Part shown: positions 1 to 64,000 of the stretch, one piece after another
Position numbering within the stretch: the stretch's first letter is position 1
How the letters are laid out: every line of letters begins with the position of its first letter
Source of the DNA: Deltaproteobacteria bacterium
GTDB lineage: Bacteria > Myxococcota > XYA12-FULL-58-9
Length of the DNA: 64,000 bases
Direction of reading: 5' to 3'
NCBI GenBank assembly: GCA_016218825.1
Contig: JACRCV010000082.1
Location: 1 to 64,000, forward strand
Made by a program: the position numbers and the translations under genes
Notes under the pieces: model-generated
Databases searched by the model: none
What the model was told of the DNA's origin: nothing
Seen by the model: only the letters and a program-made list of their open reading frames with translations

Positions 1-47
1 GGTGGAGCAGTGGATTGAGCATGCGCCGGCTGCCGGCGGGCGTGGGC

Positions 48-79
48 GGCAACGAAAGCGCTGAGCTCAAGGCTCAGCG
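48..79 (-). terminator. possible rnpB terminator hairpin
   Basis: About 40 bases past the 3' end of RNase P RNA, the minus strand has a perfect 7-bp inverted repeat (CGCTGAG / CTCAGCG, plus-strand 59-65 and 73-79) with a 7-base loop, then CTTTCGTT. The position and the T-containing tail suggest intrinsic termination of rnpB. The T tract is interrupted, so this is only a candidate. Confidence 0.35.
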
Positions 80-120
80 AAGGGGACGCGTGAGTCGAGA
101 CCGTCTTGAAGTGGTCCGTC

Positions 121-517
121 GGAGTGGGCCTATAAGCCGAGTTCTGTACCCTTGCGGGCGGCGGTCATTCCTCTAGGCGCGCGATTGCTCGCGCGCTCGA
201 GCTGCCTACCCGAGCCTCAACCCAGCGGGCCGCTGGTGTTGCCTCCCGTAGGCGACAACGAGGCTCCTATTTGGCATTGCTCCGGGTGGGGTTTGCCGTG
301 CCGGTCCGCGTCGCCGCGGCCGCGGTGCGCTCTTACCGCACCTTTTCACCTTGACCGCCTCGCATCTCGCGATGCTACGGACGGCCGTCTGTTCTCTGTG
401 GCACTCTCCGTCGGGTCGCCCCGCCTGGCCGTTAGCCAGCACCTTGCCCTGTAGAGCTCGGACTTTCCTCCCGCGGGCGTAAAGTACCGCGCCGCCGGCG
501 ACCGCCCGGCCCACTCC
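121..517 (-). ncRNA. rnpB: RNase P RNA, bacterial type A
   Basis: This is the catalytic RNA of ribonuclease P, which matures the 5' ends of tRNAs. Read on the minus strand it has the conserved 5' core GAGGAAAGTCCGAGCTC (near 470-454), the CAGGGCAAGGTGCTGGCTAA region, the AGAGAACAGACGG-like core, and the signature end ACAGAACTCGGCTTATAGG (near 146-128). The first and last ten bases, GGAGTGGGCC (517-508) and GGCCCACTCC (130-121), pair perfectly as helix P1, which fixes both ends at about 397 nt. Open frames on either strand here are artefacts of the structured RNA. The RNase HI gene ends about 80 bp upstream on the same strand. Confidence 0.96.
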
Positions 518-599
518 GGCGAACCGTGCCCACCGTAACAGACCGGGTGTGAATGGGAAAGGAAAGGGGGCGGAAGCCCAGGCGCGTCGTGTCGGCGCG

Positions 600-1220
600 C
601 TAGGCGGTGCCGGCTTCGTCGATGGCGCGGTTCGCCTGGCGGTCGGCGTCGCCGTTCTGCTCGCGGGGGATGTGCCGGGCCTCGAAACGCCGAAAGCCCT
701 GGATCACGTCGCGCGCCGCGCGGTGCAGCCCTTCGAGGCGCGGCTCGCGGATGCGGTACTGGCCGTTGATCTGGCGCACCAACAGCTCCGAGTCCGAGCG
801 CAACGCGACGTCACGAGCGCCGAGGTCCGCCACCACCTTCAACGCCCGAATCACCGCCTCGTACTCCGCCTCGTTGTTGGTCCGCCGGCCGAGAAAGGCG
901 TGACCCTCGGTGAGCACACAGCCCGCCGGCTCGCGGATCACCCAGCCGGCGCCCGCCGGCCCCGGGTTGCCCCGCGCCGCGCCGTCGGTGAACACCTCGA
1001 CGCGCGCCGGCGACTTGCCGTCCGTCTTCTCCGCCGCCGGCAGGCCCGGCCGCACCCGGCGCCCTCCAGCGTGGGTCTCGGTGAGGAAGTCGCGCAAGAT
1101 CTGGCGCAGCCGCTCCTCGCTCGTCCCCGGGAACTCATCACAGGTGAGCGCCAGCGACTCTTGCTCGGCGACGAAACGGATGATCTGGCGCGCGTCCGGC
1201 TCCTTGCGCCGCCTGGTCAC
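600..1220 (-). CDS. rnhA: ribonuclease HI family protein with N-terminal extension
   Basis: It probably hydrolyses the RNA strand of RNA/DNA hybrids. The RNase H fold fills residues ~73-206 of 206. All four acidic catalytic positions are visible: D79 in FTDGAARGNPG, E117 in TNNEAEYEAV, D143 in RSDSELLVRQ and D193 in NGDADRQAN. About 70 residues precede it, including a small helical segment (ARQIIRFVAEQESLAL...ERLRQILRDFL) not found in E. coli RNase HI. The open frame extends further upstream, but the GTG at 1220 is chosen because it overlaps the TGA stop of the upstream zinc-ribbon gene (GTGA), implying translational coupling. rnpB lies just downstream. The RNase H call is secure; the role of the N-terminal segment is unknown. 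Confidence 0.9.
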   Translation of the reverse strand: MTRRRKEPDARQIIRFVAEQESLALTCDEFPGTSEERLRQILRDFLTETHAGGRRVRPGLPAAEKTDGKSPARVEVFTDGAARGNPGPAGAGWVIREPAGCVLTEGHAFLGRRTNNEAEYEAVIRALKVVADLGARDVALRSDSELLVRQINGQYRIREPRLEGLHRAARDVIQGFRRFEARHIPREQNGDADRQANRAIDEAGTA

Positions 1221-1972
1221 GGCGAGGCCCCGACCTGCCCCTTGGCACCGCTCGCCTGGTCGGCCAAGAAGTGATCCCAGAAGATGATGCGCTGGCAGCT
1301 CGGGCACTGCTCGATCGAGTCGCCGCGCTGCAAGATGTTGTAAAGCTGCGGGGGCAGCTTCATGTTACAGCCCTGGCAACAGCCGTCGACCACGGTGACC
1401 AGGCCGACGCCGAGCCGCTTCTCGCGGATCGCGTCGTACTTCTTCAACAGCGCCCGCGGGATCTTCGGCAGCAGCACCTCGCGGCGCTTCTTCATCCCGG
1501 CGAGGCGCTCTCTGTTCTCACCAACCACCCGCTCGACGCCGGCGCGCTCGGTGGCACAGTCGACCTCTTCCTCGGCGAGCTTGTCCTGGAGCTCGTCGAG
1601 CTTCTTCTCGATCTGATCGCGCTGCGCCATGAACTCGAGGATCTTCTCCTCGGCTTCACGGTTGGCGCGCTTCGAGCCCTCGACCTCGCGGGACAGCGCC
1701 AGATACTCGCGCTGATTGCGGATCTCGTTGAGCCGCGCCTCCCACTTGCGGAGCTTGTGCGCCTCGGCCTGGACCGTGCCCTCGAGCGTCTTGATCTCGC
1801 GGCTCGTGGTCTCGCGCTGCTCGGTGAGGGTCTTGACCTCGGTGCGGATGACGTTGGCGCTCGATTCGAGCTTGGCCAGCTTCTCCGAGACGCTGGCCCC
1901 CTGGTTCTCGATTTCGCGGATTTCGACGTCGATCTTCTGAACTTCGTGCAAGTCGAGCAACTGCTGGCGCAC
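1217..1972 (-). CDS. coiled-coil protein with C4-type zinc ribbon (zf-RING_7 / DUF164-like)
   Basis: A 251-residue protein with two parts. Residues ~1-185 are a long charged helical coiled coil (repeated EVEGSKRANREAEEKILE-type heptads). The C-terminal zinc ribbon has C199-x2-C202 and C223-x2-C226 around an LPPQLYNILQRGDSIEQCPSC core. This is the widespread bacterial family PF02591, for which nucleic-acid binding or chaperone-like roles have been proposed. The GTG start at 1972 has a GGAGGT Shine-Dalgarno 8 bases upstream. Its stop overlaps the start of the RNase HI gene, so the two are expected to be co-expressed. The biochemical role is not established. Confidence 0.88.
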   Translation of the reverse strand: MRQQLLDLHEVQKIDVEIREIENQGASVSEKLAKLESSANVIRTEVKTLTEQRETTSREIKTLEGTVQAEAHKLRKWEARLNEIRNQREYLALSREVEGSKRANREAEEKILEFMAQRDQIEKKLDELQDKLAEEEVDCATERAGVERVVGENRERLAGMKKRREVLLPKIPRALLKKYDAIREKRLGVGLVTVVDGCCQGCNMKLPPQLYNILQRGDSIEQCPSCQRIIFWDHFLADQASGAKGQVGASP

Positions 1973-1988
1973 GCGAGGCTACCTCCGT

Positions 1989-2014
1989 CCCGCGCTCACC
2001 TGGCCCGGCGCGGG
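1989..2014 (-). other. leader hairpin between tRNA and zinc-ribbon gene
   Basis: A perfect 7-bp inverted repeat (CCCGCGC 1989-1995 / GCGCGGG 2008-2014) with a 12-base loop lies between the 3' end of the CAT tRNA and the Shine-Dalgarno of the zinc-ribbon gene, both on the minus strand. It could terminate the tRNA transcript or act as a processing or attenuation hairpin if the genes are co-transcribed. No T tract follows it on the minus strand. Confidence 0.3.
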
Positions 2015-2048
2015 CTTAATGGGACTAGCGCCGCGCCGAATCTTCCGC

Positions 2049-2123
2049 TGGTGGGCCCACCAGGGATCGAACCTGGGACCTAGCGGTTATGAGCCGCCGG
2101 CTCTGCCGCTGAGCTATGGGCCC
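2049..2123 (-). tRNA. tRNA with CAT anticodon (elongator Met or Ile2)
   Basis: The 75-nt cloverleaf starts GGGCCCA and ends TGGGCCC-A-CCA (CCA encoded), with a perfect 7-bp acceptor stem. The D stem is GCTC/GAGC, the anticodon arm GGCGG-CTCATAA-CCGCT has anticodon CAT, and the T arm is CCAGG-TTCGATC-CCTGG. The acceptor stem is fully paired and position 1 is G, so it is not initiator tRNA-fMet. Elongator Met cannot be separated by eye from tRNA-Ile2 (whose C34 becomes lysidine). The GGCGGCTCATAACCGCT arm resembles the Ile2 type. Confidence 0.95.
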
Positions 2124-2155
2124 CAGAGATTGGCACGTCACTTCCAGCCCTTACT

Positions 2156-2179
2156 CCTCGTACCCGATTGGCTACGAGG
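2156..2179. other. stem-loop between rpoD and the tRNA gene
   Basis: The 127-bp gap between the rpoD stop and the tRNA contains a perfect 7-bp inverted repeat, CCTCGTA / TACGAGG, with a 10-base loop. A second 6-bp repeat (CGCGGC 2228-2233 / GCCGCG 2244-2249) sits at the rpoD stop codon. Neither is followed by a clear T tract, so rho-independent termination is possible but unproven. Confidence 0.25.
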
Positions 2180-2250
2180 TCCTAGGGTCGGGGCTTCTAG
2201 CACGCCGGTTCTAAAGGTGCAACGATCCGCGGCAGGTTTTTGCGCCGCGC

Positions 2251-4146
<1,896 letters not shown>

Positions 4147-4164
4147 AGACTCTCCCTTCAAACC

Positions 4165-5973
4165 CTAGTTGCTCGGAGCCGACACCGCGGGCCCGGAGCG
4201 TTTCAGCTCCATGCGCCGCCGGACCAGATTCTGAACGCGTCGATCGACTTCGGTGGTGTCCTCGCCGCGCTCTTTGGCCTCCCGCTGCTGCGTCTTGGCG
4301 TCCTTCAACGCCGCGTCGACGTGGCGGCGCTTGAGGCGGCGGAGGACGCCGTCAAACGTCCGGTTGGCGCGCACCCCGACGTCCTCGCCGGCCTCCATCT
4401 CGTAGGGCCGCACCCCGGACAGGCGGAGCACCAGCTTCGGGTCATGGAGATGGCGCGCCAGGACCTCGGCGTTCGGCGCGGTCGTGGTCGCCAGCTCCTC
4501 GAGCAAGAGCCGCATCGGGTTGCTGCAGAACTCCGTGAGATCGGCGAGCTTCGGCTTGAGCTCGGGGTGCAGCAGCAGATCTCTGAGCACCTCGAGCTCC
4601 ACGGCATCCGGGGCCGGCGGCGCCGGGGCGCGGGGCGGGTCGGACGACGGGCTCGAGTCACTGCCGGCGGTGATCGGCGGCGGCGACGGCGGTCGCTTCT
4701 TGGTCTCTTTCGGCCGGAGGTGGGTCTTGAGCTGCTCCACCGACACCCCGACCTTCTCGGCCAGGCGGGCGAGGTAGAGATCGCGCTCCAGGCCCGCGGG
4801 CAGCGCCAAGATCAACGGTGCCACCTCGCGCGCGTGAAGAGCGCGCTCCTCGATCGTCTGCTCGGCCTCGGCGAACGCGGTGCCGAGGAAGTGCTCGACG
4901 GCGGGAGAGGCGGCGGCCAAGCGGTCGCGCAACGCGTCGGCGCCGGCTTCGCGCAAGAGCGAGTCCGGATCGCGGCCGGCCGGCAACGGCGCCACCAGGG
5001 TCTTGAGCCCGGAGGCGAGCATCTTCTCGGCCGCGGCGTGGCTGGCGTTGATGCCGGCGCTGTCACCGTCAAAGACCAACAGCGCCTCTTTGCACAGGCG
5101 GGCGACCGCAGCCGCGTGCTCGGCGGTCAGCGCGGTGCCGAGCGCCGCGACCGCGGTTTGGATCCCGGCCCGCTGGCAGGCGAGCACGTCCATGTAGCCC
5201 TCGACCACGACCACGCGGCCCGCGCGCCGAATCGCCTCGGCGGCGACGTCCAGGCCGTACAACAACCGGCGCTTGGAGAACAGCGCGGTCTCGCGGCTGT
5301 TGATGTACTTCGGGGCGTTGCCGTCGGCGAGGCGGCGGCCGCCGAACCCCGCCAGATGTGCTTGGGCGTCGAAGATCGGGAACGTCAGCCGGCCCTCGAA
5401 CAAGCAGCGCCGGCCGTCGTCCGAGAGCAAGCCGGCCTTCGCGACCTGCGCCATCGGCACCTTCTTCGCGGCCAGGTAGTCGAACAGCGCCGCCGAGGGC
5501 GCGCCGAAGCCCAGCTGCCGATCGCGGGCGAAGGCCTCCGGGAGACCGCGTTTGCCGAGGTAGGCGCGCGCCGCGGCCCCCGCCGGTTGCCAGAGCTCGT
5601 GGGCGAAGAACGCTTGCGCGAAGCCGTTCACCCGCGACAGCTCCTCGTGCTCCTGGCGGCGCCGGCGCTCATTCTCGGATTCGGGCTCGAGCTCGACGCC
5701 GGCGTCCTTGGCGAGGGCGCGCGCGGCTTCGTGGAAGTCGAGGCCGCGGTGGCGCATCAAGAACGAGAACACGTCACCGCCCGCGTGGCAGCCGAAGCAG
5801 TAGTAGAGCTTCTTCTCCGCGCTGACCGAGAACGACGGCGTCTTCTCGGCGTGGAACGGGCAGAGCCCGAGGTAGCGCTGGCCTTGCTTTTTCAGCGGCA
5901 CATAGGCCCCGATCACGCGAACGATGTCGATTCGTTCGCGGATGGCCTCGATTTGTTCTGAGGACAACGCCAC
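4165..5973 (-). CDS. dnaG: DNA primase DnaG
   Basis: It synthesises RNA primers at the replication fork. The 602-residue protein has the N-terminal CHC2 zinc finger with C38, H41, C59 and C62 (LCPFHAEKTPSF ... YYCFGCHAGGDVF). The catalytic core carries TOPRIM motifs with E258 in VVVVEGYMDV and D302/D304 in LVFDGDSAG. The remaining C-terminal ~200 residues are the less conserved helicase-interaction region, preceded by a Pro/Ser-rich linker near residue 430. The start is GTG (GTGGCGTTGTCC) at 5973. A TTGACA promoter lies about 65 bp upstream. dnaG and rpoD probably form one transcript. Confidence 0.97.
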   Translation of the reverse strand: MALSSEQIEAIRERIDIVRVIGAYVPLKKQGQRYLGLCPFHAEKTPSFSVSAEKKLYYCFGCHAGGDVFSFLMRHRGLDFHEAARALAKDAGVELEPESENERRRRQEHEELSRVNGFAQAFFAHELWQPAGAAARAYLGKRGLPEAFARDRQLGFGAPSAALFDYLAAKKVPMAQVAKAGLLSDDGRRCLFEGRLTFPIFDAQAHLAGFGGRRLADGNAPKYINSRETALFSKRRLLYGLDVAAEAIRRAGRVVVVEGYMDVLACQRAGIQTAVAALGTALTAEHAAAVARLCKEALLVFDGDSAGINASHAAAEKMLASGLKTLVAPLPAGRDPDSLLREAGADALRDRLAAASPAVEHFLGTAFAEAEQTIEERALHAREVAPLILALPAGLERDLYLARLAEKVGVSVEQLKTHLRPKETKKRPPSPPPITAGSDSSPSSDPPRAPAPPAPDAVELEVLRDLLLHPELKPKLADLTEFCSNPMRLLLEELATTTAPNAEVLARHLHDPKLVLRLSGVRPYEMEAGEDVGVRANRTFDGVLRRLKRRHVDAALKDAKTQQREAKERGEDTTEVDRRVQNLVRRRMELKRSGPAVSAPSN

Positions 5974-6016
5974 GTGACCCTAGAGATTTCGCCCGGGTTA
6001 GCCTCGCAAACCCGCC

Positions 6017-6046
6017 TAGATAGGGATCTGGTGCAAATCCTGTCAA
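6017..6046 (-). promoter_or_regulatory. sigma-70 promoter of dnaG-rpoD
   Basis: The minus strand has a perfect -35 box TTGACA (6046-6041) and a -10 box TATCTA (6022-6017, 18-base spacer) or CTATCT (17-base spacer). Transcription would start about 40 bases before the dnaG GTG. It is the only good match in the 148-bp divergent gap on this strand. Confidence 0.65.
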
Positions 6047-6084
6047 GGCCGATCCTCAGTCGCCGGTGGATTTCCCGCGTCGCG

Positions 6085-6113
6085 TTGACGCGCCCAATAG
6101 CGTGACGTATGTG
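6085..6113 (+). promoter_or_regulatory. sigma-70-like promoter of the HAMP sensor gene
   Basis: A -35 box TTGACG (6085-6090) and a -10 box TATGTG (6108-6113) are separated by exactly 17 bases. The start point would fall only 0-5 bases before the chosen GTG at 6122, so the message would be almost leaderless, or translation begins further in. Confidence 0.5.
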
Positions 6114-6121
6114 GCAGGCGC

Positions 6122-8071
6122 GTGGTCTCGTCTGATTCCCATCCGCCCGCGGCGCCGGTTTCCGGAGATCGAGATCCGCCGCTGCCCACGCCCGGCTCCT
6201 TTCTGCTCCGATTCATGACCGTGTCAGGGCTGGTGGCGGTCCCGAGCGCCGGCGGGATCGTCCTCTATCTGGTCGCGCTCTTCGACTTCGCGCCTGCGGA
6301 GCTCGCGAATTTCCTCGCCACCGTGGCGCTGCTGTTGCCGATCTTCTTGGCCGGCGTCGCCCTCACGCACCACGAGCTCACCCGCCCGGCGCAGCGCTGG
6401 CTCGCCGCCGAGCGTGCCGGTAGCGCCGACACCTCCGTGCGCCAGGCCGCCTTCCAATGCCTGGCGCGGTTGCCGCAGCACTGGTTCCTGGCCGGCGGCC
6501 CGTGGTGGGCCACGGGTGGTCTCGCCGTCGCGTTGCTCGTTCATTGGTACACGCCCGACCAACCCATGTTCCACGCGGTGGTCATCTTCGCGGCCGCGGT
6601 CTCGGGCGGCTTCCTGATGCAGGTGGCGCACTTCTACGTCACCAAGCGTTGGCTGCAGCCCTTCGTGCAAGCGGCCGGACGACAGCTCACCGACCGCGCC
6701 GTGCTCGGGGCCGGTTGGCGGCGGGTATCCATCGCGGTCAAGCTCGTGGTCTCGACCACCGGCGTCGGCATCGTCGTCATCGCCTTTGCGGTGCTGCTCT
6801 TGGAGGAGGCAGCGGGTCGAGAGGTCGGCGCGGCGGTCGCCCGGGTGCAACGGGCGTCTCTCGCCGAGCTCTCGCTCTCGCCTTCCGACTCGATCGCAGA
6901 GTCGCTCAGCGCTCTCAGGGAGCGCGGCGTCAGGTTGGGCCTGTACACCGAGCTCGTCCTCCTCGACCGCAGCGGCGACCGCGTCATCATCGGTCCGAGC
7001 GACTACCTGACGGCGGCCGAGCGCGCCGTCGTCAAGAGCGGCCTCGACCCGGCCGCCCACCGCGTCAGCCTGCACGCGCCACACGTGCTGGCATGGCGCC
7101 GGCTCCCAGGCAATGGCGAGATCCTCGTCGCGGCGCTCGACACCAGCCAGCTGCCGATGGCGGCGCCGGTGTCGCAGCCGATGTGGGCGCTGGCGTTCGC
7201 GATCATCTTGGTGTCCGGGGCGCTGCTCAGCCTGCTGTTCGCCGGGGACACCCGGCGCGCCATCAACGCGCTGAAGCGAGAAGCGGCGCTGATCGCGCAC
7301 GGCGATCTCCGCTACCGCCCGAGCCCGCCGGCCGAGGACGAGCTCGGCGACCTGGCGCTCGCGGTCGAGCACATGCGGGTGCATCTGGCGCAGATGGTGG
7401 GCAACACCACCCAGGCCGCGGTGAGCGTCCGCGAGCAGGCCGGTCGGGTGGACCACATCGCCGCGGCGGTTGCCGAGACGGTCGCGAAGGAGATCGAGGA
7501 GGTTCGGGACGCGACCGACGTCATCGTCAAGCTGGCGAGCGACGCCGAGCGCATCACTTCGTCCTGCGAGATCCTGAAGATCTCGGTGGCCGCGTCCGCG
7601 ACCACCGCGGGCACGGTGCAGGACTCCGCGGCGCGCATGCAAGTCATCGCCGGCGTCGTCGACGAGAAGATCGAGGCGCTGTCGCGCACCCTCGCGGAGG
7701 GCGGCCGGGCGTTCGAGGAGATCGTCGCGCCCACCGCCAATCTCATCAAGACCAACGACGCGCTCCTCGACGCGGTGTCGGGCTTGCGCCAGGTGGGCAA
7801 GATCGCGACCGCGACCTCGGCGGAGCAGACCAGCGCCGCCGGCAGCCTGCAGACCGCGCTCAGCCTGTTCCGCGACCACACCCAGCGGGTGCACGACAGC
7901 CTCGAGGCGCAGGCAGCGGCGGTCGCCAAGGTGCGCGACACCTTGGCGCGGGTCTCGATGCAGGCCCATGACGACACGGCGCGCAGCGAAGCTCTCAGGG
8001 TCGCGAGCGCGGTCCTGGTCCGAGAGTCGAGGCGCCTCGCCGAGAGCGTCGCCCGTCTATCGACGTCGTGA
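6122..8071 (+). CDS. multi-pass membrane HAMP-domain sensor protein
   Basis: A 649-residue membrane protein. About six hydrophobic segments are visible: near 30-55, 62-82, 128-145 and 152-175, a fifth near 200-228, and a sixth near 352-375. The fifth and sixth enclose a ~120-residue extracytoplasmic sensor region. A HAMP-like segment follows (RRAINALKREAALIAHGDLR...EDELGDLALAVEHM), then ~250 residues of Ala/Val-rich helix predicted to be coiled coil. The layout resembles chemoreceptors, but the conserved signalling hairpin that contacts CheA/CheW is not recognisable, and there is no kinase or cyclase domain. It may signal through an unknown partner. The GTG start is tentative; the ATG at codon 32 is an alternative. 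Confidence 0.7.
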   Translation: MVSSDSHPPAAPVSGDRDPPLPTPGSFLLRFMTVSGLVAVPSAGGIVLYLVALFDFAPAELANFLATVALLLPIFLAGVALTHHELTRPAQRWLAAERAGSADTSVRQAAFQCLARLPQHWFLAGGPWWATGGLAVALLVHWYTPDQPMFHAVVIFAAAVSGGFLMQVAHFYVTKRWLQPFVQAAGRQLTDRAVLGAGWRRVSIAVKLVVSTTGVGIVVIAFAVLLLEEAAGREVGAAVARVQRASLAELSLSPSDSIAESLSALRERGVRLGLYTELVLLDRSGDRVIIGPSDYLTAAERAVVKSGLDPAAHRVSLHAPHVLAWRRLPGNGEILVAALDTSQLPMAAPVSQPMWALAFAIILVSGALLSLLFAGDTRRAINALKREAALIAHGDLRYRPSPPAEDELGDLALAVEHMRVHLAQMVGNTTQAAVSVREQAGRVDHIAAAVAETVAKEIEEVRDATDVIVKLASDAERITSSCEILKISVAASATTAGTVQDSAARMQVIAGVVDEKIEALSRTLAEGGRAFEEIVAPTANLIKTNDALLDAVSGLRQVGKIATATSAEQTSAAGSLQTALSLFRDHTQRVHDSLEAQAAAVAKVRDTLARVSMQAHDDTARSEALRVASAVLVRESRRLAESVARLSTS

Positions 8072-8118
8072 CCCGGAACAGTTGGCGGCCGGCCGGCCTT
8101 CTGTGATAGGCGCGCCGC

Positions 8119-8814
8119 ATGCCTCTGCTGTCGGTGATCATTCCGGTTTACAACGAGAAGGCGACCATCGAGGCGGTGGTGCGCGCGGTCAAGGACGTCG
8201 AGCTCCCGGGGGTGCGCAAGGAGATCATCGTCGTCGACGACGGCTCCAGCGACGGCACCCGCGAGCTGTTGAAGAAGCGCTTTGCGAAGGACCGGCTGGT
8301 TCGGGTCCTGTTGCACCCCGAGAACCAGGGCAAGGGCGCGGCGCTGCAGACCGGCATCGGCGCCAGCACCGGCGACATCGTGCTGATCCAGGACGCCGAC
8401 CTCGAGTACAACCCGCTCGACTACCCGCGCCTGCTGGCGCCGATCTTGAGCGGTGAGGCCGACGTGGTCTTCGGCTCGCGCTTCATCGGCGGCGAGTCGC
8501 ATCGGGTGCTCTACTTCTGGCACTCGATCGGCAACCGGGCGCTGACCATGCTCTCCAACATGGTGACCGACCTCAACCTCACCGACATGGAGACCTGCTA
8601 CAAGGTGTTCCGCGGCGACTTGGTCCGCGGCATCGAGCTCTCCGAGAAGCGCTTCGGCTTCGAGCCCGAGATCACCGCCAAGGTCGCGAAGCTCGGCTGC
8701 AGGGTCTACGAGGTCGGGATCGGCTATCGGGGCCGGACCTACGCCGAGGGCAAGAAGATCACCTGGAAGGACGGGGTGCGGGCCCTGTGGTGTATCGTCA
8801 AGTACAGCGCTTGA
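8119..8814 (+). CDS. family 2 glycosyltransferase, dolichyl-phosphate-hexose synthase type
   Basis: The 231-residue GT-A fold begins LLSVIIPVYNEKATIEAVV. Nucleotide-binding IIVVDDGSSDGT is near residue 40 and the DxD motif IQDADLEYNP near residue 93. GSRFIGGESHR and the ETCYKVFR acceptor-region motif follow. Enzymes of this type move a hexose from a nucleotide sugar to polyprenyl phosphate or a related carrier. No C-terminal membrane anchor is present, so it is probably a soluble or peripheral short form. It follows the sensor gene after a 47-bp gap; no functional link is evident. The donor and acceptor cannot be read from sequence. Confidence 0.88.
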   Translation: MPLLSVIIPVYNEKATIEAVVRAVKDVELPGVRKEIIVVDDGSSDGTRELLKKRFAKDRLVRVLLHPENQGKGAALQTGIGASTGDIVLIQDADLEYNPLDYPRLLAPILSGEADVVFGSRFIGGESHRVLYFWHSIGNRALTMLSNMVTDLNLTDMETCYKVFRGDLVRGIELSEKRFGFEPEITAKVAKLGCRVYEVGIGYRGRTYAEGKKITWKDGVRALWCIVKYSA

Positions 8815-8850
8815 CGGCCGCGGCGGCGGCGCGCGGCGCGAGAGCCCGGC

Positions 8851-9588
8851 TCACTTCGGAGCGGGCGGGGCGCCCTTCTCGGGCACGAACATCGGCTCGT
8901 CGGGCGCCGGGGCGACGTCGGCGGCCGGGGCCGGCTTGCCGATCACCCGTCTCTCGCCGGTGCGCCGTACCCCGGTGGCGCTGGTCTCGCGCGTCACCTC
9001 GAGCTGGTCGAGGCGCGCGACGAGCTCGTCCATCGCGGTCGACAACAAGCCGGACAGCGCCCGCGCCGCCTGGGCGAAGCTGCGCTCCGGCACCGGGCGG
9101 CGTTCGTCGAAGTTGAGGTTCAACAAGGTCTCGCCGTTCGAGTAGCGGCTGAGCGCCAACGACAGCGACAGGTGCGCGAACCAGACGTCGCCGGAGTCGT
9201 AGACCTCGATGGCGTGCAGATCGCCGCCGAGGATGTAGTCGGGGCGAAGCTCGCCGAGCTCGCGACCGACCGCGGTGAAGCGCTCGGCGTCCAGCAGCGA
9301 GCGCGCGATCATGTCGCTCACCATGCGGTTGGGCTTCACCGCCCAGACGTGGGAGTCGCTGTATTGCAGCTCGTAGGGGTTGCGGCGCAACACGATCTGG
9401 AACTTCTCGTAGATGGTGTCGGCGTCCAGGGTGCGGACCCGCAACAGGCCGTCGATCGCCGGGGTGCCGGTCTTGGCCGACGACAAGCCGTGGAGCACGA
9501 AGTAGCTGCGCTCCGGGGCGGCTGACCCGAAGAGCGAGCAGGCGGCGAGCGACAGGCAGCAGGCGAGACAGCCGGCGACACGGATCAT
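8851..9588 (-). CDS. ABC-type transport auxiliary lipoprotein, PqiC-like
   Basis: The 245-residue protein has a lipoprotein signal (LSLAAC, lipidated C17) followed by a domain typical of the PqiC/YmbA-type auxiliary lipoproteins. Characteristic segments are RSYFVLHGL near the mature N terminus, a central MVSDMIARSLLDAERFTAV motif, and a DYILGGDLHAIEVYDSG strand pair. It is probably anchored to the inner leaflet of the outer membrane and acts with the MCE protein encoded just upstream. It starts 3 bp after the mlaD stop and is the last gene of the MCE operon. The C terminus is Pro/Ala-rich. Confidence 0.82.
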   Translation of the reverse strand: MIRVAGCLACCLSLAACSLFGSAAPERSYFVLHGLSSAKTGTPAIDGLLRVRTLDADTIYEKFQIVLRRNPYELQYSDSHVWAVKPNRMVSDMIARSLLDAERFTAVGRELGELRPDYILGGDLHAIEVYDSGDVWFAHLSLSLALSRYSNGETLLNLNFDERRPVPERSFAQAARALSGLLSTAMDELVARLDQLEVTRETSATGVRRTGERRVIGKPAPAADVAPAPDEPMFVPEKGAPPAPK

Positions 9589-9591
9589 GGT

Positions 9592-10617
9592 CTACTCTTT
9601 GCTTCGCAGCAGGACCGACGGGTCCTGGGCGATGACACGGGAGAACTCGCGCAGATCTTCGGCGGCCTGGCGAATCGAGCTCAGCGCCGCGGTGAAGTCC
9701 TCGCGCCCGGCGCGCACCGTGACGTCGACGTCCTCGAGCAGGCGGCTCAGGCCGGTCAACGCCACCTGCATGTCGTCGATGGCGCGGCCGAGCTCGCGGC
9801 TGGAGATCCGCGTGTCGATGCTGTCGGCGGCCCGCCGCACCGAGGCCACCGCCTCGGCGACGTCGTCGGGGTCGAGCTTCGACAACGGCCGGCGCGCGTC
9901 CTTGATCGTGGTGCGGGCCTCCTCGAGGGTGGCGATGACCTCGTGGCGCACCGCCTTGATCGAGGTCTCGCCTTCGCCGGTCAAGGTGGCGATGTGCTCG
10001 CTTGCCCGCGCCACGCCGGCGAGCGCCTCCTTGAAGGGCTGGCGGTTGGTCTCCAAGAATCGATCGACCTCGTTGGCGAGCGCGGTCGTCGACTCGATGA
10101 GCTTCTCGGCGCGGACCCGGTTTTCGTCCCGGGTCCAGGCGGCGAGCTGATTGGCGACGATCTCGATCTTCAGGGCGACGTCCTGCGCCTGACCCGTAAT
10201 GCGGTCGACCAGCGACTGACCCGGAATCAAGCGCGAGCCGGGTGGCAGTCGGGCGCTGCGCGGATCGCCGCCGGCGAGGTTGATGGTCTTCAGGCCGGTG
10301 AGCCCCGAGGAGTCGAGGACGGCGCGGGTGCCCTCGTAGAGGACGGTCGAGGGATCGAGGGCCAGGGTCACCTCGATGGCGCTGGCGTCGTCGCCTGCTA
10401 TCCGCATGCTCTCGACCCGACCGATGCGCAGGCCGTGGTAGCGCACCGAGGCGCTGCGCTCCAGGCCGCCGATGTCCTCGGTGAAGCGCACGGTGTAGAT
10501 GTCGCGGCGCTCCCAGAGCTTGAGGCCGGCGAGCGACACGATCGCACCGCCCAAGATCACCAGGCCGGAGAGCACGAAGGCGCCGAGGCGCGCTTTCTCG
10601 GAGCGGCTGAGGTTCAT
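9592..10617 (-). CDS. mlaD: MlaD/MCE-family substrate-binding protein
   Basis: The 341-residue protein has one N-terminal membrane helix (residues ~11-30, GAFVLSGLVILGGAIVSLAG) and one MCE domain (~38-125, with RYHGLRIGRVESM and TGLKTINLAGG-type loops). About 200 residues of helical C-terminal region follow. MCE proteins form hexamers that bind lipids in the periplasm between an inner-membrane ABC transporter and the outer membrane. The C-terminal helix is longer than in E. coli MlaD and could form a helical needle or reach the lipoprotein partner. The ATG overlaps the stop of the ATPase gene (ATGA), showing tight coupling. Confidence 0.9.
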   Translation of the reverse strand: MNLSRSEKARLGAFVLSGLVILGGAIVSLAGLKLWERRDIYTVRFTEDIGGLERSASVRYHGLRIGRVESMRIAGDDASAIEVTLALDPSTVLYEGTRAVLDSSGLTGLKTINLAGGDPRSARLPPGSRLIPGQSLVDRITGQAQDVALKIEIVANQLAAWTRDENRVRAEKLIESTTALANEVDRFLETNRQPFKEALAGVARASEHIATLTGEGETSIKAVRHEVIATLEEARTTIKDARRPLSKLDPDDVAEAVASVRRAADSIDTRISSRELGRAIDDMQVALTGLSRLLEDVDVTVRAGREDFTAALSSIRQAAEDLREFSRVIAQDPSVLLRSKE

Positions 10618-11417
10618 GCCCGACCCCCGCGCTGCAACGCTTCGAGCACCGAGCCGGCGCCGTCGGCGCCGAGCTTGCCGACGCGGTTGAAGAACGCGAC
10701 GATCTCCGGCCGGTCCATCCGTTTCACCTCGGCGAGCGGGCCGGTCGCTACGACTCTGCCCGCCGCGAGCATGGTCACGTGACTCGCGATGCTGTCAATG
10801 CTCGCCAGCTCATGGGTGACGACGACGATGGACATGCCGAACCTTTCGTTGAGGCTCAAGATCAAGCGATCCAAGTCCGCCGCGGTGACCGGATCGAGGC
10901 CGGCGGACGGCTCGTCACAGAACAACACCTCGGGATCCAAGGCCATCGCCCGCGCCAACGCCGCGCGCTTGCGCATGCCGCCGGAGAGCTGCGGCGGCGT
11001 CAGGTGCAGCGCCTGAAGCAGGCCCACCTGCGCCACCTTCATCAAGACGATCTCGCGCACGATGGCGGCCGACAGGTCCGGGGCCCGCTCCCGGAGCGGC
11101 AGCGCGACGTTGTCGAACAGCGACAACGAGTTGATCAGCGCCCCGCCTTGAAACAGCACGCCGATGCGCTGCAGCACCCGCTCCCACTCCGGCTCGTCGG
11201 CGCTCGCCTGGTCGACGCCCAACAGGCGCACGCTCCCCGCGGCCGGCCGCAACAGGCCGATGATGTGCCTCAACAGCGTGCTCTTGCCGCACCCCGAGCC
11301 ACCGACGATGACGTGCACCTCACCGCGCCGAACCTCGAGGTCGACGCCGTGGAGCACCTCGGTGTCGGCGTAACGGGCGACCAGGCCGCGGACTTCGACG
11401 CTCAACGGGTGGGTCAC
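10614..11417 (-). CDS. mlaF: MlaF-like ABC transporter ATP-binding protein
   Basis: This is the ATPase of the MCE lipid transporter, 267 residues. Walker A is GGSGCGKST (residues ~39-47), the ABC signature LSGGMRKRAALARA, Walker B VLFCDEPSAGLDP, and the switch H is in VVTHEL. The LSGGMRKR signature is typical of the MlaF/Mkl subfamily. A GTG 18 bases upstream would overlap the mlaE stop. The GTG at 11417 has AGGAG with a 7-base spacer and is preferred. It sits between mlaE and mlaD, overlapping mlaD by 4 bp. Confidence 0.93.
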   Translation of the reverse strand: MTHPLSVEVRGLVARYADTEVLHGVDLEVRRGEVHVIVGGSGCGKSTLLRHIIGLLRPAAGSVRLLGVDQASADEPEWERVLQRIGVLFQGGALINSLSLFDNVALPLRERAPDLSAAIVREIVLMKVAQVGLLQALHLTPPQLSGGMRKRAALARAMALDPEVLFCDEPSAGLDPVTAADLDRLILSLNERFGMSIVVVTHELASIDSIASHVTMLAAGRVVATGPLAEVKRMDRPEIVAFFNRVGKLGADGAGSVLEALQRGGRA

Positions 11418-11427
11418 GGGCGCGCTC

Positions 11428-12486
11428 CTAGCCACCGAAGTAGAAGATCATGCTGCAGATCGCGTCGGCGACGATCACCGCGAAGATGCTGGCGACGACG
11501 CTGGTGGTGGTGCTGCGGCCGACGGCGTCGGCGCCGCCGCGGGTACGCATGCCGCAGGTCGCGCCGATCGTCACGATGAGCTGCGCGAACAGCACGCTCT
11601 TGAAGAGGCCGGTCAGCAGATCTTTGACCAGCAGCGCCTGCTGCATCCGCGCCAAGAACGCCCCCGGGCCGACGCCGAGATAGGTGATCGCGACCAGGAA
11701 GCCGCCGCCGATGCCGAGGGCGTCGGCGAGCACCGTCACCAGGGGCTGGGTGATGCTGATGGCGATGAACTTCGGCAGCACCAGGAAGCGGACCGGATGC
11801 AGCCCGAGGGTGCGGATGGCGTCGACCTCTTCGGTGATCGTCATCGTCGCGAGCTCGGCGGCGACCGCCGACCCCGAGCGACCGGCGACCACCACCGCCG
11901 CCATCAGCGGCCCGAGCTCGCGGGTCAAAGACACGCTGATCAGGTCGGCGACGAAGATGTTGGCGCCGAACTGCCTGAGCTGCAGCGCGCTCTGCAGCGC
12001 GATGGTGCCGCCGACCAGGAAGGCGATGAGCCCGACGACGCCGAGCGCCTTCGAGCCCATGCTCGCCATCTCGAAGGCCACCTGCGACCAGCGGATGCCC
12101 CGGCCGCGAAACAACCCGGCGACGCAGAACCAGGCGACGTCGGCGCACAGCACCAGGTAGTCGAGCGCCGCCTCGCGGGCGACGAGCGCCCACTCGCCGA
12201 CGCGCTCGGTGACGCTCTGCTCCACCGGGGCCGCCGGGGTGCGGTCGACGAACGGGAACAGCGCCAGGGTCTTTACGACCTCGGGGCGGGGATGGGTGAT
12301 CTGCAGCCGCTCCCCGGCGCTCATCCGGCGTTGCAGGCCGGCGAGCAGCGCGACGCCGGCGCTGTCGAGCTCGCACACGTCCCCGAGGTCGATGCTGACC
12401 GATTCGCGGCGCCCCAGGGCGGCGTCGATCGCGGCGCCGAGCGCGGCCACCTCGTGACGGGTCAGGCGGGCAGGAAGTTTCAGCAT
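11428..12486 (-). CDS. mlaE: MlaE permease fused to an N-terminal STAS (MlaB-like) domain
   Basis: A 352-residue fusion. Residues ~1-80 form a STAS domain (ESVSIDLGDVCELDSAGVAL, the MlaB-type core). Residues ~100-352 are the MlaE permease, with several membrane helices and the motifs VGLIAFLVGGTIALQSA, FVADLISVSLTRELGPLMAA, VVAGRSGSAVAAELATM and TEEVDAIRTLG. E. coli encodes MlaB separately; here regulator and permease are one chain. The ATG shares one base with the stop of the upstream barrel gene (TGATG). The whole cluster is packed with overlaps of 1-4 bp or gaps up to 10 bp. Confidence 0.93.
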   Translation of the reverse strand: MLKLPARLTRHEVAALGAAIDAALGRRESVSIDLGDVCELDSAGVALLAGLQRRMSAGERLQITHPRPEVVKTLALFPFVDRTPAAPVEQSVTERVGEWALVAREAALDYLVLCADVAWFCVAGLFRGRGIRWSQVAFEMASMGSKALGVVGLIAFLVGGTIALQSALQLRQFGANIFVADLISVSLTRELGPLMAAVVVAGRSGSAVAAELATMTITEEVDAIRTLGLHPVRFLVLPKFIAISITQPLVTVLADALGIGGGFLVAITYLGVGPGAFLARMQQALLVKDLLTGLFKSVLFAQLIVTIGATCGMRTRGGADAVGRSTTTSVVASIFAVIVADAICSMIFYFGG

Positions 12487-14201
12487 CACAAGAGCTCGAA
12501 GCTGAAGCGCAACAGGACATCCTGCTCCAGCCGGTCGTCTTTGGAGAGTGAGCGGTCGCGCAAGAAACGGGCGACGTAGTTCAAGCTGACGTAGCTCGTG
12601 AGCTTGATCGCCAACGTGCCCTCGAGCTCGAGGACCGCGTTCTCGAGCTCGTCGGAGGGCAGCAGCGAATCGGCCTCGACGTTGATGAGCACCCAGCGGG
12701 TGATGCGCGCCACCGCGACCACGGTGGCCTCGAGCCCGTATTGGCTGCTGGACGGCACCAGGGTGTAGCGCAGCGGATCGGCGTACTCCGGGCTCGCCTG
12801 CTCCAAGAGCCCGTTGGTGATCCGATGCCGGGCGCCGAAGCCGAGGCGCACCGAGGTCTCGCCGAAGATGGCCTTGAAGACCCGGACGTTGAGGCCCAGG
12901 CCCTCCTTGACCGAGGTGAAGCCGAACGACTTCGAGAGCCGCAGCCGATTGACGTTGGTCGCCTCGCGCACCAAGTCGCCCGTGGCGCTCTCGATGCGGA
13001 CGTTGCGCGGCGTGCCCGTGGAGCCGTCGCTGCTCGCGTAGTTGAAGGTCCGGTAGCTCGGCAGCAGGTTGGTCTCGCCGGAGCCGCGCAAATACGGCCC
13101 GAGCCACGGCGTCAGGCGGTAGACGTAGAGCACGTCCAGATCCATCCGGTCCTGGCTCTTCTGCAGCGGCTGGCCGGGGGCCTTGTACTGTCCTTCCTCG
13201 ATCTGCAGCTGCAGCACGAGGGGGTTGCCGAAGATCTCGGCGCTCACCCGGCCGTCGGTGAACGCCCGCGCCGCGTACGCCTTGCCGAGCGCGGCGTCGG
13301 TGCTGCCGGGGACGTTCTGGCGCGCGTTCAAGCTCAGGTCGCCACCCAACACCAAGACCGACCAGAGCGCGCCGGCGTGCGGTTGAAAGACCTCGTCCCC
13401 CGGGACCTCGCCGCCGCCCTTGAACTCGCCGGTGTCGGCGCTCACCACCAAGAGCACGTGGCTGAGGTGTGCGGGGAGCAAGCGCACGGTCACGAAGTCG
13501 CGACGCGCGCGATAGCTCTCGCCGACGCGGACGATCTTGTAGAGGCCGGGGCGCAACACCCAAGTCGTCACCGGCTCGCCGGCCTGCTCGTTGGAGCCGA
13601 AGCCGATGCCGTAGTACTCGCGGTTGTCGACGCGGATGATCTCGTACGACTGGCGGACGCTCGACAGCTGCTCGTCGACCACGTGCACTGCGATCCCCGA
13701 CCAGGTCACCGGCAGCACCGTGGTGAACAGCTCGCGCACCGACACCTGGGTGCGGAAGCGCTGCTCCTCGGTGCCCGAGCCGATGTGCACGGTGTAGGTG
13801 CCGGGCAACAGCACGATCCTCTTGCCCGTCGTGCCCTCGCCGACCTTGTCGCCGCCGTGCCACACCGAGACCGGCGGCTCGTCGAGAGGGTTGGTCATCG
13901 ACGGCACGAACAATGCCCCCTTGCCGAAGGGCACGAAGGTCGTGTCCCGGTCGAGCTGCGCCTGCACCGTGCCCGCCGCCCAGTCCCGCGGACGCGACAG
14001 CGGCTCGGGCATCGCGGCGGGCTCGTCCGGCGCCGTCGTCGGCGGCGCTGCTGCCGGTGTCGGTGGCGCTTCCGGCGTTGCGGCCGCCGGGGTGTCGGTC
14101 ACCTCCGGCATCGGCGGCGGTGACTCGGTTTCGACCCGGGCCGGCGGAGCTTCCGCGGCGATCACCGCGGCAAATGCGACCAGTGGATAGAGAGCGCCCA
14201 T
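12486..14201 (-). CDS. secreted protein with predicted C-terminal outer-membrane beta-barrel, first gene of MCE operon
   Basis: About 571 residues of unknown family. A hydrophobic signal (ALYPLVAFAAVIAAEA) is followed by a Pro/Ala/Thr-rich linker (~20-75) and a mixed domain with short beta strands (RIVLLPGTYTVHIG resembles PEGA/Ig-like turns). The C-terminal half has alternating polar/hydrophobic strands joined by charged turns (LDVLYVYRLTPWLGPYLRG, LGLNVRVFKAIFGETSVRL, YVSLNYVARFL), ending LLRFSFELL. That is the look of an outer-membrane barrel. A frame-extending GTG lies 24 bases upstream; the ATG at 14201 gives a proper signal peptide. Its stop overlaps mlaE, so it belongs to the lipid-transport operon. 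Barrel prediction and role are inference. Confidence 0.7.
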   Translation of the reverse strand: MGALYPLVAFAAVIAAEAPPARVETESPPPMPEVTDTPAAATPEAPPTPAAAPPTTAPDEPAAMPEPLSRPRDWAAGTVQAQLDRDTTFVPFGKGALFVPSMTNPLDEPPVSVWHGGDKVGEGTTGKRIVLLPGTYTVHIGSGTEEQRFRTQVSVRELFTTVLPVTWSGIAVHVVDEQLSSVRQSYEIIRVDNREYYGIGFGSNEQAGEPVTTWVLRPGLYKIVRVGESYRARRDFVTVRLLPAHLSHVLLVVSADTGEFKGGGEVPGDEVFQPHAGALWSVLVLGGDLSLNARQNVPGSTDAALGKAYAARAFTDGRVSAEIFGNPLVLQLQIEEGQYKAPGQPLQKSQDRMDLDVLYVYRLTPWLGPYLRGSGETNLLPSYRTFNYASSDGSTGTPRNVRIESATGDLVREATNVNRLRLSKSFGFTSVKEGLGLNVRVFKAIFGETSVRLGFGARHRITNGLLEQASPEYADPLRYTLVPSSSQYGLEATVVAVARITRWVLINVEADSLLPSDELENAVLELEGTLAIKLTSYVSLNYVARFLRDRSLSKDDRLEQDVLLRFSFELL

Positions 14202-14285
14202 GGGTAGTCCGGTCGAGGCCGCCACCCTATCAACGCTCGGCCGTCGGGGGTAGTGACCGGGACCAGCGCGGCCCGCAAGGTGGCG

Positions 14286-14939
14286 TCAGTGACACCCCTG
14301 GGCTTCGAGGCCGGCGTAATAGTCGGCGCGGGCGACGCCGCTCGCCTGCGCTTCCTCGAGCTTGGTGTCGATCACCCCCTGGAAGGTGCTCTGCTCCACG
14401 GCGCCGACGACCGGCGCGCCGTTGATGAAGTACGTCGGCGTGCCGCTCACCCCGGCCAGCGCCGCGAGCTGGCGGTCGGCCTCGATGGCTTGGCGCGGAA
14501 GGTCGGTGGCGAGGCAGCCCCGCCAGGCGTCGAGGTCGACGCCGGCCTGGGTGGCGTAGCTCTCGAGCTCGGCGCTGCCGAGCGCGTCCTGATGCGCGAA
14601 CAACAGGTCGTGCATCTCCCAGAAGCGGCCCTGGAGGTGGGCGCAGGCCGCCGCGATCGCGGCGTCCATCGCATGGGGATGGAACGACAGCGGGAGGTGC
14701 TTGAAGACCAGACGCAGGTCGGCGCCGTTTCTGACCAGGAGCGCGTTCTCGGTCTCGACCGCACGGCCGCAGAACGGACACTCGAAGTCGCCGAACTCGA
14801 CCATCGTCACCCAGGCGTCGGTGGCGCCGCGCACCGGCGAATCGGCGACCGCCGGCGGACAGCTCTGCAACACGCCGTCACCCTGGCGGCCGCAGCCGGT
14901 CCCGAGGCCCAACACCAAGATCCACAGCGGTCGCGTCAT
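14286..14939 (-). CDS. DsbA-family thioredoxin-fold protein, probably exported
   Basis: The 217-residue protein has a hydrophobic N terminus ending TGC (C16, an atypical lipobox with Gly at -3) and a DsbA/2-HCT-oxidase-like thioredoxin fold. The redox motif is C54-P-F-C57 in EFGDFECPFCGRA, and the cis-Pro loop is SGTPTYFINGAPV. A helical insert lies between them (HLQGRFWEMHDLLFAHQDAL). It probably catalyses or isomerises disulfides in exported proteins, which fits a genome encoding many Cys-rich secreted proteins. The frame is open far upstream, but the ATG at 14939 has GGAG 6 bases before it and gives the signal sequence. It is divergent from the MFS gene. Confidence 0.87.
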   Translation of the reverse strand: MTRPLWILVLGLGTGCGRQGDGVLQSCPPAVADSPVRGATDAWVTMVEFGDFECPFCGRAVETENALLVRNGADLRLVFKHLPLSFHPHAMDAAIAAACAHLQGRFWEMHDLLFAHQDALGSAELESYATQAGVDLDAWRGCLATDLPRQAIEADRQLAALAGVSGTPTYFINGAPVVGAVEQSTFQGVIDTKLEEAQASGVARADYYAGLEAQGCH

Positions 14940-15090
14940 CGTCGCTCCAGTCGCAGGCACGAAGGCCGCTCGCGGCAGCCGAACCGCCGCTATCATAATG
15001 TCTCGGTCGGGTGCGGCACCACCGCCGGCCGCCCGAAATCGTTTTGACGCCGGCGCCGCCGACGTGCCATGGTGCCCGGCGCCGCCACCC

Positions 15091-16452
15091 ATGACCAGCA
15101 TCGAATCGACGTCCATCAGCACCGCCGCCGGAAGCGGGCGCGGCTTGCGGGCGTGGTACCGACCGGACGAAGCGCGGCCGTTGTTGCCGGAGACCTCCGA
15201 GAGCCGACGGCTGCTGCGTGTGTGGCGCTGGCGGGTGTTTGCCGCCTCGTTCTTCGGCTACCTGGTGCTCTACTTCGGGCGCAAGAACATCTCGGCGGCG
15301 CTGCCGGTGTTGGCGAGCGATCTCGGCCTGAGGAACGTCGAGGTCGGCTTCATCGGCACCACGCTCTACATCACCTACGGGCTCGGGAAGCTGTTGAACG
15401 GCATGCTCGCCGACCGCGCCAACATCCGCGTCTTCATGGCGACCGGGCTCGTGGCCTCCGGGGCGCTCAACCTGTGCTTCGGCTCGGTGTCGAGCCTCTG
15501 GCTCTTGGCGTTCTTCTGGGGCGCGAACGGCTGGTTCCAGTCGATGGGCTTCCCACCCATCGCCCGAGCGCTGACGCTGTGGTTTCCGCCGGACCGCTTC
15601 AAGACCAGCCGCTGGGCGTTGTGGACCTGCTCGCACCAGCTCGGCACCGCCCTCATCATGCCGATCGTCGGCGTGCTCTTGGCGTACGGCAGCTGGCGGC
15701 TGTGCTTCTGGCTGCCGGGCGCGCTGGTGCTCGTCGCCGGCCTCGGCGTGCTGTGGCTGATGGCCGACACCCCGGCCGCGAAGGGCTTGCCCACCGCGGT
15801 TCACTTCGCGCCGCCCGCGGCGGAGCACGGCGAGGGTTTCGTCCACACCCTGGTGCGCGCGGTGTTGTTGAACCGCAACGTCTGGGTGATCGGCCTCGTC
15901 GACCTCGGGGTCTACGCGGTGCGCTTCGGCACCCTCGACTGGATGACCAAGTTCTTGATGGAGGAGAAGGGCTTCGCGGTCTCGGAGGCGGCGTTTCGGG
16001 CCGGGATGATGCCGGCGGCGGGCGTCGTCGGGGTGTTGGTGTTGGGCGGCGCGGCTGATCTGATCTTCAAGGGTCGCTACCGCATGCTCAACACCCTGTG
16101 CCTCGGGGGGCTCGCGGTGTGCATGACCGCGCTCCTCGCGACCGATCGCGACCACCCCTGGCTCGACCTCGCGCTGCTCGCCGGCATCGGCTTCTTCGTC
16201 GAAGGGCCGCAGTCGATCCTGGGCGGCGTCGGCGCGGTGGACGCCGGTGGCTCGGCCAGGGTCGCGGCGTCGGCGGTGGGGTTGGTCGGGATCTTGTCCT
16301 ACTTCGGCGCCTCGATCTCCGGGGTCGGCACCGGCTTCCTGCTCGACCACTACGCTTGGCCCGGCGCCTTCGGCCTCTGGGTCGCGATGAGCGTCGGCGG
16401 CCTGCTGTTGTGCGTCTTCGCCTGGCGCGAGAAGGATCTCCCCCGAGTCTGA
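15091..16452 (+). CDS. MFS transporter, organophosphate:phosphate antiporter-like (GlpT/UhpT/UhpC)
   Basis: The 453-residue, 12-helix carrier begins with the OPA-type first helix (ASFFGYLVLYFGRKNISAALP). It continues with TLYITYGLGKLLNGMLADR, the conserved motif between helices 2 and 3, and with NGWFQSMGFPPIARALTLWF. OPA carriers exchange sugar phosphates or glycerol phosphate for inorganic phosphate, and UhpC is a sensor variant. No two-component partner is adjacent, so transport is likelier than sensing. The ATG at 15091 is chosen by family length; no strong Shine-Dalgarno precedes it. The substrate cannot be assigned. Confidence 0.85.
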   Translation: MTSIESTSISTAAGSGRGLRAWYRPDEARPLLPETSESRRLLRVWRWRVFAASFFGYLVLYFGRKNISAALPVLASDLGLRNVEVGFIGTTLYITYGLGKLLNGMLADRANIRVFMATGLVASGALNLCFGSVSSLWLLAFFWGANGWFQSMGFPPIARALTLWFPPDRFKTSRWALWTCSHQLGTALIMPIVGVLLAYGSWRLCFWLPGALVLVAGLGVLWLMADTPAAKGLPTAVHFAPPAAEHGEGFVHTLVRAVLLNRNVWVIGLVDLGVYAVRFGTLDWMTKFLMEEKGFAVSEAAFRAGMMPAAGVVGVLVLGGAADLIFKGRYRMLNTLCLGGLAVCMTALLATDRDHPWLDLALLAGIGFFVEGPQSILGGVGAVDAGGSARVAASAVGLVGILSYFGASISGVGTGFLLDHYAWPGAFGLWVAMSVGGLLLCVFAWREKDLPRV

Positions 16453-16495
16453 GTCAGGTTGGGGCTCGCGCTGCGACGTCGGCGCGGCCGCGCGC

Positions 16496-17428
16496 TCAGG
16501 TCACGCGGGTTCCGGTCTTGCCGGCGAGCGCGTCGGCGAGGCGCTCCGGCGAGCTGATGATCGCCTGGCGGCCGCCGCGATCGAGGAAGGCGAGCGCGGC
16601 TTCGATCTTCGGCCCCATGCTGCCGGCCGGGAACTGCCCGTCGGCAAGATGTTTGCGGAGCTCGGCGCGACTGACGGTCTCCAGCGCCCGCGCCGACGGT
16701 TTGCCGTAGTTCACCTGGACCGCGTCGACGCCGGTGGAGATGAGCAAGGTCTCGGCGCCGAGCAGGTTGCCGAGCAGCGCCGAGGCCAGGTCCTTGTCGA
16801 TCACCGCCTCGACGCCGTGCAACATGCCGTCGGTCTCGACGACCGGGACGCCGCCGCCGCCGACCGCGATCGGGATGACCTTGGCGGCGATGAGCTTCCG
16901 CACCGCGTCGATCTCGATGACGTCGACCGGCTTCGGTGACGGGACCACCCGGCGGTAGCCGCGGCCGGAGTCCTCCACCATCTTCCAGCCGAGGCGGGCG
17001 GTCTTCTGCTCCGCCGCCTCGCGGGTGAAGAACGGGCCGATGGGCTTGGTCGGCTTCTGGAACGCCGGATCGGCGGCGTCGACCCTCACCTGGGTGACGC
17101 AGGTCACCACGGTGCGCTCCTGCTCGCGGCGCCGCAGCTCGTTGCACAGCGTCTGCTGCAACATGTAGCCCATGCCGCCCACGGTGTCGGCGTCGCAGAC
17201 GTCGAGCGGCAGCGGGTAGACCTGATGCATCGCCAGCTCGACGCGCAACAGGACGTTGCCGACCTGCGGGCCGTTGCCGTGGGTCAAGACAATATCGAAG
17301 CCGCCGGCGATGACGTCCGCGAGCTGTCGCATCGTGGTCGCGGCGTTCTCGAACTGCTCGGCGATGGTGCCCTTCTGGCTCGCCTTGACGAGTGAGTTGC
17401 CCCCGATCGCGACCACCACCAACGGCAT
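16496..17428 (-). CDS. arcC: carbamate kinase
   Basis: It interconverts carbamoyl phosphate plus ADP and carbamate plus ATP. The 310-residue amino-acid-kinase fold has the hallmarks VVVAIGGNSLV (residues 3-13), VLTHGNGPQVGNVL, VIPIAVGGGGVPVV, AVIDKDLASALLGNLLGAE and FPAGSMGPKIEAALAFL. The ATG at 17428 has AGGAG 6 bases upstream. No arginine deiminase or ornithine carbamoyltransferase gene is nearby, so the source of carbamoyl phosphate is not evident. It converges with the MFS gene (43-bp gap). Confidence 0.95.
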   Translation of the reverse strand: MPLVVVAIGGNSLVKASQKGTIAEQFENAATTMRQLADVIAGGFDIVLTHGNGPQVGNVLLRVELAMHQVYPLPLDVCDADTVGGMGYMLQQTLCNELRRREQERTVVTCVTQVRVDAADPAFQKPTKPIGPFFTREAAEQKTARLGWKMVEDSGRGYRRVVPSPKPVDVIEIDAVRKLIAAKVIPIAVGGGGVPVVETDGMLHGVEAVIDKDLASALLGNLLGAETLLISTGVDAVQVNYGKPSARALETVSRAELRKHLADGQFPAGSMGPKIEAALAFLDRGGRQAIISSPERLADALAGKTGTRVT

Positions 17429-17578
17429 GCTAGCTCCTGCTCGTCCGCGAGCCTCGGCGGAGGCCGAGCGAATGTTCTCGGATTCTACGCACAACTCGGC
17501 GGCGCACGCAGCTTTTTTGCCACGCCGCCGTCGCCTTGGTACTGCTCGAAGGGAGAATCACCGGCGAGGAGGTCGCGG

Positions 17579-18670
17579 TTGCTGTCGTTGTGGCGTGGTC
17601 TCGGCAAGGGGACGCGGCGAGCGGTGTCGCTCGTCGTCAAGGCGCTGCTGACGGTCGGCGCCTTCTATCTGTTGCTGACCCATCGGCTGCAGGACGGCGG
17701 CGGCGGCCAGATCACGATCTGGGAGGCGGTGCGCGACAACCTCGGCGGCGTGCGCCTCGAGGTGTTCGTGCCCTTCGTCATCTCGGCGACCGCGATCAAG
17801 TTCCTCGGCATCCTGTGCTCGATGCTGCGCTGGCACCTGTTGCTCATCGGTCAAGGGATCCGCTTCAACTTCTGGCACATCGTCGGCGCGTTCTTGACCG
17901 GGCGCTTCGTCGGCACCTTTCTGCCGTCGACGGTCGGCCTCGATGGCTACAAGCTCTACGACGTCGCCCGCTTCACCGACAAGGTCGTCGAGCCCGCCGC
18001 CGCGACCGCGGTCGAGAAGGTCATGGGGCTCGCCGGCGTCTTCCTCACCTTTCTCGTAGCGCTGCCCTTCGGCTTCGGCGTCCTGGGCGACCACGCCGCC
18101 TTGACCACGATGGTGACGGTGCCGCTGGCGCTGGCGATCGTGGTCGGGCTGTTCTCGTTGCTGTTTCGGCCCGGGCTCGTGGTGTGGTTGCTGCATCGGC
18201 TGCCGGACGTCGGCCGCCGCCGGATCCACGGCTTCGTCGACAAGGTCAGCACCGCGGCGGTGGCGTATCGCGGCAAGGGCCGGTTGCTCGCGGTCGTCGG
18301 CGTGCTGTCGTTCGGGGTCCATTTCTGCACCGCGGCGATGTACTACTTCACCGCGCGGGCCATCGGGGTGGCGGCGGCCGGCTTCTGGTTGGTCACCTTC
18401 GCGTCGTCGATCCAGATCTTCGCGACGGTGATGAGCCCGTTCACCATCGCCGGCGAGGGGGTGCGCGAGATCGTGCAGGCGTTGCTGCTCGCCAAGCACC
18501 TCGGCACCGCGGAGTCGGTGCTGTCGGCGGCGCTCGGCTTCTGGGCCGCCGAGGCCATGACCCTGGTCGGCGCGGTGTTCCTCTGGACCCGGGGCGGTAG
18601 CTACCGTCCCCGCAAGGTGAGCGTCGACAATCCCGTCGCCCGTGAGGTGCATCAATCTCTTCCGCCCTGA
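17579..18670 (+). CDS. lysylphosphatidylglycerol synthase transmembrane-type protein (UPF0104)
   Basis: The 363-residue integral membrane protein has about eight helices. The family motifs are GILCSMLRWHLLLIGQGI, FVGTFLPSTVGLDGYKLYDV and EKVMGLAGVFLTF, with a late SPFTIAGEGVREIVQALLLA segment. The soluble aminoacyltransferase domain of MprF is absent, so lysylation is not expected. Stand-alone members are implicated in lipid flipping or glycolipid assembly. The start is TTG, supported by GAGGAGG at 17566-17572 with 6-base spacing. It begins about 150 bp from the divergent arcC start. Confidence 0.83.
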   Translation: MLSLWRGLGKGTRRAVSLVVKALLTVGAFYLLLTHRLQDGGGGQITIWEAVRDNLGGVRLEVFVPFVISATAIKFLGILCSMLRWHLLLIGQGIRFNFWHIVGAFLTGRFVGTFLPSTVGLDGYKLYDVARFTDKVVEPAAATAVEKVMGLAGVFLTFLVALPFGFGVLGDHAALTTMVTVPLALAIVVGLFSLLFRPGLVVWLLHRLPDVGRRRIHGFVDKVSTAAVAYRGKGRLLAVVGVLSFGVHFCTAAMYYFTARAIGVAAAGFWLVTFASSIQIFATVMSPFTIAGEGVREIVQALLLAKHLGTAESVLSAALGFWAAEAMTLVGAVFLWTRGGSYRPRKVSVDNPVAREVHQSLPP

Positions 18671-18720
18671 GCGGCGCTGCGATATCAAGACGGCGACGCG
18701 AATCGATAGGGAGGTGCACC

Positions 18721-19503
18721 GTGCGCGCATCGATGTTGTTGCTGTTCTCGAGCCTCTCCGGCTGCATCATCTCGGTCACTTCGCACCGGCAGTGCAACGC
18801 CGAGCGGCTGTGCCCGATCGACTTCTCCTGTCGCGACGGTGAGTGCGTCGCCGACGGTGCGCTCGGCGCAGGCGAGAGCTGCAGCGCCCCGGTGCAGTGC
18901 GAGGACTACCCGACGATGACCTGCGGCACCGACCCCGAGACCTGTCGGCTGAGCTGCGGCGCGCTGTTGGGCGAGGACGACGTCTGCGCCGCCGGCGAGT
19001 ATTGCCGTGCCGAGCGCCACATCTTGACCCCCGATCGCTTTGCCGGCACCTGCGTCGAAAGCGAGTGCGCGCGGAACTGGGACTGCTCGGGGCCGGGCGC
19101 CGGGTTGCGCTGCGTCGAGCTCGCGCCCGATATCGGCGCCTGTCTACCGTTGTGTGCGATCACCGGGGTCGGCGCGACCTACAGTGACACTTGTGACCCG
19201 ATGCTGACGCCGCCCCTCCATTGCCAGCCGGTCGGGTTGGCGGCGGCACAGTCGCTGGTGTGCCTGCCGCGCTTGAAGGCGGTGACCGCGGCGCCCGACC
19301 TCTACGAGGTGTGTGATCCGGTTCGCGATCCCTGCAAGCCCGGCTTGGTCTGCGTCGGCCCGGAGGGCGAGAAGGCCTGTCAGGCGCTCTGCGAGCTGGA
19401 GAACGGCAACGCCGACTGCACCGATCCGAACGCCGCGCTGTGCTGCGGGGTGTACTCCGGCGGCACGCTGCTCTACGGCATCTGTCGCGCCAGCGGCTGC
19501 TGA
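18721..19503 (+). CDS. cysteine-rich lipoprotein of unknown function
   Basis: The 260-residue protein has a short lipoprotein signal ending SSLSGC (C15). The mature part has roughly two dozen further cysteines spaced as small disulfide-bonded modules (CNAERLCPIDFSCRDGECVADG; CGTDPETCRLSCG). This pattern is common in myxobacterial surface proteins. The GTG start has GGGAGG 6 bases upstream (18709-18714), a strong ribosome site. No enzymatic motif is visible. It stands alone after the UPF0104 gene and probably faces the periplasm or cell exterior. Confidence 0.8.
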   Translation: MRASMLLLFSSLSGCIISVTSHRQCNAERLCPIDFSCRDGECVADGALGAGESCSAPVQCEDYPTMTCGTDPETCRLSCGALLGEDDVCAAGEYCRAERHILTPDRFAGTCVESECARNWDCSGPGAGLRCVELAPDIGACLPLCAITGVGATYSDTCDPMLTPPLHCQPVGLAAAQSLVCLPRLKAVTAAPDLYEVCDPVRDPCKPGLVCVGPEGEKACQALCELENGNADCTDPNAALCCGVYSGGTLLYGICRASGC

Positions 19504-19639
19504 GCGGAGCGACGGCCAGACCGGTTTCGCCGTGAGCTGAGCGTTCCGCGCCCTTTCTTGCGTTCCTCGCGCTCGCGGCTTCGCCTCCGCTGCAGCACCG
19601 GCGGGCGCGACAGTGTGGTCGAGTCGAGGCGAAAAGGTT

Positions 19640-20437
19640 CTAGCGGCTCGCAGGTCCTGCGGCCGGCGGCGCGCGGTGCGCCATCGTCGTCGAGCCCTGG
19701 GCGGTGGGCATCAGCACCAGCTCGCTGATGTCGACGTGCGGCGGCCGGGTGGCGCAGAACAGCACGGCGTCGGCGATGTCGTCGCCGGTGAGCGGCTGGA
19801 GTCCCTGGTAGACCTTGTCGGCCCGCGCCTTGTCGCCGCGGAAGCGCACCGTCGAGAACTCGGTGTCGACCATGCCGGGGTCGATGGTGGTCACCCGCAG
19901 CCCGGTGCCGAGCAGGTCCAAGCGCAGCGCCTTGGTCAGCGCCCGCACCGCGTACTTGGTGGCCGCGTACACCGCGCCGCCGGGGTAGACCTCACGGCCG
20001 GCGAGCGAGCCGAGGTTGATCACATGGCCTTTGCCACGGGCCACCATTCCCGGGATCAACGCCCGGCTGACGTAGAGCAGCCCCTTGATGTTGGTGTCGA
20101 TCATCAGGTCCCACTCGTCGACGTTGCCCTCGTGCAGCTTGTCGAGGCCGATGCCGAGCCCGGCGTTGTTGATGAGCACGTCGACCGCGGCGAACGGCTC
20201 CGGGAGCGAATCGACCACGCGCTCGACCGACTTGCGATCGCGCACGTCCAGGGTCGCGACGTGGGTCTTCGTTCGATGGGCGGTCGCGAGCTCCTTCGCG
20301 ATTGCGTCCAGGCGCTCGCGGCGTCTGGCGACGACGACGAGCTTGGCGCCGATGTTGGCGAAGGCGCGGGCGCACGCGGCGCCGATGCCGGACGAGGCAC
20401 CGGTGATGAAGACGGTGGTCGGAGTGAATGCGGTCAC
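19640..20437 (-). CDS. short-chain dehydrogenase/reductase (YdfG-like)
   Basis: The 265-residue Rossmann-fold oxidoreductase has the cofactor motif TGASSGIG (residues 12-19) and LINNAG (88-93). Its catalytic S144, Y157 and K161 lie in NLGSLAGREVYPGGAVYAATK-type context. R38-R40 after the second strand suggest NADP(H) preference. The ending resembles serine/3-hydroxy acid dehydrogenases of the YdfG group. The start is GTG with AGGAG about 8 bases upstream. It lies 84 bp downstream of the M20-like gene on the same strand; co-transcription is possible. The substrate is unknown. Confidence 0.9.
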   Translation of the reverse strand: MTAFTPTTVFITGASSGIGAACARAFANIGAKLVVVARRRERLDAIAKELATAHRTKTHVATLDVRDRKSVERVVDSLPEPFAAVDVLINNAGLGIGLDKLHEGNVDEWDLMIDTNIKGLLYVSRALIPGMVARGKGHVINLGSLAGREVYPGGAVYAATKYAVRALTKALRLDLLGTGLRVTTIDPGMVDTEFSTVRFRGDKARADKVYQGLQPLTGDDIADAVLFCATRPPHVDISELVLMPTAQGSTTMAHRAPPAAGPASR

Positions 20438-20521
20438 GGGCTGTACTCCTGAGGGGCCTGCTGTCGGTAGGGTCCACGGCGGCTCGCGAACGGCACGCCG
20501 CCATCTGTCGCGGATGCTCGG

Positions 20522-21748
20522 TTAGCGCCGGCGCTTCGGGATCTTGATCGGCTCGGTGTCGGGCAAGAAGCCGGGGAGCGAGGCGTAGAACCCCATGCAC
20601 TTCTCGAGGTCGTCGACCTTGACGTGGTCGTTGATCGGGCCGGAGAAGCTCTCTTCGGACGGCCCGAAGCCGATGGTCGGCACCTTGGCGACGCTCATGG
20701 TGTAGACCCCGTGCGTCGAGGTGACGTAGCGGTCGACGACCGCCTTCTTCTTGTAGACGCTCTTGTAGGCCTGGTCGGCGGCGAGGATCAGCGGGTGGTT
20801 TTCCTCGAGGCTCCAGGTCTCGAAGTACTTCTCGATCGGCAGCCGCAAGCCCCGGTAGCTCGGGCGGTCGTAGGTGACGATCTCGATCTTGGCGCGGGTG
20901 CCGCGGCAGAGCTCTTTGATCTGCGCCAACACCTTCTTGCGCTGGTCGTGGGGCACCAGGCGCCGGTCGATGGTGATGCGACAGTTCTCCGGCAGGTGGT
21001 TCGGGCCGTTGTCCTCGCACTCGATGTGGGTGACGGCGATGGTGGCGCGGCCGAGGAACGGGTCTTGGGGCAGCTTCTCGTTCAGCGCCTGCACCCCTTC
21101 GACGATCTTGGTGATGCCGTAGATGGCGTTGAAGCCCTTGCTCGGATCGGAGGCGTGCACCGGCTGGCCGCGCAGCGTCACTTGGATCTCGGCCCGGCCG
21201 CGGTGGCCGCGGCAGATGCGCATCCCGGTCGGCATCGTCAGGACGACGAAGTGCGGGTAGAGCTTCTCGACGTCGAAGAGCGCCTTGTAGGCCAGGCCTT
21301 CGCACTCCTCGGCTTGGATCGAGCCGATCACGAACACCGTGGCGTCGGCCGCGAGGTCGAGCTCTTTGATGATGGCGCCGGCGTGGACGATCGCCGCCAG
21401 GCCGCCTTTGTTGTTGGCGGCGCCGTGGCCGAAGATCTTGCCGGCCTTCATCTCCCCGGCGAAGGGGTCGAAGCGCCACGAGCTGCGGTCGCCGATGATG
21501 CCGGTGTCGATGTGGGCGTCGAAGATGATGCGGGTGCGGCCGTCGCCGATCACGCCGACAACATTGCCGAATCGGTCCACCTCCGCGATCGGGTAGCCGA
21601 GGCTCAGCATCTCCTTGCGGACGTGCGCCGCGATGCCGTCCTCTTGCCGGCTCGCCGAGGGGATGGCGATCAGCTCGCGGAGAAACTCGGCAGCCCGCTG
21701 CCGGTGTCGCTTGGCTGCCGCGACGATTCGTTCACGCATTTCATCCAT
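20522..21748 (-). CDS. M20-fold amidohydrolase-like protein (YgeY family) with degenerate metal site
   Basis: The 408-residue protein matches the YgeY/ArgE/DapE-type M20 fold along its length, including HRGRAEIQVTLRGQPVHASDP in the lid domain. The first zinc ligands H79 and D81 (FDAHIDTG) remain. The others appear lost when compared with YgeY recalled from memory. The bridging Asp of GRGTSD is N112 (GHGAAN), the Glu of QEED is A146 (QAEE), the ligand in EPTD is replaced in MPTG (172-175), and the C-terminal His is absent (EESFSGPIND near 365-374). The protein is otherwise intact, so a non-catalytic role is inferred. The ATG at 21748 fits family length; an upstream TTG adds 12 residues. Confidence 0.82.
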   Translation of the reverse strand: MDEMRERIVAAAKRHRQRAAEFLRELIAIPSASRQEDGIAAHVRKEMLSLGYPIAEVDRFGNVVGVIGDGRTRIIFDAHIDTGIIGDRSSWRFDPFAGEMKAGKIFGHGAANNKGGLAAIVHAGAIIKELDLAADATVFVIGSIQAEECEGLAYKALFDVEKLYPHFVVLTMPTGMRICRGHRGRAEIQVTLRGQPVHASDPSKGFNAIYGITKIVEGVQALNEKLPQDPFLGRATIAVTHIECEDNGPNHLPENCRITIDRRLVPHDQRKKVLAQIKELCRGTRAKIEIVTYDRPSYRGLRLPIEKYFETWSLEENHPLILAADQAYKSVYKKKAVVDRYVTSTHGVYTMSVAKVPTIGFGPSEESFSGPINDHVKVDDLEKCMGFYASLPGFLPDTEPIKIPKRRR

Positions 21749-21827
21749 ATGAGTGGTCGCCTTCGGTTGGAAATCTAGCGACAACCGGAGGTGGCTGCAA
21801 ACGATGTTTTCGGGCGCCGCCGGCCGC

Positions 21828-22958
21828 TCAGGGCTTGGGTTTCGGCGGCGGCTCGAAGCGCACCGGGAAGCGCACCTCGGCGTCGGCGCCGAACTCGGGC
21901 GCCGGGAACACCAGCTTGTGGACCTCGGTGGACACGCACACGGTCAGCGCCGGGTCGCCGGGCTCGTCGTGCTCGACCACCAGGTTCTTGACCGCGCCGT
22001 CCGGGCCGACGAGCAGGTAGAGCGCGATCGCGCCCTTCAAGCTCGGGTTCGCCTTCACGCGCTCGTCGTAGCAGGCCTTGATCGCTCCTTCCGCCATGCG
22101 GAACACCCGTGACACGTGCCCGTCCGCGAGCCGGCCGACCTTCTTGTCACCGTGCGGCGGCAAGAAGCGCAGCGGGTGATTCAGGGTCACCGGCCTACCT
22201 TTATAGGGTGGCGGGAACTGTAGGCCCCTCGCGACCCCGAGGGCGCAGCCGTCAAAGCCGTCGTTGTTGGTCTTGACGTTCAGCTTCGCGCTGTCGACCT
22301 GGCCCTTGTCGCCGATGACGAGCTGGAACACGAGGTTGCCGGAGAAGTTCGGGTTGATGCGCAGCGCCGGGTCGTAGCACAGCGACTTGATGGTGTTCGC
22401 GGCGTCGGCCATGACCTTGTTGGTCGCGTCGAGGGTGAGCCCGGGCTTGCCCGCCATCGGGTCGAGCTCCTTGGCCACGACGATGGTCACCTGGAAGTAG
22501 GGCGCCTTGTCCTCCGGCACGAAGAAGGCGCCGACGCCGATGCGCGCGAACTCCTCCTTGAGGGACGCCGTGGCGGTCTTGTCGCGCTCGACCTCCTTGA
22601 GGATGTCCTTGGGCTTGACGCCGGCGACGTACTGCACCCGGCTGCCGTTCGGCGCCAGCCTCTGCGCCTTGAGCTCGTCTTCGATGGCGGTCGGGCTCCG
22701 CTCCCCCTTGGCGACGCCCTCGGCCTGGCGCCGCGCCATGACGCGCAAGCGGTCGTCCATCGGCAGCGCCTCGAGCTTCGCCGCTTTGCGTAGCTCGTTG
22801 ATGGCGGCGAGCAGGTCGGCCTCGAACTTCACCGTCTTCGGGTCGGTCATGCTCAGGCCCTTGGCGGCGCCCGAGAGGCCGAGGCGCGGCGGGGTCTGGG
22901 CGTGGGCCGCGGTGGCGCAAACGATCGGGACAACGACTCCGAGGTATCGCGAGAGCAT
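21828..22958 (-). CDS. exported CAP-domain protein with two AgmX/PglI-type C-terminal domains
   Basis: The 376-residue protein has a cleavable signal (ending ATAAHAQ). A CAP/SCP-like domain follows ([30 protein letters not shown]; residues ~45-185). Then come two copies of a ~75-residue module, [20 protein letters not shown] and [20 protein letters not shown]. Each runs into a glycine-turn strand pair and a GC/VC...LQFPPP or KLVFPAPE tail. This module is the myxobacterial AgmX/PglI C-terminal domain, distantly TonB-like. It is exported and perhaps contacts the envelope. The upstream frame is open, but the ATG at 22958 gives the signal peptide. It is divergent from the DUF4215 lipoprotein gene. 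Confidence 0.8.
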
Positions 22959-23038
22959 GGCGGCAATCCTAGCGGATCCCGGGGCCGAGAAAAGGGGGAA
23001 GTGCCGCGCGCAGAGTGGCTTTTGGCGCCGACTCTGTT

Positions 23039-23044
23039 TATACA
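23039..23044 (+). promoter_or_regulatory. -10 element just upstream of the DUF4215 lipoprotein start
   Basis: TATACA lies 7 bases before the ATG at 23052. It is embedded in a small dyad, TCTGT-TTAT-ACAGA. No good -35 is found 16-18 bases further up. If used, transcription would begin at or next to the ATG, giving a leaderless message. Confidence 0.35.
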
Positions 23045-23051
23045 GACCGTC

Positions 23052-26000
23052 ATGATGAAGACTGCATCGCTCTCGGTGGGGGTCCTCTCGGTCTCGCTCG
23101 CGGCGCTCGTCGCCTGCGACGGCGGGACACAAGATCAGCCGACCCCGGAGATCTCCAAGTGCGCCCTCGGCGGCGACTTCCTCGTCGGGCCGCCCGCGAT
23201 CCTCGGCGGTGGCTGCGCCGGCCACCTGCCGACGGCGCGCGAATTCGGGGTGCTGCCGACCGACAACCCGGCGCGCTACCTGGTGAAGTACGCCGGCGCC
23301 GAGCTCAGCGCCCTCACCGACCTTAGCTGCGTCGCGACCGCGGCGGCGGTCGGCTTCCCCGCCGGGGACTTGACCGGGTTGATGGCGGCGACGGTGTCGG
23401 TCAGCGGCGATCGCCTGGACGCGATCGTCGACTACCGCTTGAGCGGCCTGCCGGTCGGTGACGAGTGTGACGTCCGCTTGGGCCTGGTCGGACACCGAAC
23501 GCTTCGCCAGGGCGGCAACCCCACCGGCGGCGACTGTGGCCTCGCTGCGACCTGCGCCGGCGCGCTGTGCGCCTACGGCGACGTCGCGGCCTGCACCGCC
23601 GACGTCTGCGTGGTCACCAACACCATCGACGGCGCGGCGTCGTACTGCTCGGAGCCCTGCGAGATCGGGAGCTGTCCGGCGGGCTACGAGTGCGCCGACG
23701 CCGGGGCGGCGGTGTTCGGCCGCGACGGTGGCTGGTACTGCGTGTTGTTGCAGCCGGTCTGCGGCGACGGCGCCCGCGGCGGCCACGAGGCGTGCGACGA
23801 CGGCAACAGCGTCGGCGGCGACGGCTGCGCGGCCGACTGTCGCTCCGACGAGAGCTGCGGCAACGGGGTCGTCGATCTCGCGGCCGGCGAGCTGTGCGAC
23901 GACGGCGACCGCTTCGCGGGCGACGGCTGTAGCGCCTATTGCCAGACCGAGCGTTGCGGCAACGGCAAGGTCGATCTCGCGGCCGGCGAGCTGTGCGACG
24001 ACGGCAACAACGACGACGGCGACGGCTGCAGCGCCGACTGCTGGCTCGAGGCCTGCGGCAACGGCACGCTCGACGCGGGCGAGGCCTGTGACGACGGCAA
24101 CCTGGTCGACACCGACGGCTGTGACGGCTTCTGCCGCGGCCGCCCGGAGAACGGCAGCGCCGCGGTCGAGCCCAAGTGGGTCCACACCATCGCCGGCGCC
24201 GAGACCGCGCGGATCGTGAGCTACCGTGGCCTGTCGCTCTTCGACCGCGGCCTGTTCGTGTGGACCGAGAGCTACGCGGGTGGCGGCCCCTTCGCCGCGA
24301 CTCTCGAGACCTACGCCGCGTGGGTCGACCCGGACCTCACGACGGTGCAGCCGCCGGTCCGGCTCGCGGATGCCCAGGGCTTCGTGCTCGAGAGCCTGGT
24401 CGTGCTCCGCGACACCCACGTCGTGGCGTTGATGCGGCAAGGGGCGGCCCTGGCGCTCGCGGTGTCCGATGACGGCGGTGCGAGCTTCGCGCCCAAGGTC
24501 GAGATCGCGGTGCCCGGCCTGGCGGAGCACGCCCAGGAGGACGCCTTCGCGCGCCTGTTCTCCGATGGCCGCACGCTCTACCTCACGGTCGGGCTCACGG
24601 TCGCCGGCGCCGCCGCCAACCGCAACCTGTTCTTCAGTCGATCGGCGGACGGCGGTCGGAGCTGGAGCCTGGCGGTGCGCCTGTCACAGCCCGCCGACTT
24701 CAACACCTGGGCGACGCCGCCCAAGGCGGTGGCAGATCCGAGCGGCGCGTTGGTCATCGTCTGGGGAGACGGCCCGGTGCTCGCCGGCGACGTGTTCGCG
24801 GCGCGCAGCGTCGATGGCGGCGAGACTTGGCTCCGGCCCACCGAGCCCGTCGGCCGGCACGCCGCGGGGCGTCGCGCCGAGACCCTGGCGAGCTTGGCCA
24901 TCGGGATCGGCGACCTGATCGTGGCGTTCGCCGGGCCGGACGGTATTCAGCTGGCGCGCTGGGCGGGCGACGCGACGCCGTGGAGGGTCTCCACGGTGCT
25001 CGCGCCCGAGGTGCTCGGCACCGACATCGGCGAGCTCAGCCTGGCGGCGAGCCCGAACGGCCGCCTGCAGCTGTCGTTCGCCGCCGGCGGCTCGATGTGG
25101 ACCACGTTGTCGCGAGACGGCGGCGCTCACTTCGCGACGCCGCAACGGGTTGGCGCCTTGGCGTCCGGCGTGAGCCAATTCGCGCTCGGTGCCTCGGCGA
25201 CGAGCATCAGCACCGATCCCGCCACCGGCTCGAGCGACCACACCGTCTTGGTCTGGCTCGCCGACCTCCAGATCGATACCCACCGCGGCTGGGCGGCCCT
25301 CGGCGTCGAGAGCCTCGACGGTGGCCGCAGCTGGAGTCAGAACGCCACACCGCTGGTGGCCGCCGGTGCCCTCGGCGATCCCGGCACCGGGGGTCTGGAG
25401 CGCTTCGACGTCGGCACCCATCACCTGGCGCTGGTGAGCAGCGGCGGCAACCTGTGGCTGTATGACATGGACGCCTTGCGGCTCGGGGCGCCGTGGGCGG
25501 CGCCGACCGGCAGCGCCGGCGTCGGCTGCGCCACAGCCCTGGCCGGCGGTGGTTGGTGCACGCCGTCGACACTGGACGCGCCGCGCGCCCGCGGCAAGGC
25601 GACCGTGGTCGCGGCCGGGGGCGACTTGATCTTCTTTGGGGGTGACGACGGCTTCGGGCGGCGGGCGGATGGTGGGATCTACGACGTCGCGGCCGACCGG
25701 TGGCGACCGATCGACGCCGGCCGGCCCGGGACGGCGGTCTGGGGGCGCACCGGCCACAGCGTGGTCTGGACCGGCAGTGAGATGCTGCTGTTCGGCGGCC
25801 ACAACGGCATGGTGGTGCTCGGCGACGGCTGGCGTTACGACCCGGCGATCGATCTCTGGCAGCCGCTCCCCGCCGGCGCGCCGCCGGCGCGCACCGAGCA
25901 CACCGCGGTGTGGACCGGCACCGAGATGCTGGTCTTCGGCGGCCTCGGTACTACGGGCCCGCTCGCGACCGGCGGCCGCTTGGTTTTGAGCACCGGCGAG

Positions 26001-26561
26001 TGGCTGCCGATGCACAGCGCCACGACCGCGGTTTACGGGCACAGCGCCGTGTGGACCGGGGCCGAGATGCTCGTGTTCGGCGGCAAGACCGTGGACGGCT
26101 TCGCCGCAGACGGCTTCCGCTATCGGCCGAGTGACAACGTCGTCTTGCCGCTGCCGGTGCTCGGCGAGCCGAGCGCCCGCGCGCACCACAGCGCCTGTTG
26201 GACCGGCACCCACATGGCGGTCTGGGGTGGTGACTCTAGCTCCGGGGCGCTCGCCGACGGCGGGCTCTATGACTTCGGCGCCGACGACTGGTCGAAGTTG
26301 CCGACCGCGCACGCCCCTTCGGAGCGGTCGCGACAGGTGGCCGCCTGGACCGGCGCTCTCTGGCTGCTGTGGGGCGGGGTCACCGATCAAAGCGGTGCTT
26401 CGTACAGCCTGGCCGGCGGCTTCGCGAGCTTACCGACGGCCGATGCGCCCGCGCCGCGCTTCGATGCGGCCGCCGCCTGGGCCGGAGATCGGTGGGTGAT
26501 CTTCGGCGGCGTCGACGCGCTCGGCAACCCGCTCGCCGACGGCGGCATCTACGTGCCGTAG
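23052..26561 (+). CDS. large lipoprotein with DUF4215 Cys-rich repeats, BNR repeats and Kelch repeats
   Basis: A 1169-residue lipoprotein (LAALVAC, C22). Residues ~235-366 hold four DUF4215-type modules, each CGNG..D.GE.CDDGN...GDGC...C. A sialidase-like BNR propeller follows (~370-830), with Asp-box motifs [27 protein letters not shown] and SLDGGRSWS. Residues ~850-1165 are Kelch-type repeats ([45 protein letters not shown]). Catalytic sialidase residues are not evident, so it is probably a surface binding or adhesion protein. The repeats make the coding strand locally repetitive. The frame is open upstream; the ATG at 23052 gives the lipoprotein signal. Confidence 0.85.
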
Positions 26562-26572
26562 CGGCACCGCCC

Positions 26573-27709
26573 TTGCGCATCCTCCATCTCTGCAGCTACT
26601 CGCTCTACTCCGGTCCGATCCCGGCGACGCTCGGCCTGGCGCTCGCACAGCAGCAGCTCGGCCACACGGTCTACCTGGGCTACGACCGCAAGCGCGGCGC
26701 CTTCAACGACTACGAAGAAGCGGCGGCGCCGTGGATCGAGCCGCGCGCCCTGACACCACCCCGGTCGCTGACGTTGTCGGCGAAGTCGTCGCCGCTCGAG
26801 TACGTCCATGATCTCGTCGGCCTGCGCGCTCTCTACCGCGCCGTCGACGTCGTCCACCTCCACCTGTCGCACGACCACACGCTCGCGGCCCTCGCCGGCA
26901 AGCCCTTCCGCTTGCCGCTGGTCCGCACCCTGCACTCGGCGCGCTCGGTCGAGCGGCGCTTCGGGCAGCGCTGGCTGCACTCGCGAGTCGACGGGCTCAT
27001 CGTTCGTTGTGCCGCGCACCGCGAGCTGTTGCGGCAACGCTTCGGGATCGAGAGTGCCGGGGTTCGGGTAATCAAGGGCAGCATTGACGCGGCGCGCTTC
27101 GAGCCCGCGTCGGCCGCGGCGCGGCTCCGGGCCCGGGCCCGCTTCGAGCTGCCGGCGGACGCGCCGGTGCTCTGTCACGTCGCGCTCATCGCCGGCCGCG
27201 GGCAAGAAGAGCTGGTGGCCGCCGTGAAGCTCCTCGGGGCGCGGGCTCCGCGCGTGCTCTTCGTCGGTCGAGGCGAGGGCGAGGCGGCGCTGCGCCGTGC
27301 CGTTGACGCCGCCGGCGTCGGGACCCGGGTGCGGTTCGCCGGCTACCTCCAAGGCGAGGCGCTGTTGGACGCCTACGCCGCCGCCGACGCCGCGTTCCTC
27401 GCGGTGCCGGGGAACGATGCCTCGATGCGTGCGGCGCTCGAGGCGATGGCGAGCGCGCTGCCGCTCATCGCGGTGACCGAGGACGCCCTCGGCGAGCTGT
27501 GCAGCGTCGAGACCGGCTTTCCGCTCCAGAGCCGCGACCCGGCCGCGATCGCTGCCGGTTTGTCGGCGTGGCTCGAGAGCGGTGGCGCCGCACGCGCGCG
27601 GGGGCTCGCCGGACGGGCTGCCGTCGAGCGCGAGCGCACCTTTGCGTCCGAGGCGCGCGCGACCTTGGCGTTCTATGACAGCCTGCTGACTCGAGGCCGA
27701 GTCGCTTGA
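26573..27709 (+). CDS. family 4 glycosyltransferase
   Basis: The 378-residue GT-B protein starts LRILHLCSYSLYSGPIPATL, the usual N-terminal Rossmann strand and glycine-containing loop. It has an acceptor domain to ~190, then a donor domain with VLFVGRGEGEAALRRAV, VRFAGYLQGEALLDAYAAAD and FLAVPGNDASMRAALEAMASALPLIAV. The last is the position of the E(x7)E nucleotide-sugar motif, here altered. The start is probably TTG at 26573, 11 bp after the upstream stop; no ATG or GTG fits the N-terminal strand. The ribosome site is weak, so coupling to the upstream gene is likely. Donor and acceptor are unknown. Confidence 0.83.
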   Translation: MRILHLCSYSLYSGPIPATLGLALAQQQLGHTVYLGYDRKRGAFNDYEEAAAPWIEPRALTPPRSLTLSAKSSPLEYVHDLVGLRALYRAVDVVHLHLSHDHTLAALAGKPFRLPLVRTLHSARSVERRFGQRWLHSRVDGLIVRCAAHRELLRQRFGIESAGVRVIKGSIDAARFEPASAAARLRARARFELPADAPVLCHVALIAGRGQEELVAAVKLLGARAPRVLFVGRGEGEAALRRAVDAAGVGTRVRFAGYLQGEALLDAYAAADAAFLAVPGNDASMRAALEAMASALPLIAVTEDALGELCSVETGFPLQSRDPAAIAAGLSAWLESGGAARARGLAGRAAVERERTFASEARATLAFYDSLLTRGRVA

Positions 27710-27733
27710 ACCGGCGGCGCTTCTGAGTATGAT
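27706..27733 (+). promoter_or_regulatory. sigma-70 promoter of ppdK
   Basis: TTGAAC (27706-27711) and TATGAT (27728-27733) have a 16-base spacer, and the -35 overlaps the stop codon of the glycosyltransferase gene. Transcription would begin near 27740, leaving a leader of about 65 nt before the ppdK ATG. Confidence 0.6.
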
Positions 27734-27806
27734 CCGCCCGCGTCCAGGCGCGGATGCACCGGAAGGTCAGAGCGCGCAGACTCACACGCAGGAACGGAGA
27801 GCAGCG

Positions 27807-30527
27807 ATGGCAAAGACGATGGTTTACTCCTTCGGGCCGGGCAAGACGCAGGGCAACGCCAGCATGAAGAACCTCCTGGGCGGCAAGGGGGCGAACCTGG
27901 CGGAGATGGCCAAGCTCAAGATCCCGGTTCCCGCCGGTTTCACGATCACCACCGAGGTCTGCACCGAGTTCTACGCCAACCGGGGCAAGTATCCGAAGGC
28001 GCTCAAGGCCGACGTCAACAAGGCGCTGGCGCTCATCGAGAAGTCGATGGCGATGAAGTTCGGCGATCCAGCGAACCCGCTCCTGTTGTCGTGCCGCTCC
28101 GGGGCGCGCAAGTCGATGCCCGGGATGATGGAGACGGTGCTGAACATCGGGTTGACCTCGAAGACCATCCCCGGCCTGATCGCCAAGACCCAGAACCCCC
28201 GCTTCGTCTGGGACGCCTACCGTCGCTTGATGCAGATGTACGCCGACGTGGTGATGGAGAAGGCCGAAGGGTTGGAGCCCGCCGAGGGCCAAGGGATCCG
28301 CCAGCAGCTGGAGCGCGAGCTGCACAAGGTGAAGAGCGCCCGCGGCGTGCACAACGACGTCGAGCTGACCGCGGCCGATCTCGAGGCGCTCGCCGGCACC
28401 TACAAGGCGAAGATCAAAGAGGTGCTCGGCAAAGAGTTCCCCGACGACCCGATGGAGCAGCTCTGGGGCGGCGTCGGCGCGGTGTTCAAGAGCTGGAACG
28501 GCAAGCGCGCGATCTCATACCGCCGCATCGAAGGGATCCCGGACGAGTGGGGCACCGCGGTCAACGTCCAGGCGATGGTGTTCGGCAACATGGGCAACAC
28601 CTCGGCGACCGGCGTCGCTTTCACCCGCAACCCCGCCACCGGCGAGAACAAGTTCTACGGTGAGTGGCTGCCGAACGCGCAGGGCGAAGACGTGGTCGCC
28701 GGCATCCGCACCCCGAACCCGCTGAACGAAGAGACCCGCCCCGAGGGCGACACCCAGAAGCTCCCGAGCCTCGAGACCGCGATGCCCGGCACCTACAAGG
28801 AGTTGGTCGCGATCCGCAACCGCCTCGAGAAGCACTACAAGGACATGCAGGACATCGAGTTCACCATCCAAGACGGTCGTCTGTGGATGCTGCAGACCCG
28901 CAACGGCAAACGCAACGGTCCCGCCGCGGTGAAGATGGCGGTGGAGATGGTGAAGAGCAAGCTCATCGACGTCAAGACCGCGGTGCTGCGGGTGACGCCG
29001 GAGCAGCTCGACGAGCTGTTGCATCCGATGATCGATCCGCAGGCCGAGGCGAGCGCCAAGAGCATCGCCAAGGGGCTGCCGGCCGGGCCGGGCGGCGCGG
29101 TGGGGCAGGCGGTGTTCACCGCCAGGGACGCGGTGGAGTGGAAGAAGCAAGGCAAGAAGGTCATCTTGGTACGCGAAGAGACCAACCCCGAGGACGTCGA
29201 GGGGATGCGCGCCGCCGAGGGGATCCTGACCTCGCGCGGCGGCATGACCTCGCACGCGGCGCTGGTGGCGCGCGGCTGGGGCAAGTGCTGCATCGTCGGC
29301 GCCGGCGGCATCGAGGTCGACGCCCACGTGAAGACGATGCGCGCCGGTGGGGCGACGGTGCGCGAGGGCGACGTGATCACGTTGAACGGCACCAAGGGCA
29401 AGGTCTACGTCGGCGGCTTGCCGATGGTGTCGGGCACCGAAGACAACCCGATGTTCATCGAGTTCATGAAGCTCTGCGACAAGGTGCGGCGCCTGAAGGT
29501 GCGCACCAACGCCGACACCCCGAAGGACGCCGCCAAGGCGATCCAGTTCGGCGCCGAGGGGATCGGGCTGTTCCGCACCGAGCACATGTTCTACGGCGAG
29601 CACTCCGAGGAGCCGCTGTTCAAGCTCCGCAAGATGATCGTCGCCGACAGCGAGGCCGGACGTAGAGCGGCGCTCGACGAGCTCTTCGTGCACGTCAAGG
29701 GCGACATCAAAGAGACCTTCCGGGCGATGGCCGGCAAGCCGGTGACCATCCGTCTGTTGGATCCACCGCTGCACGAGTTCGTGCCCGAGGGCAAAGACGA
29801 GCGCCAGAAGCTGGCCGCGGCGTTGGGGATCAGCATCGAGAAGCTCGGCGACCGCGCCGACCAGCTGCACGAGGTCAACCCGATGATGGGGCACCGCGGC
29901 GTGCGCCTCGGCATCACCTATCCCGAGGTGAGCGAGATGCAGATCCGCGCCATCCTCGAGGCCGCGGCCGAGCTCGCGAAGGAAGGGGTGAAGGTCTTCC
30001 CCGAGATCATGATCCCGGTGCTCTGCGACGTGCGCGAGTTCACCCACCAGGCGGAGCTCGTCAAGAAGATCCTCCCGGAGGTGCTGAAGAAGTACGGCCT
30101 GAAGAAGCTCGAGCACCTGGTAGGCACGATGATCGAGATCCCGCGCGCCGCGTTGATGGCGGGCGAGATCGCGAAGCAGGCCGAGTTCTTCTCCTACGGC
30201 ACCAACGACCTGACGCAGATGACCTACGGCTTCTCGCGCGACGACGTCGGCGCCTTCGTGCCGGAGTACATCGACAAGAAGGTGTTGCCGGCCGATCCGT
30301 TCCAGATCCTGGACCAGAGCGGCGTCGGCGAGCTCGTGAAGATCGGCATCGACCGCGGTCGCAAGAGCCGGCCGAAGCTCAAGGTCGGCATCTGCGGCGA
30401 GCACGGCGGCGAGCCGTCCTCCGTCAAGTTCTGCCACGCCGCCGGGATGGACTACGTCAGCTGCTCACCCTACCGGGTGCCGATCGCCAGGCTCGCGGCC
30501 GCGCAAGCCGTGGCCGAGGGCCTCTGA
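27807..30527 (+). CDS. ppdK: pyruvate, phosphate dikinase
   Basis: It reversibly converts pyruvate, ATP and phosphate to phosphoenolpyruvate, AMP and pyrophosphate. The 906-residue length is standard. The N-terminal ATP-grasp domain begins NLLGGKGANLAEM and has SCRSGARKSMPGMMETVLN and FGNMGNTSATGVAFTRNP. The phosphohistidine swivel domain carries GGMTSHAALVARGWGKCC. The C-terminal PEP/pyruvate barrel has GIGLFRTEHMF, MGHRGVRLGI, FFSYGTNDLTQMTYGFSRDD and GICGEHGGEPSSVKF. The ATG at 27807 follows a purine-rich site (GGAACGGAGAG). An upstream promoter is visible. The LpxH-like gene begins 12 bp after it. Confidence 0.97.
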   Translation: MAKTMVYSFGPGKTQGNASMKNLLGGKGANLAEMAKLKIPVPAGFTITTEVCTEFYANRGKYPKALKADVNKALALIEKSMAMKFGDPANPLLLSCRSGARKSMPGMMETVLNIGLTSKTIPGLIAKTQNPRFVWDAYRRLMQMYADVVMEKAEGLEPAEGQGIRQQLERELHKVKSARGVHNDVELTAADLEALAGTYKAKIKEVLGKEFPDDPMEQLWGGVGAVFKSWNGKRAISYRRIEGIPDEWGTAVNVQAMVFGNMGNTSATGVAFTRNPATGENKFYGEWLPNAQGEDVVAGIRTPNPLNEETRPEGDTQKLPSLETAMPGTYKELVAIRNRLEKHYKDMQDIEFTIQDGRLWMLQTRNGKRNGPAAVKMAVEMVKSKLIDVKTAVLRVTPEQLDELLHPMIDPQAEASAKSIAKGLPAGPGGAVGQAVFTARDAVEWKKQGKKVILVREETNPEDVEGMRAAEGILTSRGGMTSHAALVARGWGKCCIVGAGGIEVDAHVKTMRAGGATVREGDVITLNGTKGKVYVGGLPMVSGTEDNPMFIEFMKLCDKVRRLKVRTNADTPKDAAKAIQFGAEGIGLFRTEHMFYGEHSEEPLFKLRKMIVADSEAGRRAALDELFVHVKGDIKETFRAMAGKPVTIRLLDPPLHEFVPEGKDERQKLAAALGISIEKLGDRADQLHEVNPMMGHRGVRLGITYPEVSEMQIRAILEAAAELAKEGVKVFPEIMIPVLCDVREFTHQAELVKKILPEVLKKYGLKKLEHLVGTMIEIPRAALMAGEIAKQAEFFSYGTNDLTQMTYGFSRDDVGAFVPEYIDKKVLPADPFQILDQSGVGELVKIGIDRGRKSRPKLKVGICGEHGGEPSSVKFCHAAGMDYVSCSPYRVPIARLAAAQAVAEGL

Positions 30528-30539
30528 GGCGAGCGGTCC

Positions 30540-31253
30540 TTGCCCGGTCACCTGATCGTCGGCGACGGCCACTACCAGGGGCTGCCGGGGGAGACCGAGC
30601 GACTCGCCCGCCTCCTCGAGGCCGCGAGCCGCGTCGGCGTCGACGAGCTGTCGATCCTCGGTGACTTCTTCGAGCTGTGGTTGGCGCTCCCCGGGATGGA
30701 CCCCCCGGGCGCCGCCCCGCTTTGGGAGCTCCTGCGCGCCCGGCAGCTCTCCGGGTGGCGCCTGCGCTACGTGGTCGGCAATCGTGACTATTTCGTCGCC
30801 CAGTGGAACGCGCGCGCGCGGCTCTTTGGGCACGTCGAGGATCCCGGCTGTGTCGTCGAGGGCGCGGCCGGCAAGCTGGTGCTCGCGCACGGTGATCTCG
30901 TCAATCGGGCCGACCGCCAGTATCGCCGCTGGCGGCGGTTCTCCCGCAACCCGATTGTCTCCCTGATGGTGCGCTCGCTGCCGCAGGCGACGATCGCGCG
31001 GCTCGGGACCCGGACCGCGGCGCGGCTAAAGGCGACGAACCGCTATCACAAGTCGTACTTTCCGGAGGCCGAGCTGCGGGCGCGGGCGAGAGAGTACGCG
31101 CCCGGGCCGGCGACCTTGATCTTCGGCCACTTTCACGAGCACCACGACCTGGTCGAGGGCGATAAGCGGATCATCACGCTGCCGTTCTTGGGCCGCGACA
31201 ACGCCGGCCTGCTCGTTGACGCCGGCGGTCTGCGTCTGTTCACCGCGCCGTAG
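30540..31253 (+). CDS. LpxH-like metallophosphoesterase (UDP-2,3-diacylglucosamine hydrolase family)
   Basis: The 237-residue calcineurin-like phosphoesterase aligns closely with LpxH. Its metal ligands match: D9 and H11 (VGDGHYQ), D42 (LGDFFELW), N81 in the diagnostic GNRDYF, H117 (LAHGDLVN), and H197/H199 (FGHFHE). LpxH removes UMP from UDP-2,3-diacylglucosamine in lipid A synthesis on the inner face of the membrane. The first motif (DGH) and the cap region differ from E. coli, so a related substrate is possible. The TTG start is inferred from family length. It lies 12 bp after ppdK. Confidence 0.8.
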   Translation: MPGHLIVGDGHYQGLPGETERLARLLEAASRVGVDELSILGDFFELWLALPGMDPPGAAPLWELLRARQLSGWRLRYVVGNRDYFVAQWNARARLFGHVEDPGCVVEGAAGKLVLAHGDLVNRADRQYRRWRRFSRNPIVSLMVRSLPQATIARLGTRTAARLKATNRYHKSYFPEAELRARAREYAPGPATLIFGHFHEHHDLVEGDKRIITLPFLGRDNAGLLVDAGGLRLFTAP

Positions 31254-31286
31254 CCGGCAGCCGCGCGTCGGTCCCGGGTCGGGGTG

Positions 31287-32672
31287 TCAGTTGCGCAGGC
31301 TCTGGACCGGCGCTGGAATGCGGCCGCCGAGGCGCATGAAGCGCTCACAGGAGAAGGTGTTGACCGGCATCACGATGGCGTCGCCCAACAGGCCGCCATA
31401 GGAGACGATGTCGCCGGCGCGGCGACCGGGGATCGGGAGCAGGCGCGCCGCGGTGGTCTTGCCGTTGATGACCCCGATCGCGATCTGGTCGGCGATGATA
31501 GCGGCGATGGTCTCCGCGGGCGTGTCGCCGGGGATCGCGACCATGTCGAGGCCCACCGAGCACACCGCGGTCATCGCCTCGAGCTTCTCGATCGTCAGCG
31601 CGCCGACGCGGGCCGCCTCGACCATGCCGGCGTCTTCGCTCACCGGGATGAAGGCGCCGGAGAGGCCGCCGACGTAGGAGGTGGCCATCGCGCCGCCCTT
31701 CTTGACCGCGTCGGTGAGCAGCATCAGCGCCGCGGTGGAGCCCGGGGCGCCGGCGTGCTCCAGGCCCATGGCTTCGAGGATGTTGGCGACCGAGTCGCCT
31801 TCGGCAGGGGTCGGGGCGAGCGACAGGTCGACGACGCCGAACTTCACCGGCTCGCCGAGGCGTTTGGCGACGACGCGGCCGATGAGCTCGCCGGCGCGGG
31901 TGATCTTGAACGACATCCGTTTGATGACGTCGGCGACGCTGGTGAGATCGATCCCCGACGGTGGCGGCTCCGCCATCAAGCGCCGCAGCGCCGAGTTGAC
32001 GACCCCGGGGCCGCTGACGCCGACGTTCAAGACCGCCTGCGGCTCGCCGACGCCGTGGAAGGCGCCGGCGATGAAGGGGTTGTCTTCGACCGCGTTCGCG
32101 AAGACGACGAAGCGAGCGCAGCCGATGCCGTCTTTGGCGGCGGTGGCCGCGGCGATGCCGCGCACCGTGTGACCCATCATCAACACCGCGTCCATGTTGA
32201 TGCCGGCGCGGGTGGTGGCGACGTTCACCGAGCCGCACAGCCGTGCGGTAGTGGCGATCGCTTGTGGCAGCGCGTCGATCAGCGCCTGGTCGGCGACGGT
32301 CAGGCCCTTGTGCACCAGCGCCGAGAAACCGGCGATGTAGTCGATGCCGACCGCGGCCGCGGCGCGGTCCAAGGCGGCGGCGATGGCGACGAACTGCTCC
32401 GGCTTGTCGCTGCGGCCGATGAGCGCCACCGGGGTGACGGCGACGCGCTTGTTGATGATCGGCACGCCGAGGTCCTCTTCGACCTGCTTGGCGACCGCGA
32501 CCAGCGGTCCGGCGAGGCTCGTGACGCGGTCGTAGATCCGGTCCGGGAGCTGCGCGGCGCTGCAGTCGAGATCCAACAGCGAGATGCCGAGGGTGACGGT
32601 GCGGATGTCGAGGTGCTCGACCTCGACCATGCGCAAGGTCTGTAATACTTCGTCGACGCCGGTCACCGCCAT
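31287..32672 (-). CDS. UPF0210/PFL-fold protein of unknown function (DUF711)
   Basis: The 461-residue protein belongs to the conserved UPF0210 family, related to the pyruvate-formate-lyase barrel. Typical segments are [17 protein letters not shown] near the N terminus, [30 protein letters not shown] and [15 protein letters not shown]. The glycyl-radical site of true PFL is not seen. The ATG lies 4 bp after the stop of the ACT-domain gene, the usual genomic pairing of these families. A regulatory or metabolic enzyme role has been supposed but not shown, so the function is left open. Confidence 0.9.
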
Positions 32673-32676
32673 CGCG

Positions 32677-33144
32677 CTACACCGTGTGCATGCTGGAGAG
32701 GATGTCGTCGTGGAGCACGACGACGTTGACCCCGAGATCGCGGCCGGCCGCGAGGAGGCGCTCTTTCAAGGTCGCGAAGCGGGTGCCTTGGCTCGTGGCG
32801 CCGCTGATGTCGACGACGAAGATCATCGTGAAGTAGTCGCCGACGATGGTCTGGCTGATCTCGCGGATGTCGCCCTGGAACTCGTCGATCACGGTCGCGA
32901 GACGGGCGACGACGCCGGGGCGGTTGCGGCCGGTGGAGGTGACGACGATGCGCTCGGCGGTATCACTACCCGCGGCGCGGGCGGCGGCGATCAAGCTCTC
33001 GGCGGCCGGGCGGCCGGCGACGACGTTCGTCACTTCCTGGGCGATGAGGTCCTTCAGGCGCGGATCGGCGGCGCCGAGGCGACTCTCCACCGCGGCGGCG
33101 ATCTGGCTCACGAGTCTCTGCTTGGCGTCACCCGCCTCAGTCAT
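32677..33144 (-). CDS. ACT-domain protein (UPF0237-like) paired with UPF0210
   Basis: 155 residues. The C-terminal ~90 residues are an ACT domain of the UPF0237/GcvR-like type ([40 protein letters not shown]). ACT domains bind amino acids or other small ligands. About 65 helical residues precede it, unlike the minimal ~90-residue family members. The ATG at 33144 has AGGAG about 8 bases upstream, with tRNA-Pro 90 bp away on the other strand. The UPF0210 gene follows after 4 bp, so the pair probably forms a ligand-controlled unit. Confidence 0.88.
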
Positions 33145-33233
33145 GGGCAGCGCTCCTACCATTTCGGCGAGCAGCGGGCGAGGGGCGCCACCCTTGAAAG
33201 TCGGTGGCCGGCGTACTACGAAGGCTCCGCGGT

Positions 33234-33310
33234 CGGGGCGTAGCTCAGCCTGGTAGAGCACTAGCTTTGGGAGCTAGGGGCCGCGGGTTCGAATCCCACC
33301 ACCCCGACCA
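33234..33310 (+). tRNA. tRNA-Pro (TGG), with two C-A mismatches in its 3' half
   Basis: The 77-nt cloverleaf starts CGGGGCG and ends CACCCCG-A-CCA. Anticodon arm CTAGC-TTTGGGA-GCTAG gives anticodon TGG, and the D stem is GCTC/GAGC. The C1-G72 pair and A73 are typical of bacterial tRNA-Pro. Two pairs are broken: acceptor C6 opposite A67 and T-stem C50 opposite A64 (GCGGG/CCCAC). Both would be repaired by G instead of A. It reads CCN codons and would be important if single-copy. It borders the accessory region on its 3' side. Confidence 0.92.
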
Positions 33311-33358
33311 ACCTTCGGTTGTAGGGCGTTTGCGAAAGGCGAATGCCATGGCGACCCC

Positions 33359-33772
33359 CTACGCGGCCTCGGTCAGGACAACCTCGGCCGCCGGCGCGAC
33401 GACGCGCAACAGCTCCTCGAGCTTCGTCAGGGTCGGCTCGGACACGCCTTGCTCATAGCGCGCGTAGGTGTTCCGCGACTTGGCGTGGAGACGATCGCGC
33501 ACCTCCGCGAGCGTCAGGCCCGCCGCCGTTCGCATGCGCTTCAAGACGAAGGGGAGCCAGACCGCGCCATCCTTGGCGCCGACCGTGAGCTCGTGGCGCC
33601 CGATCGGATGCACGTCGACGCGAAAACCACGCTTGTTCACCAGAGATTCGATTGCGTCGGCCACCATGCGGAGCGCGTCCGCGTGGCTCTTGCCCTGGGT
33701 GTAGATGCCCATCGAGGGGATCTCGGCCTCCCACCATCTCCCGGACCGCTTCAGGCTGCCGTGGACTCGCAT
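33359..33772 (-). CDS. hicB: HicB-family antitoxin with C-terminal HTH
   Basis: The 137-residue antitoxin has an N-terminal partial RNase H-like HicB fold (GRWWEAEIPSMGIYTQGKSH, DALRMVADAIESLV; residues 10-50). The C-terminal helix-turn-helix (AGLTLAEVRDRLHAKSRNTY, RYEQGVSEPTLTKLEELLRV) binds DNA and represses the operon. It starts 1 bp after the hicA stop, in toxin-first order. HicB normally neutralises HicA by direct binding, and the pair with DNA autoregulates. An operator-like repeat precedes hicA. Confidence 0.9.
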   Translation of the reverse strand: MRVHGSLKRSGRWWEAEIPSMGIYTQGKSHADALRMVADAIESLVNKRGFRVDVHPIGRHELTVGAKDGAVWLPFVLKRMRTAAGLTLAEVRDRLHAKSRNTYARYEQGVSEPTLTKLEELLRVVAPAAEVVLTEAA

Positions 33773-33773
33773 G

Positions 33774-33971
33774 TCAACCCTCTCTGCCGCTCGGCCCCCG
33801 GCACGTCAGGGCGTACTTGAGGATACCGCGCGCCGTGCCTTCCTTGATCTCGTTGTGGCGGGGGATCGAGGTCTCGTTTTGGCCGTCGGTCCATATGTCG
33901 TGGCTCCCGCCGTGGCGGAGAAAGCGCCACCCCAACGACTTGAGGCGACCTTCGAGCTCTCGCCGCTTCAT
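33774..33971 (-). CDS. hicA: HicA-family mRNA interferase toxin
   Basis: The 65-residue double-stranded-RNA-binding fold is characteristic of HicA: MKRRELEGRLKSLGWRF, then RHGGSHDIW with catalytic H24 in the GSH motif, then SIPRHNEIKEGTARGILKY. HicA cleaves mRNA during stress or when HicB is lost. The frame opens further upstream, but family alignment fixes the ATG at 33971. It sits next to tRNA-Pro in the accessory stretch, which suggests an element-maintenance or defence role. Confidence 0.92.
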   Translation of the reverse strand: MKRRELEGRLKSLGWRFLRHGGSHDIWTDGQNETSIPRHNEIKEGTARGILKYALTCRGPSGREG

Positions 33972-33975
33972 GTCT

Positions 33976-34006
33976 CCTTTGTACACACAAAGGTGTCCAC
34001 GGTCAA
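33976..34006 (-). promoter_or_regulatory. hicAB promoter with overlapping operator
   Basis: On the minus strand, -35 TTGACC (34006-34001) and -10 TACAAA (33983-33978) are 17 bases apart. A perfect inverted repeat, CCTTTGT-GTGT-ACAAAGG (33993-33976), covers the -10 box, the expected site for HicB repression. The predicted start point falls at or next to the hicA ATG, so the message may be leaderless and the GGAGA between -10 and ATG may not act as a ribosome site. Confidence 0.7.
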
Positions 34007-34158
34007 GGCGGATGACGGCGACGGTCACGGCGGTCACGGCCGGCCTCGGCGCCGCGGACTGTCAGTGACCGGTGGACCGGCGGGCTCGGGCCCCGTAGGG
34101 CGGTTCTCCGCCTCGTAAGCCGCGACCACTTCAGGGTGCACCCGGGCTCGGCACCCGA

Positions 34159-34269
34159 TCAGAACCGCAGCCAGTGAATAAGGCGCCGGACGGTCTCAGG
34201 CTCGACAGCCCAGCGATCAGTAACCTCGGTTGGGGTGAGCAGTCGGATGCACGTAGGTTTGTCGGACAT
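34159..34269 (-). CDS. 36-residue excisionase/AlpA-like helix-turn-helix peptide
   Basis: A small ATG frame with GGAGG 6 bases upstream encodes a 36-residue peptide. Its core (LLTPTEVTDRWAVEPETVRR) matches the first helix-turn-helix of MerR-like excisionase/AlpA proteins, where LLT.eEVaerl.Vs..TVrr is typical. It then stops after LIHWLRF, where longer relatives have a wing. It may be a minimal Xis-type regulator or a truncated remnant. It lies 187 bp upstream of hicA, on the same strand. Strong ribosome site and motif support translation; function is inferred. Confidence 0.55.
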   Translation of the reverse strand: MSDKPTCIRLLTPTEVTDRWAVEPETVRRLIHWLRF

Positions 34270-34338
34270 CGGTGACCTCCGATGCCGACGGTAGCGTTAC
34301 GGTTCGCGCCCCGGCAGATGGTGAATCGGGGGGGCAAT

Positions 34339-34773
34339 TCACCCTCTTCGGCGTTTCTTCTCGAACTGGCGGATCGCCTCGGCCGTTACCGCGAACGGAC
34401 CGCCTGGGACCACAGCCACGGCACGGGCACGCGCTTTGGCCTGACTGAAGCCGAAGTGCGCGTGGAGGTCGGCAGCCAGGTCGGAGGCAAGAGCAACGGC
34501 CTCATTCACTGGCCGACGGGACCTCGGGCGGTAGCCCTCCAGACGTAAGTGAAGGTGCTCTACGGCCAGCGTGAGTGAATCGTCCCGCAGTCGTCGCGCT
34601 TCAACGTCCACGCGCTCGACCGCATCGAGGATTCGATTGAAGTCCGCCGACGGCAGCGAATGTCGCTGGCGTCTGCGCATGACCCGTTCTAGCTGCCGCT
34701 GGTAGAATCCGACCGCACTGTTCAGGGCTTGCTTGTCCCCGGCGGCTATTCTCTGCCCATCGCGACACCTCAT
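34339..34773 (-). CDS. hypothetical protein in the tRNA-Pro island
   Basis: About 144 residues, basic and mostly helical (FYQRQLERVMRRRQRHSLPS, NRILDAVERVDVEARRL), ending EAIRQFEKKRRRG. No family is recognised. Base composition is visibly less GC-rich than the flanking backbone, like its neighbours. Two starts are possible: GTG at 34833 without a ribosome site, or ATG at 34773 with a distant GGAG. The latter is listed. It sits about 70 bp upstream of the excisionase-like peptide on the same strand, perhaps the same transcript. Confidence 0.45.
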   Translation of the reverse strand: MRCRDGQRIAAGDKQALNSAVGFYQRQLERVMRRRQRHSLPSADFNRILDAVERVDVEARRLRDDSLTLAVEHLHLRLEGYRPRSRRPVNEAVALASDLAADLHAHFGFSQAKARARAVAVVPGGPFAVTAEAIRQFEKKRRRG

Positions 34774-34948
34774 TGCGGCCGGCCCGGCTCCGAGGGCGGG
34801 TGTCGCCGCACTCTCGGAAGCCGAGCCGTTCACCGGGTGATCGGGCCCGGTGCCGCTGGGACATACTTTGATACGGCGATCTGACAGTTCGTCGAGACGC
34901 CGCGCACCATTGGCGTCATGCCTGGCCGCCGGGCCCTACCGCCGCTAG

Positions 34949-34970
34949 CCGCTCATCCACCGCTCATCCA
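34949..34970. repeat. tandem 11-bp direct repeat
   Basis: Two perfect copies of CCGCTCATCCA lie head to tail in the 258-bp gap before the Bor-like genes. They could be a regulatory iteron or a slippage product. Nothing else is recognised in this gap. Confidence 0.5.
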
Positions 34971-35031
34971 CCCAGGTTGTCGTCGTGCGGCGACTGTGCT
35001 AGACGCGCGGAGTCTTCGGGGGCTCGACATC

Positions 35032-35358
35032 GTGAACATCCGTCCGATCGTTGCAGCAACGATAGTGGCAGCAGCAGCCGGATGGAGTTGCTACTCGATG
35101 ACCTACGCCACCGGGGCCCCGCGTGTGCAGCAGCCAGTGTCCCATTGGAATGACTACTTCTTCGGCGGGTTGGTGGGTGAGAACGAGCTGGAGCTGGCGG
35201 AGATATGTCCTCAAGGCGTCGCTCGCGTCGAGGTCAGCCATACTCTGGGCAACGGGATCGTTTCGATCTTGACGCTGGGCACGTACTCGCCCACTACGAT
35301 CGAGGTCTGGTGCGCTGCGGCTGCGTCAGGGGGCAGGCGCGGCGAGGGCTCGCCATGA
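35032..35358 (+). CDS. Bor/Iss-like lipoprotein
   Basis: The 108-residue lipoprotein (signal ending GWSC, C20) has a mature part matching the lambda Bor family: a FFGGLVGENELELAEICPQG segment, then VSILTLGTYSPTTIEVWC. Both correspond to the conserved GxGxxxxxxAxxiC and fiTLGiYtPxxarvyC stretches. Bor is a phage-encoded outer-membrane lipoprotein linked to serum resistance; chromosomal homologues also exist. The GTG start is chosen to give a compact signal. Its stop overlaps the next gene by 4 bp (ATGA). Composition is lower in GC than the backbone, supporting acquisition. Confidence 0.75.
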   Translation: MNIRPIVAATIVAAAAGWSCYSMTYATGAPRVQQPVSHWNDYFFGGLVGENELELAEICPQGVARVEVSHTLGNGIVSILTLGTYSPTTIEVWCAAAASGGRRGEGSP

Positions 35359-36248
35359 AGCGCGGGGTTCAAGAGCTGGTGTCGATCGGTGTTCTTGGTG
35401 CTGCTCTCTTGCCGTCCGCGGGTTGCTACCGGATTCGGATGAACCTCGATCCGCAGCGCGGGCCGATGTATCGGGCACGAGAGACCAACCGCATGTTTGT
35501 AGTCGGCTTCGGCGACAACGAAACGGTGGCTCTCGATAAGGCCTGTCCCCACGGCGTTTCTCAAGTCACCCAGCGGCAAGGCCGGCACGGGGCGCTGCTG
35601 TACTTCCTCTCCGGAGCGTTCGTCGACTCTCGGACCTTCGAGGTCTGGTGCAAGGGTGATGCCCCCATCACTACGAACACCCCCAAAACCGCAGCAACCA
35701 CCACCCTGGCCTCCCCCGGAGAACGGTCCGCCGACCGCACCGAGGCTCAAACGCAGTCGGCTTCCGAAGATCGCGTCGAGGCTGGGATTGAGGTCGGCGA
35801 TCCAGTCGGCGGCGAAGACGCAGCCGAGGCGGGGATCGTGGAACTCGCGGTGCTCAACGTCAAAGGCGCCGGTCTAGCGCCGGGGCTTGCCGATGGGCTG
35901 ACGGAGGTCGCGCTGACCGCGGCGGCATCGTTTCCGTCCTTGAAGACTAGTGGTCCCTCGGACATCAACGCGATGCTGAGTCTCGAGAAACAGAAGAACC
36001 TTCTTGGCTGCAATGACAATGTGTCTTGCATGGCCGAGATTGCCGGAGCCTTGGGTGTCCACGGCGTGCTCGCCATCTCCGTGAACATGGTCGGCTCAAC
36101 CTACGTCGCGGCGTTCAAAGTGATCGACGTGCGCAACAGCCGCCCACTATTGCGACTAACCGGGAAGGCTTGGGGCCGCCAAGACCTGCTGATCAAGGTT
36201 TTCGAGCAAGCCGTTCCCGCGATCCTTCGCCCGCTGACAACCGAGTAG
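35355..36248 (+). CDS. lipoprotein fusing a Bor-like domain to a FlgO/CsgG-like domain
   Basis: A 297-residue lipoprotein (LLPSAGC, C24). Residues ~45-100 repeat the Bor-like pattern (VGFGDNETVALDKACPHGVS, then SGAFVDSRTFEVWC). A Thr/Ala/Asp-rich linker follows, then a ~130-residue domain. It contains IVELAVLNVKGAGLAPGLAD, INAMLSLEKQKNLLGC, and MAEIAGALGVHGVLAISVNM. This matches myxobacterial FlgO/CsgG-like envelope proteins that scan for LEKQK..LGC..SC..EIgGALGa. Its start codon overlaps the preceding Bor-like gene, so the two are translationally coupled. Both are probably anchored in the outer membrane; the joint role is unknown. Confidence 0.7.
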   Translation: MKRGVQELVSIGVLGAALLPSAGCYRIRMNLDPQRGPMYRARETNRMFVVGFGDNETVALDKACPHGVSQVTQRQGRHGALLYFLSGAFVDSRTFEVWCKGDAPITTNTPKTAATTTLASPGERSADRTEAQTQSASEDRVEAGIEVGDPVGGEDAAEAGIVELAVLNVKGAGLAPGLADGLTEVALTAAASFPSLKTSGPSDINAMLSLEKQKNLLGCNDNVSCMAEIAGALGVHGVLAISVNMVGSTYVAAFKVIDVRNSRPLLRLTGKAWGRQDLLIKVFEQAVPAILRPLTTE

Positions 36249-36289
36249 AACTGGCGCCGTTGAGCTGCGGCGCTGCGGCGCCCTTCGCG

Positions 36290-36455
36290 CCCTGACGTGA
36301 CTCACGCATATGTACCTGCCGCGCATCGACGTTGACGGCGAGCGGTGCCACCGGCAGCCGCCGCACGAGGGCGAGGGTCCGTAGTGTCCGCATGTAGCGC
36401 CCCTCGGCGTGATCGCGTTGGGCGAGGGTCCACCCACCCGGCCAGTTCTCGCCTA
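36290..36455 (-). pseudogene. unidentified coding fragment
   Basis: One minus-strand frame reads HLELWLGENWPGGWTLAQRD followed by AEGRYMRTLRTLALVRRLPV and an AVNVDARQVH tail, without an upstream start in frame. It looks like the C-terminal end of a plasmid/element-type hypothetical protein, but the family cannot be named. It sits out of frame with the Kelch fragment next to it. The 380-bp gap between the Bor fusion gene and the CYTH gene holds only these fragments. Confidence 0.3.
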
Positions 36456-36459
36456 GCCA

Positions 36460-36632
36460 CAGTTCGAGGTGCCGGAGGTGCAGCCATCTTCGTCCACGTC
36501 AGGCCGTCCCACTCCCAGGTGTCGTTCGGGAACGACAGGCCCGCGGGGCCAAACGCGCCGCCACCGAAGAGCACGGTTCGGCCACGCGTGGCGTCGAAGG
36601 CCAGCACGCCGCCCAGCCGCGGGCTCGGCTGG
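36460..36632 (-). pseudogene. remnant of a Kelch-repeat protein gene
   Basis: Directly after the CYTH stop, a minus-strand frame without a start encodes about 1.5 Kelch-type blades: PSPRLGGVLAFDATRGRTVL, then FGGGAFGPAGLSFPNDTWEW and DGLTWTKMAAPPAPRT. The R.G..LFGG...NDTWEWDG.TWT pattern is unmistakable. No signal, start or remaining blades are present, so this is a decayed piece of a once larger gene, perhaps cut off by insertion of the adjacent island. Confidence 0.6.
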
Positions 36633-37607
36633 TCACCGACCGGCAGGACCGGCGAGGGCCTTGCGGATCGCGTGGAAGCGCGCCTGCTTCGTGGTCTTCG
36701 ACACCCGCCACTCGATCCCGGCTGCAGCGAACAACGCCGCGAGCCGCGCCCGCGTCCGGTCGATATCGCTCGCCGGTGATTCGACCTCGACCTCGTGGAT
36801 GACGGAGCGGTCCTGGTACGTCGTCCGGTCGAGCTCGAGGTGCACCGGCGCGCCGTCGCCGGGGAGCGTGAACACCTGGCGTACGGTCTCGATCGAGCCG
36901 AGCGCCTGCAAGCTCGCGAGCGACAGCTCTGCGGGGATCGGAATGCCTCGCTCTTTGGCCAGCGCGTCGACGAGCGCGCCCACCGCCCTGTGGCCGGTCG
37001 AGATGTCCGCCCACGCCGCCTTGTCGACGTCGCCGTTCCACTCGTTGCGGTCGAGGAACTCCCCAATGCTCTTCTGGTTGGCCTTCAGGGTCAGGACCAC
37101 CGCGTCGTTTTCCTTGCGGACCCGCACCCCCCAGCCGCGCGCCCGAAAGGAACCATCGGGGGCGTCGAAGTACACGTTCACCTGAGCGAGCGTCGCCTGC
37201 GGCGCGCCCAACAGGGCGACGAGCGCCTTCGCCTCGGTCGCGCCATGCAGCTCCAGCTTGATCTCGACCTCGCGGTCGCTCTTGGTGTCCACCTGGCCTG
37301 CGCCGCTCGCCGCGATCACGCCGTCCTCCCTCCGGCCTTTGGCCGCGCCTAGGACCGCGGCGATCTCCCCGGGGAAGTGAACCTTGCCCTTCGCGCCGGC
37401 CTGCTTCGCCCGGTGTTGTAGCGCCCCCGCGCTGCCGTCGGTCTGCATCGCGGCGGCCATCACCCTGTCGACCACCGGCAGCGGAGCCTCCACGGCCGGC
37501 ACGACGTCGCGGGACTCTTGAGCCGTAGAGCGTTGGCGGCCATGCGTCGCGTTCTTGAGAGCGCGCGCCTCGTGACCGCCGGCGATCTTCTTCCCGTGTA
37601 TCTTCAT
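36633..37607 (-). CDS. CYTH-domain phosphohydrolase/cyclase-like protein
   Basis: 324 residues. The C-terminal ~210 form a CYTH domain with the ExExK signature at E113-x-E115-x-K117 (DREVEIKLEL). VYFDAPDGSFRARGWGVRVR, VVLTLKANQKS and VHLELDRTTYQDRS provide the basic and acidic tunnel residues. CYTH enzymes act on triphosphates (inorganic triphosphatase, class IV adenylyl cyclase, thiamine triphosphatase), and here the exact substrate is unknown. The N-terminal ~105 residues are Ala/Lys-rich and unlike known family members. It is divergent from tag with a 38-bp gap. Confidence 0.82.
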   Translation of the reverse strand: MKIHGKKIAGGHEARALKNATHGRQRSTAQESRDVVPAVEAPLPVVDRVMAAAMQTDGSAGALQHRAKQAGAKGKVHFPGEIAAVLGAAKGRREDGVIAASGAGQVDTKSDREVEIKLELHGATEAKALVALLGAPQATLAQVNVYFDAPDGSFRARGWGVRVRKENDAVVLTLKANQKSIGEFLDRNEWNGDVDKAAWADISTGHRAVGALVDALAKERGIPIPAELSLASLQALGSIETVRQVFTLPGDGAPVHLELDRTTYQDRSVIHEVEVESPASDIDRTRARLAALFAAAGIEWRVSKTTKQARFHAIRKALAGPAGR

Positions 37608-37645
37608 ACTTGCCTGGGTGTCGAAAATGTATCAAGGCGACGATC

Positions 37646-38293
37646 ATGCGTCCACCACTGCCCAGTCGCAGCACCGCGGCACACCGCGTCGGAAGCGCCG
37701 CAGCGCGCCGCCGTTGTCCTTGGTGCGGCACCGATCCCATCTACGTGCGCTATCACGACGACGAGTGGGGCGTCCCGGAGACCGACGATCGGGCGCTGTT
37801 CGAGAAGCTCGTCCTCGACGGCTTCCAAGCCGGGTTGTCGTGGATCATCGTGCTGCGAAAGCGCGACGCCTTCCGCCGGGCGTTCGACGGCTTCGAGCCG
37901 GCGCGCGTGGCGCGCTACACCCCGGCGAAGCTCGCCGCGCTGAACGCCGACGCCGGCATCGTCCGGAACCGCGCCAAGATCCAGGCGTCGGTCGCCAACG
38001 CCCGCGCCTACCTCCGAGTGGTGGAAGAGCAGGGCGGCTTCGCGCGCTACCTGTGGAGCTTCGTCGACGGCGAAATGATCGTGCACCACCGGCGGCGGCT
38101 CCGGCAGCTGCCGGCGGAATCGAAAGAGAGCCGGGCGCTCGCCAAGGATCTCAGAGCCCGCGGCTTCCGCTTCTGCGGCCCGACGATCGTCTACGCCTTC
38201 ATGCAGGCGGTCGGCATGGTGAACGACCACCTGGTGGATTGTCATCGCCACCCGGTGGTGACGGCGCTCGGGCGACGGCTGCCGGCGTTTTGA
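37646..38293 (+). CDS. tag: DNA-3-methyladenine glycosylase I
   Basis: It excises 3-methyladenine from alkylated DNA. The 215-residue protein has the Tag zinc site: C24 in RCPWCGTDP, H37 in YVRYHDDEWG, and the H/C pair in GMVNDHLVDCHRH. Catalytic-region motifs are EKLVLDGFQAGLSWIIVLRK and SFVDGE. An extra CxxC (CPWC) and ~20 Arg/Ala-rich residues precede the standard start. The ATG at 37646 follows CAAGGCGACGATC. The frame also opens 36 bases earlier without support. It is divergently arranged with the CYTH gene. Confidence 0.95.
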   Translation: MRPPLPSRSTAAHRVGSAAARRRCPWCGTDPIYVRYHDDEWGVPETDDRALFEKLVLDGFQAGLSWIIVLRKRDAFRRAFDGFEPARVARYTPAKLAALNADAGIVRNRAKIQASVANARAYLRVVEEQGGFARYLWSFVDGEMIVHHRRRLRQLPAESKESRALAKDLRARGFRFCGPTIVYAFMQAVGMVNDHLVDCHRHPVVTALGRRLPAF

Positions 38294-38318
38294 ACCGCGG
38301 CGCTGCTCGCCTGAGCCG

Positions 38319-41300
38319 CTAGCGTCGGCGCCGGCGCCACGCAGCCACCAACCACGCCACGCTCAGCAGGACGCCGCTCGCGGCGCCGCCGGTGTGGCAG
38401 CCACAGCCCTGGTCACCGTTGCCGGTCACCGCCGTCGCGCACGCGACCTCGACGTCGAAGCTCTGCTCGGCGACGCCGGCGCTGTTTCTCGCGACGATGA
38501 CGACGTGCTCGGTCTTGGCCGGCGGTCCAGGCTGCCAGCGCACCAGGCCGGTCGTCGGGTCGACGGTCATCCCCGCGGGGGCGCCGAGCAGCGTGGTGCC
38601 GACGGTCTTGCCGAGGCTCCAGGTGATGGGCGGCGTGCCGCGGACCACCACGCGGTTGGCGCTGGCGCTCGAGTAGTCGTAGGGCCCGTCGCAGCTCGCG
38701 GCGACGTTGGCGATCGACAAGATCTTGGGCGGGGTTTCGCCCGCCGGTGATTGCACCGTCACCTCCACGGTGTCCAGGCACGTGAGGCCGGAGCTGGCCT
38801 CGACTCGCAGCGTTGCGTGCGCCGAGCCGGCCTCGGGGAAGGTGCGGACGAACTGCGCTTCGCTGGTGGTGAAGCCGTCATCGAAGACCCAGTCGGCCGC
38901 CACCACCGCGCCGTCGGGATTGGGGTCGACGAACACCGCCGAGAACGTGACGGTCAGCGGCGCCGGTCCGCCCGAGGGCGCGACGCTGGCGCGACACACC
39001 GGCGGTTGCGGGCCGCCGGCCTCGACCACCACCTGGACCGCGTCGTAGCCGGTGCAGCCGGCGGCATCGGCGCCCGCCAGTCGGACCCGGAAGCGTCCGG
39101 GGCCGAAGGTTCGTACCGGCGCCCGCTCCGCCGAGGTGCCGCCGTCACCGAAGTCCCAGCTGTAGCTCACCACCCCGTCGACCAGGCAATCAAAGTGGAC
39201 CTCGAGGGACTCGCTGCCGGTCAGGCGATCGGCCTCGATGCGGACCAGCGGCGGCGTCGGGCACTGGGCGTCGCCGACGAACAACGGCGCCTCGGCGGTG
39301 TCCGCGGCTCCGAAGCCGTCGCGGACCAGCAGGCGGGCGATGTAGCTGCCGGCCAGCGGATAGGCGTAGGTCGTGGCGACGCCCGCCGCGGCGGCGCCGT
39401 CACCGAAGGTCCAGTCGTAGCTGACGATCAAGGTGCGCGGGTCGGCGGTGCTCCCGGAGCCGTTGAAGCTCACCGCTTGGTTCGGACGCGCGAGCTGCGG
39501 TGCGATCTCCATGTGCGCGACCGGCGGCGAAACGGCGGCGGCGCTGACGACCACGGTGAACTCGTAGGTGTCGGAGCCGCAGTCGTCCTGGGCCCGGACG
39601 CAGAGATCGGTGGCACCCGCGACCGTCGGCACCCAGTCGACGAGCCCGGTCTGCTCGTCCACCTTGAAGGTCGGCACCGCGCTGACCGTGCTCGGACACG
39701 GCGAGAACCGCGGCGGCGTGACGGCCCCAGTCACTGACACCCGTCCGGAGTCGTTGTAGGCGTATGCCACGCCGACCGCGCCGGTGGCGACCGCGTTCTC
39801 TTCGACGGCCAGGCCGGGCGTCGTCGTGACGTCGGCGGGACACGGGAGCGTCGCGCCGTCACAGTGCTCGAGGGGGTCGCAGGCCGACAGCGGCGCCCGA
39901 CAGACCACCGTCGAATCGGCGACGGCGTCCGCCGGGCACGCGGTGCTCGTGCCGTCGCACACCTCGGCGGCGTCGCACGCATCGATGGCCGAACGACAAG
40001 GAGTGCCCGCGGAGGCGATCTCGTCCGCCGGGCACGTGGCGGTGGTGCCGCTGCAGTGATCGGCGACGTCGCAGGCCGCGGTGGCCGCGCGGCACTCGTG
40101 ACTCGCCTGGAGCACTTCGCAGGCGCCGTCCACGGTCGCGCCGGCGGCGACGCTGCACGCCCGGCAGTCGGTGAGGTCGGTGCCGTTGCAGGGATCGTCA
40201 CAGCAGACGCCGTCGACGCAGTTGCCGGTCTGACATTCGCCGGCCGCGGCGCAGCCGTCGCCGGTCGCACCTCCGGCGGTGAACGACTGGACGCTGCCGA
40301 CGCTCAGCCCGAGGCCGTTTTGCGCGATCGCGCAGAAGTAGTAGGTCGTCGCGCGGCTGAGGCCGGTCAGCGATTGGCTGAAGCTCTGGGCGCTGGTGCC
40401 GCTTCCGAGCGCCGTCCCGAGCGAGCCTGGGATGCGGGTGCCGAAGCTGTCGTTGCAGGCGCCGGGGTCGCTCGCGGCGTAGCGGAACCAGGCGGTGGTC
40501 GCGTCGCCGTTGGGGTTGGCGCTGCCGTTCAAGGTCGCGGCGGTCGCGCCTACCGCGGTCGCGGTCAACGTCGTGACCGTCGGGAACGCCAGCGTGGTGA
40601 AGGTTTGGACGTCGCCGAAACCAGTCACCCACGCGTTCTTGGCGATGCCGCAGAAGTAGTAGGTCACGCCCGGGCTCAGGCCGGTCGCGTCGGCGGACCA
40701 GGCCACCGGGTCGTAGCCGTCGCATTGGTAGCAGTCGCAATCGCAGTTGGGGTCGTCCGACCACCAGTAGCCGTTGCCGAGCGCGAGCTCGCCGGTGGCC
40801 GGCAGTCGAGTGCCGAAGCTGTCGTTGCAGGCGCCGGGGCTCGCGGTGTCGTAGCGGAACCACGCGAAGGTGTCCTGTGCGAAGGCGTCGGCGTGGGCGT
40901 GCAGCGTGGCGCTGGTTCCGAGGATCGCGGTCGTCGGATCGCCGACGATCGCGGGGATGGGCGCCGGCGGCGTGGTCACCGTCGCCAGGCTGCCGAATCC
41001 CTTCCCGCCGACGTTCTCGGCGACCGCGCAGTAGTAGTACGTGGTCGCGGGCTGCAGGCTCGAGACGTACTGCGCCGTCGCGATCTCGGTGGTCCCTTGG
41101 CCGATGTTATAGCCGCCGCTCGGGATCTTGGTGCCGAAGGCGTCGTTGCAGGCGCCGGGGTCCGTGGTCGAGTATCGCAGCCAGATCGTGGTCGGGTCGC
41201 CGTTCGGGTTCGCCTTGCCCATGAAGCCGACCCAGTTGAAGCCGTACGCCGCCGGCGGCAAGGTGGTCACCGTCGGTGGGGAGGTGGTCGCGGTCGTGAA

Positions 41301-42782
41301 CGACAGGACGCCGCCGAGGCCGACGCCGCTCGGGCTCGAGCCGACGGCGCAGAAGTAATAGGTGGTCGCCGGCGCCAGCGCCAACATGACCATCGAGTAG
41401 CCGTGGACTGCGGAGTCCTCCCAGAGGCTGTAGCCGGTCGCCGCGCCGAACGTGTCGTCGCAGGTGCCGGGGTCGGTCGTCGAGTAGCGGAACATCGCTC
41501 GGGTCGCGCCGCCGTTCGGGCTCACCTCGCCGTTCAGCGTCGCGCGCGTGGTTCTCACGTCCGTCGCCGCCAGCGTCGTCATCGTCGGCGCCACCGCGGG
41601 GAGGGTCGTGAAGCTCATGACGCCTCCGAAGTAGGCACCGACCCCCATGTTCGAGGCGACCGCGCAGTAGTAATAGGTGGTCGCCGGCAGCAACGAACGC
41701 ACTGTCACCGCGTAGTTGTGGGTCGTGCTGTCGGCGGCGTAGCCGCTGGTGTAGGACGCGGTCCCGAAGGTGTCGTTGCAGGTGCCGGGGTCGCTGGTGT
41801 CGTAACGGAACCAGGCCCAGGTGGCGGTGCCGTTGGCGTTCATTTGCCCGTTCAGGGTTGCAGTCGCGGTCAACAGATTGGTCGCCGCCGCCGTGGTCGC
41901 AGTTCCAGCGGCCGGCGTCGTGAAGGTCGCCACGGTGCCGACCACGGTGCCGGCGCTGTTTTGAGCGAGGGTGCAGTAGTAGTACGCCGTCTGCGCGACG
42001 AGCCCGGTGGCGACCTGAGAGTACCCCTGAGATGTCAGGCTGCTGCCGAGGGCGTTGCCGCCAGTCGCCGGCACTCTGGTCCCGAAGCTGTCGTTGCAGG
42101 TCCCGGGATCGGTCGTCGCATAGCGGAACCAGGCCGTGGTGTCCAAGCCGTTGGGGTTGGCGCTGCCGCCGAATTGAACGACGGTGGCGGCGACCATCGC
42201 TATCTGCGAGGTGACGACCGGTACTGCGGTCGCCATGGTCGTAAACGACCGGACAGTTCCCACCGAGGTGCCGCTCGAGTTCCGGGCGAGGCCGCAGTAG
42301 TAATAGGTGGTGTCGGGGTCGAGGCCGGTCAGCGTCTCGCTCCACAAGACGGGATCCGGCCCGGCGGTGTAGCCGCCGTCGTAGCAATCGGCGCCGCAGG
42401 CGTCGAGGCAGTCGTTGTTGGTAACGAAGCATTCGCAGCAGCCGCTGCAACTGCAGTCGCCGGGATTCGAGATGAATCCGCACCAGCCGCCGTTGGGACA
42501 GTCGACCCAGGTGTAGCCGTTGCCGAGATCGGGCTCACCCCCTGTCGGCAGGCGCGTGCCGAAGGTATCATTGCAGGTGCCGGGGTTGGTCGTGGAGAAT
42601 CGCAGCCAACCGAAGGTGCTGTCGTTGTGGGCGTCGGCCTGGGCGCTGACGCTCGCGGCCGTCGCCAAGACGGTGGTCGCGGGGTTGGTCGTGACAGTCG
42701 GTGCCTGTGCGAGAGCCGTCGTCGCGCTGGTCGTGACGGCGACGATGCCCGCGGTGATGAGACCTGCTGTTGAGCAGCGCAT
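38319..42782 (-). CDS. giant surface protein with tandem Fn3-like repeats, Cys-rich and PKD domains, MYXO-CTERM
   Basis: A 1487-residue exported protein. After a signal peptide come seven ~105-residue repeats (nt ~42705-40270), each W.RY.T.DPG.CNDTFGT ... TTYYYCA.A.N..G....V.SFTT, with two Cys. Repeats 1 and 6 carry extra Cys-rich inserts. A disintegrin-like stretch follows with three CRxA...CD..E.CDG....CPAD units (~40265-39800), then a cadherin/Ig-like domain, three PKD domains (WTFGDG, WDFGDGG, WVFDDG) and another Ig-like domain. The tail is a MYXO-CTERM sorting signal (GCGCHTGG, hydrophobic helix, RRRRR), recognised by myxosortase and leading to surface anchoring. The second of two adjacent ATGs (42782) has the better GGAG spacing. 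Confidence 0.9.
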   Translation of the reverse strand: MRCSTAGLITAGIVAVTTSATTALAQAPTVTTNPATTVLATAASVSAQADAHNDSTFGWLRFSTTNPGTCNDTFGTRLPTGGEPDLGNGYTWVDCPNGGWCGFISNPGDCSCSGCCECFVTNNDCLDACGADCYDGGYTAGPDPVLWSETLTGLDPDTTYYYCGLARNSSGTSVGTVRSFTTMATAVPVVTSQIAMVAATVVQFGGSANPNGLDTTAWFRYATTDPGTCNDSFGTRVPATGGNALGSSLTSQGYSQVATGLVAQTAYYYCTLAQNSAGTVVGTVATFTTPAAGTATTAAATNLLTATATLNGQMNANGTATWAWFRYDTSDPGTCNDTFGTASYTSGYAADSTTHNYAVTVRSLLPATTYYYCAVASNMGVGAYFGGVMSFTTLPAVAPTMTTLAATDVRTTRATLNGEVSPNGGATRAMFRYSTTDPGTCDDTFGAATGYSLWEDSAVHGYSMVMLALAPATTYYFCAVGSSPSGVGLGGVLSFTTATTSPPTVTTLPPAAYGFNWVGFMGKANPNGDPTTIWLRYSTTDPGACNDAFGTKIPSGGYNIGQGTTEIATAQYVSSLQPATTYYYCAVAENVGGKGFGSLATVTTPPAPIPAIVGDPTTAILGTSATLHAHADAFAQDTFAWFRYDTASPGACNDSFGTRLPATGELALGNGYWWSDDPNCDCDCYQCDGYDPVAWSADATGLSPGVTYYFCGIAKNAWVTGFGDVQTFTTLAFPTVTTLTATAVGATAATLNGSANPNGDATTAWFRYAASDPGACNDSFGTRIPGSLGTALGSGTSAQSFSQSLTGLSRATTYYFCAIAQNGLGLSVGSVQSFTAGGATGDGCAAAGECQTGNCVDGVCCDDPCNGTDLTDCRACSVAAGATVDGACEVLQASHECRAATAACDVADHCSGTTATCPADEIASAGTPCRSAIDACDAAEVCDGTSTACPADAVADSTVVCRAPLSACDPLEHCDGATLPCPADVTTTPGLAVEENAVATGAVGVAYAYNDSGRVSVTGAVTPPRFSPCPSTVSAVPTFKVDEQTGLVDWVPTVAGATDLCVRAQDDCGSDTYEFTVVVSAAAVSPPVAHMEIAPQLARPNQAVSFNGSGSTADPRTLIVSYDWTFGDGAAAAGVATTYAYPLAGSYIARLLVRDGFGAADTAEAPLFVGDAQCPTPPLVRIEADRLTGSESLEVHFDCLVDGVVSYSWDFGDGGTSAERAPVRTFGPGRFRVRLAGADAAGCTGYDAVQVVVEAGGPQPPVCRASVAPSGGPAPLTVTFSAVFVDPNPDGAVVAADWVFDDGFTTSEAQFVRTFPEAGSAHATLRVEASSGLTCLDTVEVTVQSPAGETPPKILSIANVAASCDGPYDYSSASANRVVVRGTPPITWSLGKTVGTTLLGAPAGMTVDPTTGLVRWQPGPPAKTEHVVIVARNSAGVAEQSFDVEVACATAVTGNGDQGCGCHTGGAASGVLLSVAWLVAAWRRRRR

Positions 42783-42965
42783 CATCGACTCCAGGGCGGC
42801 GAGGTTATGTCGGTATCGGCCGCATCGATCAGTGGCGAGTATAGCAGCGTTCTTGTGACCTGCCGAATTCGCGCCGAGCAGCGCGTAGCGCCCGCCGTCG
42901 TTTCCGGGGCGAGGTCGCCCGAGTCGGGTGGCGCGCAATACTTAGGTCGGTGACCGGGATTGTCG

Positions 42966-42971
42966 TATACT
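42966..42971 (+). promoter_or_regulatory. -10 element just upstream of the PEGA protein gene
   Basis: TATACT ends 7 bases before the ATG at 42979 and is the only AT-rich hexamer in the gap. No convincing -35 box is 16-18 bases upstream. The implied start point is at the ATG, again suggesting a leaderless message. Confidence 0.4.
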
Positions 42972-42978
42972 GCCACCG

Positions 42979-44370
42979 ATGCGCCGGGTCTGGCTCGCGG
43001 GGATCTCCGCCGTCTGCGCGTTTTCGGTGTCGGCTGCCGTTCCAGTCCGCGCCGCCGAGGTCACCAGGGTCGTGGTGCCGCCGGTCGTTTCGCTCGTCGG
43101 CATCGATGCCACGGTCGCGCCACCAGACGTGCTTGTCCGCGCCGGCGAGATGCTGGAGGCAGCGCTGGCGCGCGCGCCATTCGAAGTACGACGTTGGCGG
43201 CTCGAGGCCGGCGTGCCGGGTCCGAAGCCGGTGCCGCCGGAGATCAGCGCGCAGTTGCAGAAGGCGCGGACGGCGAGCCGCGAGCTCGACTACACCAAGG
43301 CGGTGCAGCTCTACAACGCGGTGATCGATGCGCTCGATCGGCGGCTCGAAGAGCTCGGCGACGCCCAGGGCCTGAGCGACGTGCAGGTAGCGCTCGCCGG
43401 GGTCTATCTGGCCATGGAGGAGCCGGCGCTCGCCGCAGCGGCGCTCGACAAGGCGGTCAGCCTGCGACCCGGGACCGGCTTGGATCCACGGCGCTATCCG
43501 CCGGCCCTGGTGGCGGCGTTCGGGGATGCCAGGACCCGCGCGTTCGCCGAGCCCGGCGCCAAGGTCGCGGTCGAGGTCCGGCCGGCCGGGGCTGCGGTCT
43601 ACGTCGACGGTCTGATGGTCGGCGAGACCCCGACGACTCTCGAGTTGCGCAAAGGTCCGCACCTGGTGCAGATCATGGCCGAAGGTCATGGAGCGTGGAG
43701 CGCCCGGGTCGAGGCGGTGGCCGGGGGCAAGATCAAGCTCGCCGAGACGCTGGTGCGTGCCCGGGCCTATGAGCTCGTCGACGACCTGAAGCTGGAAGCG
43801 CAGGGCCGAGCGCGGCGCACCGAGGCGCTGGCGGTCGCTCGCCGGCTCGCGAACGAGGTCGGCGCGGACGCGGCCCTGGTGGTCGGGCTCGCGCCGATCA
43901 AAGGCGGTTACGGCTTGTTTGCGATCTTGGCAAGTGAGCCGCCACAGGCGATCGTCGGGGTCAGCGCCGCGGGCCTCGACCGGGCGGGGGTGGTCTTCGC
44001 GACGATGCTCAACCGCCTGGCGGCCCTCAACCGTCAGCCCGCGACCGCGCCGGTGGAGGTCGTCTCGCTGGGCGAGTCGGGAGTGACGCTGCAGGGGTTG
44101 AGCGTGGCGTTCGACCAGCAGCTCTTGGGGATCGCAGCGCCGCCGCCGTCGACGCTGACCGCGGCGTCGGAGCCGGCGCCGGGGGTCACGGGGCTCACCG
44201 CGGGAGCACCCGGGCAGCAGAGCGTGGTGCGGTCACCGTGGCTGTGGACCGGCGTCGCGGTGGCGGCGCTTAGCGGCGTAGTCGTGGCGTACGTGTTGCT
44301 CCGGGATCGCGGCGTCGGCGTGATCCAAGATCCGAGTCAGCTCCGGGTCACCGCGGAGCTCCTCCCGTGA
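42979..44370 (+). CDS. exported PEGA-domain protein with TPR-like helices and C-terminal membrane anchor
   Basis: A 463-residue protein. A signal peptide (to ~27, PVRAAEV) is followed by helical repeats (~90-170, LDYTKAVQLYNAVIDAL, LALAGVYLAMEEPALAAAAL). A PEGA domain occupies ~195-255 (VAVEVRPAGAAVYVDGLMVG, KGPHLVQIMAEGHG), then a helical/mixed region, and a membrane helix near 415-440 (WLWTGVAVAALSGVVVAYVLL). PEGA domains are common in myxobacterial envelope and kinase proteins. Its stop overlaps the GTG of the next gene (GTGA), so the lipoprotein that follows is translationally coupled. A Ser/Thr kinase with its own PEGA domain lies next, suggesting one functional cluster. Confidence 0.82.
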   Translation: MRRVWLAGISAVCAFSVSAAVPVRAAEVTRVVVPPVVSLVGIDATVAPPDVLVRAGEMLEAALARAPFEVRRWRLEAGVPGPKPVPPEISAQLQKARTASRELDYTKAVQLYNAVIDALDRRLEELGDAQGLSDVQVALAGVYLAMEEPALAAAALDKAVSLRPGTGLDPRRYPPALVAAFGDARTRAFAEPGAKVAVEVRPAGAAVYVDGLMVGETPTTLELRKGPHLVQIMAEGHGAWSARVEAVAGGKIKLAETLVRARAYELVDDLKLEAQGRARRTEALAVARRLANEVGADAALVVGLAPIKGGYGLFAILASEPPQAIVGVSAAGLDRAGVVFATMLNRLAALNRQPATAPVEVVSLGESGVTLQGLSVAFDQQLLGIAAPPPSTLTAASEPAPGVTGLTAGAPGQQSVVRSPWLWTGVAVAALSGVVVAYVLLRDRGVGVIQDPSQLRVTAELLP

Positions 44371-46037
44371 GGTCGCGGCTGCAGGCGCTGGCGCTGGCGG
44401 CCTCGATGACGGTGGCCTGCGGGAGGGCCACGACCCACGTGCCCGGCACCAACCGAGACCTGTCGATCCAGGTGGTGTTCGCCGACCGCAACGCGCTTCA
44501 CTTGAGCACGCTCGCCTGGTTCTCGTTGGTCCTGAGCGTCGGCGGCGAGAGCTACACCTACGCGTTGAACTACGACGCCGGCAGCAGCACGTTGAGCTTC
44601 GTCCCGGCGGCGCCTACCGATCTGCCGGTCGAGGGCATCGTGACCGCGACGCTGCAGGCCTATGACTACGGCGGCCAGCCGGTCGTCACCGACGGCGCCT
44701 ACGTCGGCGGTCGCAGCAACCCGGTGGACCTCGCGGCCGCCGACGCCGCGGGGACGGTCAAGCTCCCGATTGTCATCGGCAAGCTCGGCGGCTTCGTTCC
44801 CCTCGGTGTCGACCTGAGCCGGGCGCGCTTCCTCCACACCGCGACCGCGGTGGGGCCGACGGCGCTGCTCGTCGTCGGTGGCGCCGGCCTCGGGACGCCT
44901 CTGGCAGCGACCGGCTTCGTTGATCTCATCGAGTGGTTGGATCGCTTCGCCCATCAGCACTGCACCGCCACCAGCGGCGGTGTGGCGAGCGGCGACTGTG
45001 GTGCCTGGGGCACGGTGCCGCCGCCCCGAGTCGATCACGTCGCGTTGGCGCTGGCAACCGGCTTCGGCCCCGCCTGCCCGCATCGCGACGCCATCCTCGT
45101 GGCCTTGGGACGAGACGAGGCCGGCGCCGCGCTCGGTGATGCCTACCTCTTCGAAGCGGCGGGCTTCGCGAGCGGCGGCGCGTTCACCAAGCTGTCGTTG
45201 GCGCTGACACCGCGTGCCGGCGCGACCGCCTACGCGACGCGGGACTGCCGGGTGGTGCTCGCCGCCGGCCACGGCAGCGGCGACCTCACCCCGATCGCCG
45301 ACGCCGAGGTGTTGTCGTTTGCGCCCGGCGGGGTGACGATCGCGGGTCGGGTGACGCTCCCGAGGCCCACGGTCCATGCGATGGCGTTCCGCCTCGACAA
45401 CGGCATCGACGAGGTCATCGTTGCCGGCGGCGAAGACGCCAGCGGGGCCGCGGTGAAGAGCGCGATGTCGTTGCCGAACAACGTCGCCAGCCTCGTCGCC
45501 TACGACCTGGACGCCGATCCCCCGACCTACAACGGCGCTCGGGCGACGATGCGCTGTGCCCGCCTCGGCCCGGTGGCTGCAAGGCTCCAAGTGGGCGGCA
45601 TCCTCGCGTCGACGCTGATCGTCGGCGACGGTAGCCCGGCTTGCGCCGGCGGCGGCGCCGAGATGTTCCGCGCCTCGTCGTCGCCCGTCGAGCTGCCCTA
45701 TGACGGGTTCGTCGACGTCAGCGCCGCGATCCACACCCCGCGGTTTGTCGGGCATGGCGTTGCCGCGCTCCCCGACGGCAGCGCTCTGATCTTCGGCGGT
45801 CACACCAGCGCCGACGTGGCGAGCCCGCCGACCAAGGCCGCCGAGCGCTTCGTGCTGAGCGCGCAGTTCTCCGCCGCGGCCGCTGCCGCCGGCGGTGACT
45901 TCTCCGAGCAGGGCGCGTTGTCCGGGCCCCGCGCCTTCCAGGCCACCGCGGTGCGTGGGGTGTGGGTGTGGGCGGTCGGTGGATTCACCGGCACCGAGGC
46001 GACCGCTCAGGTGGAGATCTATACCCTCGGCCTGTAG
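44367..46037 (+). CDS. lipoprotein with Kelch/propeller-like repeats
   Basis: A 556-residue lipoprotein (ASMTVAC, C18). A domain of ~150 residues with beta strands comes first, then propeller-type repeats: RARFLHTATAVGPTALLVVG, PRVDHVALALATGFG, PTVHAMAFRLDNGIDEVIVA, TPRFVGHGVAALPDGSALIF and PRAFQATAVRGVWVWAVGGF. The GTG start at 44367 overlaps the stop of the PEGA gene by 4 bp. No enzyme motif is visible. It is probably an outer-membrane-anchored partner of the PEGA protein. The kinase gene follows within ~50 bp on the same strand. Confidence 0.78.
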   Translation: MRSRLQALALAASMTVACGRATTHVPGTNRDLSIQVVFADRNALHLSTLAWFSLVLSVGGESYTYALNYDAGSSTLSFVPAAPTDLPVEGIVTATLQAYDYGGQPVVTDGAYVGGRSNPVDLAAADAAGTVKLPIVIGKLGGFVPLGVDLSRARFLHTATAVGPTALLVVGGAGLGTPLAATGFVDLIEWLDRFAHQHCTATSGGVASGDCGAWGTVPPPRVDHVALALATGFGPACPHRDAILVALGRDEAGAALGDAYLFEAAGFASGGAFTKLSLALTPRAGATAYATRDCRVVLAAGHGSGDLTPIADAEVLSFAPGGVTIAGRVTLPRPTVHAMAFRLDNGIDEVIVAGGEDASGAAVKSAMSLPNNVASLVAYDLDADPPTYNGARATMRCARLGPVAARLQVGGILASTLIVGDGSPACAGGGAEMFRASSSPVELPYDGFVDVSAAIHTPRFVGHGVAALPDGSALIFGGHTSADVASPPTKAAERFVLSAQFSAAAAAAGGDFSEQGALSGPRAFQATAVRGVWVWAVGGFTGTEATAQVEIYTLGL

Positions 46038-46085
46038 GCCTCGAAACCACGCCGGCAAAGATGCTATCGTGGCGCCCGAGGTCGC

Positions 46086-47789
46086 GTCACGCCGTCACTC
46101 TTCGGAAAATACATCCTCCTGGAGCGGCTGGCGGCCGGCGGTATGGGCGAGGTGTTTCTCGCCAAGGCGGGCGCCAAGGGCTTCGAGCGCTACTTTGCGA
46201 TCAAGCGCATCCTGACCAAGCACGAGGGCGCCGACGACTTCGAGAAGATGCTGATCAACGAGGCCCGGATCTCGATTGGGCTCGTGCATCCGAACATCGC
46301 CCAGGTCTTCGAGTTCGGCCACCTCGAGGGCCACTTCTTTCTGGCGATGGAGTACGTGGACGGCCTTTCGGTGTCGAAGGTCCTGAACGCCGGCTTGAAG
46401 TCCAACCAGCCGGTGCCGACTCCGGACGCGATCTTCATCGCGATGCAGGTCTGTCGCGCCCTCGACTACGCGCACGACAAGGTGGACACCATGAGCAATC
46501 CGCTCGGGATCATCCACCGCGACATCAGCCCGCAGAACATCCTCATCGACACCAGCGGCTCGGTGAAGCTCATCGACTTCGGCATCGCCAAGGCGGCGGG
46601 CGCGGCCGCGGAGCAGCAGACCGAGGCCGGCTTCATCAAAGGCAAGCTCGGCTACATGTCGCCGGAGCAAGCGCGCGGCACCTCCCTCGACCGGCGCACC
46701 GACATCTTCTCGTTGGGGATCGTCCTCTACGAGATGCTGGCGATGCGGCGTTGTTTCACCGGCGCCAACCCGATGGAGCAGCTGCGCCTGGTGCAGCTCG
46801 CCGAAGTGCCGCCGCTCGAGACCCTCGGCACCGGGGCGCCGATGCCGCCGAGCCTCAAAGCGGCGCTCTTCAAAGCGCTGGCCGCGGATCGGGAAGCGCG
46901 CTTCGCGCGCGCCGGTGAGCTTGAGCAGGCCCTGGCGCACGCGCTCTCGGACGTCGACAAGGGCTACACGTCGCAGGGCCTGGCTCGGCTCGTTCGTCAA
47001 CTGGACTTCGAGCGCGATGTGCGCAGCGATCGGTTCAAGAAGTACGCCGACATTCACACCGAGCAGGTTCTGCCGACCCGGGTTCCCGGGGACGGCGGCG
47101 GGCCGCTGCCGGGGGTGAAGGCCGACTTCGACGCCCAGGTGCCGACCGTCGGTCTGGATCCGATGAGCGAGTCGGCGCGGCTGCGGGCCGAGGCCGGGAG
47201 CGGCTCGTTGCGCCAAGATCTGCAGTCCGTAGAGATCCCGATCCCGGCCCGGCGTCCGTGGCTGCGGGATCTCATCCTGGCGCTGGCGATCCTGCCCGGC
47301 GTCGGCGCCGGCCTCTACCTGGCGTTCGGCCGGCATGAGCCAGCCCCACCCATCACGCCGCCGGTCACCACGGCGCCGGCCGCTGCGCTCCAGCCAGCCG
47401 CCCCCGTCCCGTCCCCGCCCGCCACGCCGGCGCCAGCCGCCACCACCGTCGCGGCACCGACCGATGCGGGCGCACCGCCGCCGATGAGCAAGGCCGCAGC
47501 GAAAGGGGCGAAGGGGCGCAAGAAGGCAGCCAGAGGCGCAGAGGCGGCCGCGCCTGGTGCCGCGCCCGCCGCTGCCGAAGAGGTGACCGGGTGTGTCGCG
47601 GTGGTCGTCGAGCCGTGGGCCGACGTGCTCCTGGACGGCAAGAAGCTCGGTACCACGCCGATCAAGTGCCTGGCGCTCAAGCCCGGCAGCTACCAGCTGA
47701 CGCTCTCCAACCCGGCGACCGGCGCGGCCAAACAGGTGCGGGTCAAAGTGGAAGCGAAGAAGACCGTCAAGGTGTTCGAGCAGCTCTGA
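46086..47789 (+). CDS. Ser/Thr protein kinase with transmembrane helix and C-terminal PEGA domain
   Basis: A Hanks-type kinase: glycine loop LAAGGMGEVFLAK, ATP-binding K in FAIKRIL, catalytic HRDISPQN, DFG in KLIDFGIAK, and GYMSPEQARG. A linker follows, then a membrane helix (LILALAILPGVGAGLYLAF), a Pro/Ala-rich stretch and a PEGA domain (VVVEPWADVLLDGKKLGTTP). The first ATG in frame (46143) falls inside the glycine loop. In-frame sequence upstream encodes a normal kinase N terminus (LFGKYILLERLAAGG) back to the previous stop, but has no ATG, GTG or TTG. GTC at 46086 lies after a GAGG site and is listed as the probable boundary. An upstream frameshift is the alternative. Confidence 0.85.
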   Translation, partial: VTPSLFGKYILLERLAAGGMGEVFLAKAGAKGFERYFAIKRILTKHEGADDFEKMLINEARISIGLVHPNIAQVFEFGHLEGHFFLAMEYVDGLSVSKVLNAGLKSNQPVPTPDAIFIAMQVCRALDYAHDKVDTMSNPLGIIHRDISPQNILIDTSGSVKLIDFGIAKAAGAAAEQQTEAGFIKGKLGYMSPEQARGTSLDRRTDIFSLGIVLYEMLAMRRCFTGANPMEQLRLVQLAEVPPLETLGTGAPMPPSLKAALFKALAADREARFARAGELEQALAHALSDVDKGYTSQGLARLVRQLDFERDVRSDRFKKYADIHTEQVLPTRVPGDGGGPLPGVKADFDAQVPTVGLDPMSESARLRAEAGSGSLRQDLQSVEIPIPARRPWLRDLILALAILPGVGAGLYLAFGRHEPAPPITPPVTTAPAAALQPAAPVPSPPATPAPAATTVAAPTDAGAPPPMSKAAAKGAKGRKKAARGAEAAAPGAAPAAAEEVTGCVAVVVEPWADVLLDGKKLGTTPIKCLALKPGSYQLTLSNPATGAAKQVRVKVEAKKTVKVFEQL

Positions 47790-47915
47790 CGAGGCGCGGC
47801 CGCAGCGCTACATCGGATCCACGCCGCTGCAGCCGTTGCGGTCGGCGCCCTTGCCGCGGGCCGGGGTTGGCGGGCATGATTCGCGACCGGTCGTTGACCG
47901 GGGGCAGGAAGGCAC

Positions 47916-48335
47916 ATGGCGTTGCGTTGGACCCGCGACATGGAGACCGGCTTCGTGCCGATGGACCGGGACCACCGGGAGGTCGTCAGCGGTCTGCAGG
48001 AGCTCCTCTTGGCTCTCGATCAGAGCGACGTCGCCGCGGTGCGCGCCTCGCTGCGCGTCGCCAAGGCCCGCGTCGTCGCCCACTTCGCCTTCGAAGAACA
48101 GCTGATGGCCGAGCATCGGTACCAGGCCGCCGCCGAGCACCGTGAAGCGCACGCGTCGTTCGTCCGCGACGTCACCAGGTTCGAGGCCGAGGTGGTCAAG
48201 AAGGGGCTGACCGAGAAGTTCCGACTGTGGGCCGGCGGTCGACTGCTGTTGTGGTTCAAGTTCCACATCACGACGCACGACATGGCGCTGGCCCGGGTGC
48301 TCTCCCCGGTCGGCGCACGCCCGCATCGGAGGTGA
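47916..48335 (+). CDS. bacteriohemerythrin
   Basis: 139 residues. The four-helix diiron oxygen-binding fold keeps all seven ligands: H20 (MDRDHREV), H56 and E60 (VAHFAFEEQL), H75 and H79 (EHREAHASF), H117 and D122 (WFKFHITTHDM). It may store or sense oxygen, or deliver it to an oxygenase. It is a stand-alone form, with no signalling domain. The ATG has GGAAGG a few bases upstream. It follows the kinase gene after 126 bp, with no evident functional link. Confidence 0.94.
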   Translation: MALRWTRDMETGFVPMDRDHREVVSGLQELLLALDQSDVAAVRASLRVAKARVVAHFAFEEQLMAEHRYQAAAEHREAHASFVRDVTRFEAEVVKKGLTEKFRLWAGGRLLLWFKFHITTHDMALARVLSPVGARPHRR

Positions 48336-48385
48336 CGGCGGGCGACGGGTCCGCCGGCCTGCCGTGAAGCCCACCGCCGCGGGTA

Positions 48386-48414
48386 TTTTCAGGCGCGCGG
48401 CGCTACGCTACACT
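48386..48414 (+). promoter_or_regulatory. possible promoter of the SulP gene
   Basis: TTTTCA (48386-48391) and TACACT (48409-48414) are separated by 17 bases, in the 156-bp gap after the hemerythrin gene. The match is moderate: four of six positions in each box. Confidence 0.35.
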
Positions 48415-48491
48415 TCGCTGTCTGCGGCGCGGTGCTTTGGCCTTGGGCTCACGAGACTCCCGGCCGGCGATACGCCGCCACCAGCCCTGGG

Positions 48492-50303
48492 GTGTCCTTG
48501 TCCGCGACGCGTGTTGTCTCCCGCTTGCAGGTGACCCTGCTCCGCCGGATCCCGGCGCTCGATTCGCTGCGACGCTACACCTTTGCCGCGGCGCGGGCGG
48601 ACGTGGTGGCCGGACTGTCGGTGGCCGCGGTGGCGGTGCCGCAAGCGATGGCCTACGCGATGATCGCGGGGTTGCCGGTTCAGTACGGCCTCTACACCGC
48701 CGTGGTGATGACCGCGGTCGGGGCCTTGCTCGACTCGTCGCGGCAGCTCATCAACGGGCCCACCAACGCGATCTCGATCGCGGTCTTGAGCGCCGTCGGT
48801 GGGATCGCGGCTTTGGACGACAAGATCCAAACGGTGATGTTGATCGGGCTCTTGGTCGGCGCCATCCAGCTTGGCATCAGCTTGGTGCGCATCGGCGATC
48901 TGACGCGCTACATCTCGCACTCGGTCATCGTCGGCTTCACCGCGGGCGCCAGCCTGCTGCTGGTGCTCGATCAGACGAAGAACCTGCTCGGTCTGACCGC
49001 GGTCGGTGACGCCCACGACCACTTCCTCTACCGGTTCTGGCTGACGCTGACCGAGGGCGGCGCGGTCCACCTCCTGACGTTGGGCGTGGGGCTGGCGTCG
49101 GTGGCGCTGGTGCTGGCGCTCAGGTGGCTCAAGGGTTTGCTCGGTTGGCGCCTGCTCCCGGAGCTGCTGCTCGTGGTGATCGTGATGGCGGCGGCGACCG
49201 CGCACTTCGGTTGGGATCGACAAGGCGTCAAGGTGGTGGGTGAGATCCCAGCGGCGCTGCCGTCGCTGCGCGTGCCGCGCTTCGACCTCGCGATGATGCG
49301 GGAGCTCGCCAGCGGCGCCCTCGCCATCGCGCTCCTCGGGCTGTTGGAGGCCATCTCGATGGCCAAGGCGATCGCTGCGGTGACCCGGCAGCGCCTCGAC
49401 CTCAACCAGCAGTGCCTGAGCGAGGGAGTCGCCAACCTCGCCGGCAGCTTCTTCCAGTGCATGCCGGGCTCGGGCTCGCTGACCCGGTCGGCCATCAACC
49501 AGCAGGCGGGGGCGCAGACCCAGTGGTCCGGCGTCGTCTCGGCCGGCGCGGTGGCGCTGATCATGGTGTTGTTCGCGCCGTACGCCCGGTTCATCCCGCG
49601 CTCGGCGCTCGCGGGCTTGTTGATGGTCACTGCGCTGCGGATGGTGAGCTTCAAAGACCTGCGCTACCACGTGCACGCCTCGCGCTTCGACGCCGCCATC
49701 GTCGCGGTGACCGCGATCGCCGCGTTCGCGATCTCCATCGAGTTCTGCGTGTTGATCGGCGTCGTGATGTCGTTTCTGTTGGCGGTGCCGCGCACCGGCC
49801 AGATGCTGCTCGCCGAGTTCGTCGTCACCCCGGACGGTACGGTGCACGAGCGGCTCGAGCGCGACTGCGTGTGCGGCCATATGCTGGTCTTCGGGCTCGA
49901 GGGCGAGATGTACTTCGGCGCCGGCGCCAGCCTCGAGCAGCACCTGGATGTCATCGAGCGCCGGGCGACCGCCGACACCCAGGCCGTGGTGCTGCGCATG
50001 AAGCGGGCCCGCAATCCCGACGCCGTGGGGATGGGGCTGCTCGAGGGCTGCATCGACCGCCTCCGGGCGCGCGGCGTGCACGTGGTGCTGTGCGGCGTTC
50101 GCCACGAGATGATCGCAACCATGAAGAAGTGCGGGCTGGCCGCGAAGCTCGGTGAGGCGAACATCTTCCTCGAGCAGCCGGTCCGCCAGACGAGTACGCT
50201 GCTCGCGATCCGTTACGCGTACGACCTGTTGAGCGTGCGCTGCGCCGGCTGTACCCAGCGCGACCCCGGCAACGGCGCGGCCGGCCTGTACTACGTCATT
50301 TGA
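48492..50303 (+). CDS. SulP-family anion transporter with STAS domain
   Basis: About 603 residues. The SulP membrane domain begins ADVVAGLSVAAVAVPQAMAY and continues GPTNAISIAVLS, SVIVGFTAGASLLLVLDQTK, LLGLLEAISMAKAIAAVTRQ, and NLAGSFFQCMPGSGSLTRSA. The C-terminal STAS domain (~465-580, MLVFGLEGEMYFGAGASLEQ...) ends in an unusual tail with two Cys (VRCAGCTQRD). The family carries sulfate, bicarbonate or other anions; the substrate is not assigned. The start is uncertain: GTG at 48432, 48492 and 48531 or TTG at 48498 are all possible, none with a clear ribosome site. Confidence 0.88.
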   Translation: MSLSATRVVSRLQVTLLRRIPALDSLRRYTFAAARADVVAGLSVAAVAVPQAMAYAMIAGLPVQYGLYTAVVMTAVGALLDSSRQLINGPTNAISIAVLSAVGGIAALDDKIQTVMLIGLLVGAIQLGISLVRIGDLTRYISHSVIVGFTAGASLLLVLDQTKNLLGLTAVGDAHDHFLYRFWLTLTEGGAVHLLTLGVGLASVALVLALRWLKGLLGWRLLPELLLVVIVMAAATAHFGWDRQGVKVVGEIPAALPSLRVPRFDLAMMRELASGALAIALLGLLEAISMAKAIAAVTRQRLDLNQQCLSEGVANLAGSFFQCMPGSGSLTRSAINQQAGAQTQWSGVVSAGAVALIMVLFAPYARFIPRSALAGLLMVTALRMVSFKDLRYHVHASRFDAAIVAVTAIAAFAISIEFCVLIGVVMSFLLAVPRTGQMLLAEFVVTPDGTVHERLERDCVCGHMLVFGLEGEMYFGAGASLEQHLDVIERRATADTQAVVLRMKRARNPDAVGMGLLEGCIDRLRARGVHVVLCGVRHEMIATMKKCGLAAKLGEANIFLEQPVRQTSTLLAIRYAYDLLSVRCAGCTQRDPGNGAAGLYYVI

Positions 50304-50383
50304 AGACGGGATGATCTCGACAGCGTCCTTCGGTTGCCGTCGCCAGGCGGAGTTGACGCTGGCACGGTTGGCGCTCGGCCAGT

Positions 50384-51535
50384 ATGCTGATCGATGTGCC
50401 TCTCAGAGCCAACCTAGCGTCGGTCGGGGCTCGGACGCTGACTCGCCGCGGCTCGCGGCTCGTCGCCGCGGCGATGGGATGCGTCGCCGGTGCTTGCGGC
50501 GCGCAGGTCACGAAGGTGGACGCCACTCTGATCCCATGCGTCACCGCCGCGGACTGCCCGGCGCCGTGGACCTGCGCTGCGGGTGTCTGTTGCCTGCGTT
50601 GCAGCGGCCCGGGCGACGCGGCCGGCGGCCCTGACGGTGCCGCAGCCCCCGACGGCGCGGGCATCATCGAGCCGGGCACCGAGGTCGATTCGGCAGACGC
50701 CGGCGATCCCGGTGGTGACGCCGGCGATCTCGCGGGCGTCGCCTGCAACGCCGGCTCCTACTGCGCCGGCGACGGTGCGTCCGGCCCGTGCCCGGCGGGG
50801 ACCTACCAGCCAGATCCCGGCATGCCGGGCTGCCTCGATTCGGGGGTCGGCTACTACGTCGGCAGCAGCGGCGCTGTCACCCGCAGCATCTGTTCGGCCG
50901 GCAGCTACTGTCCGCTGTCGAGGAACGTCGCGCCGACGCCCTGCGGCGCGGGCTCCTACACCGACACCCAAGGCGACGTGGGCGCCTCGACCTGCGCTCT
51001 TTGCGGCGCCGGCGCGTACTGTCCAGGCGACGGCGCGCCGCACGCGTGTGCCGTCGGCACCTACCAGCCGTCCACCGGCCAGTCGTCTTGCGCCAACTCC
51101 GGCGCCGGCTACTACGTCGACCAAGCCGGGGCCACGAGCCGCACCGCCTGCACCGCCGGTGGCAACTACTGCCCGCTGGACGCCAACTCCGGCGTTAGCG
51201 ATTGCGCTGCCGGCTACTACACCAACACCGGCGGCACCGCCGGGGCGTACAAATGCAACGAGTGCGGCGTGGGCTACTACTGCACCGGCAACGGCGCCCG
51301 CCAGAGCTGCTCCGGCGGCAAGAGCTCACCGCCAGGCTCGGATGCCAGCGGCGACTGCGGCTGCAACATGAAGATGACGATCTGCGCTGCCGACTGCTCG
51401 AACTTCCCCTCCGGGTGCGCCTACGGCTCGACCCAATGGGTGAGCGGCGCGTCGCCGAGCCAGTCGTACTGCATCCCCGACGTCTCGTGGGGGCACGGCA
51501 GAGAATCGGTGTCTTGTACCTGGACCGGTCAATGA
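50384..51535 (+). CDS. cysteine-rich lipoprotein with GCC2/GCC3-like repeats
   Basis: A 383-residue lipoprotein (VAGAC, C38, after a long basic n-region). A small Cys cluster (CVTAADCPAPWTCAAGVCCL) and a Gly/Asp-rich linker precede about five repeats of the Ephrin-receptor/GCC2_GCC3 pattern (C.AGSYC.GDGA...CPAGTYQP..G...C; CGAGSYTDTQGDVGASTC). Such modules are known mainly in eukaryotic surface proteins and also in myxobacteria. The C-terminal ~80 residues form a separate Cys-containing domain (ICAADCSNFPSGCAYGSTQW). It is probably surface exposed; the ligand is unknown. Confidence 0.78.
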   Translation: MLIDVPLRANLASVGARTLTRRGSRLVAAAMGCVAGACGAQVTKVDATLIPCVTAADCPAPWTCAAGVCCLRCSGPGDAAGGPDGAAAPDGAGIIEPGTEVDSADAGDPGGDAGDLAGVACNAGSYCAGDGASGPCPAGTYQPDPGMPGCLDSGVGYYVGSSGAVTRSICSAGSYCPLSRNVAPTPCGAGSYTDTQGDVGASTCALCGAGAYCPGDGAPHACAVGTYQPSTGQSSCANSGAGYYVDQAGATSRTACTAGGNYCPLDANSGVSDCAAGYYTNTGGTAGAYKCNECGVGYYCTGNGARQSCSGGKSSPPGSDASGDCGCNMKMTICAADCSNFPSGCAYGSTQWVSGASPSQSYCIPDVSWGHGRESVSCTWTGQ

Positions 51536-51701
51536 CGCGGCCACGTTGACCCCGGCCGACTCGAGGTCCAGGCGCTCCCGGCTCGAAGATCCGTTCTGCC
51601 GAATAGTTGCTGCCGTCCGCGTCGCACGCGACAATGGGCCATTCGTCTGCGGTGGCCCCGGGGGGGGGCCGGTCGTTGGCTGTGGCCACGAGGGCGTTCG
51701 C

Positions 51702-52934
51702 ATGGATGCAGCGCGGGTCTTGGCGATGGTGCTCGCCGGCGGGGCCGGCAAGCGGCTGTTGCCGCTGACCGCCGAGCGCGCCAAGCCGGCGGTGCCGTTC
51801 GCGGGGCGCTATCGGCTCGTGGACTTCGTGCTCTCCAACCTGGTCAACAGCGGCTTCCTGAAGATCAAGGTGCTGACCCAATACATGTCCGACTCGCTGA
51901 ACACTCACGTGTCGCGCGGTTGGCACCTGGCGACGGTGGTCGACAACTTCGTCGAGCTGGTGCCGGCGCAGCAGCGCCTCGGCCCCACCTGGTATCGGGG
52001 CTCGGCGGACGCGCTGTATCAGAACCTCAACATGCTGACCGACGAGCGACCCGACTACGTCGCGATCCTCTGGGCCGACCACGTCTACAAGATGGACCTG
52101 CGGGAGATGCTGGCCTTCCACTGCGAGATGGGCGCCACCTTGACCCTGGCGGCGACCCCGGTGCCGCTCGCCCAGGCGAAGGACTTCGGCTGCATCACCG
52201 TCGACGAGCACTGGCGGATGATCGGTTATCGCGAGAAGCCCGCCGACCCGCAGCCGCTGCCGAGCCAACCGGACGCGGCGCTGGCGTCGATGGGGATCCA
52301 CATCTTCTCGACCGAGGTCCTGGTCCGGGCCATCGCGGCCGACGCCGCCAACAAAGAGTCGTCACACGACTTCGGCAAGGACATCGTGCCGCGGCTGTTC
52401 CAGAACGAGCCGGTCTACGTCTACGATTTCAGTCGCAACCAGCACCCCGGGATGACCGAGCAGGAGCGCGGCTACTGGCGCGACGTCGGCACCCTGCACG
52501 CCTACTGGTCGGCGCACATGGACCTGGTGTCGACCGCGCCGATCTTCAACCTCTACAACATGGAATGGCCGATCCACACCTACTACCGGCCGCTGCCGCC
52601 GGCGAAGTTCGTGCACGACATGCCGAGCGAGGGCCGGGTCGGCTTCGCCACCGAGTCGATGGTCAGCGAAGGCTGCATCATCTCCGGCGGTCGGATCCAC
52701 CGCTCGGTGTTGAGCCCGCGGGTGCGGATCAACTCGTACTGCCAGGTCTACGAGTCGATCCTCTTCGACGGCGTCAACGTCGGCCGCCGCTGCCGCTTGA
52801 ACCGCACCATCGTCGACAAGGGCGTCGACATCCCCGCGGGGACCGAGATCGGCTACGACCGGGCCGCCGACGAGAAGCGCTTCCACGTCGACGAGTCCGG
52901 CATCGTCGTGGTGAAGAAGGGCTACAAGTTCTGA
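51702..52934 (+). CDS. glgC: glucose-1-phosphate adenylyltransferase (ADP-glucose pyrophosphorylase)
   Basis: It makes ADP-glucose for glycogen synthesis. The 410-residue protein has the nucleotidyltransferase start VLAMVLAGGAGKRLLPLT, RAKPAVPFAGRYRLVDFVLS, the WYRGSADALYQNL motif, VAILWADHVYKMD and the CITVDEHWRMIGYREKP region. A left-handed beta-helix C terminus follows (MVSEGCIISGGRIHRSVLSP, ILFDGVNVGRRCRLNRTIVD). It ends VKKGYKF. The frame opens 156 bases earlier; the ATG at 51702 after CGAGGGCGTTCGC fits the family. No glycogen synthase is adjacent. It converges on the VOC gene with no gap. Confidence 0.96.
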   Translation: MDAARVLAMVLAGGAGKRLLPLTAERAKPAVPFAGRYRLVDFVLSNLVNSGFLKIKVLTQYMSDSLNTHVSRGWHLATVVDNFVELVPAQQRLGPTWYRGSADALYQNLNMLTDERPDYVAILWADHVYKMDLREMLAFHCEMGATLTLAATPVPLAQAKDFGCITVDEHWRMIGYREKPADPQPLPSQPDAALASMGIHIFSTEVLVRAIAADAANKESSHDFGKDIVPRLFQNEPVYVYDFSRNQHPGMTEQERGYWRDVGTLHAYWSAHMDLVSTAPIFNLYNMEWPIHTYYRPLPPAKFVHDMPSEGRVGFATESMVSEGCIISGGRIHRSVLSPRVRINSYCQVYESILFDGVNVGRRCRLNRTIVDKGVDIPAGTEIGYDRAADEKRFHVDESGIVVVKKGYKF

Positions 52935-53369
52935 CTATGCCGCCGCGACCGGGTAATGCGACAGTCCGATCAGGTTCCCCTCCGGGTCGTTGATGTAGAG
53001 CGTGTACGCCGACTCGCGGGCGACCTCGACCTTGGCCCGCCGTAGCCGCGCTCGCCAGCGATCCCGCTCCTTCGGAGGGATCGCCAACGCCAGGCAGTGC
53101 CAGCCTGGCGCCTGCGGATGCCGCGTCGGCCCCGACCTCGCGGCGCGCTCGATCGCGACAAAGACGTCGCCGCCGGTCGCGAGCCAGACCGAGCGCGGCT
53201 CGCCGGCGCCGTCCGTCCAGCGTTTGATGACCCGGAGGCCGAGGACGCGGACGTAGAAGCGCTCGGCGGCGGCGAGGTCGTGGACCAGCACCGCGAGGTG
53301 GTGCACCCCGGTGGGCTGCGGCTTGCGGCGCTTCGATCCGGAGGGACGGTGGAGCTTGGTCGGCGGCAT
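52935..53369 (-). CDS. glyoxalase/bleomycin-resistance (VOC) fold protein
   Basis: A 144-residue VOC metalloprotein. The two beta-alpha-beta-beta-beta modules begin VHHLAVLVHDLAAAERFYVR and WHCLALAIPPKERDRWRARL. The final strand is YTLYINDPEGNLIGLSHY. Candidate metal ligands are H in HHLAVL, H in WHCLAL and E in DPEGN. A 20-residue basic N-terminal extension precedes the fold. The ATG has AGGAG upstream. The substrate could be a toxic aldehyde or antibiotic but is not assignable. Its stop abuts that of glgC. Confidence 0.86.
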   Translation of the reverse strand: MPPTKLHRPSGSKRRKPQPTGVHHLAVLVHDLAAAERFYVRVLGLRVIKRWTDGAGEPRSVWLATGGDVFVAIERAARSGPTRHPQAPGWHCLALAIPPKERDRWRARLRRAKVEVARESAYTLYINDPEGNLIGLSHYPVAAA

Positions 53370-53397
53370 CGATGCTCTCCTGGCGTGCGGAAGCGAG

Positions 53398-53423
53398 TGA
53401 CCGCATGTTATACAAGACGGTCA
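53398..53423 (+). promoter_or_regulatory. -10 box inside a dyad upstream of moxR-coxE
   Basis: TATACA (53409-53414) lies inside a 6-bp inverted repeat, TGACCG (53398-53403) / CGGTCA (53418-53423), about 35 bases before the MoxR ATG. The -35 region is weak, which would suit an activator or repressor bound at the dyad. Confidence 0.4.
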
Positions 53424-53454
53424 GCTGACGCCCAGTCGAAGGTCGAGGCAAGGC

Positions 53455-54290
<836 letters not shown>

Positions 54291-54291
<1 letters not shown>

Positions 54292-55493
54292 TGTTCGTCG
54301 ACTTCTTCCTCTACCTGCGGGAGACCGGCCTCAAGGTATCGCTGACCGAGTACCTGGCGCTCGTCGAGTCGCTGTCCAAGGGCTTGGCGCGGGCCCACCT
54401 CGACGTGTTCTACCACCTGGCGCGCGCGCTCTGGATCAAGCGCGAGAGCGATTACGACCACTACGACAGGGCGTTCGCGACGTTCTTCCGCGGCGTCGAG
54501 GCGCACGTCGACCTCTCCGACGAGCTGTTGGGCTGGCTCGCGAACCCGGTCCTGCCGCGGGCGCTGTCCCCCGAGGAGCTCGCGGCGCTGAAGCGCTTCG
54601 ACTTCGACACCCTGCGCGAGGAGCTGTTGCAGCGCTTGCGCGAGCAGCGCGAGCGTCACGACGGTGGCAGCCACTGGGTCGGCACCGGCGGCACCTCGCC
54701 CTTCGGGCACGGCGGCAAGAACCCGCAAGGGATCCGCATCGGCGGCAGCGCCGCCGGTCGGTCCGCGGTCTACGTCGCCGAGTCGCGGCGTTTCCGCAAC
54801 CTCCGGCACGATCGGATCTTGGACACCCGCCAGATCGGGGCGGCGCTGAAGAAGCTCCGCCAGCTCGGCCGCGACCGCGGCCCGGAGGAGCTCGACGTCG
54901 AGGCGACCATCGACAAGTGCGCCAAGAACGCCGGCGAGCTCGAGTTGATCTTCGCGCCGCCGAAGAAGAACCGGGTGAAGCTGCTGTTGCTGATGGACGT
55001 CGGCGGCTCGATGGACCCGCACGTCGCCCTGTGCGAGCGCCTATTCTCGGCGGCGCACGCCGCGACCCACTTCAAGGCCTTCAAGCACTACGCGTTCCAC
55101 AACTGCGTCTACGGTCGGCTGTACACCGACATGACGGCGCTCGAGGGGCCGCCGACCCGCGAGGTGTTGCAGGGGCTCGACAGCACCTGGTCGGTGATCC
55201 TGGTCGGCGACGCCTGGATGTCGCCCTACGAGCTGACCGCGGTGATGGATGGCTTCAGCCTCGAGAGCCGCGAGCCGGCGCCGGGGATCGAGTGGCTGCG
55301 CCGGCTGCGGGCGCGGTGTCCGACGTCGGTGTGGTTGAACCCCGAGCCGATCGGGGTGTGGGAGTCGGCGAGCACCCGCCTGATTCGTCAGATCTTCCCG
55401 ATGTTCTCCTTGACCTTGGACGGCCTCGGCGCGGCGGTCGACGTGTTGCGCGGCTCCAAGCCCAATCGGCCGGGGCTGCGCGTCGAGCCTTAG
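54291..55493 (+). CDS. CoxE-like VWA-domain protein, MoxR partner
   Basis: 400 residues. The helical N-terminal part (FVDFFLYLRETGLKVSLTEY, LDVFYHLARALWIKRESDYD) and a Gly-rich linker (GTGGTSPFGHGGKNPQGIRI) precede a VWA domain. Its MIDAS strand is LLLLMDVGGSMDPHV. As in other CoxE-like members the first MIDAS position is D but the DxSxS pattern is partly replaced (DVGGS). It is expected to bind the MoxR ATPase and a client complex. The start shares one base with the MoxR stop. The stop overlaps by two bases the stop of the convergent barrel-fusion gene. Confidence 0.92.
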
Positions 55494-58400
55494 ATCGGCG
55501 TGCCGAGCGTAAAATAGATCTGCTTGTCCTCGTTGAAGCGCACCGCTCGCGGCCGGCCGCGCTCCAGCACCGGCCAGGCGACCCCGAGCCGCAACGTCAG
55601 CGGGAACATCCACCCGAGGCTCAAGTCGGCGCGCAGCTCGGTGCCGGCGCCGGCCCGCGGCGCTCGGATCTCGCGCCAGGCCTCGCGCGACGCGCGTCTG
55701 ACGGTGGTCGCGCTGCCGTCGCCGAAGGTGTTGCCGACGTCGGTGAACAGCGCCAGGTGCACGGTCTGCAGCAAGATCGGCAGCGTCCACAGGCCGCGCT
55801 GCACGTGCCAGAGCGGCAGGCGATACTCGACGTAGAGCGCGGCGACGCCGGTGCCGGCCGGGTAGCGATCGTAGTCCAGCGGGAAGCCGCGCAAGGGATA
55901 GACGAGCTCGGTCTGCAGCGTGAAGATCGAGCTCGCGGCCGCGCCGCCCAGCGCCAGCTTCTCGTGGTATTGCGGCCCGAGCGCCATCGCCCCCGCGGCG
56001 CGCAGCGCCAACACCTGGTTGTCGAAGAGCGGGTTGTTGACGTAGAGACGCGCGTCCAGGGTCGCGAGCGCCTCGTCGAAGTCGGCGCCGAGGGCGCGAC
56101 CGTACCAGCGGCCGCCGATCGCCCACGACGCACCGTGCTCTTCGCCCACCGAGTACGGGAAGTGGCGCGTGAAGCGGTAGCGGTAGCCGAGCTCGACCCA
56201 GCCGAAATCACCGAGCGCCAACGCCCGCTCGCTCTCGGTGGTCAGGGCGCGCCGCCGCTGGTTGGTGTAGGACAACACCAGGAGGTGTCGCAGCTTGACC
56301 GGCCAGGCGATCGACGCGGTGCCGGTCAGGCGGTCCTCCCGGTAGCGGCCGAGCTCGTAGGAGTAGGCCTGCTCGGCCGCGCCGACCGCGAGCGTCGGGT
56401 ACCAGACGTCGTTGGTGTAGCTCGCCGCAAAGCTCAAGCGCTTGGTGTAGTAGCTGCTGCTCGCGGCGACCACGTAGCGATGGTGGAGGACGGCGTCGGC
56501 GCCCTGGGTCAAGACCAACGCGGTGGGATCACCGTTCAGGAAGTAGAGCACCGGCTGCAGGTTCCAGTTGTCGTGGAACGGCAACAGCGACGACCAGGGC
56601 GAGTACGGCTGATCGGTCTCGGTGGCGGCGAGCGGCAGCGGTGGCTCGGCCTCGCGTGGCGCTGCGGCCGGAAACTCGAACCGGGCCCACGACCGATCGG
56701 CGGCGGCGGCTGTCGCCGACTCGCTCCCATAGCCCTGGTCGGGGGTGTAGGCCTGCGGCGTCCAGGTCTCCGGCGCGAACGGCATCTCGAAGATGTCGAA
56801 GCCGTTGCCGGAGGCGGCGCGCAGGAGCAGCCACTTGCCGTCGGCCGAGACGTCGGGTTGAAACGCGCCGCCGACGACTCGGGTCACCCGGAAGTAGCGG
56901 TCGTCGGCGAGGTCGTAGGCGTAGAGATTCGAGATGCCGTCGGCGTCGGATTCGTAGAGGACATAGCGGCCGTCCGGGCTCCAGGCGGGGTTGCCGTCTT
57001 CGGCGCGGTCGAAGGTCAGGCGGCGGCTCGGCGCGCCGCTCGCGGCGTCGACGAGGACGATGTCGCGCCGGCCACCTTCGAACCAGACCGACAGTGCGAT
57101 CCGGCGCCCATCGGGCGAGAAGCGCGGGCTCGCGAACTGCATGTCGCCGGCCGGCGGGACGAGGACGCGCAACGCCAGCGTGTCCATCTTCGCCCCGCCG
57201 AGGGTGCCCACGGTGACGTAGCTCTGGTGCAGCCGGTTCTGGACGAACACCAACCGGCGGCCGTCTTGGGAGACGTCGGGGTCGCGGGCGCGCAGCGACT
57301 GATCGGGATCGTCCCGGTCTTTCAGCAGGACGCTGTCTGCGGTCGCGAGGTCGAAGCGATACAGATCGTTGAAGTCGTCGAAGCGCTCGTTGATGTTCGC
57401 CTGCGAGTAGTAGAAACCCGAGCCGTCGGGGGTGAACGAGAAGCGCGGGCTGAAGGTCTGCAGCACCAGCGCGGTGTCGTCGCTGCCGTCGCGGCGGACG
57501 CGGCGCACCGTCGAGCCGTCCACCGGGCTGGTGCGGGAGTAGAGGACGAAGCTCTGGTCGGGGCTGTAGCGCACCCCGGTGATGTTGCGGCCGTGGAAGG
57601 TGACGCGGCGCATCGGCGTCGGGCCGCGGGCGATGACGTCGGCCTCGATCTCTCGCGCCAAGGCGAGCTCCTCCTGCTGCCATTGTTGCCACAACGCCGG
57701 CAGGCTCGAGCCGAACAGGGCGCTGGCGCCGAACCAGTAGAGGTAAGGGAGCGGCGTCGCGGCGTAGTACTGGTGCAGCCGCCGAACGGCCGCGGTGCCG
57801 TACTTCGCCCGCAGCCAGAGGTGGAAGAAGCCGCCGTAGAAGTAGGCGACGTTGCCGCCCGGCCAGTCGGAGTACTGGACGTTGGCCTGGTCGATGGCGA
57901 CGAAGCGGTCGTCGAGCGCCGCCATTCTGAGCAGCATCGCGACGTACGACGACCGGCCGCGGCCGGTGTTGGTGAGCATGGTCTCGGCAAAGACCGCGAC
58001 GCCTTCGCTCAGGAACTGCGGCGAAAGCCCGTTCATCGCGATGTACTTCCCCAGGATCAGGCGAAAGAAGCGGGTCAGGCCCCAGGTCTGGTCGATGTCA
58101 CAGACGTGGGCGAGCTCGTGGATGATCAGGATCCGGAGCCAGTCGTCGTAGGACGACAACCCGGTCAGCTCGGTCGGCGCGGTGAGGTAGAGGCGGACGG
58201 TGTTCTTCGGCAGCACCGTGGCGGAGCCGTTGGCCTCGTCGGAGGTGTCGGCGAGCACGATGTCGATCACGCCCTCCGGGTCGTTGCCGAACAGCGCCGC
58301 GACCTGGGGCCGCACCTCCTCGGCGATCCGCGACACCCGGATCGCGAGGTTCCGGGCGTCGTCCGGGTAGTGGACCGAGAACCCCGGGCTCTCGATCGTC

Positions 58401-58498
58401 CGCCAGGTGAGCGCCGGATCATAGAGCGCCGCCGCGCCCCCCGGCGCCGGCGTCAACAACACCCACAGGATCGACACCGCGGTCACACGTCTGATCAC
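55490..58498 (-). CDS. peptidase-MA-like / TolB-type propeller / outer-membrane barrel fusion protein
   Basis: A 1002-residue exported protein in three parts. Residues ~25-290 form a gluzincin-like metallopeptidase domain with H127-E-L-A-H131 and a downstream E165 in QFLSEGVAVF. Residues ~300-590 hold six PD40/TolB-type blades (RYSPDQSFVLYS, SFTPDGSGFYYS, RFSPDGRRIALS, AWSPDGRYVLYE, VSADGKWLLLRA). Residues ~640-1002 are an outer-membrane barrel with BamA-like strands (YVEYRLPLWHVQRGLWTLPI, LALFTDVGNTFGDG), ending near the C terminus with LRLGVAWPVLERG and IYFTLG. The signal peptide is clear. It is predicted to span the outer membrane; the substrate is unknown. Confidence 0.85.
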   Translation of the reverse strand: MIRRVTAVSILWVLLTPAPGGAAALYDPALTWRTIESPGFSVHYPDDARNLAIRVSRIAEEVRPQVAALFGNDPEGVIDIVLADTSDEANGSATVLPKNTVRLYLTAPTELTGLSSYDDWLRILIIHELAHVCDIDQTWGLTRFFRLILGKYIAMNGLSPQFLSEGVAVFAETMLTNTGRGRSSYVAMLLRMAALDDRFVAIDQANVQYSDWPGGNVAYFYGGFFHLWLRAKYGTAAVRRLHQYYAATPLPYLYWFGASALFGSSLPALWQQWQQEELALAREIEADVIARGPTPMRRVTFHGRNITGVRYSPDQSFVLYSRTSPVDGSTVRRVRRDGSDDTALVLQTFSPRFSFTPDGSGFYYSQANINERFDDFNDLYRFDLATADSVLLKDRDDPDQSLRARDPDVSQDGRRLVFVQNRLHQSYVTVGTLGGAKMDTLALRVLVPPAGDMQFASPRFSPDGRRIALSVWFEGGRRDIVLVDAASGAPSRRLTFDRAEDGNPAWSPDGRYVLYESDADGISNLYAYDLADDRYFRVTRVVGGAFQPDVSADGKWLLLRAASGNGFDIFEMPFAPETWTPQAYTPDQGYGSESATAAAADRSWARFEFPAAAPREAEPPLPLAATETDQPYSPWSSLLPFHDNWNLQPVLYFLNGDPTALVLTQGADAVLHHRYVVAASSSYYTKRLSFAASYTNDVWYPTLAVGAAEQAYSYELGRYREDRLTGTASIAWPVKLRHLLVLSYTNQRRRALTTESERALALGDFGWVELGYRYRFTRHFPYSVGEEHGASWAIGGRWYGRALGADFDEALATLDARLYVNNPLFDNQVLALRAAGAMALGPQYHEKLALGGAAASSIFTLQTELVYPLRGFPLDYDRYPAGTGVAALYVEYRLPLWHVQRGLWTLPILLQTVHLALFTDVGNTFGDGSATTVRRASREAWREIRAPRAGAGTELRADLSLGWMFPLTLRLGVAWPVLERGRPRAVRFNEDKQIYFTLGTPI

Positions 58499-58657
58499 GC
58501 TCTCGAGCCTATCGCATCACGGCGGTCACCGGGACACCCCGGCGTCAGACGCGCTTGCGGCTGAGGCGACCTTTGAGCCCGTGGTCCTTGACCTTGGCGC
58601 AAGACACGTGTGGTTGGCACCCGCCGCCGGCCGCGGTAGGCTCCGGCGGAGGTCGCC

Positions 58658-60250
58658 GTGCTGGCTCTTCTACTCCTGGTCACGTTCTCTGCGGGTCTCG
58701 CGCTCGGGCTCGTCGTCGCGCGGCGGGGCGCGCTGCGCCAGGTCGCCGCGGCGCGGAGTGACGCGCGCGCGAACCTCGAGCGCGCCACCGAGCGCGCCGC
58801 CCGTATCAAGGCCGACGCCGCCCTTCGCGCCGCCGAACGGGGTCGCGAGCTCGAGCGCCAGGCGCTGGAGGAGCTGCAGGCCGAAGAGCAAGACCTCCAG
58901 GGCTACGACACCGAGCTCGCCGAGCGGGAGCAGCTCGCCGCCGGACGCGAGACCGAGCTCGCCGCCGTCGAGGCCGAGGTGCTGACGAGAGAGAAGGCCG
59001 CGAGCGCGGTTCGCGAGGAGGCCGTCTTCTGTGACGCCGAGCGCGAGGACCTCGACGCCAAGATCCTCGCGAAGCTCGAGAGCCTCGGCGGCGCGCCCCG
59101 GGCCGAGGTGATCCAACACCTGGTCCTCGACGCTCGGGAGAAGGCCGCGCTGCAGGCGCAGATCTTGATCCGCGATCGCGAGGCGCAAGCGAACAAGGAG
59201 GCGGTCAAAGAGGGCACCCGGGTGATGGGGATCATCGTCGACCGCTACGACGGAATCGGTCACCTGGAGCGGATCCAGAACATCATCGAGATCGCGGACC
59301 CGAAGACCCTCGCGGCGTTGGCCGAAGCCGAGGGCGAGGCCCATACGATCTTCCGGCAGGAGACCGGCTGCGAGCTCGTGTGTGACGTTGCCGCCGCGAC
59401 CGTGACGGTGCGGGGTGACGACCCCTTGGCGCGCGAGGTCGCGCGGCGCGCGTTGCGCCAGCTCGTCAATCGTGCCGCGGCGACACCGGACAAGATCCGG
59501 GGCATCGCGGCGCAGGTGAAGGAAGAGGTCGATCGCGAAGTCCAGAACGCCGGCCGCAAGGCGGCGCGGCAGCTCGGGCTGCAGGAGGTGCATCCCGAGA
59601 TCCTGCACCTGGTCGGGCGGCTCAAGTTCCGCCTGAGCTACTCGCAGAACCAGCTGAAGCACGCCATCGAGGTCGCCTACCTCGCCGGGATGCTGGCCGA
59701 AGAGCTGGGCATCGACGTCGGGCTCGCGCGCCGCGGCGGATTGTTACACGACATCGGCAAGGCGATGACCCACGATCACGAAGGCTCGCACGCGCTGCTC
59801 GGGGCCGAGGTCGCGCGCCGCTGCGGCGAGGTCGAGGCGGTGGCCAACGCCATCGGCTCGCACCACAACGACGAGCCGATGCACGGCCCGGTGTCCTACG
59901 TGGTCACCGCCGCCGACGCGTTGAGCGGCGCCCGACCCGGCGCGCGCCGCGAGAGCGTGACCTCCTACATCAGTCGCATCGAGGAGATCCAAGACATCGC
60001 CGGACGCTCGGCCGCGGTGCGGCGGGTGGACGTGATGCACGCCGGGCGCGAGGTGCGGGTCATCGTCGCCGGCGAAGAGCAGGGCGCGGTGGACGACGCC
60101 GACCGCCAGGGCGGGGTGGTGCTCACCGACAGTCAGCTGCAACCGCTGGCGGCCGAGATCGCCCGGGCACTGGAGGCTGAGATCACCTACGCCGGCCAGA
60201 TCCGGGTCACGGTGATCCGCGAGTCGCGGGCGGTCGCGATCGCGAGCTAG
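58658..60250 (+). CDS. rny: RNase Y-like HD-domain ribonuclease with divergent KH region
   Basis: A 530-residue membrane-anchored protein. An N-terminal helix (LALLLLVTFSAGLALGLVV) is followed by a long Arg/Glu coiled coil (30-180) and a KH-like region (~190-275). The HD domain has GLLHDIGKAM (H364, D365), NAIGSHHND and AADALSGARPGARRES. The C-terminal RNase Y domain ends ITYAGQIRVTVIRESRAV. RNase Y starts mRNA decay at the membrane. The KH loop GREGRNIR found in typical RNase Y is missing, replaced by IADPKTLAALAEAEGE. The HD centre is intact. The GTG start has GGAGG about 5 bases upstream. Catalysis is likely; the RNA-binding mode may differ. Confidence 0.87.
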   Translation: MLALLLLVTFSAGLALGLVVARRGALRQVAAARSDARANLERATERAARIKADAALRAAERGRELERQALEELQAEEQDLQGYDTELAEREQLAAGRETELAAVEAEVLTREKAASAVREEAVFCDAEREDLDAKILAKLESLGGAPRAEVIQHLVLDAREKAALQAQILIRDREAQANKEAVKEGTRVMGIIVDRYDGIGHLERIQNIIEIADPKTLAALAEAEGEAHTIFRQETGCELVCDVAAATVTVRGDDPLAREVARRALRQLVNRAAATPDKIRGIAAQVKEEVDREVQNAGRKAARQLGLQEVHPEILHLVGRLKFRLSYSQNQLKHAIEVAYLAGMLAEELGIDVGLARRGGLLHDIGKAMTHDHEGSHALLGAEVARRCGEVEAVANAIGSHHNDEPMHGPVSYVVTAADALSGARPGARRESVTSYISRIEEIQDIAGRSAAVRRVDVMHAGREVRVIVAGEEQGAVDDADRQGGVVLTDSQLQPLAAEIARALEAEITYAGQIRVTVIRESRAVAIAS

Positions 60251-60292
60251 GCGCGTTGCGCGGCGCGGTTACGGTTGTTATCCATACCCCGC

Positions 60293-61714
60293 ATGCCGGA
60301 CACCCTCACGAGCCTGGTCCCGATTTCCGTCATCGAGAAGCTCATCGCCGCGGCGCTGTCGAAGGGCGGTGACTTCGCCGAGGTCTACCTCGAGCGCTCG
60401 CGGCTCAACAGCGCCGCGCTCGAGGAGCAGAAGATCCGCACCGCGACCCACAGCGTGTCGTTGGGGTTGGGCGTCCGCGTCGTCGTCGGCACCGAGGTGG
60501 GCTACGCCTACTCCGATGATCTGGACGTCGCCGCGCTCACCGACGCGGCTCTCGTCGCCGCCGCGATCGCCAAGGGTGGCAAGCCGCACCCGCCGGTGCG
60601 GGTGGCGAAGGGGGCGCTCCCGGACCGCTATCCGGTGGCGGTGGTGCCCGACGACGTCTTGACGCGTGCCAAGGTCGAGCTGCTGTTGCGTGGCGACCGC
60701 GCCGCGCACGGCCACGACAAGCGGATCTCGCAGGTGATCGGCAGCTTCGTGGACCTCACCAAGGAGATCCTCGTCGCCAACTCCGAGGGCGTCTTGGCCG
60801 AAGACCGGCAGGTGATGTGCCGCTTGAGCTTCACCGCGATCGCCGACGACGGCAAGGGCGACCGCCGCTCGGGCTTCCACGGCGGCGGCGGCCGCGTGCC
60901 CTTCAGCTACTATGACCAGACCCTGACCCCCGAGGCCGCAGCGACCGAGGCGGCGCGGATGGCGGTGGCGCAGCTCGGCGCGGTCAGCGCCCCCGCCGGA
61001 CCTCAGGTGGTGGTGCTGGCGCCGGGGTGGAGCGGCATCCTGTTGCACGAGGCCGTCGGTCACGGCCTCGAGGCCGACTTCATCCGCAAGGGCACGTCGC
61101 TCTATGCCGGCAAGCTCGGCACCAAGGTGGCGAGCGAGCTGGTGACGGTGGTCGACAACGCCGAGCTCGCGCATCGTCGCGGCTCGATCAACATCGACGA
61201 CGAGGGCGGGGTCGCCGGCGAGAAGGTGTTGATCGAGAAGGGCGTGCTCAAGGGCTACATGGTCGACCGCCTGGCCGCGAAGGGTATGGGGATCGCCGCC
61301 ACCGGCAGCGGCCGGCGGGAATCCTACCAGCACGCGCCGATGCCGCGGATGACCAACACCTACATGACCGCGGGCGACGACACCCCGGAGGAGATCCTCG
61401 CGAGCGTCGCGCACGGGCTCTATTGTCGCGCCTTCGGCGGCGGCCAGGTGGACATCGCCAACGGCAACTTCGTGTTCGAGGTCCGCGAGGGCTACCTCAT
61501 CGAGCACGGCAAGCTAACCCGGCCGGTCAAGAACGCGACGCTGATCGGCGTCGGCCCCGAGGCGCTGCAGAAGGTGACGATGGTGGGCAACGACTTCGCG
61601 CTCGATCCGGGCATCGGCAGTTGTGGCAAGGACGGTCAGAGCGTGCCGGTGGGCGTCGGCATGCCCACCGTCCGGATGGACGGCATCACCGTGGGGGGCA
61701 CCGATGGCGGTTGA
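60293..61714 (+). CDS. tldD: TldD metalloprotease subunit
   Basis: The 473-residue catalytic subunit of the TldD/TldE (PmbA) zinc protease cleaves peptide leaders and unfolded peptides. The active site H252-E-A-V-G-H257 (LLHEAVGHGLEADF) has its further ligand Cys near CRAFGGGQVD. Conserved SINIDDEG, GTDGG and MTNTYM motifs are present. The ATG at 60293 is chosen for alignment; a TTG 18 bases upstream is possible. The 3' end overlaps tldE by 11 bp, so the pair is made together. It is often involved in microcin or peptide maturation, but no RiPP genes are nearby. Confidence 0.95.
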   Translation: MPDTLTSLVPISVIEKLIAAALSKGGDFAEVYLERSRLNSAALEEQKIRTATHSVSLGLGVRVVVGTEVGYAYSDDLDVAALTDAALVAAAIAKGGKPHPPVRVAKGALPDRYPVAVVPDDVLTRAKVELLLRGDRAAHGHDKRISQVIGSFVDLTKEILVANSEGVLAEDRQVMCRLSFTAIADDGKGDRRSGFHGGGGRVPFSYYDQTLTPEAAATEAARMAVAQLGAVSAPAGPQVVVLAPGWSGILLHEAVGHGLEADFIRKGTSLYAGKLGTKVASELVTVVDNAELAHRRGSINIDDEGGVAGEKVLIEKGVLKGYMVDRLAAKGMGIAATGSGRRESYQHAPMPRMTNTYMTAGDDTPEEILASVAHGLYCRAFGGGQVDIANGNFVFEVREGYLIEHGKLTRPVKNATLIGVGPEALQKVTMVGNDFALDPGIGSCGKDGQSVPVGVGMPTVRMDGITVGGTDGG

Positions 61715-63083
61715 AGAGGGCGCGGCGCAGGTGGTCGGATCGCTGCTCACGGTCGGCGAGCGGGTGGTGGGCCTGGCGCGCAAGCGCGGCGCCGACGCCG
61801 CCGACCTGTTGGCGTCGCGCTCCACCGACTTCGAGGTCAAGGTCGCCGAGGGCGAGATCGTCACGTTGACGCAGGCGATCACCAAGGGTCTGGGGCTGCG
61901 GGTCTTCGTCGGCGGGCGCCTCGGGTTCTGCACGACCTCGGACTTCGGCGACGACAGCCTCGAGCACGCGGTGAACAAGGCGATCGAGCTGGCGCGCGAG
62001 AGCGCGGTGGACGAGCACAACGGGTTGGCGCCGGCCGCGGTGGGGCGGCGCGACGCGAGCCCGGAGCTCGAGCTCTACGATCCGAGCATCCCGGCGCTGC
62101 CGGCCGAGACCAAGATCACCTGGGCGCACGAGCTCGAACGCGCGGCGCGCGCCGCCGATCCCCGGGTGACGCGCTTTCGGGACTCGGGGGTTGCTTCGGG
62201 TGAGGCGGTGAGCGTCCTCGTGACCTCGGCCGGCGTCGTCCGCACGATGCAGAGCACCGGGATCTCGCTCTGGTGCAATCCGATCGCGGTCCACGACGGC
62301 GAGCTGCAAACCGAGGTCTGGTTCGATTCCCGTACCCACCTGGCCGACCTCGAGGCGGTGGAGTCGGTCGGCAAGACCGCCGGCCGTCGCGCGGCGCGGA
62401 TGTTGGGTGCCAAGCCGGTGAAGACCCAGCGGGTCCCGGTGATCTTCGAGCCGGCGCAAGCGGCGGGGCTGTTGTCCGGCATGCTGCCGGCGATCGACGG
62501 CGACATGGTGCACAAGCGCGCCTCATTCTTGGCCGACGCGCTCGGCACCGGCATCGCCAATCCCGGCCTCAGCCTCATCGACGACCCGCTGCTTCAGCGT
62601 GGGGTGGGCAGCGCGCCCTTCGACGCCGAAGGGCTGCCGACCCAACGGCGGGCGATCATCGACCACGGGCGTCTGACGACCTTCCTCTACGACAGCTACA
62701 CCGCGCGCAAGACCGGCAACGCCCCGACCGCGAGCGCACGCCGCAGCTGGGCGAGCCTGCCGTGTGCCGGGCCCTTCAACCTTCACGTCGCCGCGGGCCC
62801 CGACGATCCCGAGGCGATCGTGCGGCGCTCGGAGCGGGCGTTGATCGTCACCCGCGGCCTCGGGCGCGGCCTGAACACGGTGTCGGGGGAGTACTCGCGC
62901 GGCGCCAACGGGCTCTGGGTGGAGCACGGCGAGGTCGTGCATCCGGTGCAAGAGGTCACGATCGCCGGCGAGTTTCTGACGATGCTCAAGGGCATCGACC
63001 GGATCGGCGCGGATCTCGAGTTCCGCGGCGCCGCCGGGGCGCCGACCCTGCGGGTCGCCGAGATGATGGTGTCGGGCAGCTGA
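61704..63083 (+). CDS. tldE: TldE/PmbA protease subunit
   Basis: The 459-residue non-catalytic partner of TldD. It shares the fold (GLGLRVFVGGRLGFCTTSDF, PAQAAGLLSGMLPAIDGDMV, LIDDPLLQRGVGSAPFDAEG and the C-terminal ANGLWVEHGEVVHPVQEVTI). It lacks the HExxxH zinc motif of TldD, as expected for TldE. The ATG at 61704 overlaps the tldD stop by 11 bp and has a G-rich ribosome site. Together they form the heterodimeric periplasmic/cytosolic protease; here no signal peptide is seen, so the cytosol is expected. Confidence 0.94.
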   Translation: MAVEEGAAQVVGSLLTVGERVVGLARKRGADAADLLASRSTDFEVKVAEGEIVTLTQAITKGLGLRVFVGGRLGFCTTSDFGDDSLEHAVNKAIELARESAVDEHNGLAPAAVGRRDASPELELYDPSIPALPAETKITWAHELERAARAADPRVTRFRDSGVASGEAVSVLVTSAGVVRTMQSTGISLWCNPIAVHDGELQTEVWFDSRTHLADLEAVESVGKTAGRRAARMLGAKPVKTQRVPVIFEPAQAAGLLSGMLPAIDGDMVHKRASFLADALGTGIANPGLSLIDDPLLQRGVGSAPFDAEGLPTQRRAIIDHGRLTTFLYDSYTARKTGNAPTASARRSWASLPCAGPFNLHVAAGPDDPEAIVRRSERALIVTRGLGRGLNTVSGEYSRGANGLWVEHGEVVHPVQEVTIAGEFLTMLKGIDRIGADLEFRGAAGAPTLRVAEMMVSGS

Positions 63084-63101
63084 GCGGCCGCGTCGCGCCG
63101 C

Positions 63102-64000
63102 TCAGAGCAGAAACCGCAGCTTGTAGAACAGCTGCTCCAACATCTTGTCGAGCGCCGGGCGGCGGTGCCAGGAGTCGCGGTCGATGCGCAGCGCCCGCGC
63201 CAGGTCGGCGCGGAACGCGTGCTGCAGTTGCAGCCCGAGGGCCTCGTCGACCGCGACGATGTTGGCCTCGAGGTTGTGGCGGACGCTGCGGTGATCCATG
63301 TTGGCGCTGCCGATGCTGCACCAGCGGCCGTCGACGACCGCGGTCTTGGCGTGCAGCACGTTCTCGGTCCACTCGTAGATCTCGATGCCGGCGTGCATGA
63401 AGCGCGAGTACAGCGCTCGCGACGCGTAGCGCACCGCAGGGAGATCGGTCCGGCCGGCGAGCAACAGCTGCACCCGGACGCCGCGCCGGGCGGCGAGCAG
63501 CAGCGCTCTGCGGATGCTGCGCCCGGGGATGAAGTAGCTGTTGGTGATGCAGATCGAGGTCGTCGCGTGCCGGAAGGCGCGGCGGTGGGCGCGCCGGATC
63601 CGGGCGCGCTCGCCGAAGCGGTTCTCCAGCACCTGGACCCTGACCCGGCCGGCGTCCGCGACCGGCCCCGCCCGACCCACAAAGCTGTCGCCGGTCACCT
63701 GCCTCCAGGTGCGGTTGACGAGACGGGCGAGCACGGTCGCCGCCGGGCCGCGGACCACGGCGTGGGTGTCGTGCCAGCCCCGGCCACCCTCGGCGAGCGG
63801 CGCATAGTCGTCGCCGATGTTCAGGCCGCCGATGAAGGCGGTGTCCTCGTCGACGACCAGGATCTTGCGGTGATCGCGGCGCCAAAATCCCCAACGGTGG
63901 CGCCACGGGATCGGCGGCCGATACACCGCCAGCGCGCCGCCGGCCTCGACGAGCGGCGCGAAGAAGCCGGCCGAGGTCGCGAACGAGCCGAAGCCGTCGA
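63102..64000 (-). CDS. phospholipase D / cardiolipin synthase-like protein, 5' end outside window
   Basis: About 299 visible residues of a PLD-superfamily enzyme. Both HKD motifs are present: DHRKILVVDEDTAFIGGLNI and VLHAKTAVVDGRWCSIGSAN. The linking YFIPGRSIRRALLLAARRGV helix-strand is that of cardiolipin synthases. The frame is open to the window edge (FGSFATSAGFFAPLVEAGGA precedes the GTG at 63926), so the true start lies beyond base 64000. The C terminus is intact. Cardiolipin synthase joins two phosphatidylglycerols; a related phospholipid transferase is possible. It converges on tldE. Confidence 0.88.
   Translation of the reverse strand, partial: DGFGSFATSAGFFAPLVEAGGALAVYRPPIPWRHRWGFWRRDHRKILVVDEDTAFIGGLNIGDDYAPLAEGGRGWHDTHAVVRGPAATVLARLVNRTWRQVTGDSFVGRAGPVADAGRVRVQVLENRFGERARIRRAHRRAFRHATTSICITNSYFIPGRSIRRALLLAARRGVRVQLLLAGRTDLPAVRYASRALYSRFMHAGIEIYEWTENVLHAKTAVVDGRWCSIGSANMDHRSVRHNLEANIVAVDEALGLQLQHAFRADLARALRIDRDSWHRRPALDKMLEQLFYKLRFLL

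Follow-up and report, generated by a model that had tools for sequence, protein, structure and literature searches.

An Mpc-type MCE operon in a Myxococcota genome with a gene for a predicted outer-membrane barrel, the probable outer end of the transporter

The locus described here lies in a 64,000-nucleotide stretch of the genome of a Deltaproteobacteria bacterium (GenBank assembly GCA_016218825.1, contig JACRCV010000082.1), the whole of which is called the window below. From position 14201 to position 8851, five co-directional genes on the minus strand encode, in this order, a barrel protein, a STAS-MlaE fusion, MlaF, MlaD and a PqiC-like lipoprotein (Table 1). They are joined, in the same order, by a 1-base overlap (TGATG), an 8-base overlap, a 4-base overlap and a 3-nt gap. 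The original prediction had described five tightly overlapping genes, with which the coordinates, the junctions and the Pfam domains all agree. The C-terminal half of MlaD is read, as judged from its amino-acid sequence, as long helices. A sigma-70-like promoter was looked for at the operon and none stood out. Read from their sequences, the neighbours examined in the window encode a glycosyltransferase, a DsbA-like protein and an MFS transporter.

Table 1. Genes of the operon and parts of the barrel protein, in window coordinates
Feature	Coordinates	Strand	Basis
OM barrel protein, 571 aa (P0001), operon gene 1	12486..14201	-	homologue search, structure prediction
Putative signal peptide of the barrel protein, residues 1-18	14148..14201	-	inspection
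Pro/Ala-rich disordered linker, residues 19-72	13986..14147	-	AlphaFold2 pLDDT mostly 33-52
Two beta-sandwich domains, residues ~90-268	13398..13934	-	AlphaFold2; replicated in L065
C-terminal barrel, 12 membrane-type strands and a polar hairpin, residues 279-571	12489..13367	-	AlphaFold2, Foldseek
STAS-MlaE fusion permease, 352 aa	11428..12486	-	Pfam PF02405 7.9e-68, PF13466 (STAS_2) 2e-14
MlaF-type ATPase, 273 aa	10614..11435	-	Pfam ABC_tran, NCBIfam
MlaD, 341 aa, with N-terminal TM helix and single MCE domain, without barrel	9592..10617	-	PF02470 2.8e-14, residues 41-116
PqiC-like lipoprotein, lipobox LAAC, 245 aa	8851..9588	-	ABC_trans_aux PF03886 3.7e-11

The AlphaFold2 model of the 571-residue protein, made with 15 sequences, has a pLDDT of 76 and contains 12 long strands between residues 279 and 570. 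For L065, a distant homologue with lipoprotein and barrel fused into one protein, the model made with 60 sequences reaches a pLDDT of 89.4, with the lipoprotein domain at residues 27-194 followed by the same two sandwich domains and then by the same barrel with its polar hairpin. Both models have a modest pTM (0.54 for the 571-residue protein and 0.56 for L065), so that they do not fix how the domains are placed relative to each other. With Foldseek, the barrel part matches outer-membrane barrels (NalP, EstA, OmpG, NanC and FapF), while the lipoprotein part of L065 matches E. coli PqiC (8Q2C, TMt 0.79). Moreover, conserved residues alternate along the predicted strands (R452/G454/G456/R458 and G489/E491/T493), as is expected if one face of the barrel is under constraint. 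A C-terminal beta-barrel is thereby predicted in two distant members of the family, and the two beta-sandwich domains would be periplasmic. The original prediction had given the protein a signal, a Pro-rich linker and a barrel-like C-terminal half, and had allowed that a structure prediction might return no barrel; linker and barrel are both seen in the model, and the signal, recognised by inspection, is putative. It has no clear basic n-region in the 571-residue protein, while this region is clear, on inspection, in homologues such as L029.

Searches of the 571-residue protein against Pfam and NCBIfam gave zero matches even at E<1, and PDB sequence searches with the family profiles gave chance matches only, or none. 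The earlier statement that it belongs to no recognised family thus stands for the protein itself, but not for the relatives of its barrel half. In 58 genomes of relatives, eight shorter proteins match the C-terminal half only, and six of them, when aligned against the barrel half, give an hhalign probability of 100% (E 2e-42) over the whole barrel. Both this group and the full-length proteins score weakly to DUF3078 (PF11276), and some to DUF481 (PF04338). The gathering score of DUF3078 is not reached, the best relatives having E about 1e-5, L074 scoring 23.5 against a cut-off of 25 and the 571-residue protein giving no match. The likeness of the barrel half to the DUF3078/DUF481 proteins is weak, though repeated. 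The stand-alone DUF3078-like relatives differ from the operon protein in lacking the two N-terminal domains and in lying away from MCE genes; in the flanking stretches examined no operon gene was found near them, and the idea that they might be MCE partners is set aside. Since these unlinked relatives exist, a barrel of such a kind is not by itself specific to MCE systems. The feature peculiar to the operon is the combination, in the full-length protein, of two sandwich domains with the barrel.

For this full-length architecture the linkage to the operon is strong. Homologues of full length occur in 15 of the 58 relatives, the window genome included, the others being 37-63% identical to the protein of the window, and all 15 adjoin operon genes, with one gene broken across two contigs (L037/L038). 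In a wider scan, one genome per species was searched with motifs in the N-terminal domains, and because these motifs lie outside the MCE genes the scan did not select for an MCE neighbourhood. It gave 39 loci, several of which belong to the same genomes as the 58-relative count, and in 38 of them the barrel gene adjoins another operon gene, the 39th lying at a contig end. The loci are from Myxococcota, Gemmatimonadota, KSB1, Calditrichota, Eisenbacteria, Fibrobacterota, Raymondbacteria and Cloacimonadota, and from further MAGs, one of them labelled Verrucomicrobiia. Homologues found mostly apart from MCE genes had been named beforehand as the outcome that would speak against the idea, and both counts are the opposite of it. 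Three gene orders were seen, Bar-BE-F-D-Lip, BE-F-D-Lip-Bar and D-Lip-Bar-BE-F, which are cyclic permutations of one order; one Gemmatimonadota locus (L068) has only Bar-BE-F, with no MlaD or lipoprotein nearby. Over 30 loci, the pairwise distances of the barrel correlate with those of STAS-MlaE (r=0.91) and of MlaD (r=0.87; Mantel p 0.001), and it is noted that these correlations could follow from shared vertical descent alone.

Further evidence comes from the loci in which the lipoprotein and the barrel protein form one open frame. There are seven of them (L052, L054, L058, L063, L065, L067 and L074); all six fused proteins that were scanned score above the PF03886 cut-off, and on inspection their linkers contain no second signal sequence. 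In the tree of the barrel, six of the fusions cluster together and L052 stands apart, two positions from which about two origins of the fusion are probable. A fused protein pair usually acts as a single unit. Moreover, an in-frame fusion fixes the ratio of lipoprotein to barrel at 1:1, so that, should the lipoprotein assemble into an octameric ring in the manner of PqiC, the barrels of the end piece would likewise be arranged in a ring. The fusions thus add evidence for placing the barrel at the outer-membrane end of the transporter.

The original prediction had also stressed that the operon lacks MlaC and MlaA, as indeed it does. MlaA (PF04333) was not found in any of the 58 relatives searched, an E. 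coli control being matched, and its absence is therefore not special to the operon. MlaC (PF05494) is present in three copies elsewhere in the genome, and the one copy that was examined, on contig 33, lies downstream of MMPL and TolC-like outer-membrane-efflux genes. A further MCE operon, the second in this genome, lies on contig 79 and encodes MlaE, MlaF and a 522-aa MlaD. The C-terminal region of this MlaD, about 190 aa in length, looks from its sequence like a fused barrel of the Veillonella type. The protein has relatives in 49 of the 58 genomes, some of them recognised by weak or MCE-only matches, and of the 15 genomes that carry the separate barrel 12 have this second type as well; as the two systems occur together in these 12, neither is a simple substitute for the other. 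When the separate barrel was aligned with the MlaD-fused region of the same genome and of relatives, the hhalign probability was 1.5% over 37 columns, and homology between the two is rejected at the sequence level.

Based on these data, we consider the operon likely to encode an envelope-spanning MCE lipid transporter, Mpc in type, with a dedicated outer-membrane barrel as its integral outer end. STAS-MlaE and MlaF would form an inner-membrane ABC transporter that powers or gates the movement of lipids into the MlaD tube, the latter being built in the periplasm by the MlaD ring with its long helices. The tube would be capped beneath the outer membrane by a ring of the PqiC-like lipoprotein. 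The barrel protein would be the integral outer-membrane end, from which two beta-sandwich domains would extend into the periplasm to meet the lipoprotein ring; this ring would be held on, or open into, a set of outer-membrane barrels. That the barrel might be a different outer-membrane end of the transporter was the main suggestion of the original prediction, and the predicted barrel, the conserved linkage and the lipoprotein-barrel fusions, which together with the gene content are what is observed here, support it. From these we infer the physical complex, the outer-membrane location, the MlaD tube, the lipid cargo and its ATP-driven movement through or beside the barrel, with the complex, the cargo and the direction drawn by analogy from work on Mla, Pqi, Mpc and the Veillonella system. 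Note also that a 12-strand pore would be narrow, and docking or lateral exchange is therefore as likely as passage through the lumen.

A different reading of the same operon is that it serves import, like FadL/TodX at the outer membrane or mycobacterial Mce4, and not the trafficking of phospholipids, with the barrel as the uptake channel for an external hydrophobic compound. It could draw on the weak Foldseek matches, which include FadL, TodX and COG4313 channels, and on the second MCE system with its apparently fused barrel, the presence of which may imply a specialised cargo for the operon in the window. These matches are generic, however, with about 10% identity and TMt of 0.25-0.47, the neighbours examined in the window point to no catabolic substrate, and the spread over many phyla of different lifestyles is a better fit to an envelope function, and we consider such an importer to be unlikely.

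It is also conceivable that the barrel takes no part in transport, being an ordinary porin or a structural protein of the outer membrane whose gene is merely co-transcribed with the others. In favour of this are the unlinked stand-alone members in the wider family of the barrel domain and the existence of four-gene operons that have no barrel. It is opposed by the position of all but one of the 39 full-length homologues beside operon genes, in many phyla and in three orders, and by the repeated fusion to the lipoprotein of the operon, and we regard this explanation as quite improbable. The proposal that the barrel is the Veillonella-type MlaD barrel split off into its own gene, a known part in a new arrangement, would agree with the same role having been proposed for the Veillonella barrel (PMC10665443) and with the operon MlaD having no such barrel. 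Against it are the negligible profile-profile probability given above, the size of the fused region as compared with a separate barrel of about 290 aa plus two extra domains, and the co-occurrence of both types in most of the barrel-bearing genomes, which together leave it very little credence.

If the operon is a transenvelope transporter with the barrel at its outer end, as we favour, a more specific possibility can be put forward tentatively. The lipoprotein and the barrel might together make up an outer-membrane translocon that has so far gone unrecognised, in which a PqiC-like toroid bears a ring of barrels and lipids pass into the outer membrane or out of it. As the outer terminus of MCE bridges, such a translocon would take the place of MlaA-porin or of MlaD-fused barrels in Myxococcota and FCB-related phyla.

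The operon bears on a general question about MCE bridges, that of their terminus at the outer membrane. The barrel gene is a candidate for this end in Myxococcota and in several phyla in or near FCB, the operon with the barrel recurring in at least seven phyla besides Myxococcota. Since this candidate is regularly found within the operon, and in some loci forms one protein with the lipoprotein, the question becomes testable.

Among the known systems, the canonical six-part Mla has MlaC and MlaA as partners, neither of which is in the operon. In Veillonella parvula MlaEFD, a 10-strand barrel is fused to the C terminus of MlaD and there is no lipoprotein (PMC10665443). This system is similar to the transporter proposed here in being an MCE bridge that has neither MlaA nor MlaC and ends in an outer-membrane barrel (PMC10665443), whereas the barrel here is encoded by a separate gene, is of another family, has two extra domains and has a PqiC-like partner; the operon contains no barrel fused to MlaD and homologous to that of Veillonella. 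Grasekamp et al. found the MlaD barrel in a minority of bacteria, with FCB and PVC lacking it, and suggested that unidentified proteins may help to form a barrel (PMC10665443). With E. coli PqiABC, whose PqiC is an octameric toroid (PMC10897342), the operon shares the PqiC fold of its lipoprotein partner, as seen from the 8Q2C match of the homologous L065 domain. It differs from PqiABC in having the MlaE/MlaF ABC transporter and one MCE domain rather than PqiA/PqiB, and in the added barrel.

A close likeness is seen to MpcEFDA of Brucella abortus, the Mpc (Mla-Pqi chimeric) system, which has a STAS-fused MlaE, MlaF, an MlaD of 331 aa that is extended by helices and, encoded by the last gene, a PqiC-like lipoprotein (PMC12436622). 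The operon has STAS fused to MlaE, a single-MCE elongated MlaD that has no barrel, and the E-F-D-A order with the PqiC-like lipoprotein. It thus shares with Mpc STAS-MlaE, MlaF, a long-helix MlaD of ~330-340 aa, the terminal PqiC-like lipoprotein, the gene order and the lack of MlaC/MlaA in the operon (PMC12436622), the likeness being one to the published description of the Brucella system and to plasmid operons of proteobacteria rather than to a Brucella sequence. From this match the lack of MlaC and MlaA, which the original prediction had presented without noting the Mpc type, is expected. The three proteobacterial operons inspected, of Azoarcus, Azospirillum and Ruegeria, have the same four genes in the same order with no adjoining barrel, and a four-gene operon with no barrel is also found in a relative (G006) that shares its taxonomic order with the window genome. 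It follows that the barrel is not required in every system of this type and that its gene is an addition to an Mpc-type operon. Searches of the open-licence literature turned up no paper in which an MCE operon has the barrel as a gene of its own, and in the accessible portion of the Brucella account none is described (PMC12436622). The barrel is thus the new part of the operon, the other four genes being known as Mpc-type.

The barrel protein of the window operon has kin at stand-alone loci: the proteins of L039-L046, L020 and L021 are related to its C-terminal half and are weakly DUF3078-like, and their gene surroundings are unrelated. One of them (L041) is present in G006, which belongs to the same order as the window genome (G000); it lies elsewhere than the barrel-less operon listed below.

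Further loci with barrel, MCE or MlaC-family genes
Locus	Genome, contig	Content
L039-L046, L020, L021		stand-alone barrel proteins, ~320-375 aa
L133:3832-7324	G006, contig 7	four-gene operon of the window type, without barrel gene
L068:7818-11278	Gemmatimonadetes J002	barrel, STAS-MlaE, MlaF
L067	MAG labelled Verrucomicrobiia, 3.6-kb contig	fused lipoprotein-barrel gene
L087:1068-5712	G000, contig 33	MMPL transporter, TolC-like outer-membrane efflux protein, then MlaC-family protein
L088, L089	G000, contigs 27 and 15	two further MlaC copies
L086:5292-8460	G000, contig 79	second MCE operon: MlaE, MlaF, MlaD

Near the three genes of L068, neither MlaD nor the lipoprotein was detectable; MlaF is followed there by two genes that, judged by sequence, are response-regulator/GGDEF-like. 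The fused gene of L067 groups with Myxococcota-like fusions, and its contig may be mis-binned.

It is noted that the contig-33 MlaC gene lies in an MMPL/TolC-like context, not in an MlaE operon. The 522-aa MlaD of the second MCE operon has relatives in 49 of the 58 genomes searched, some by weak or MCE-only matches, and its C-terminal region, as read from the sequence, looks like the Veillonella-type fused barrel.
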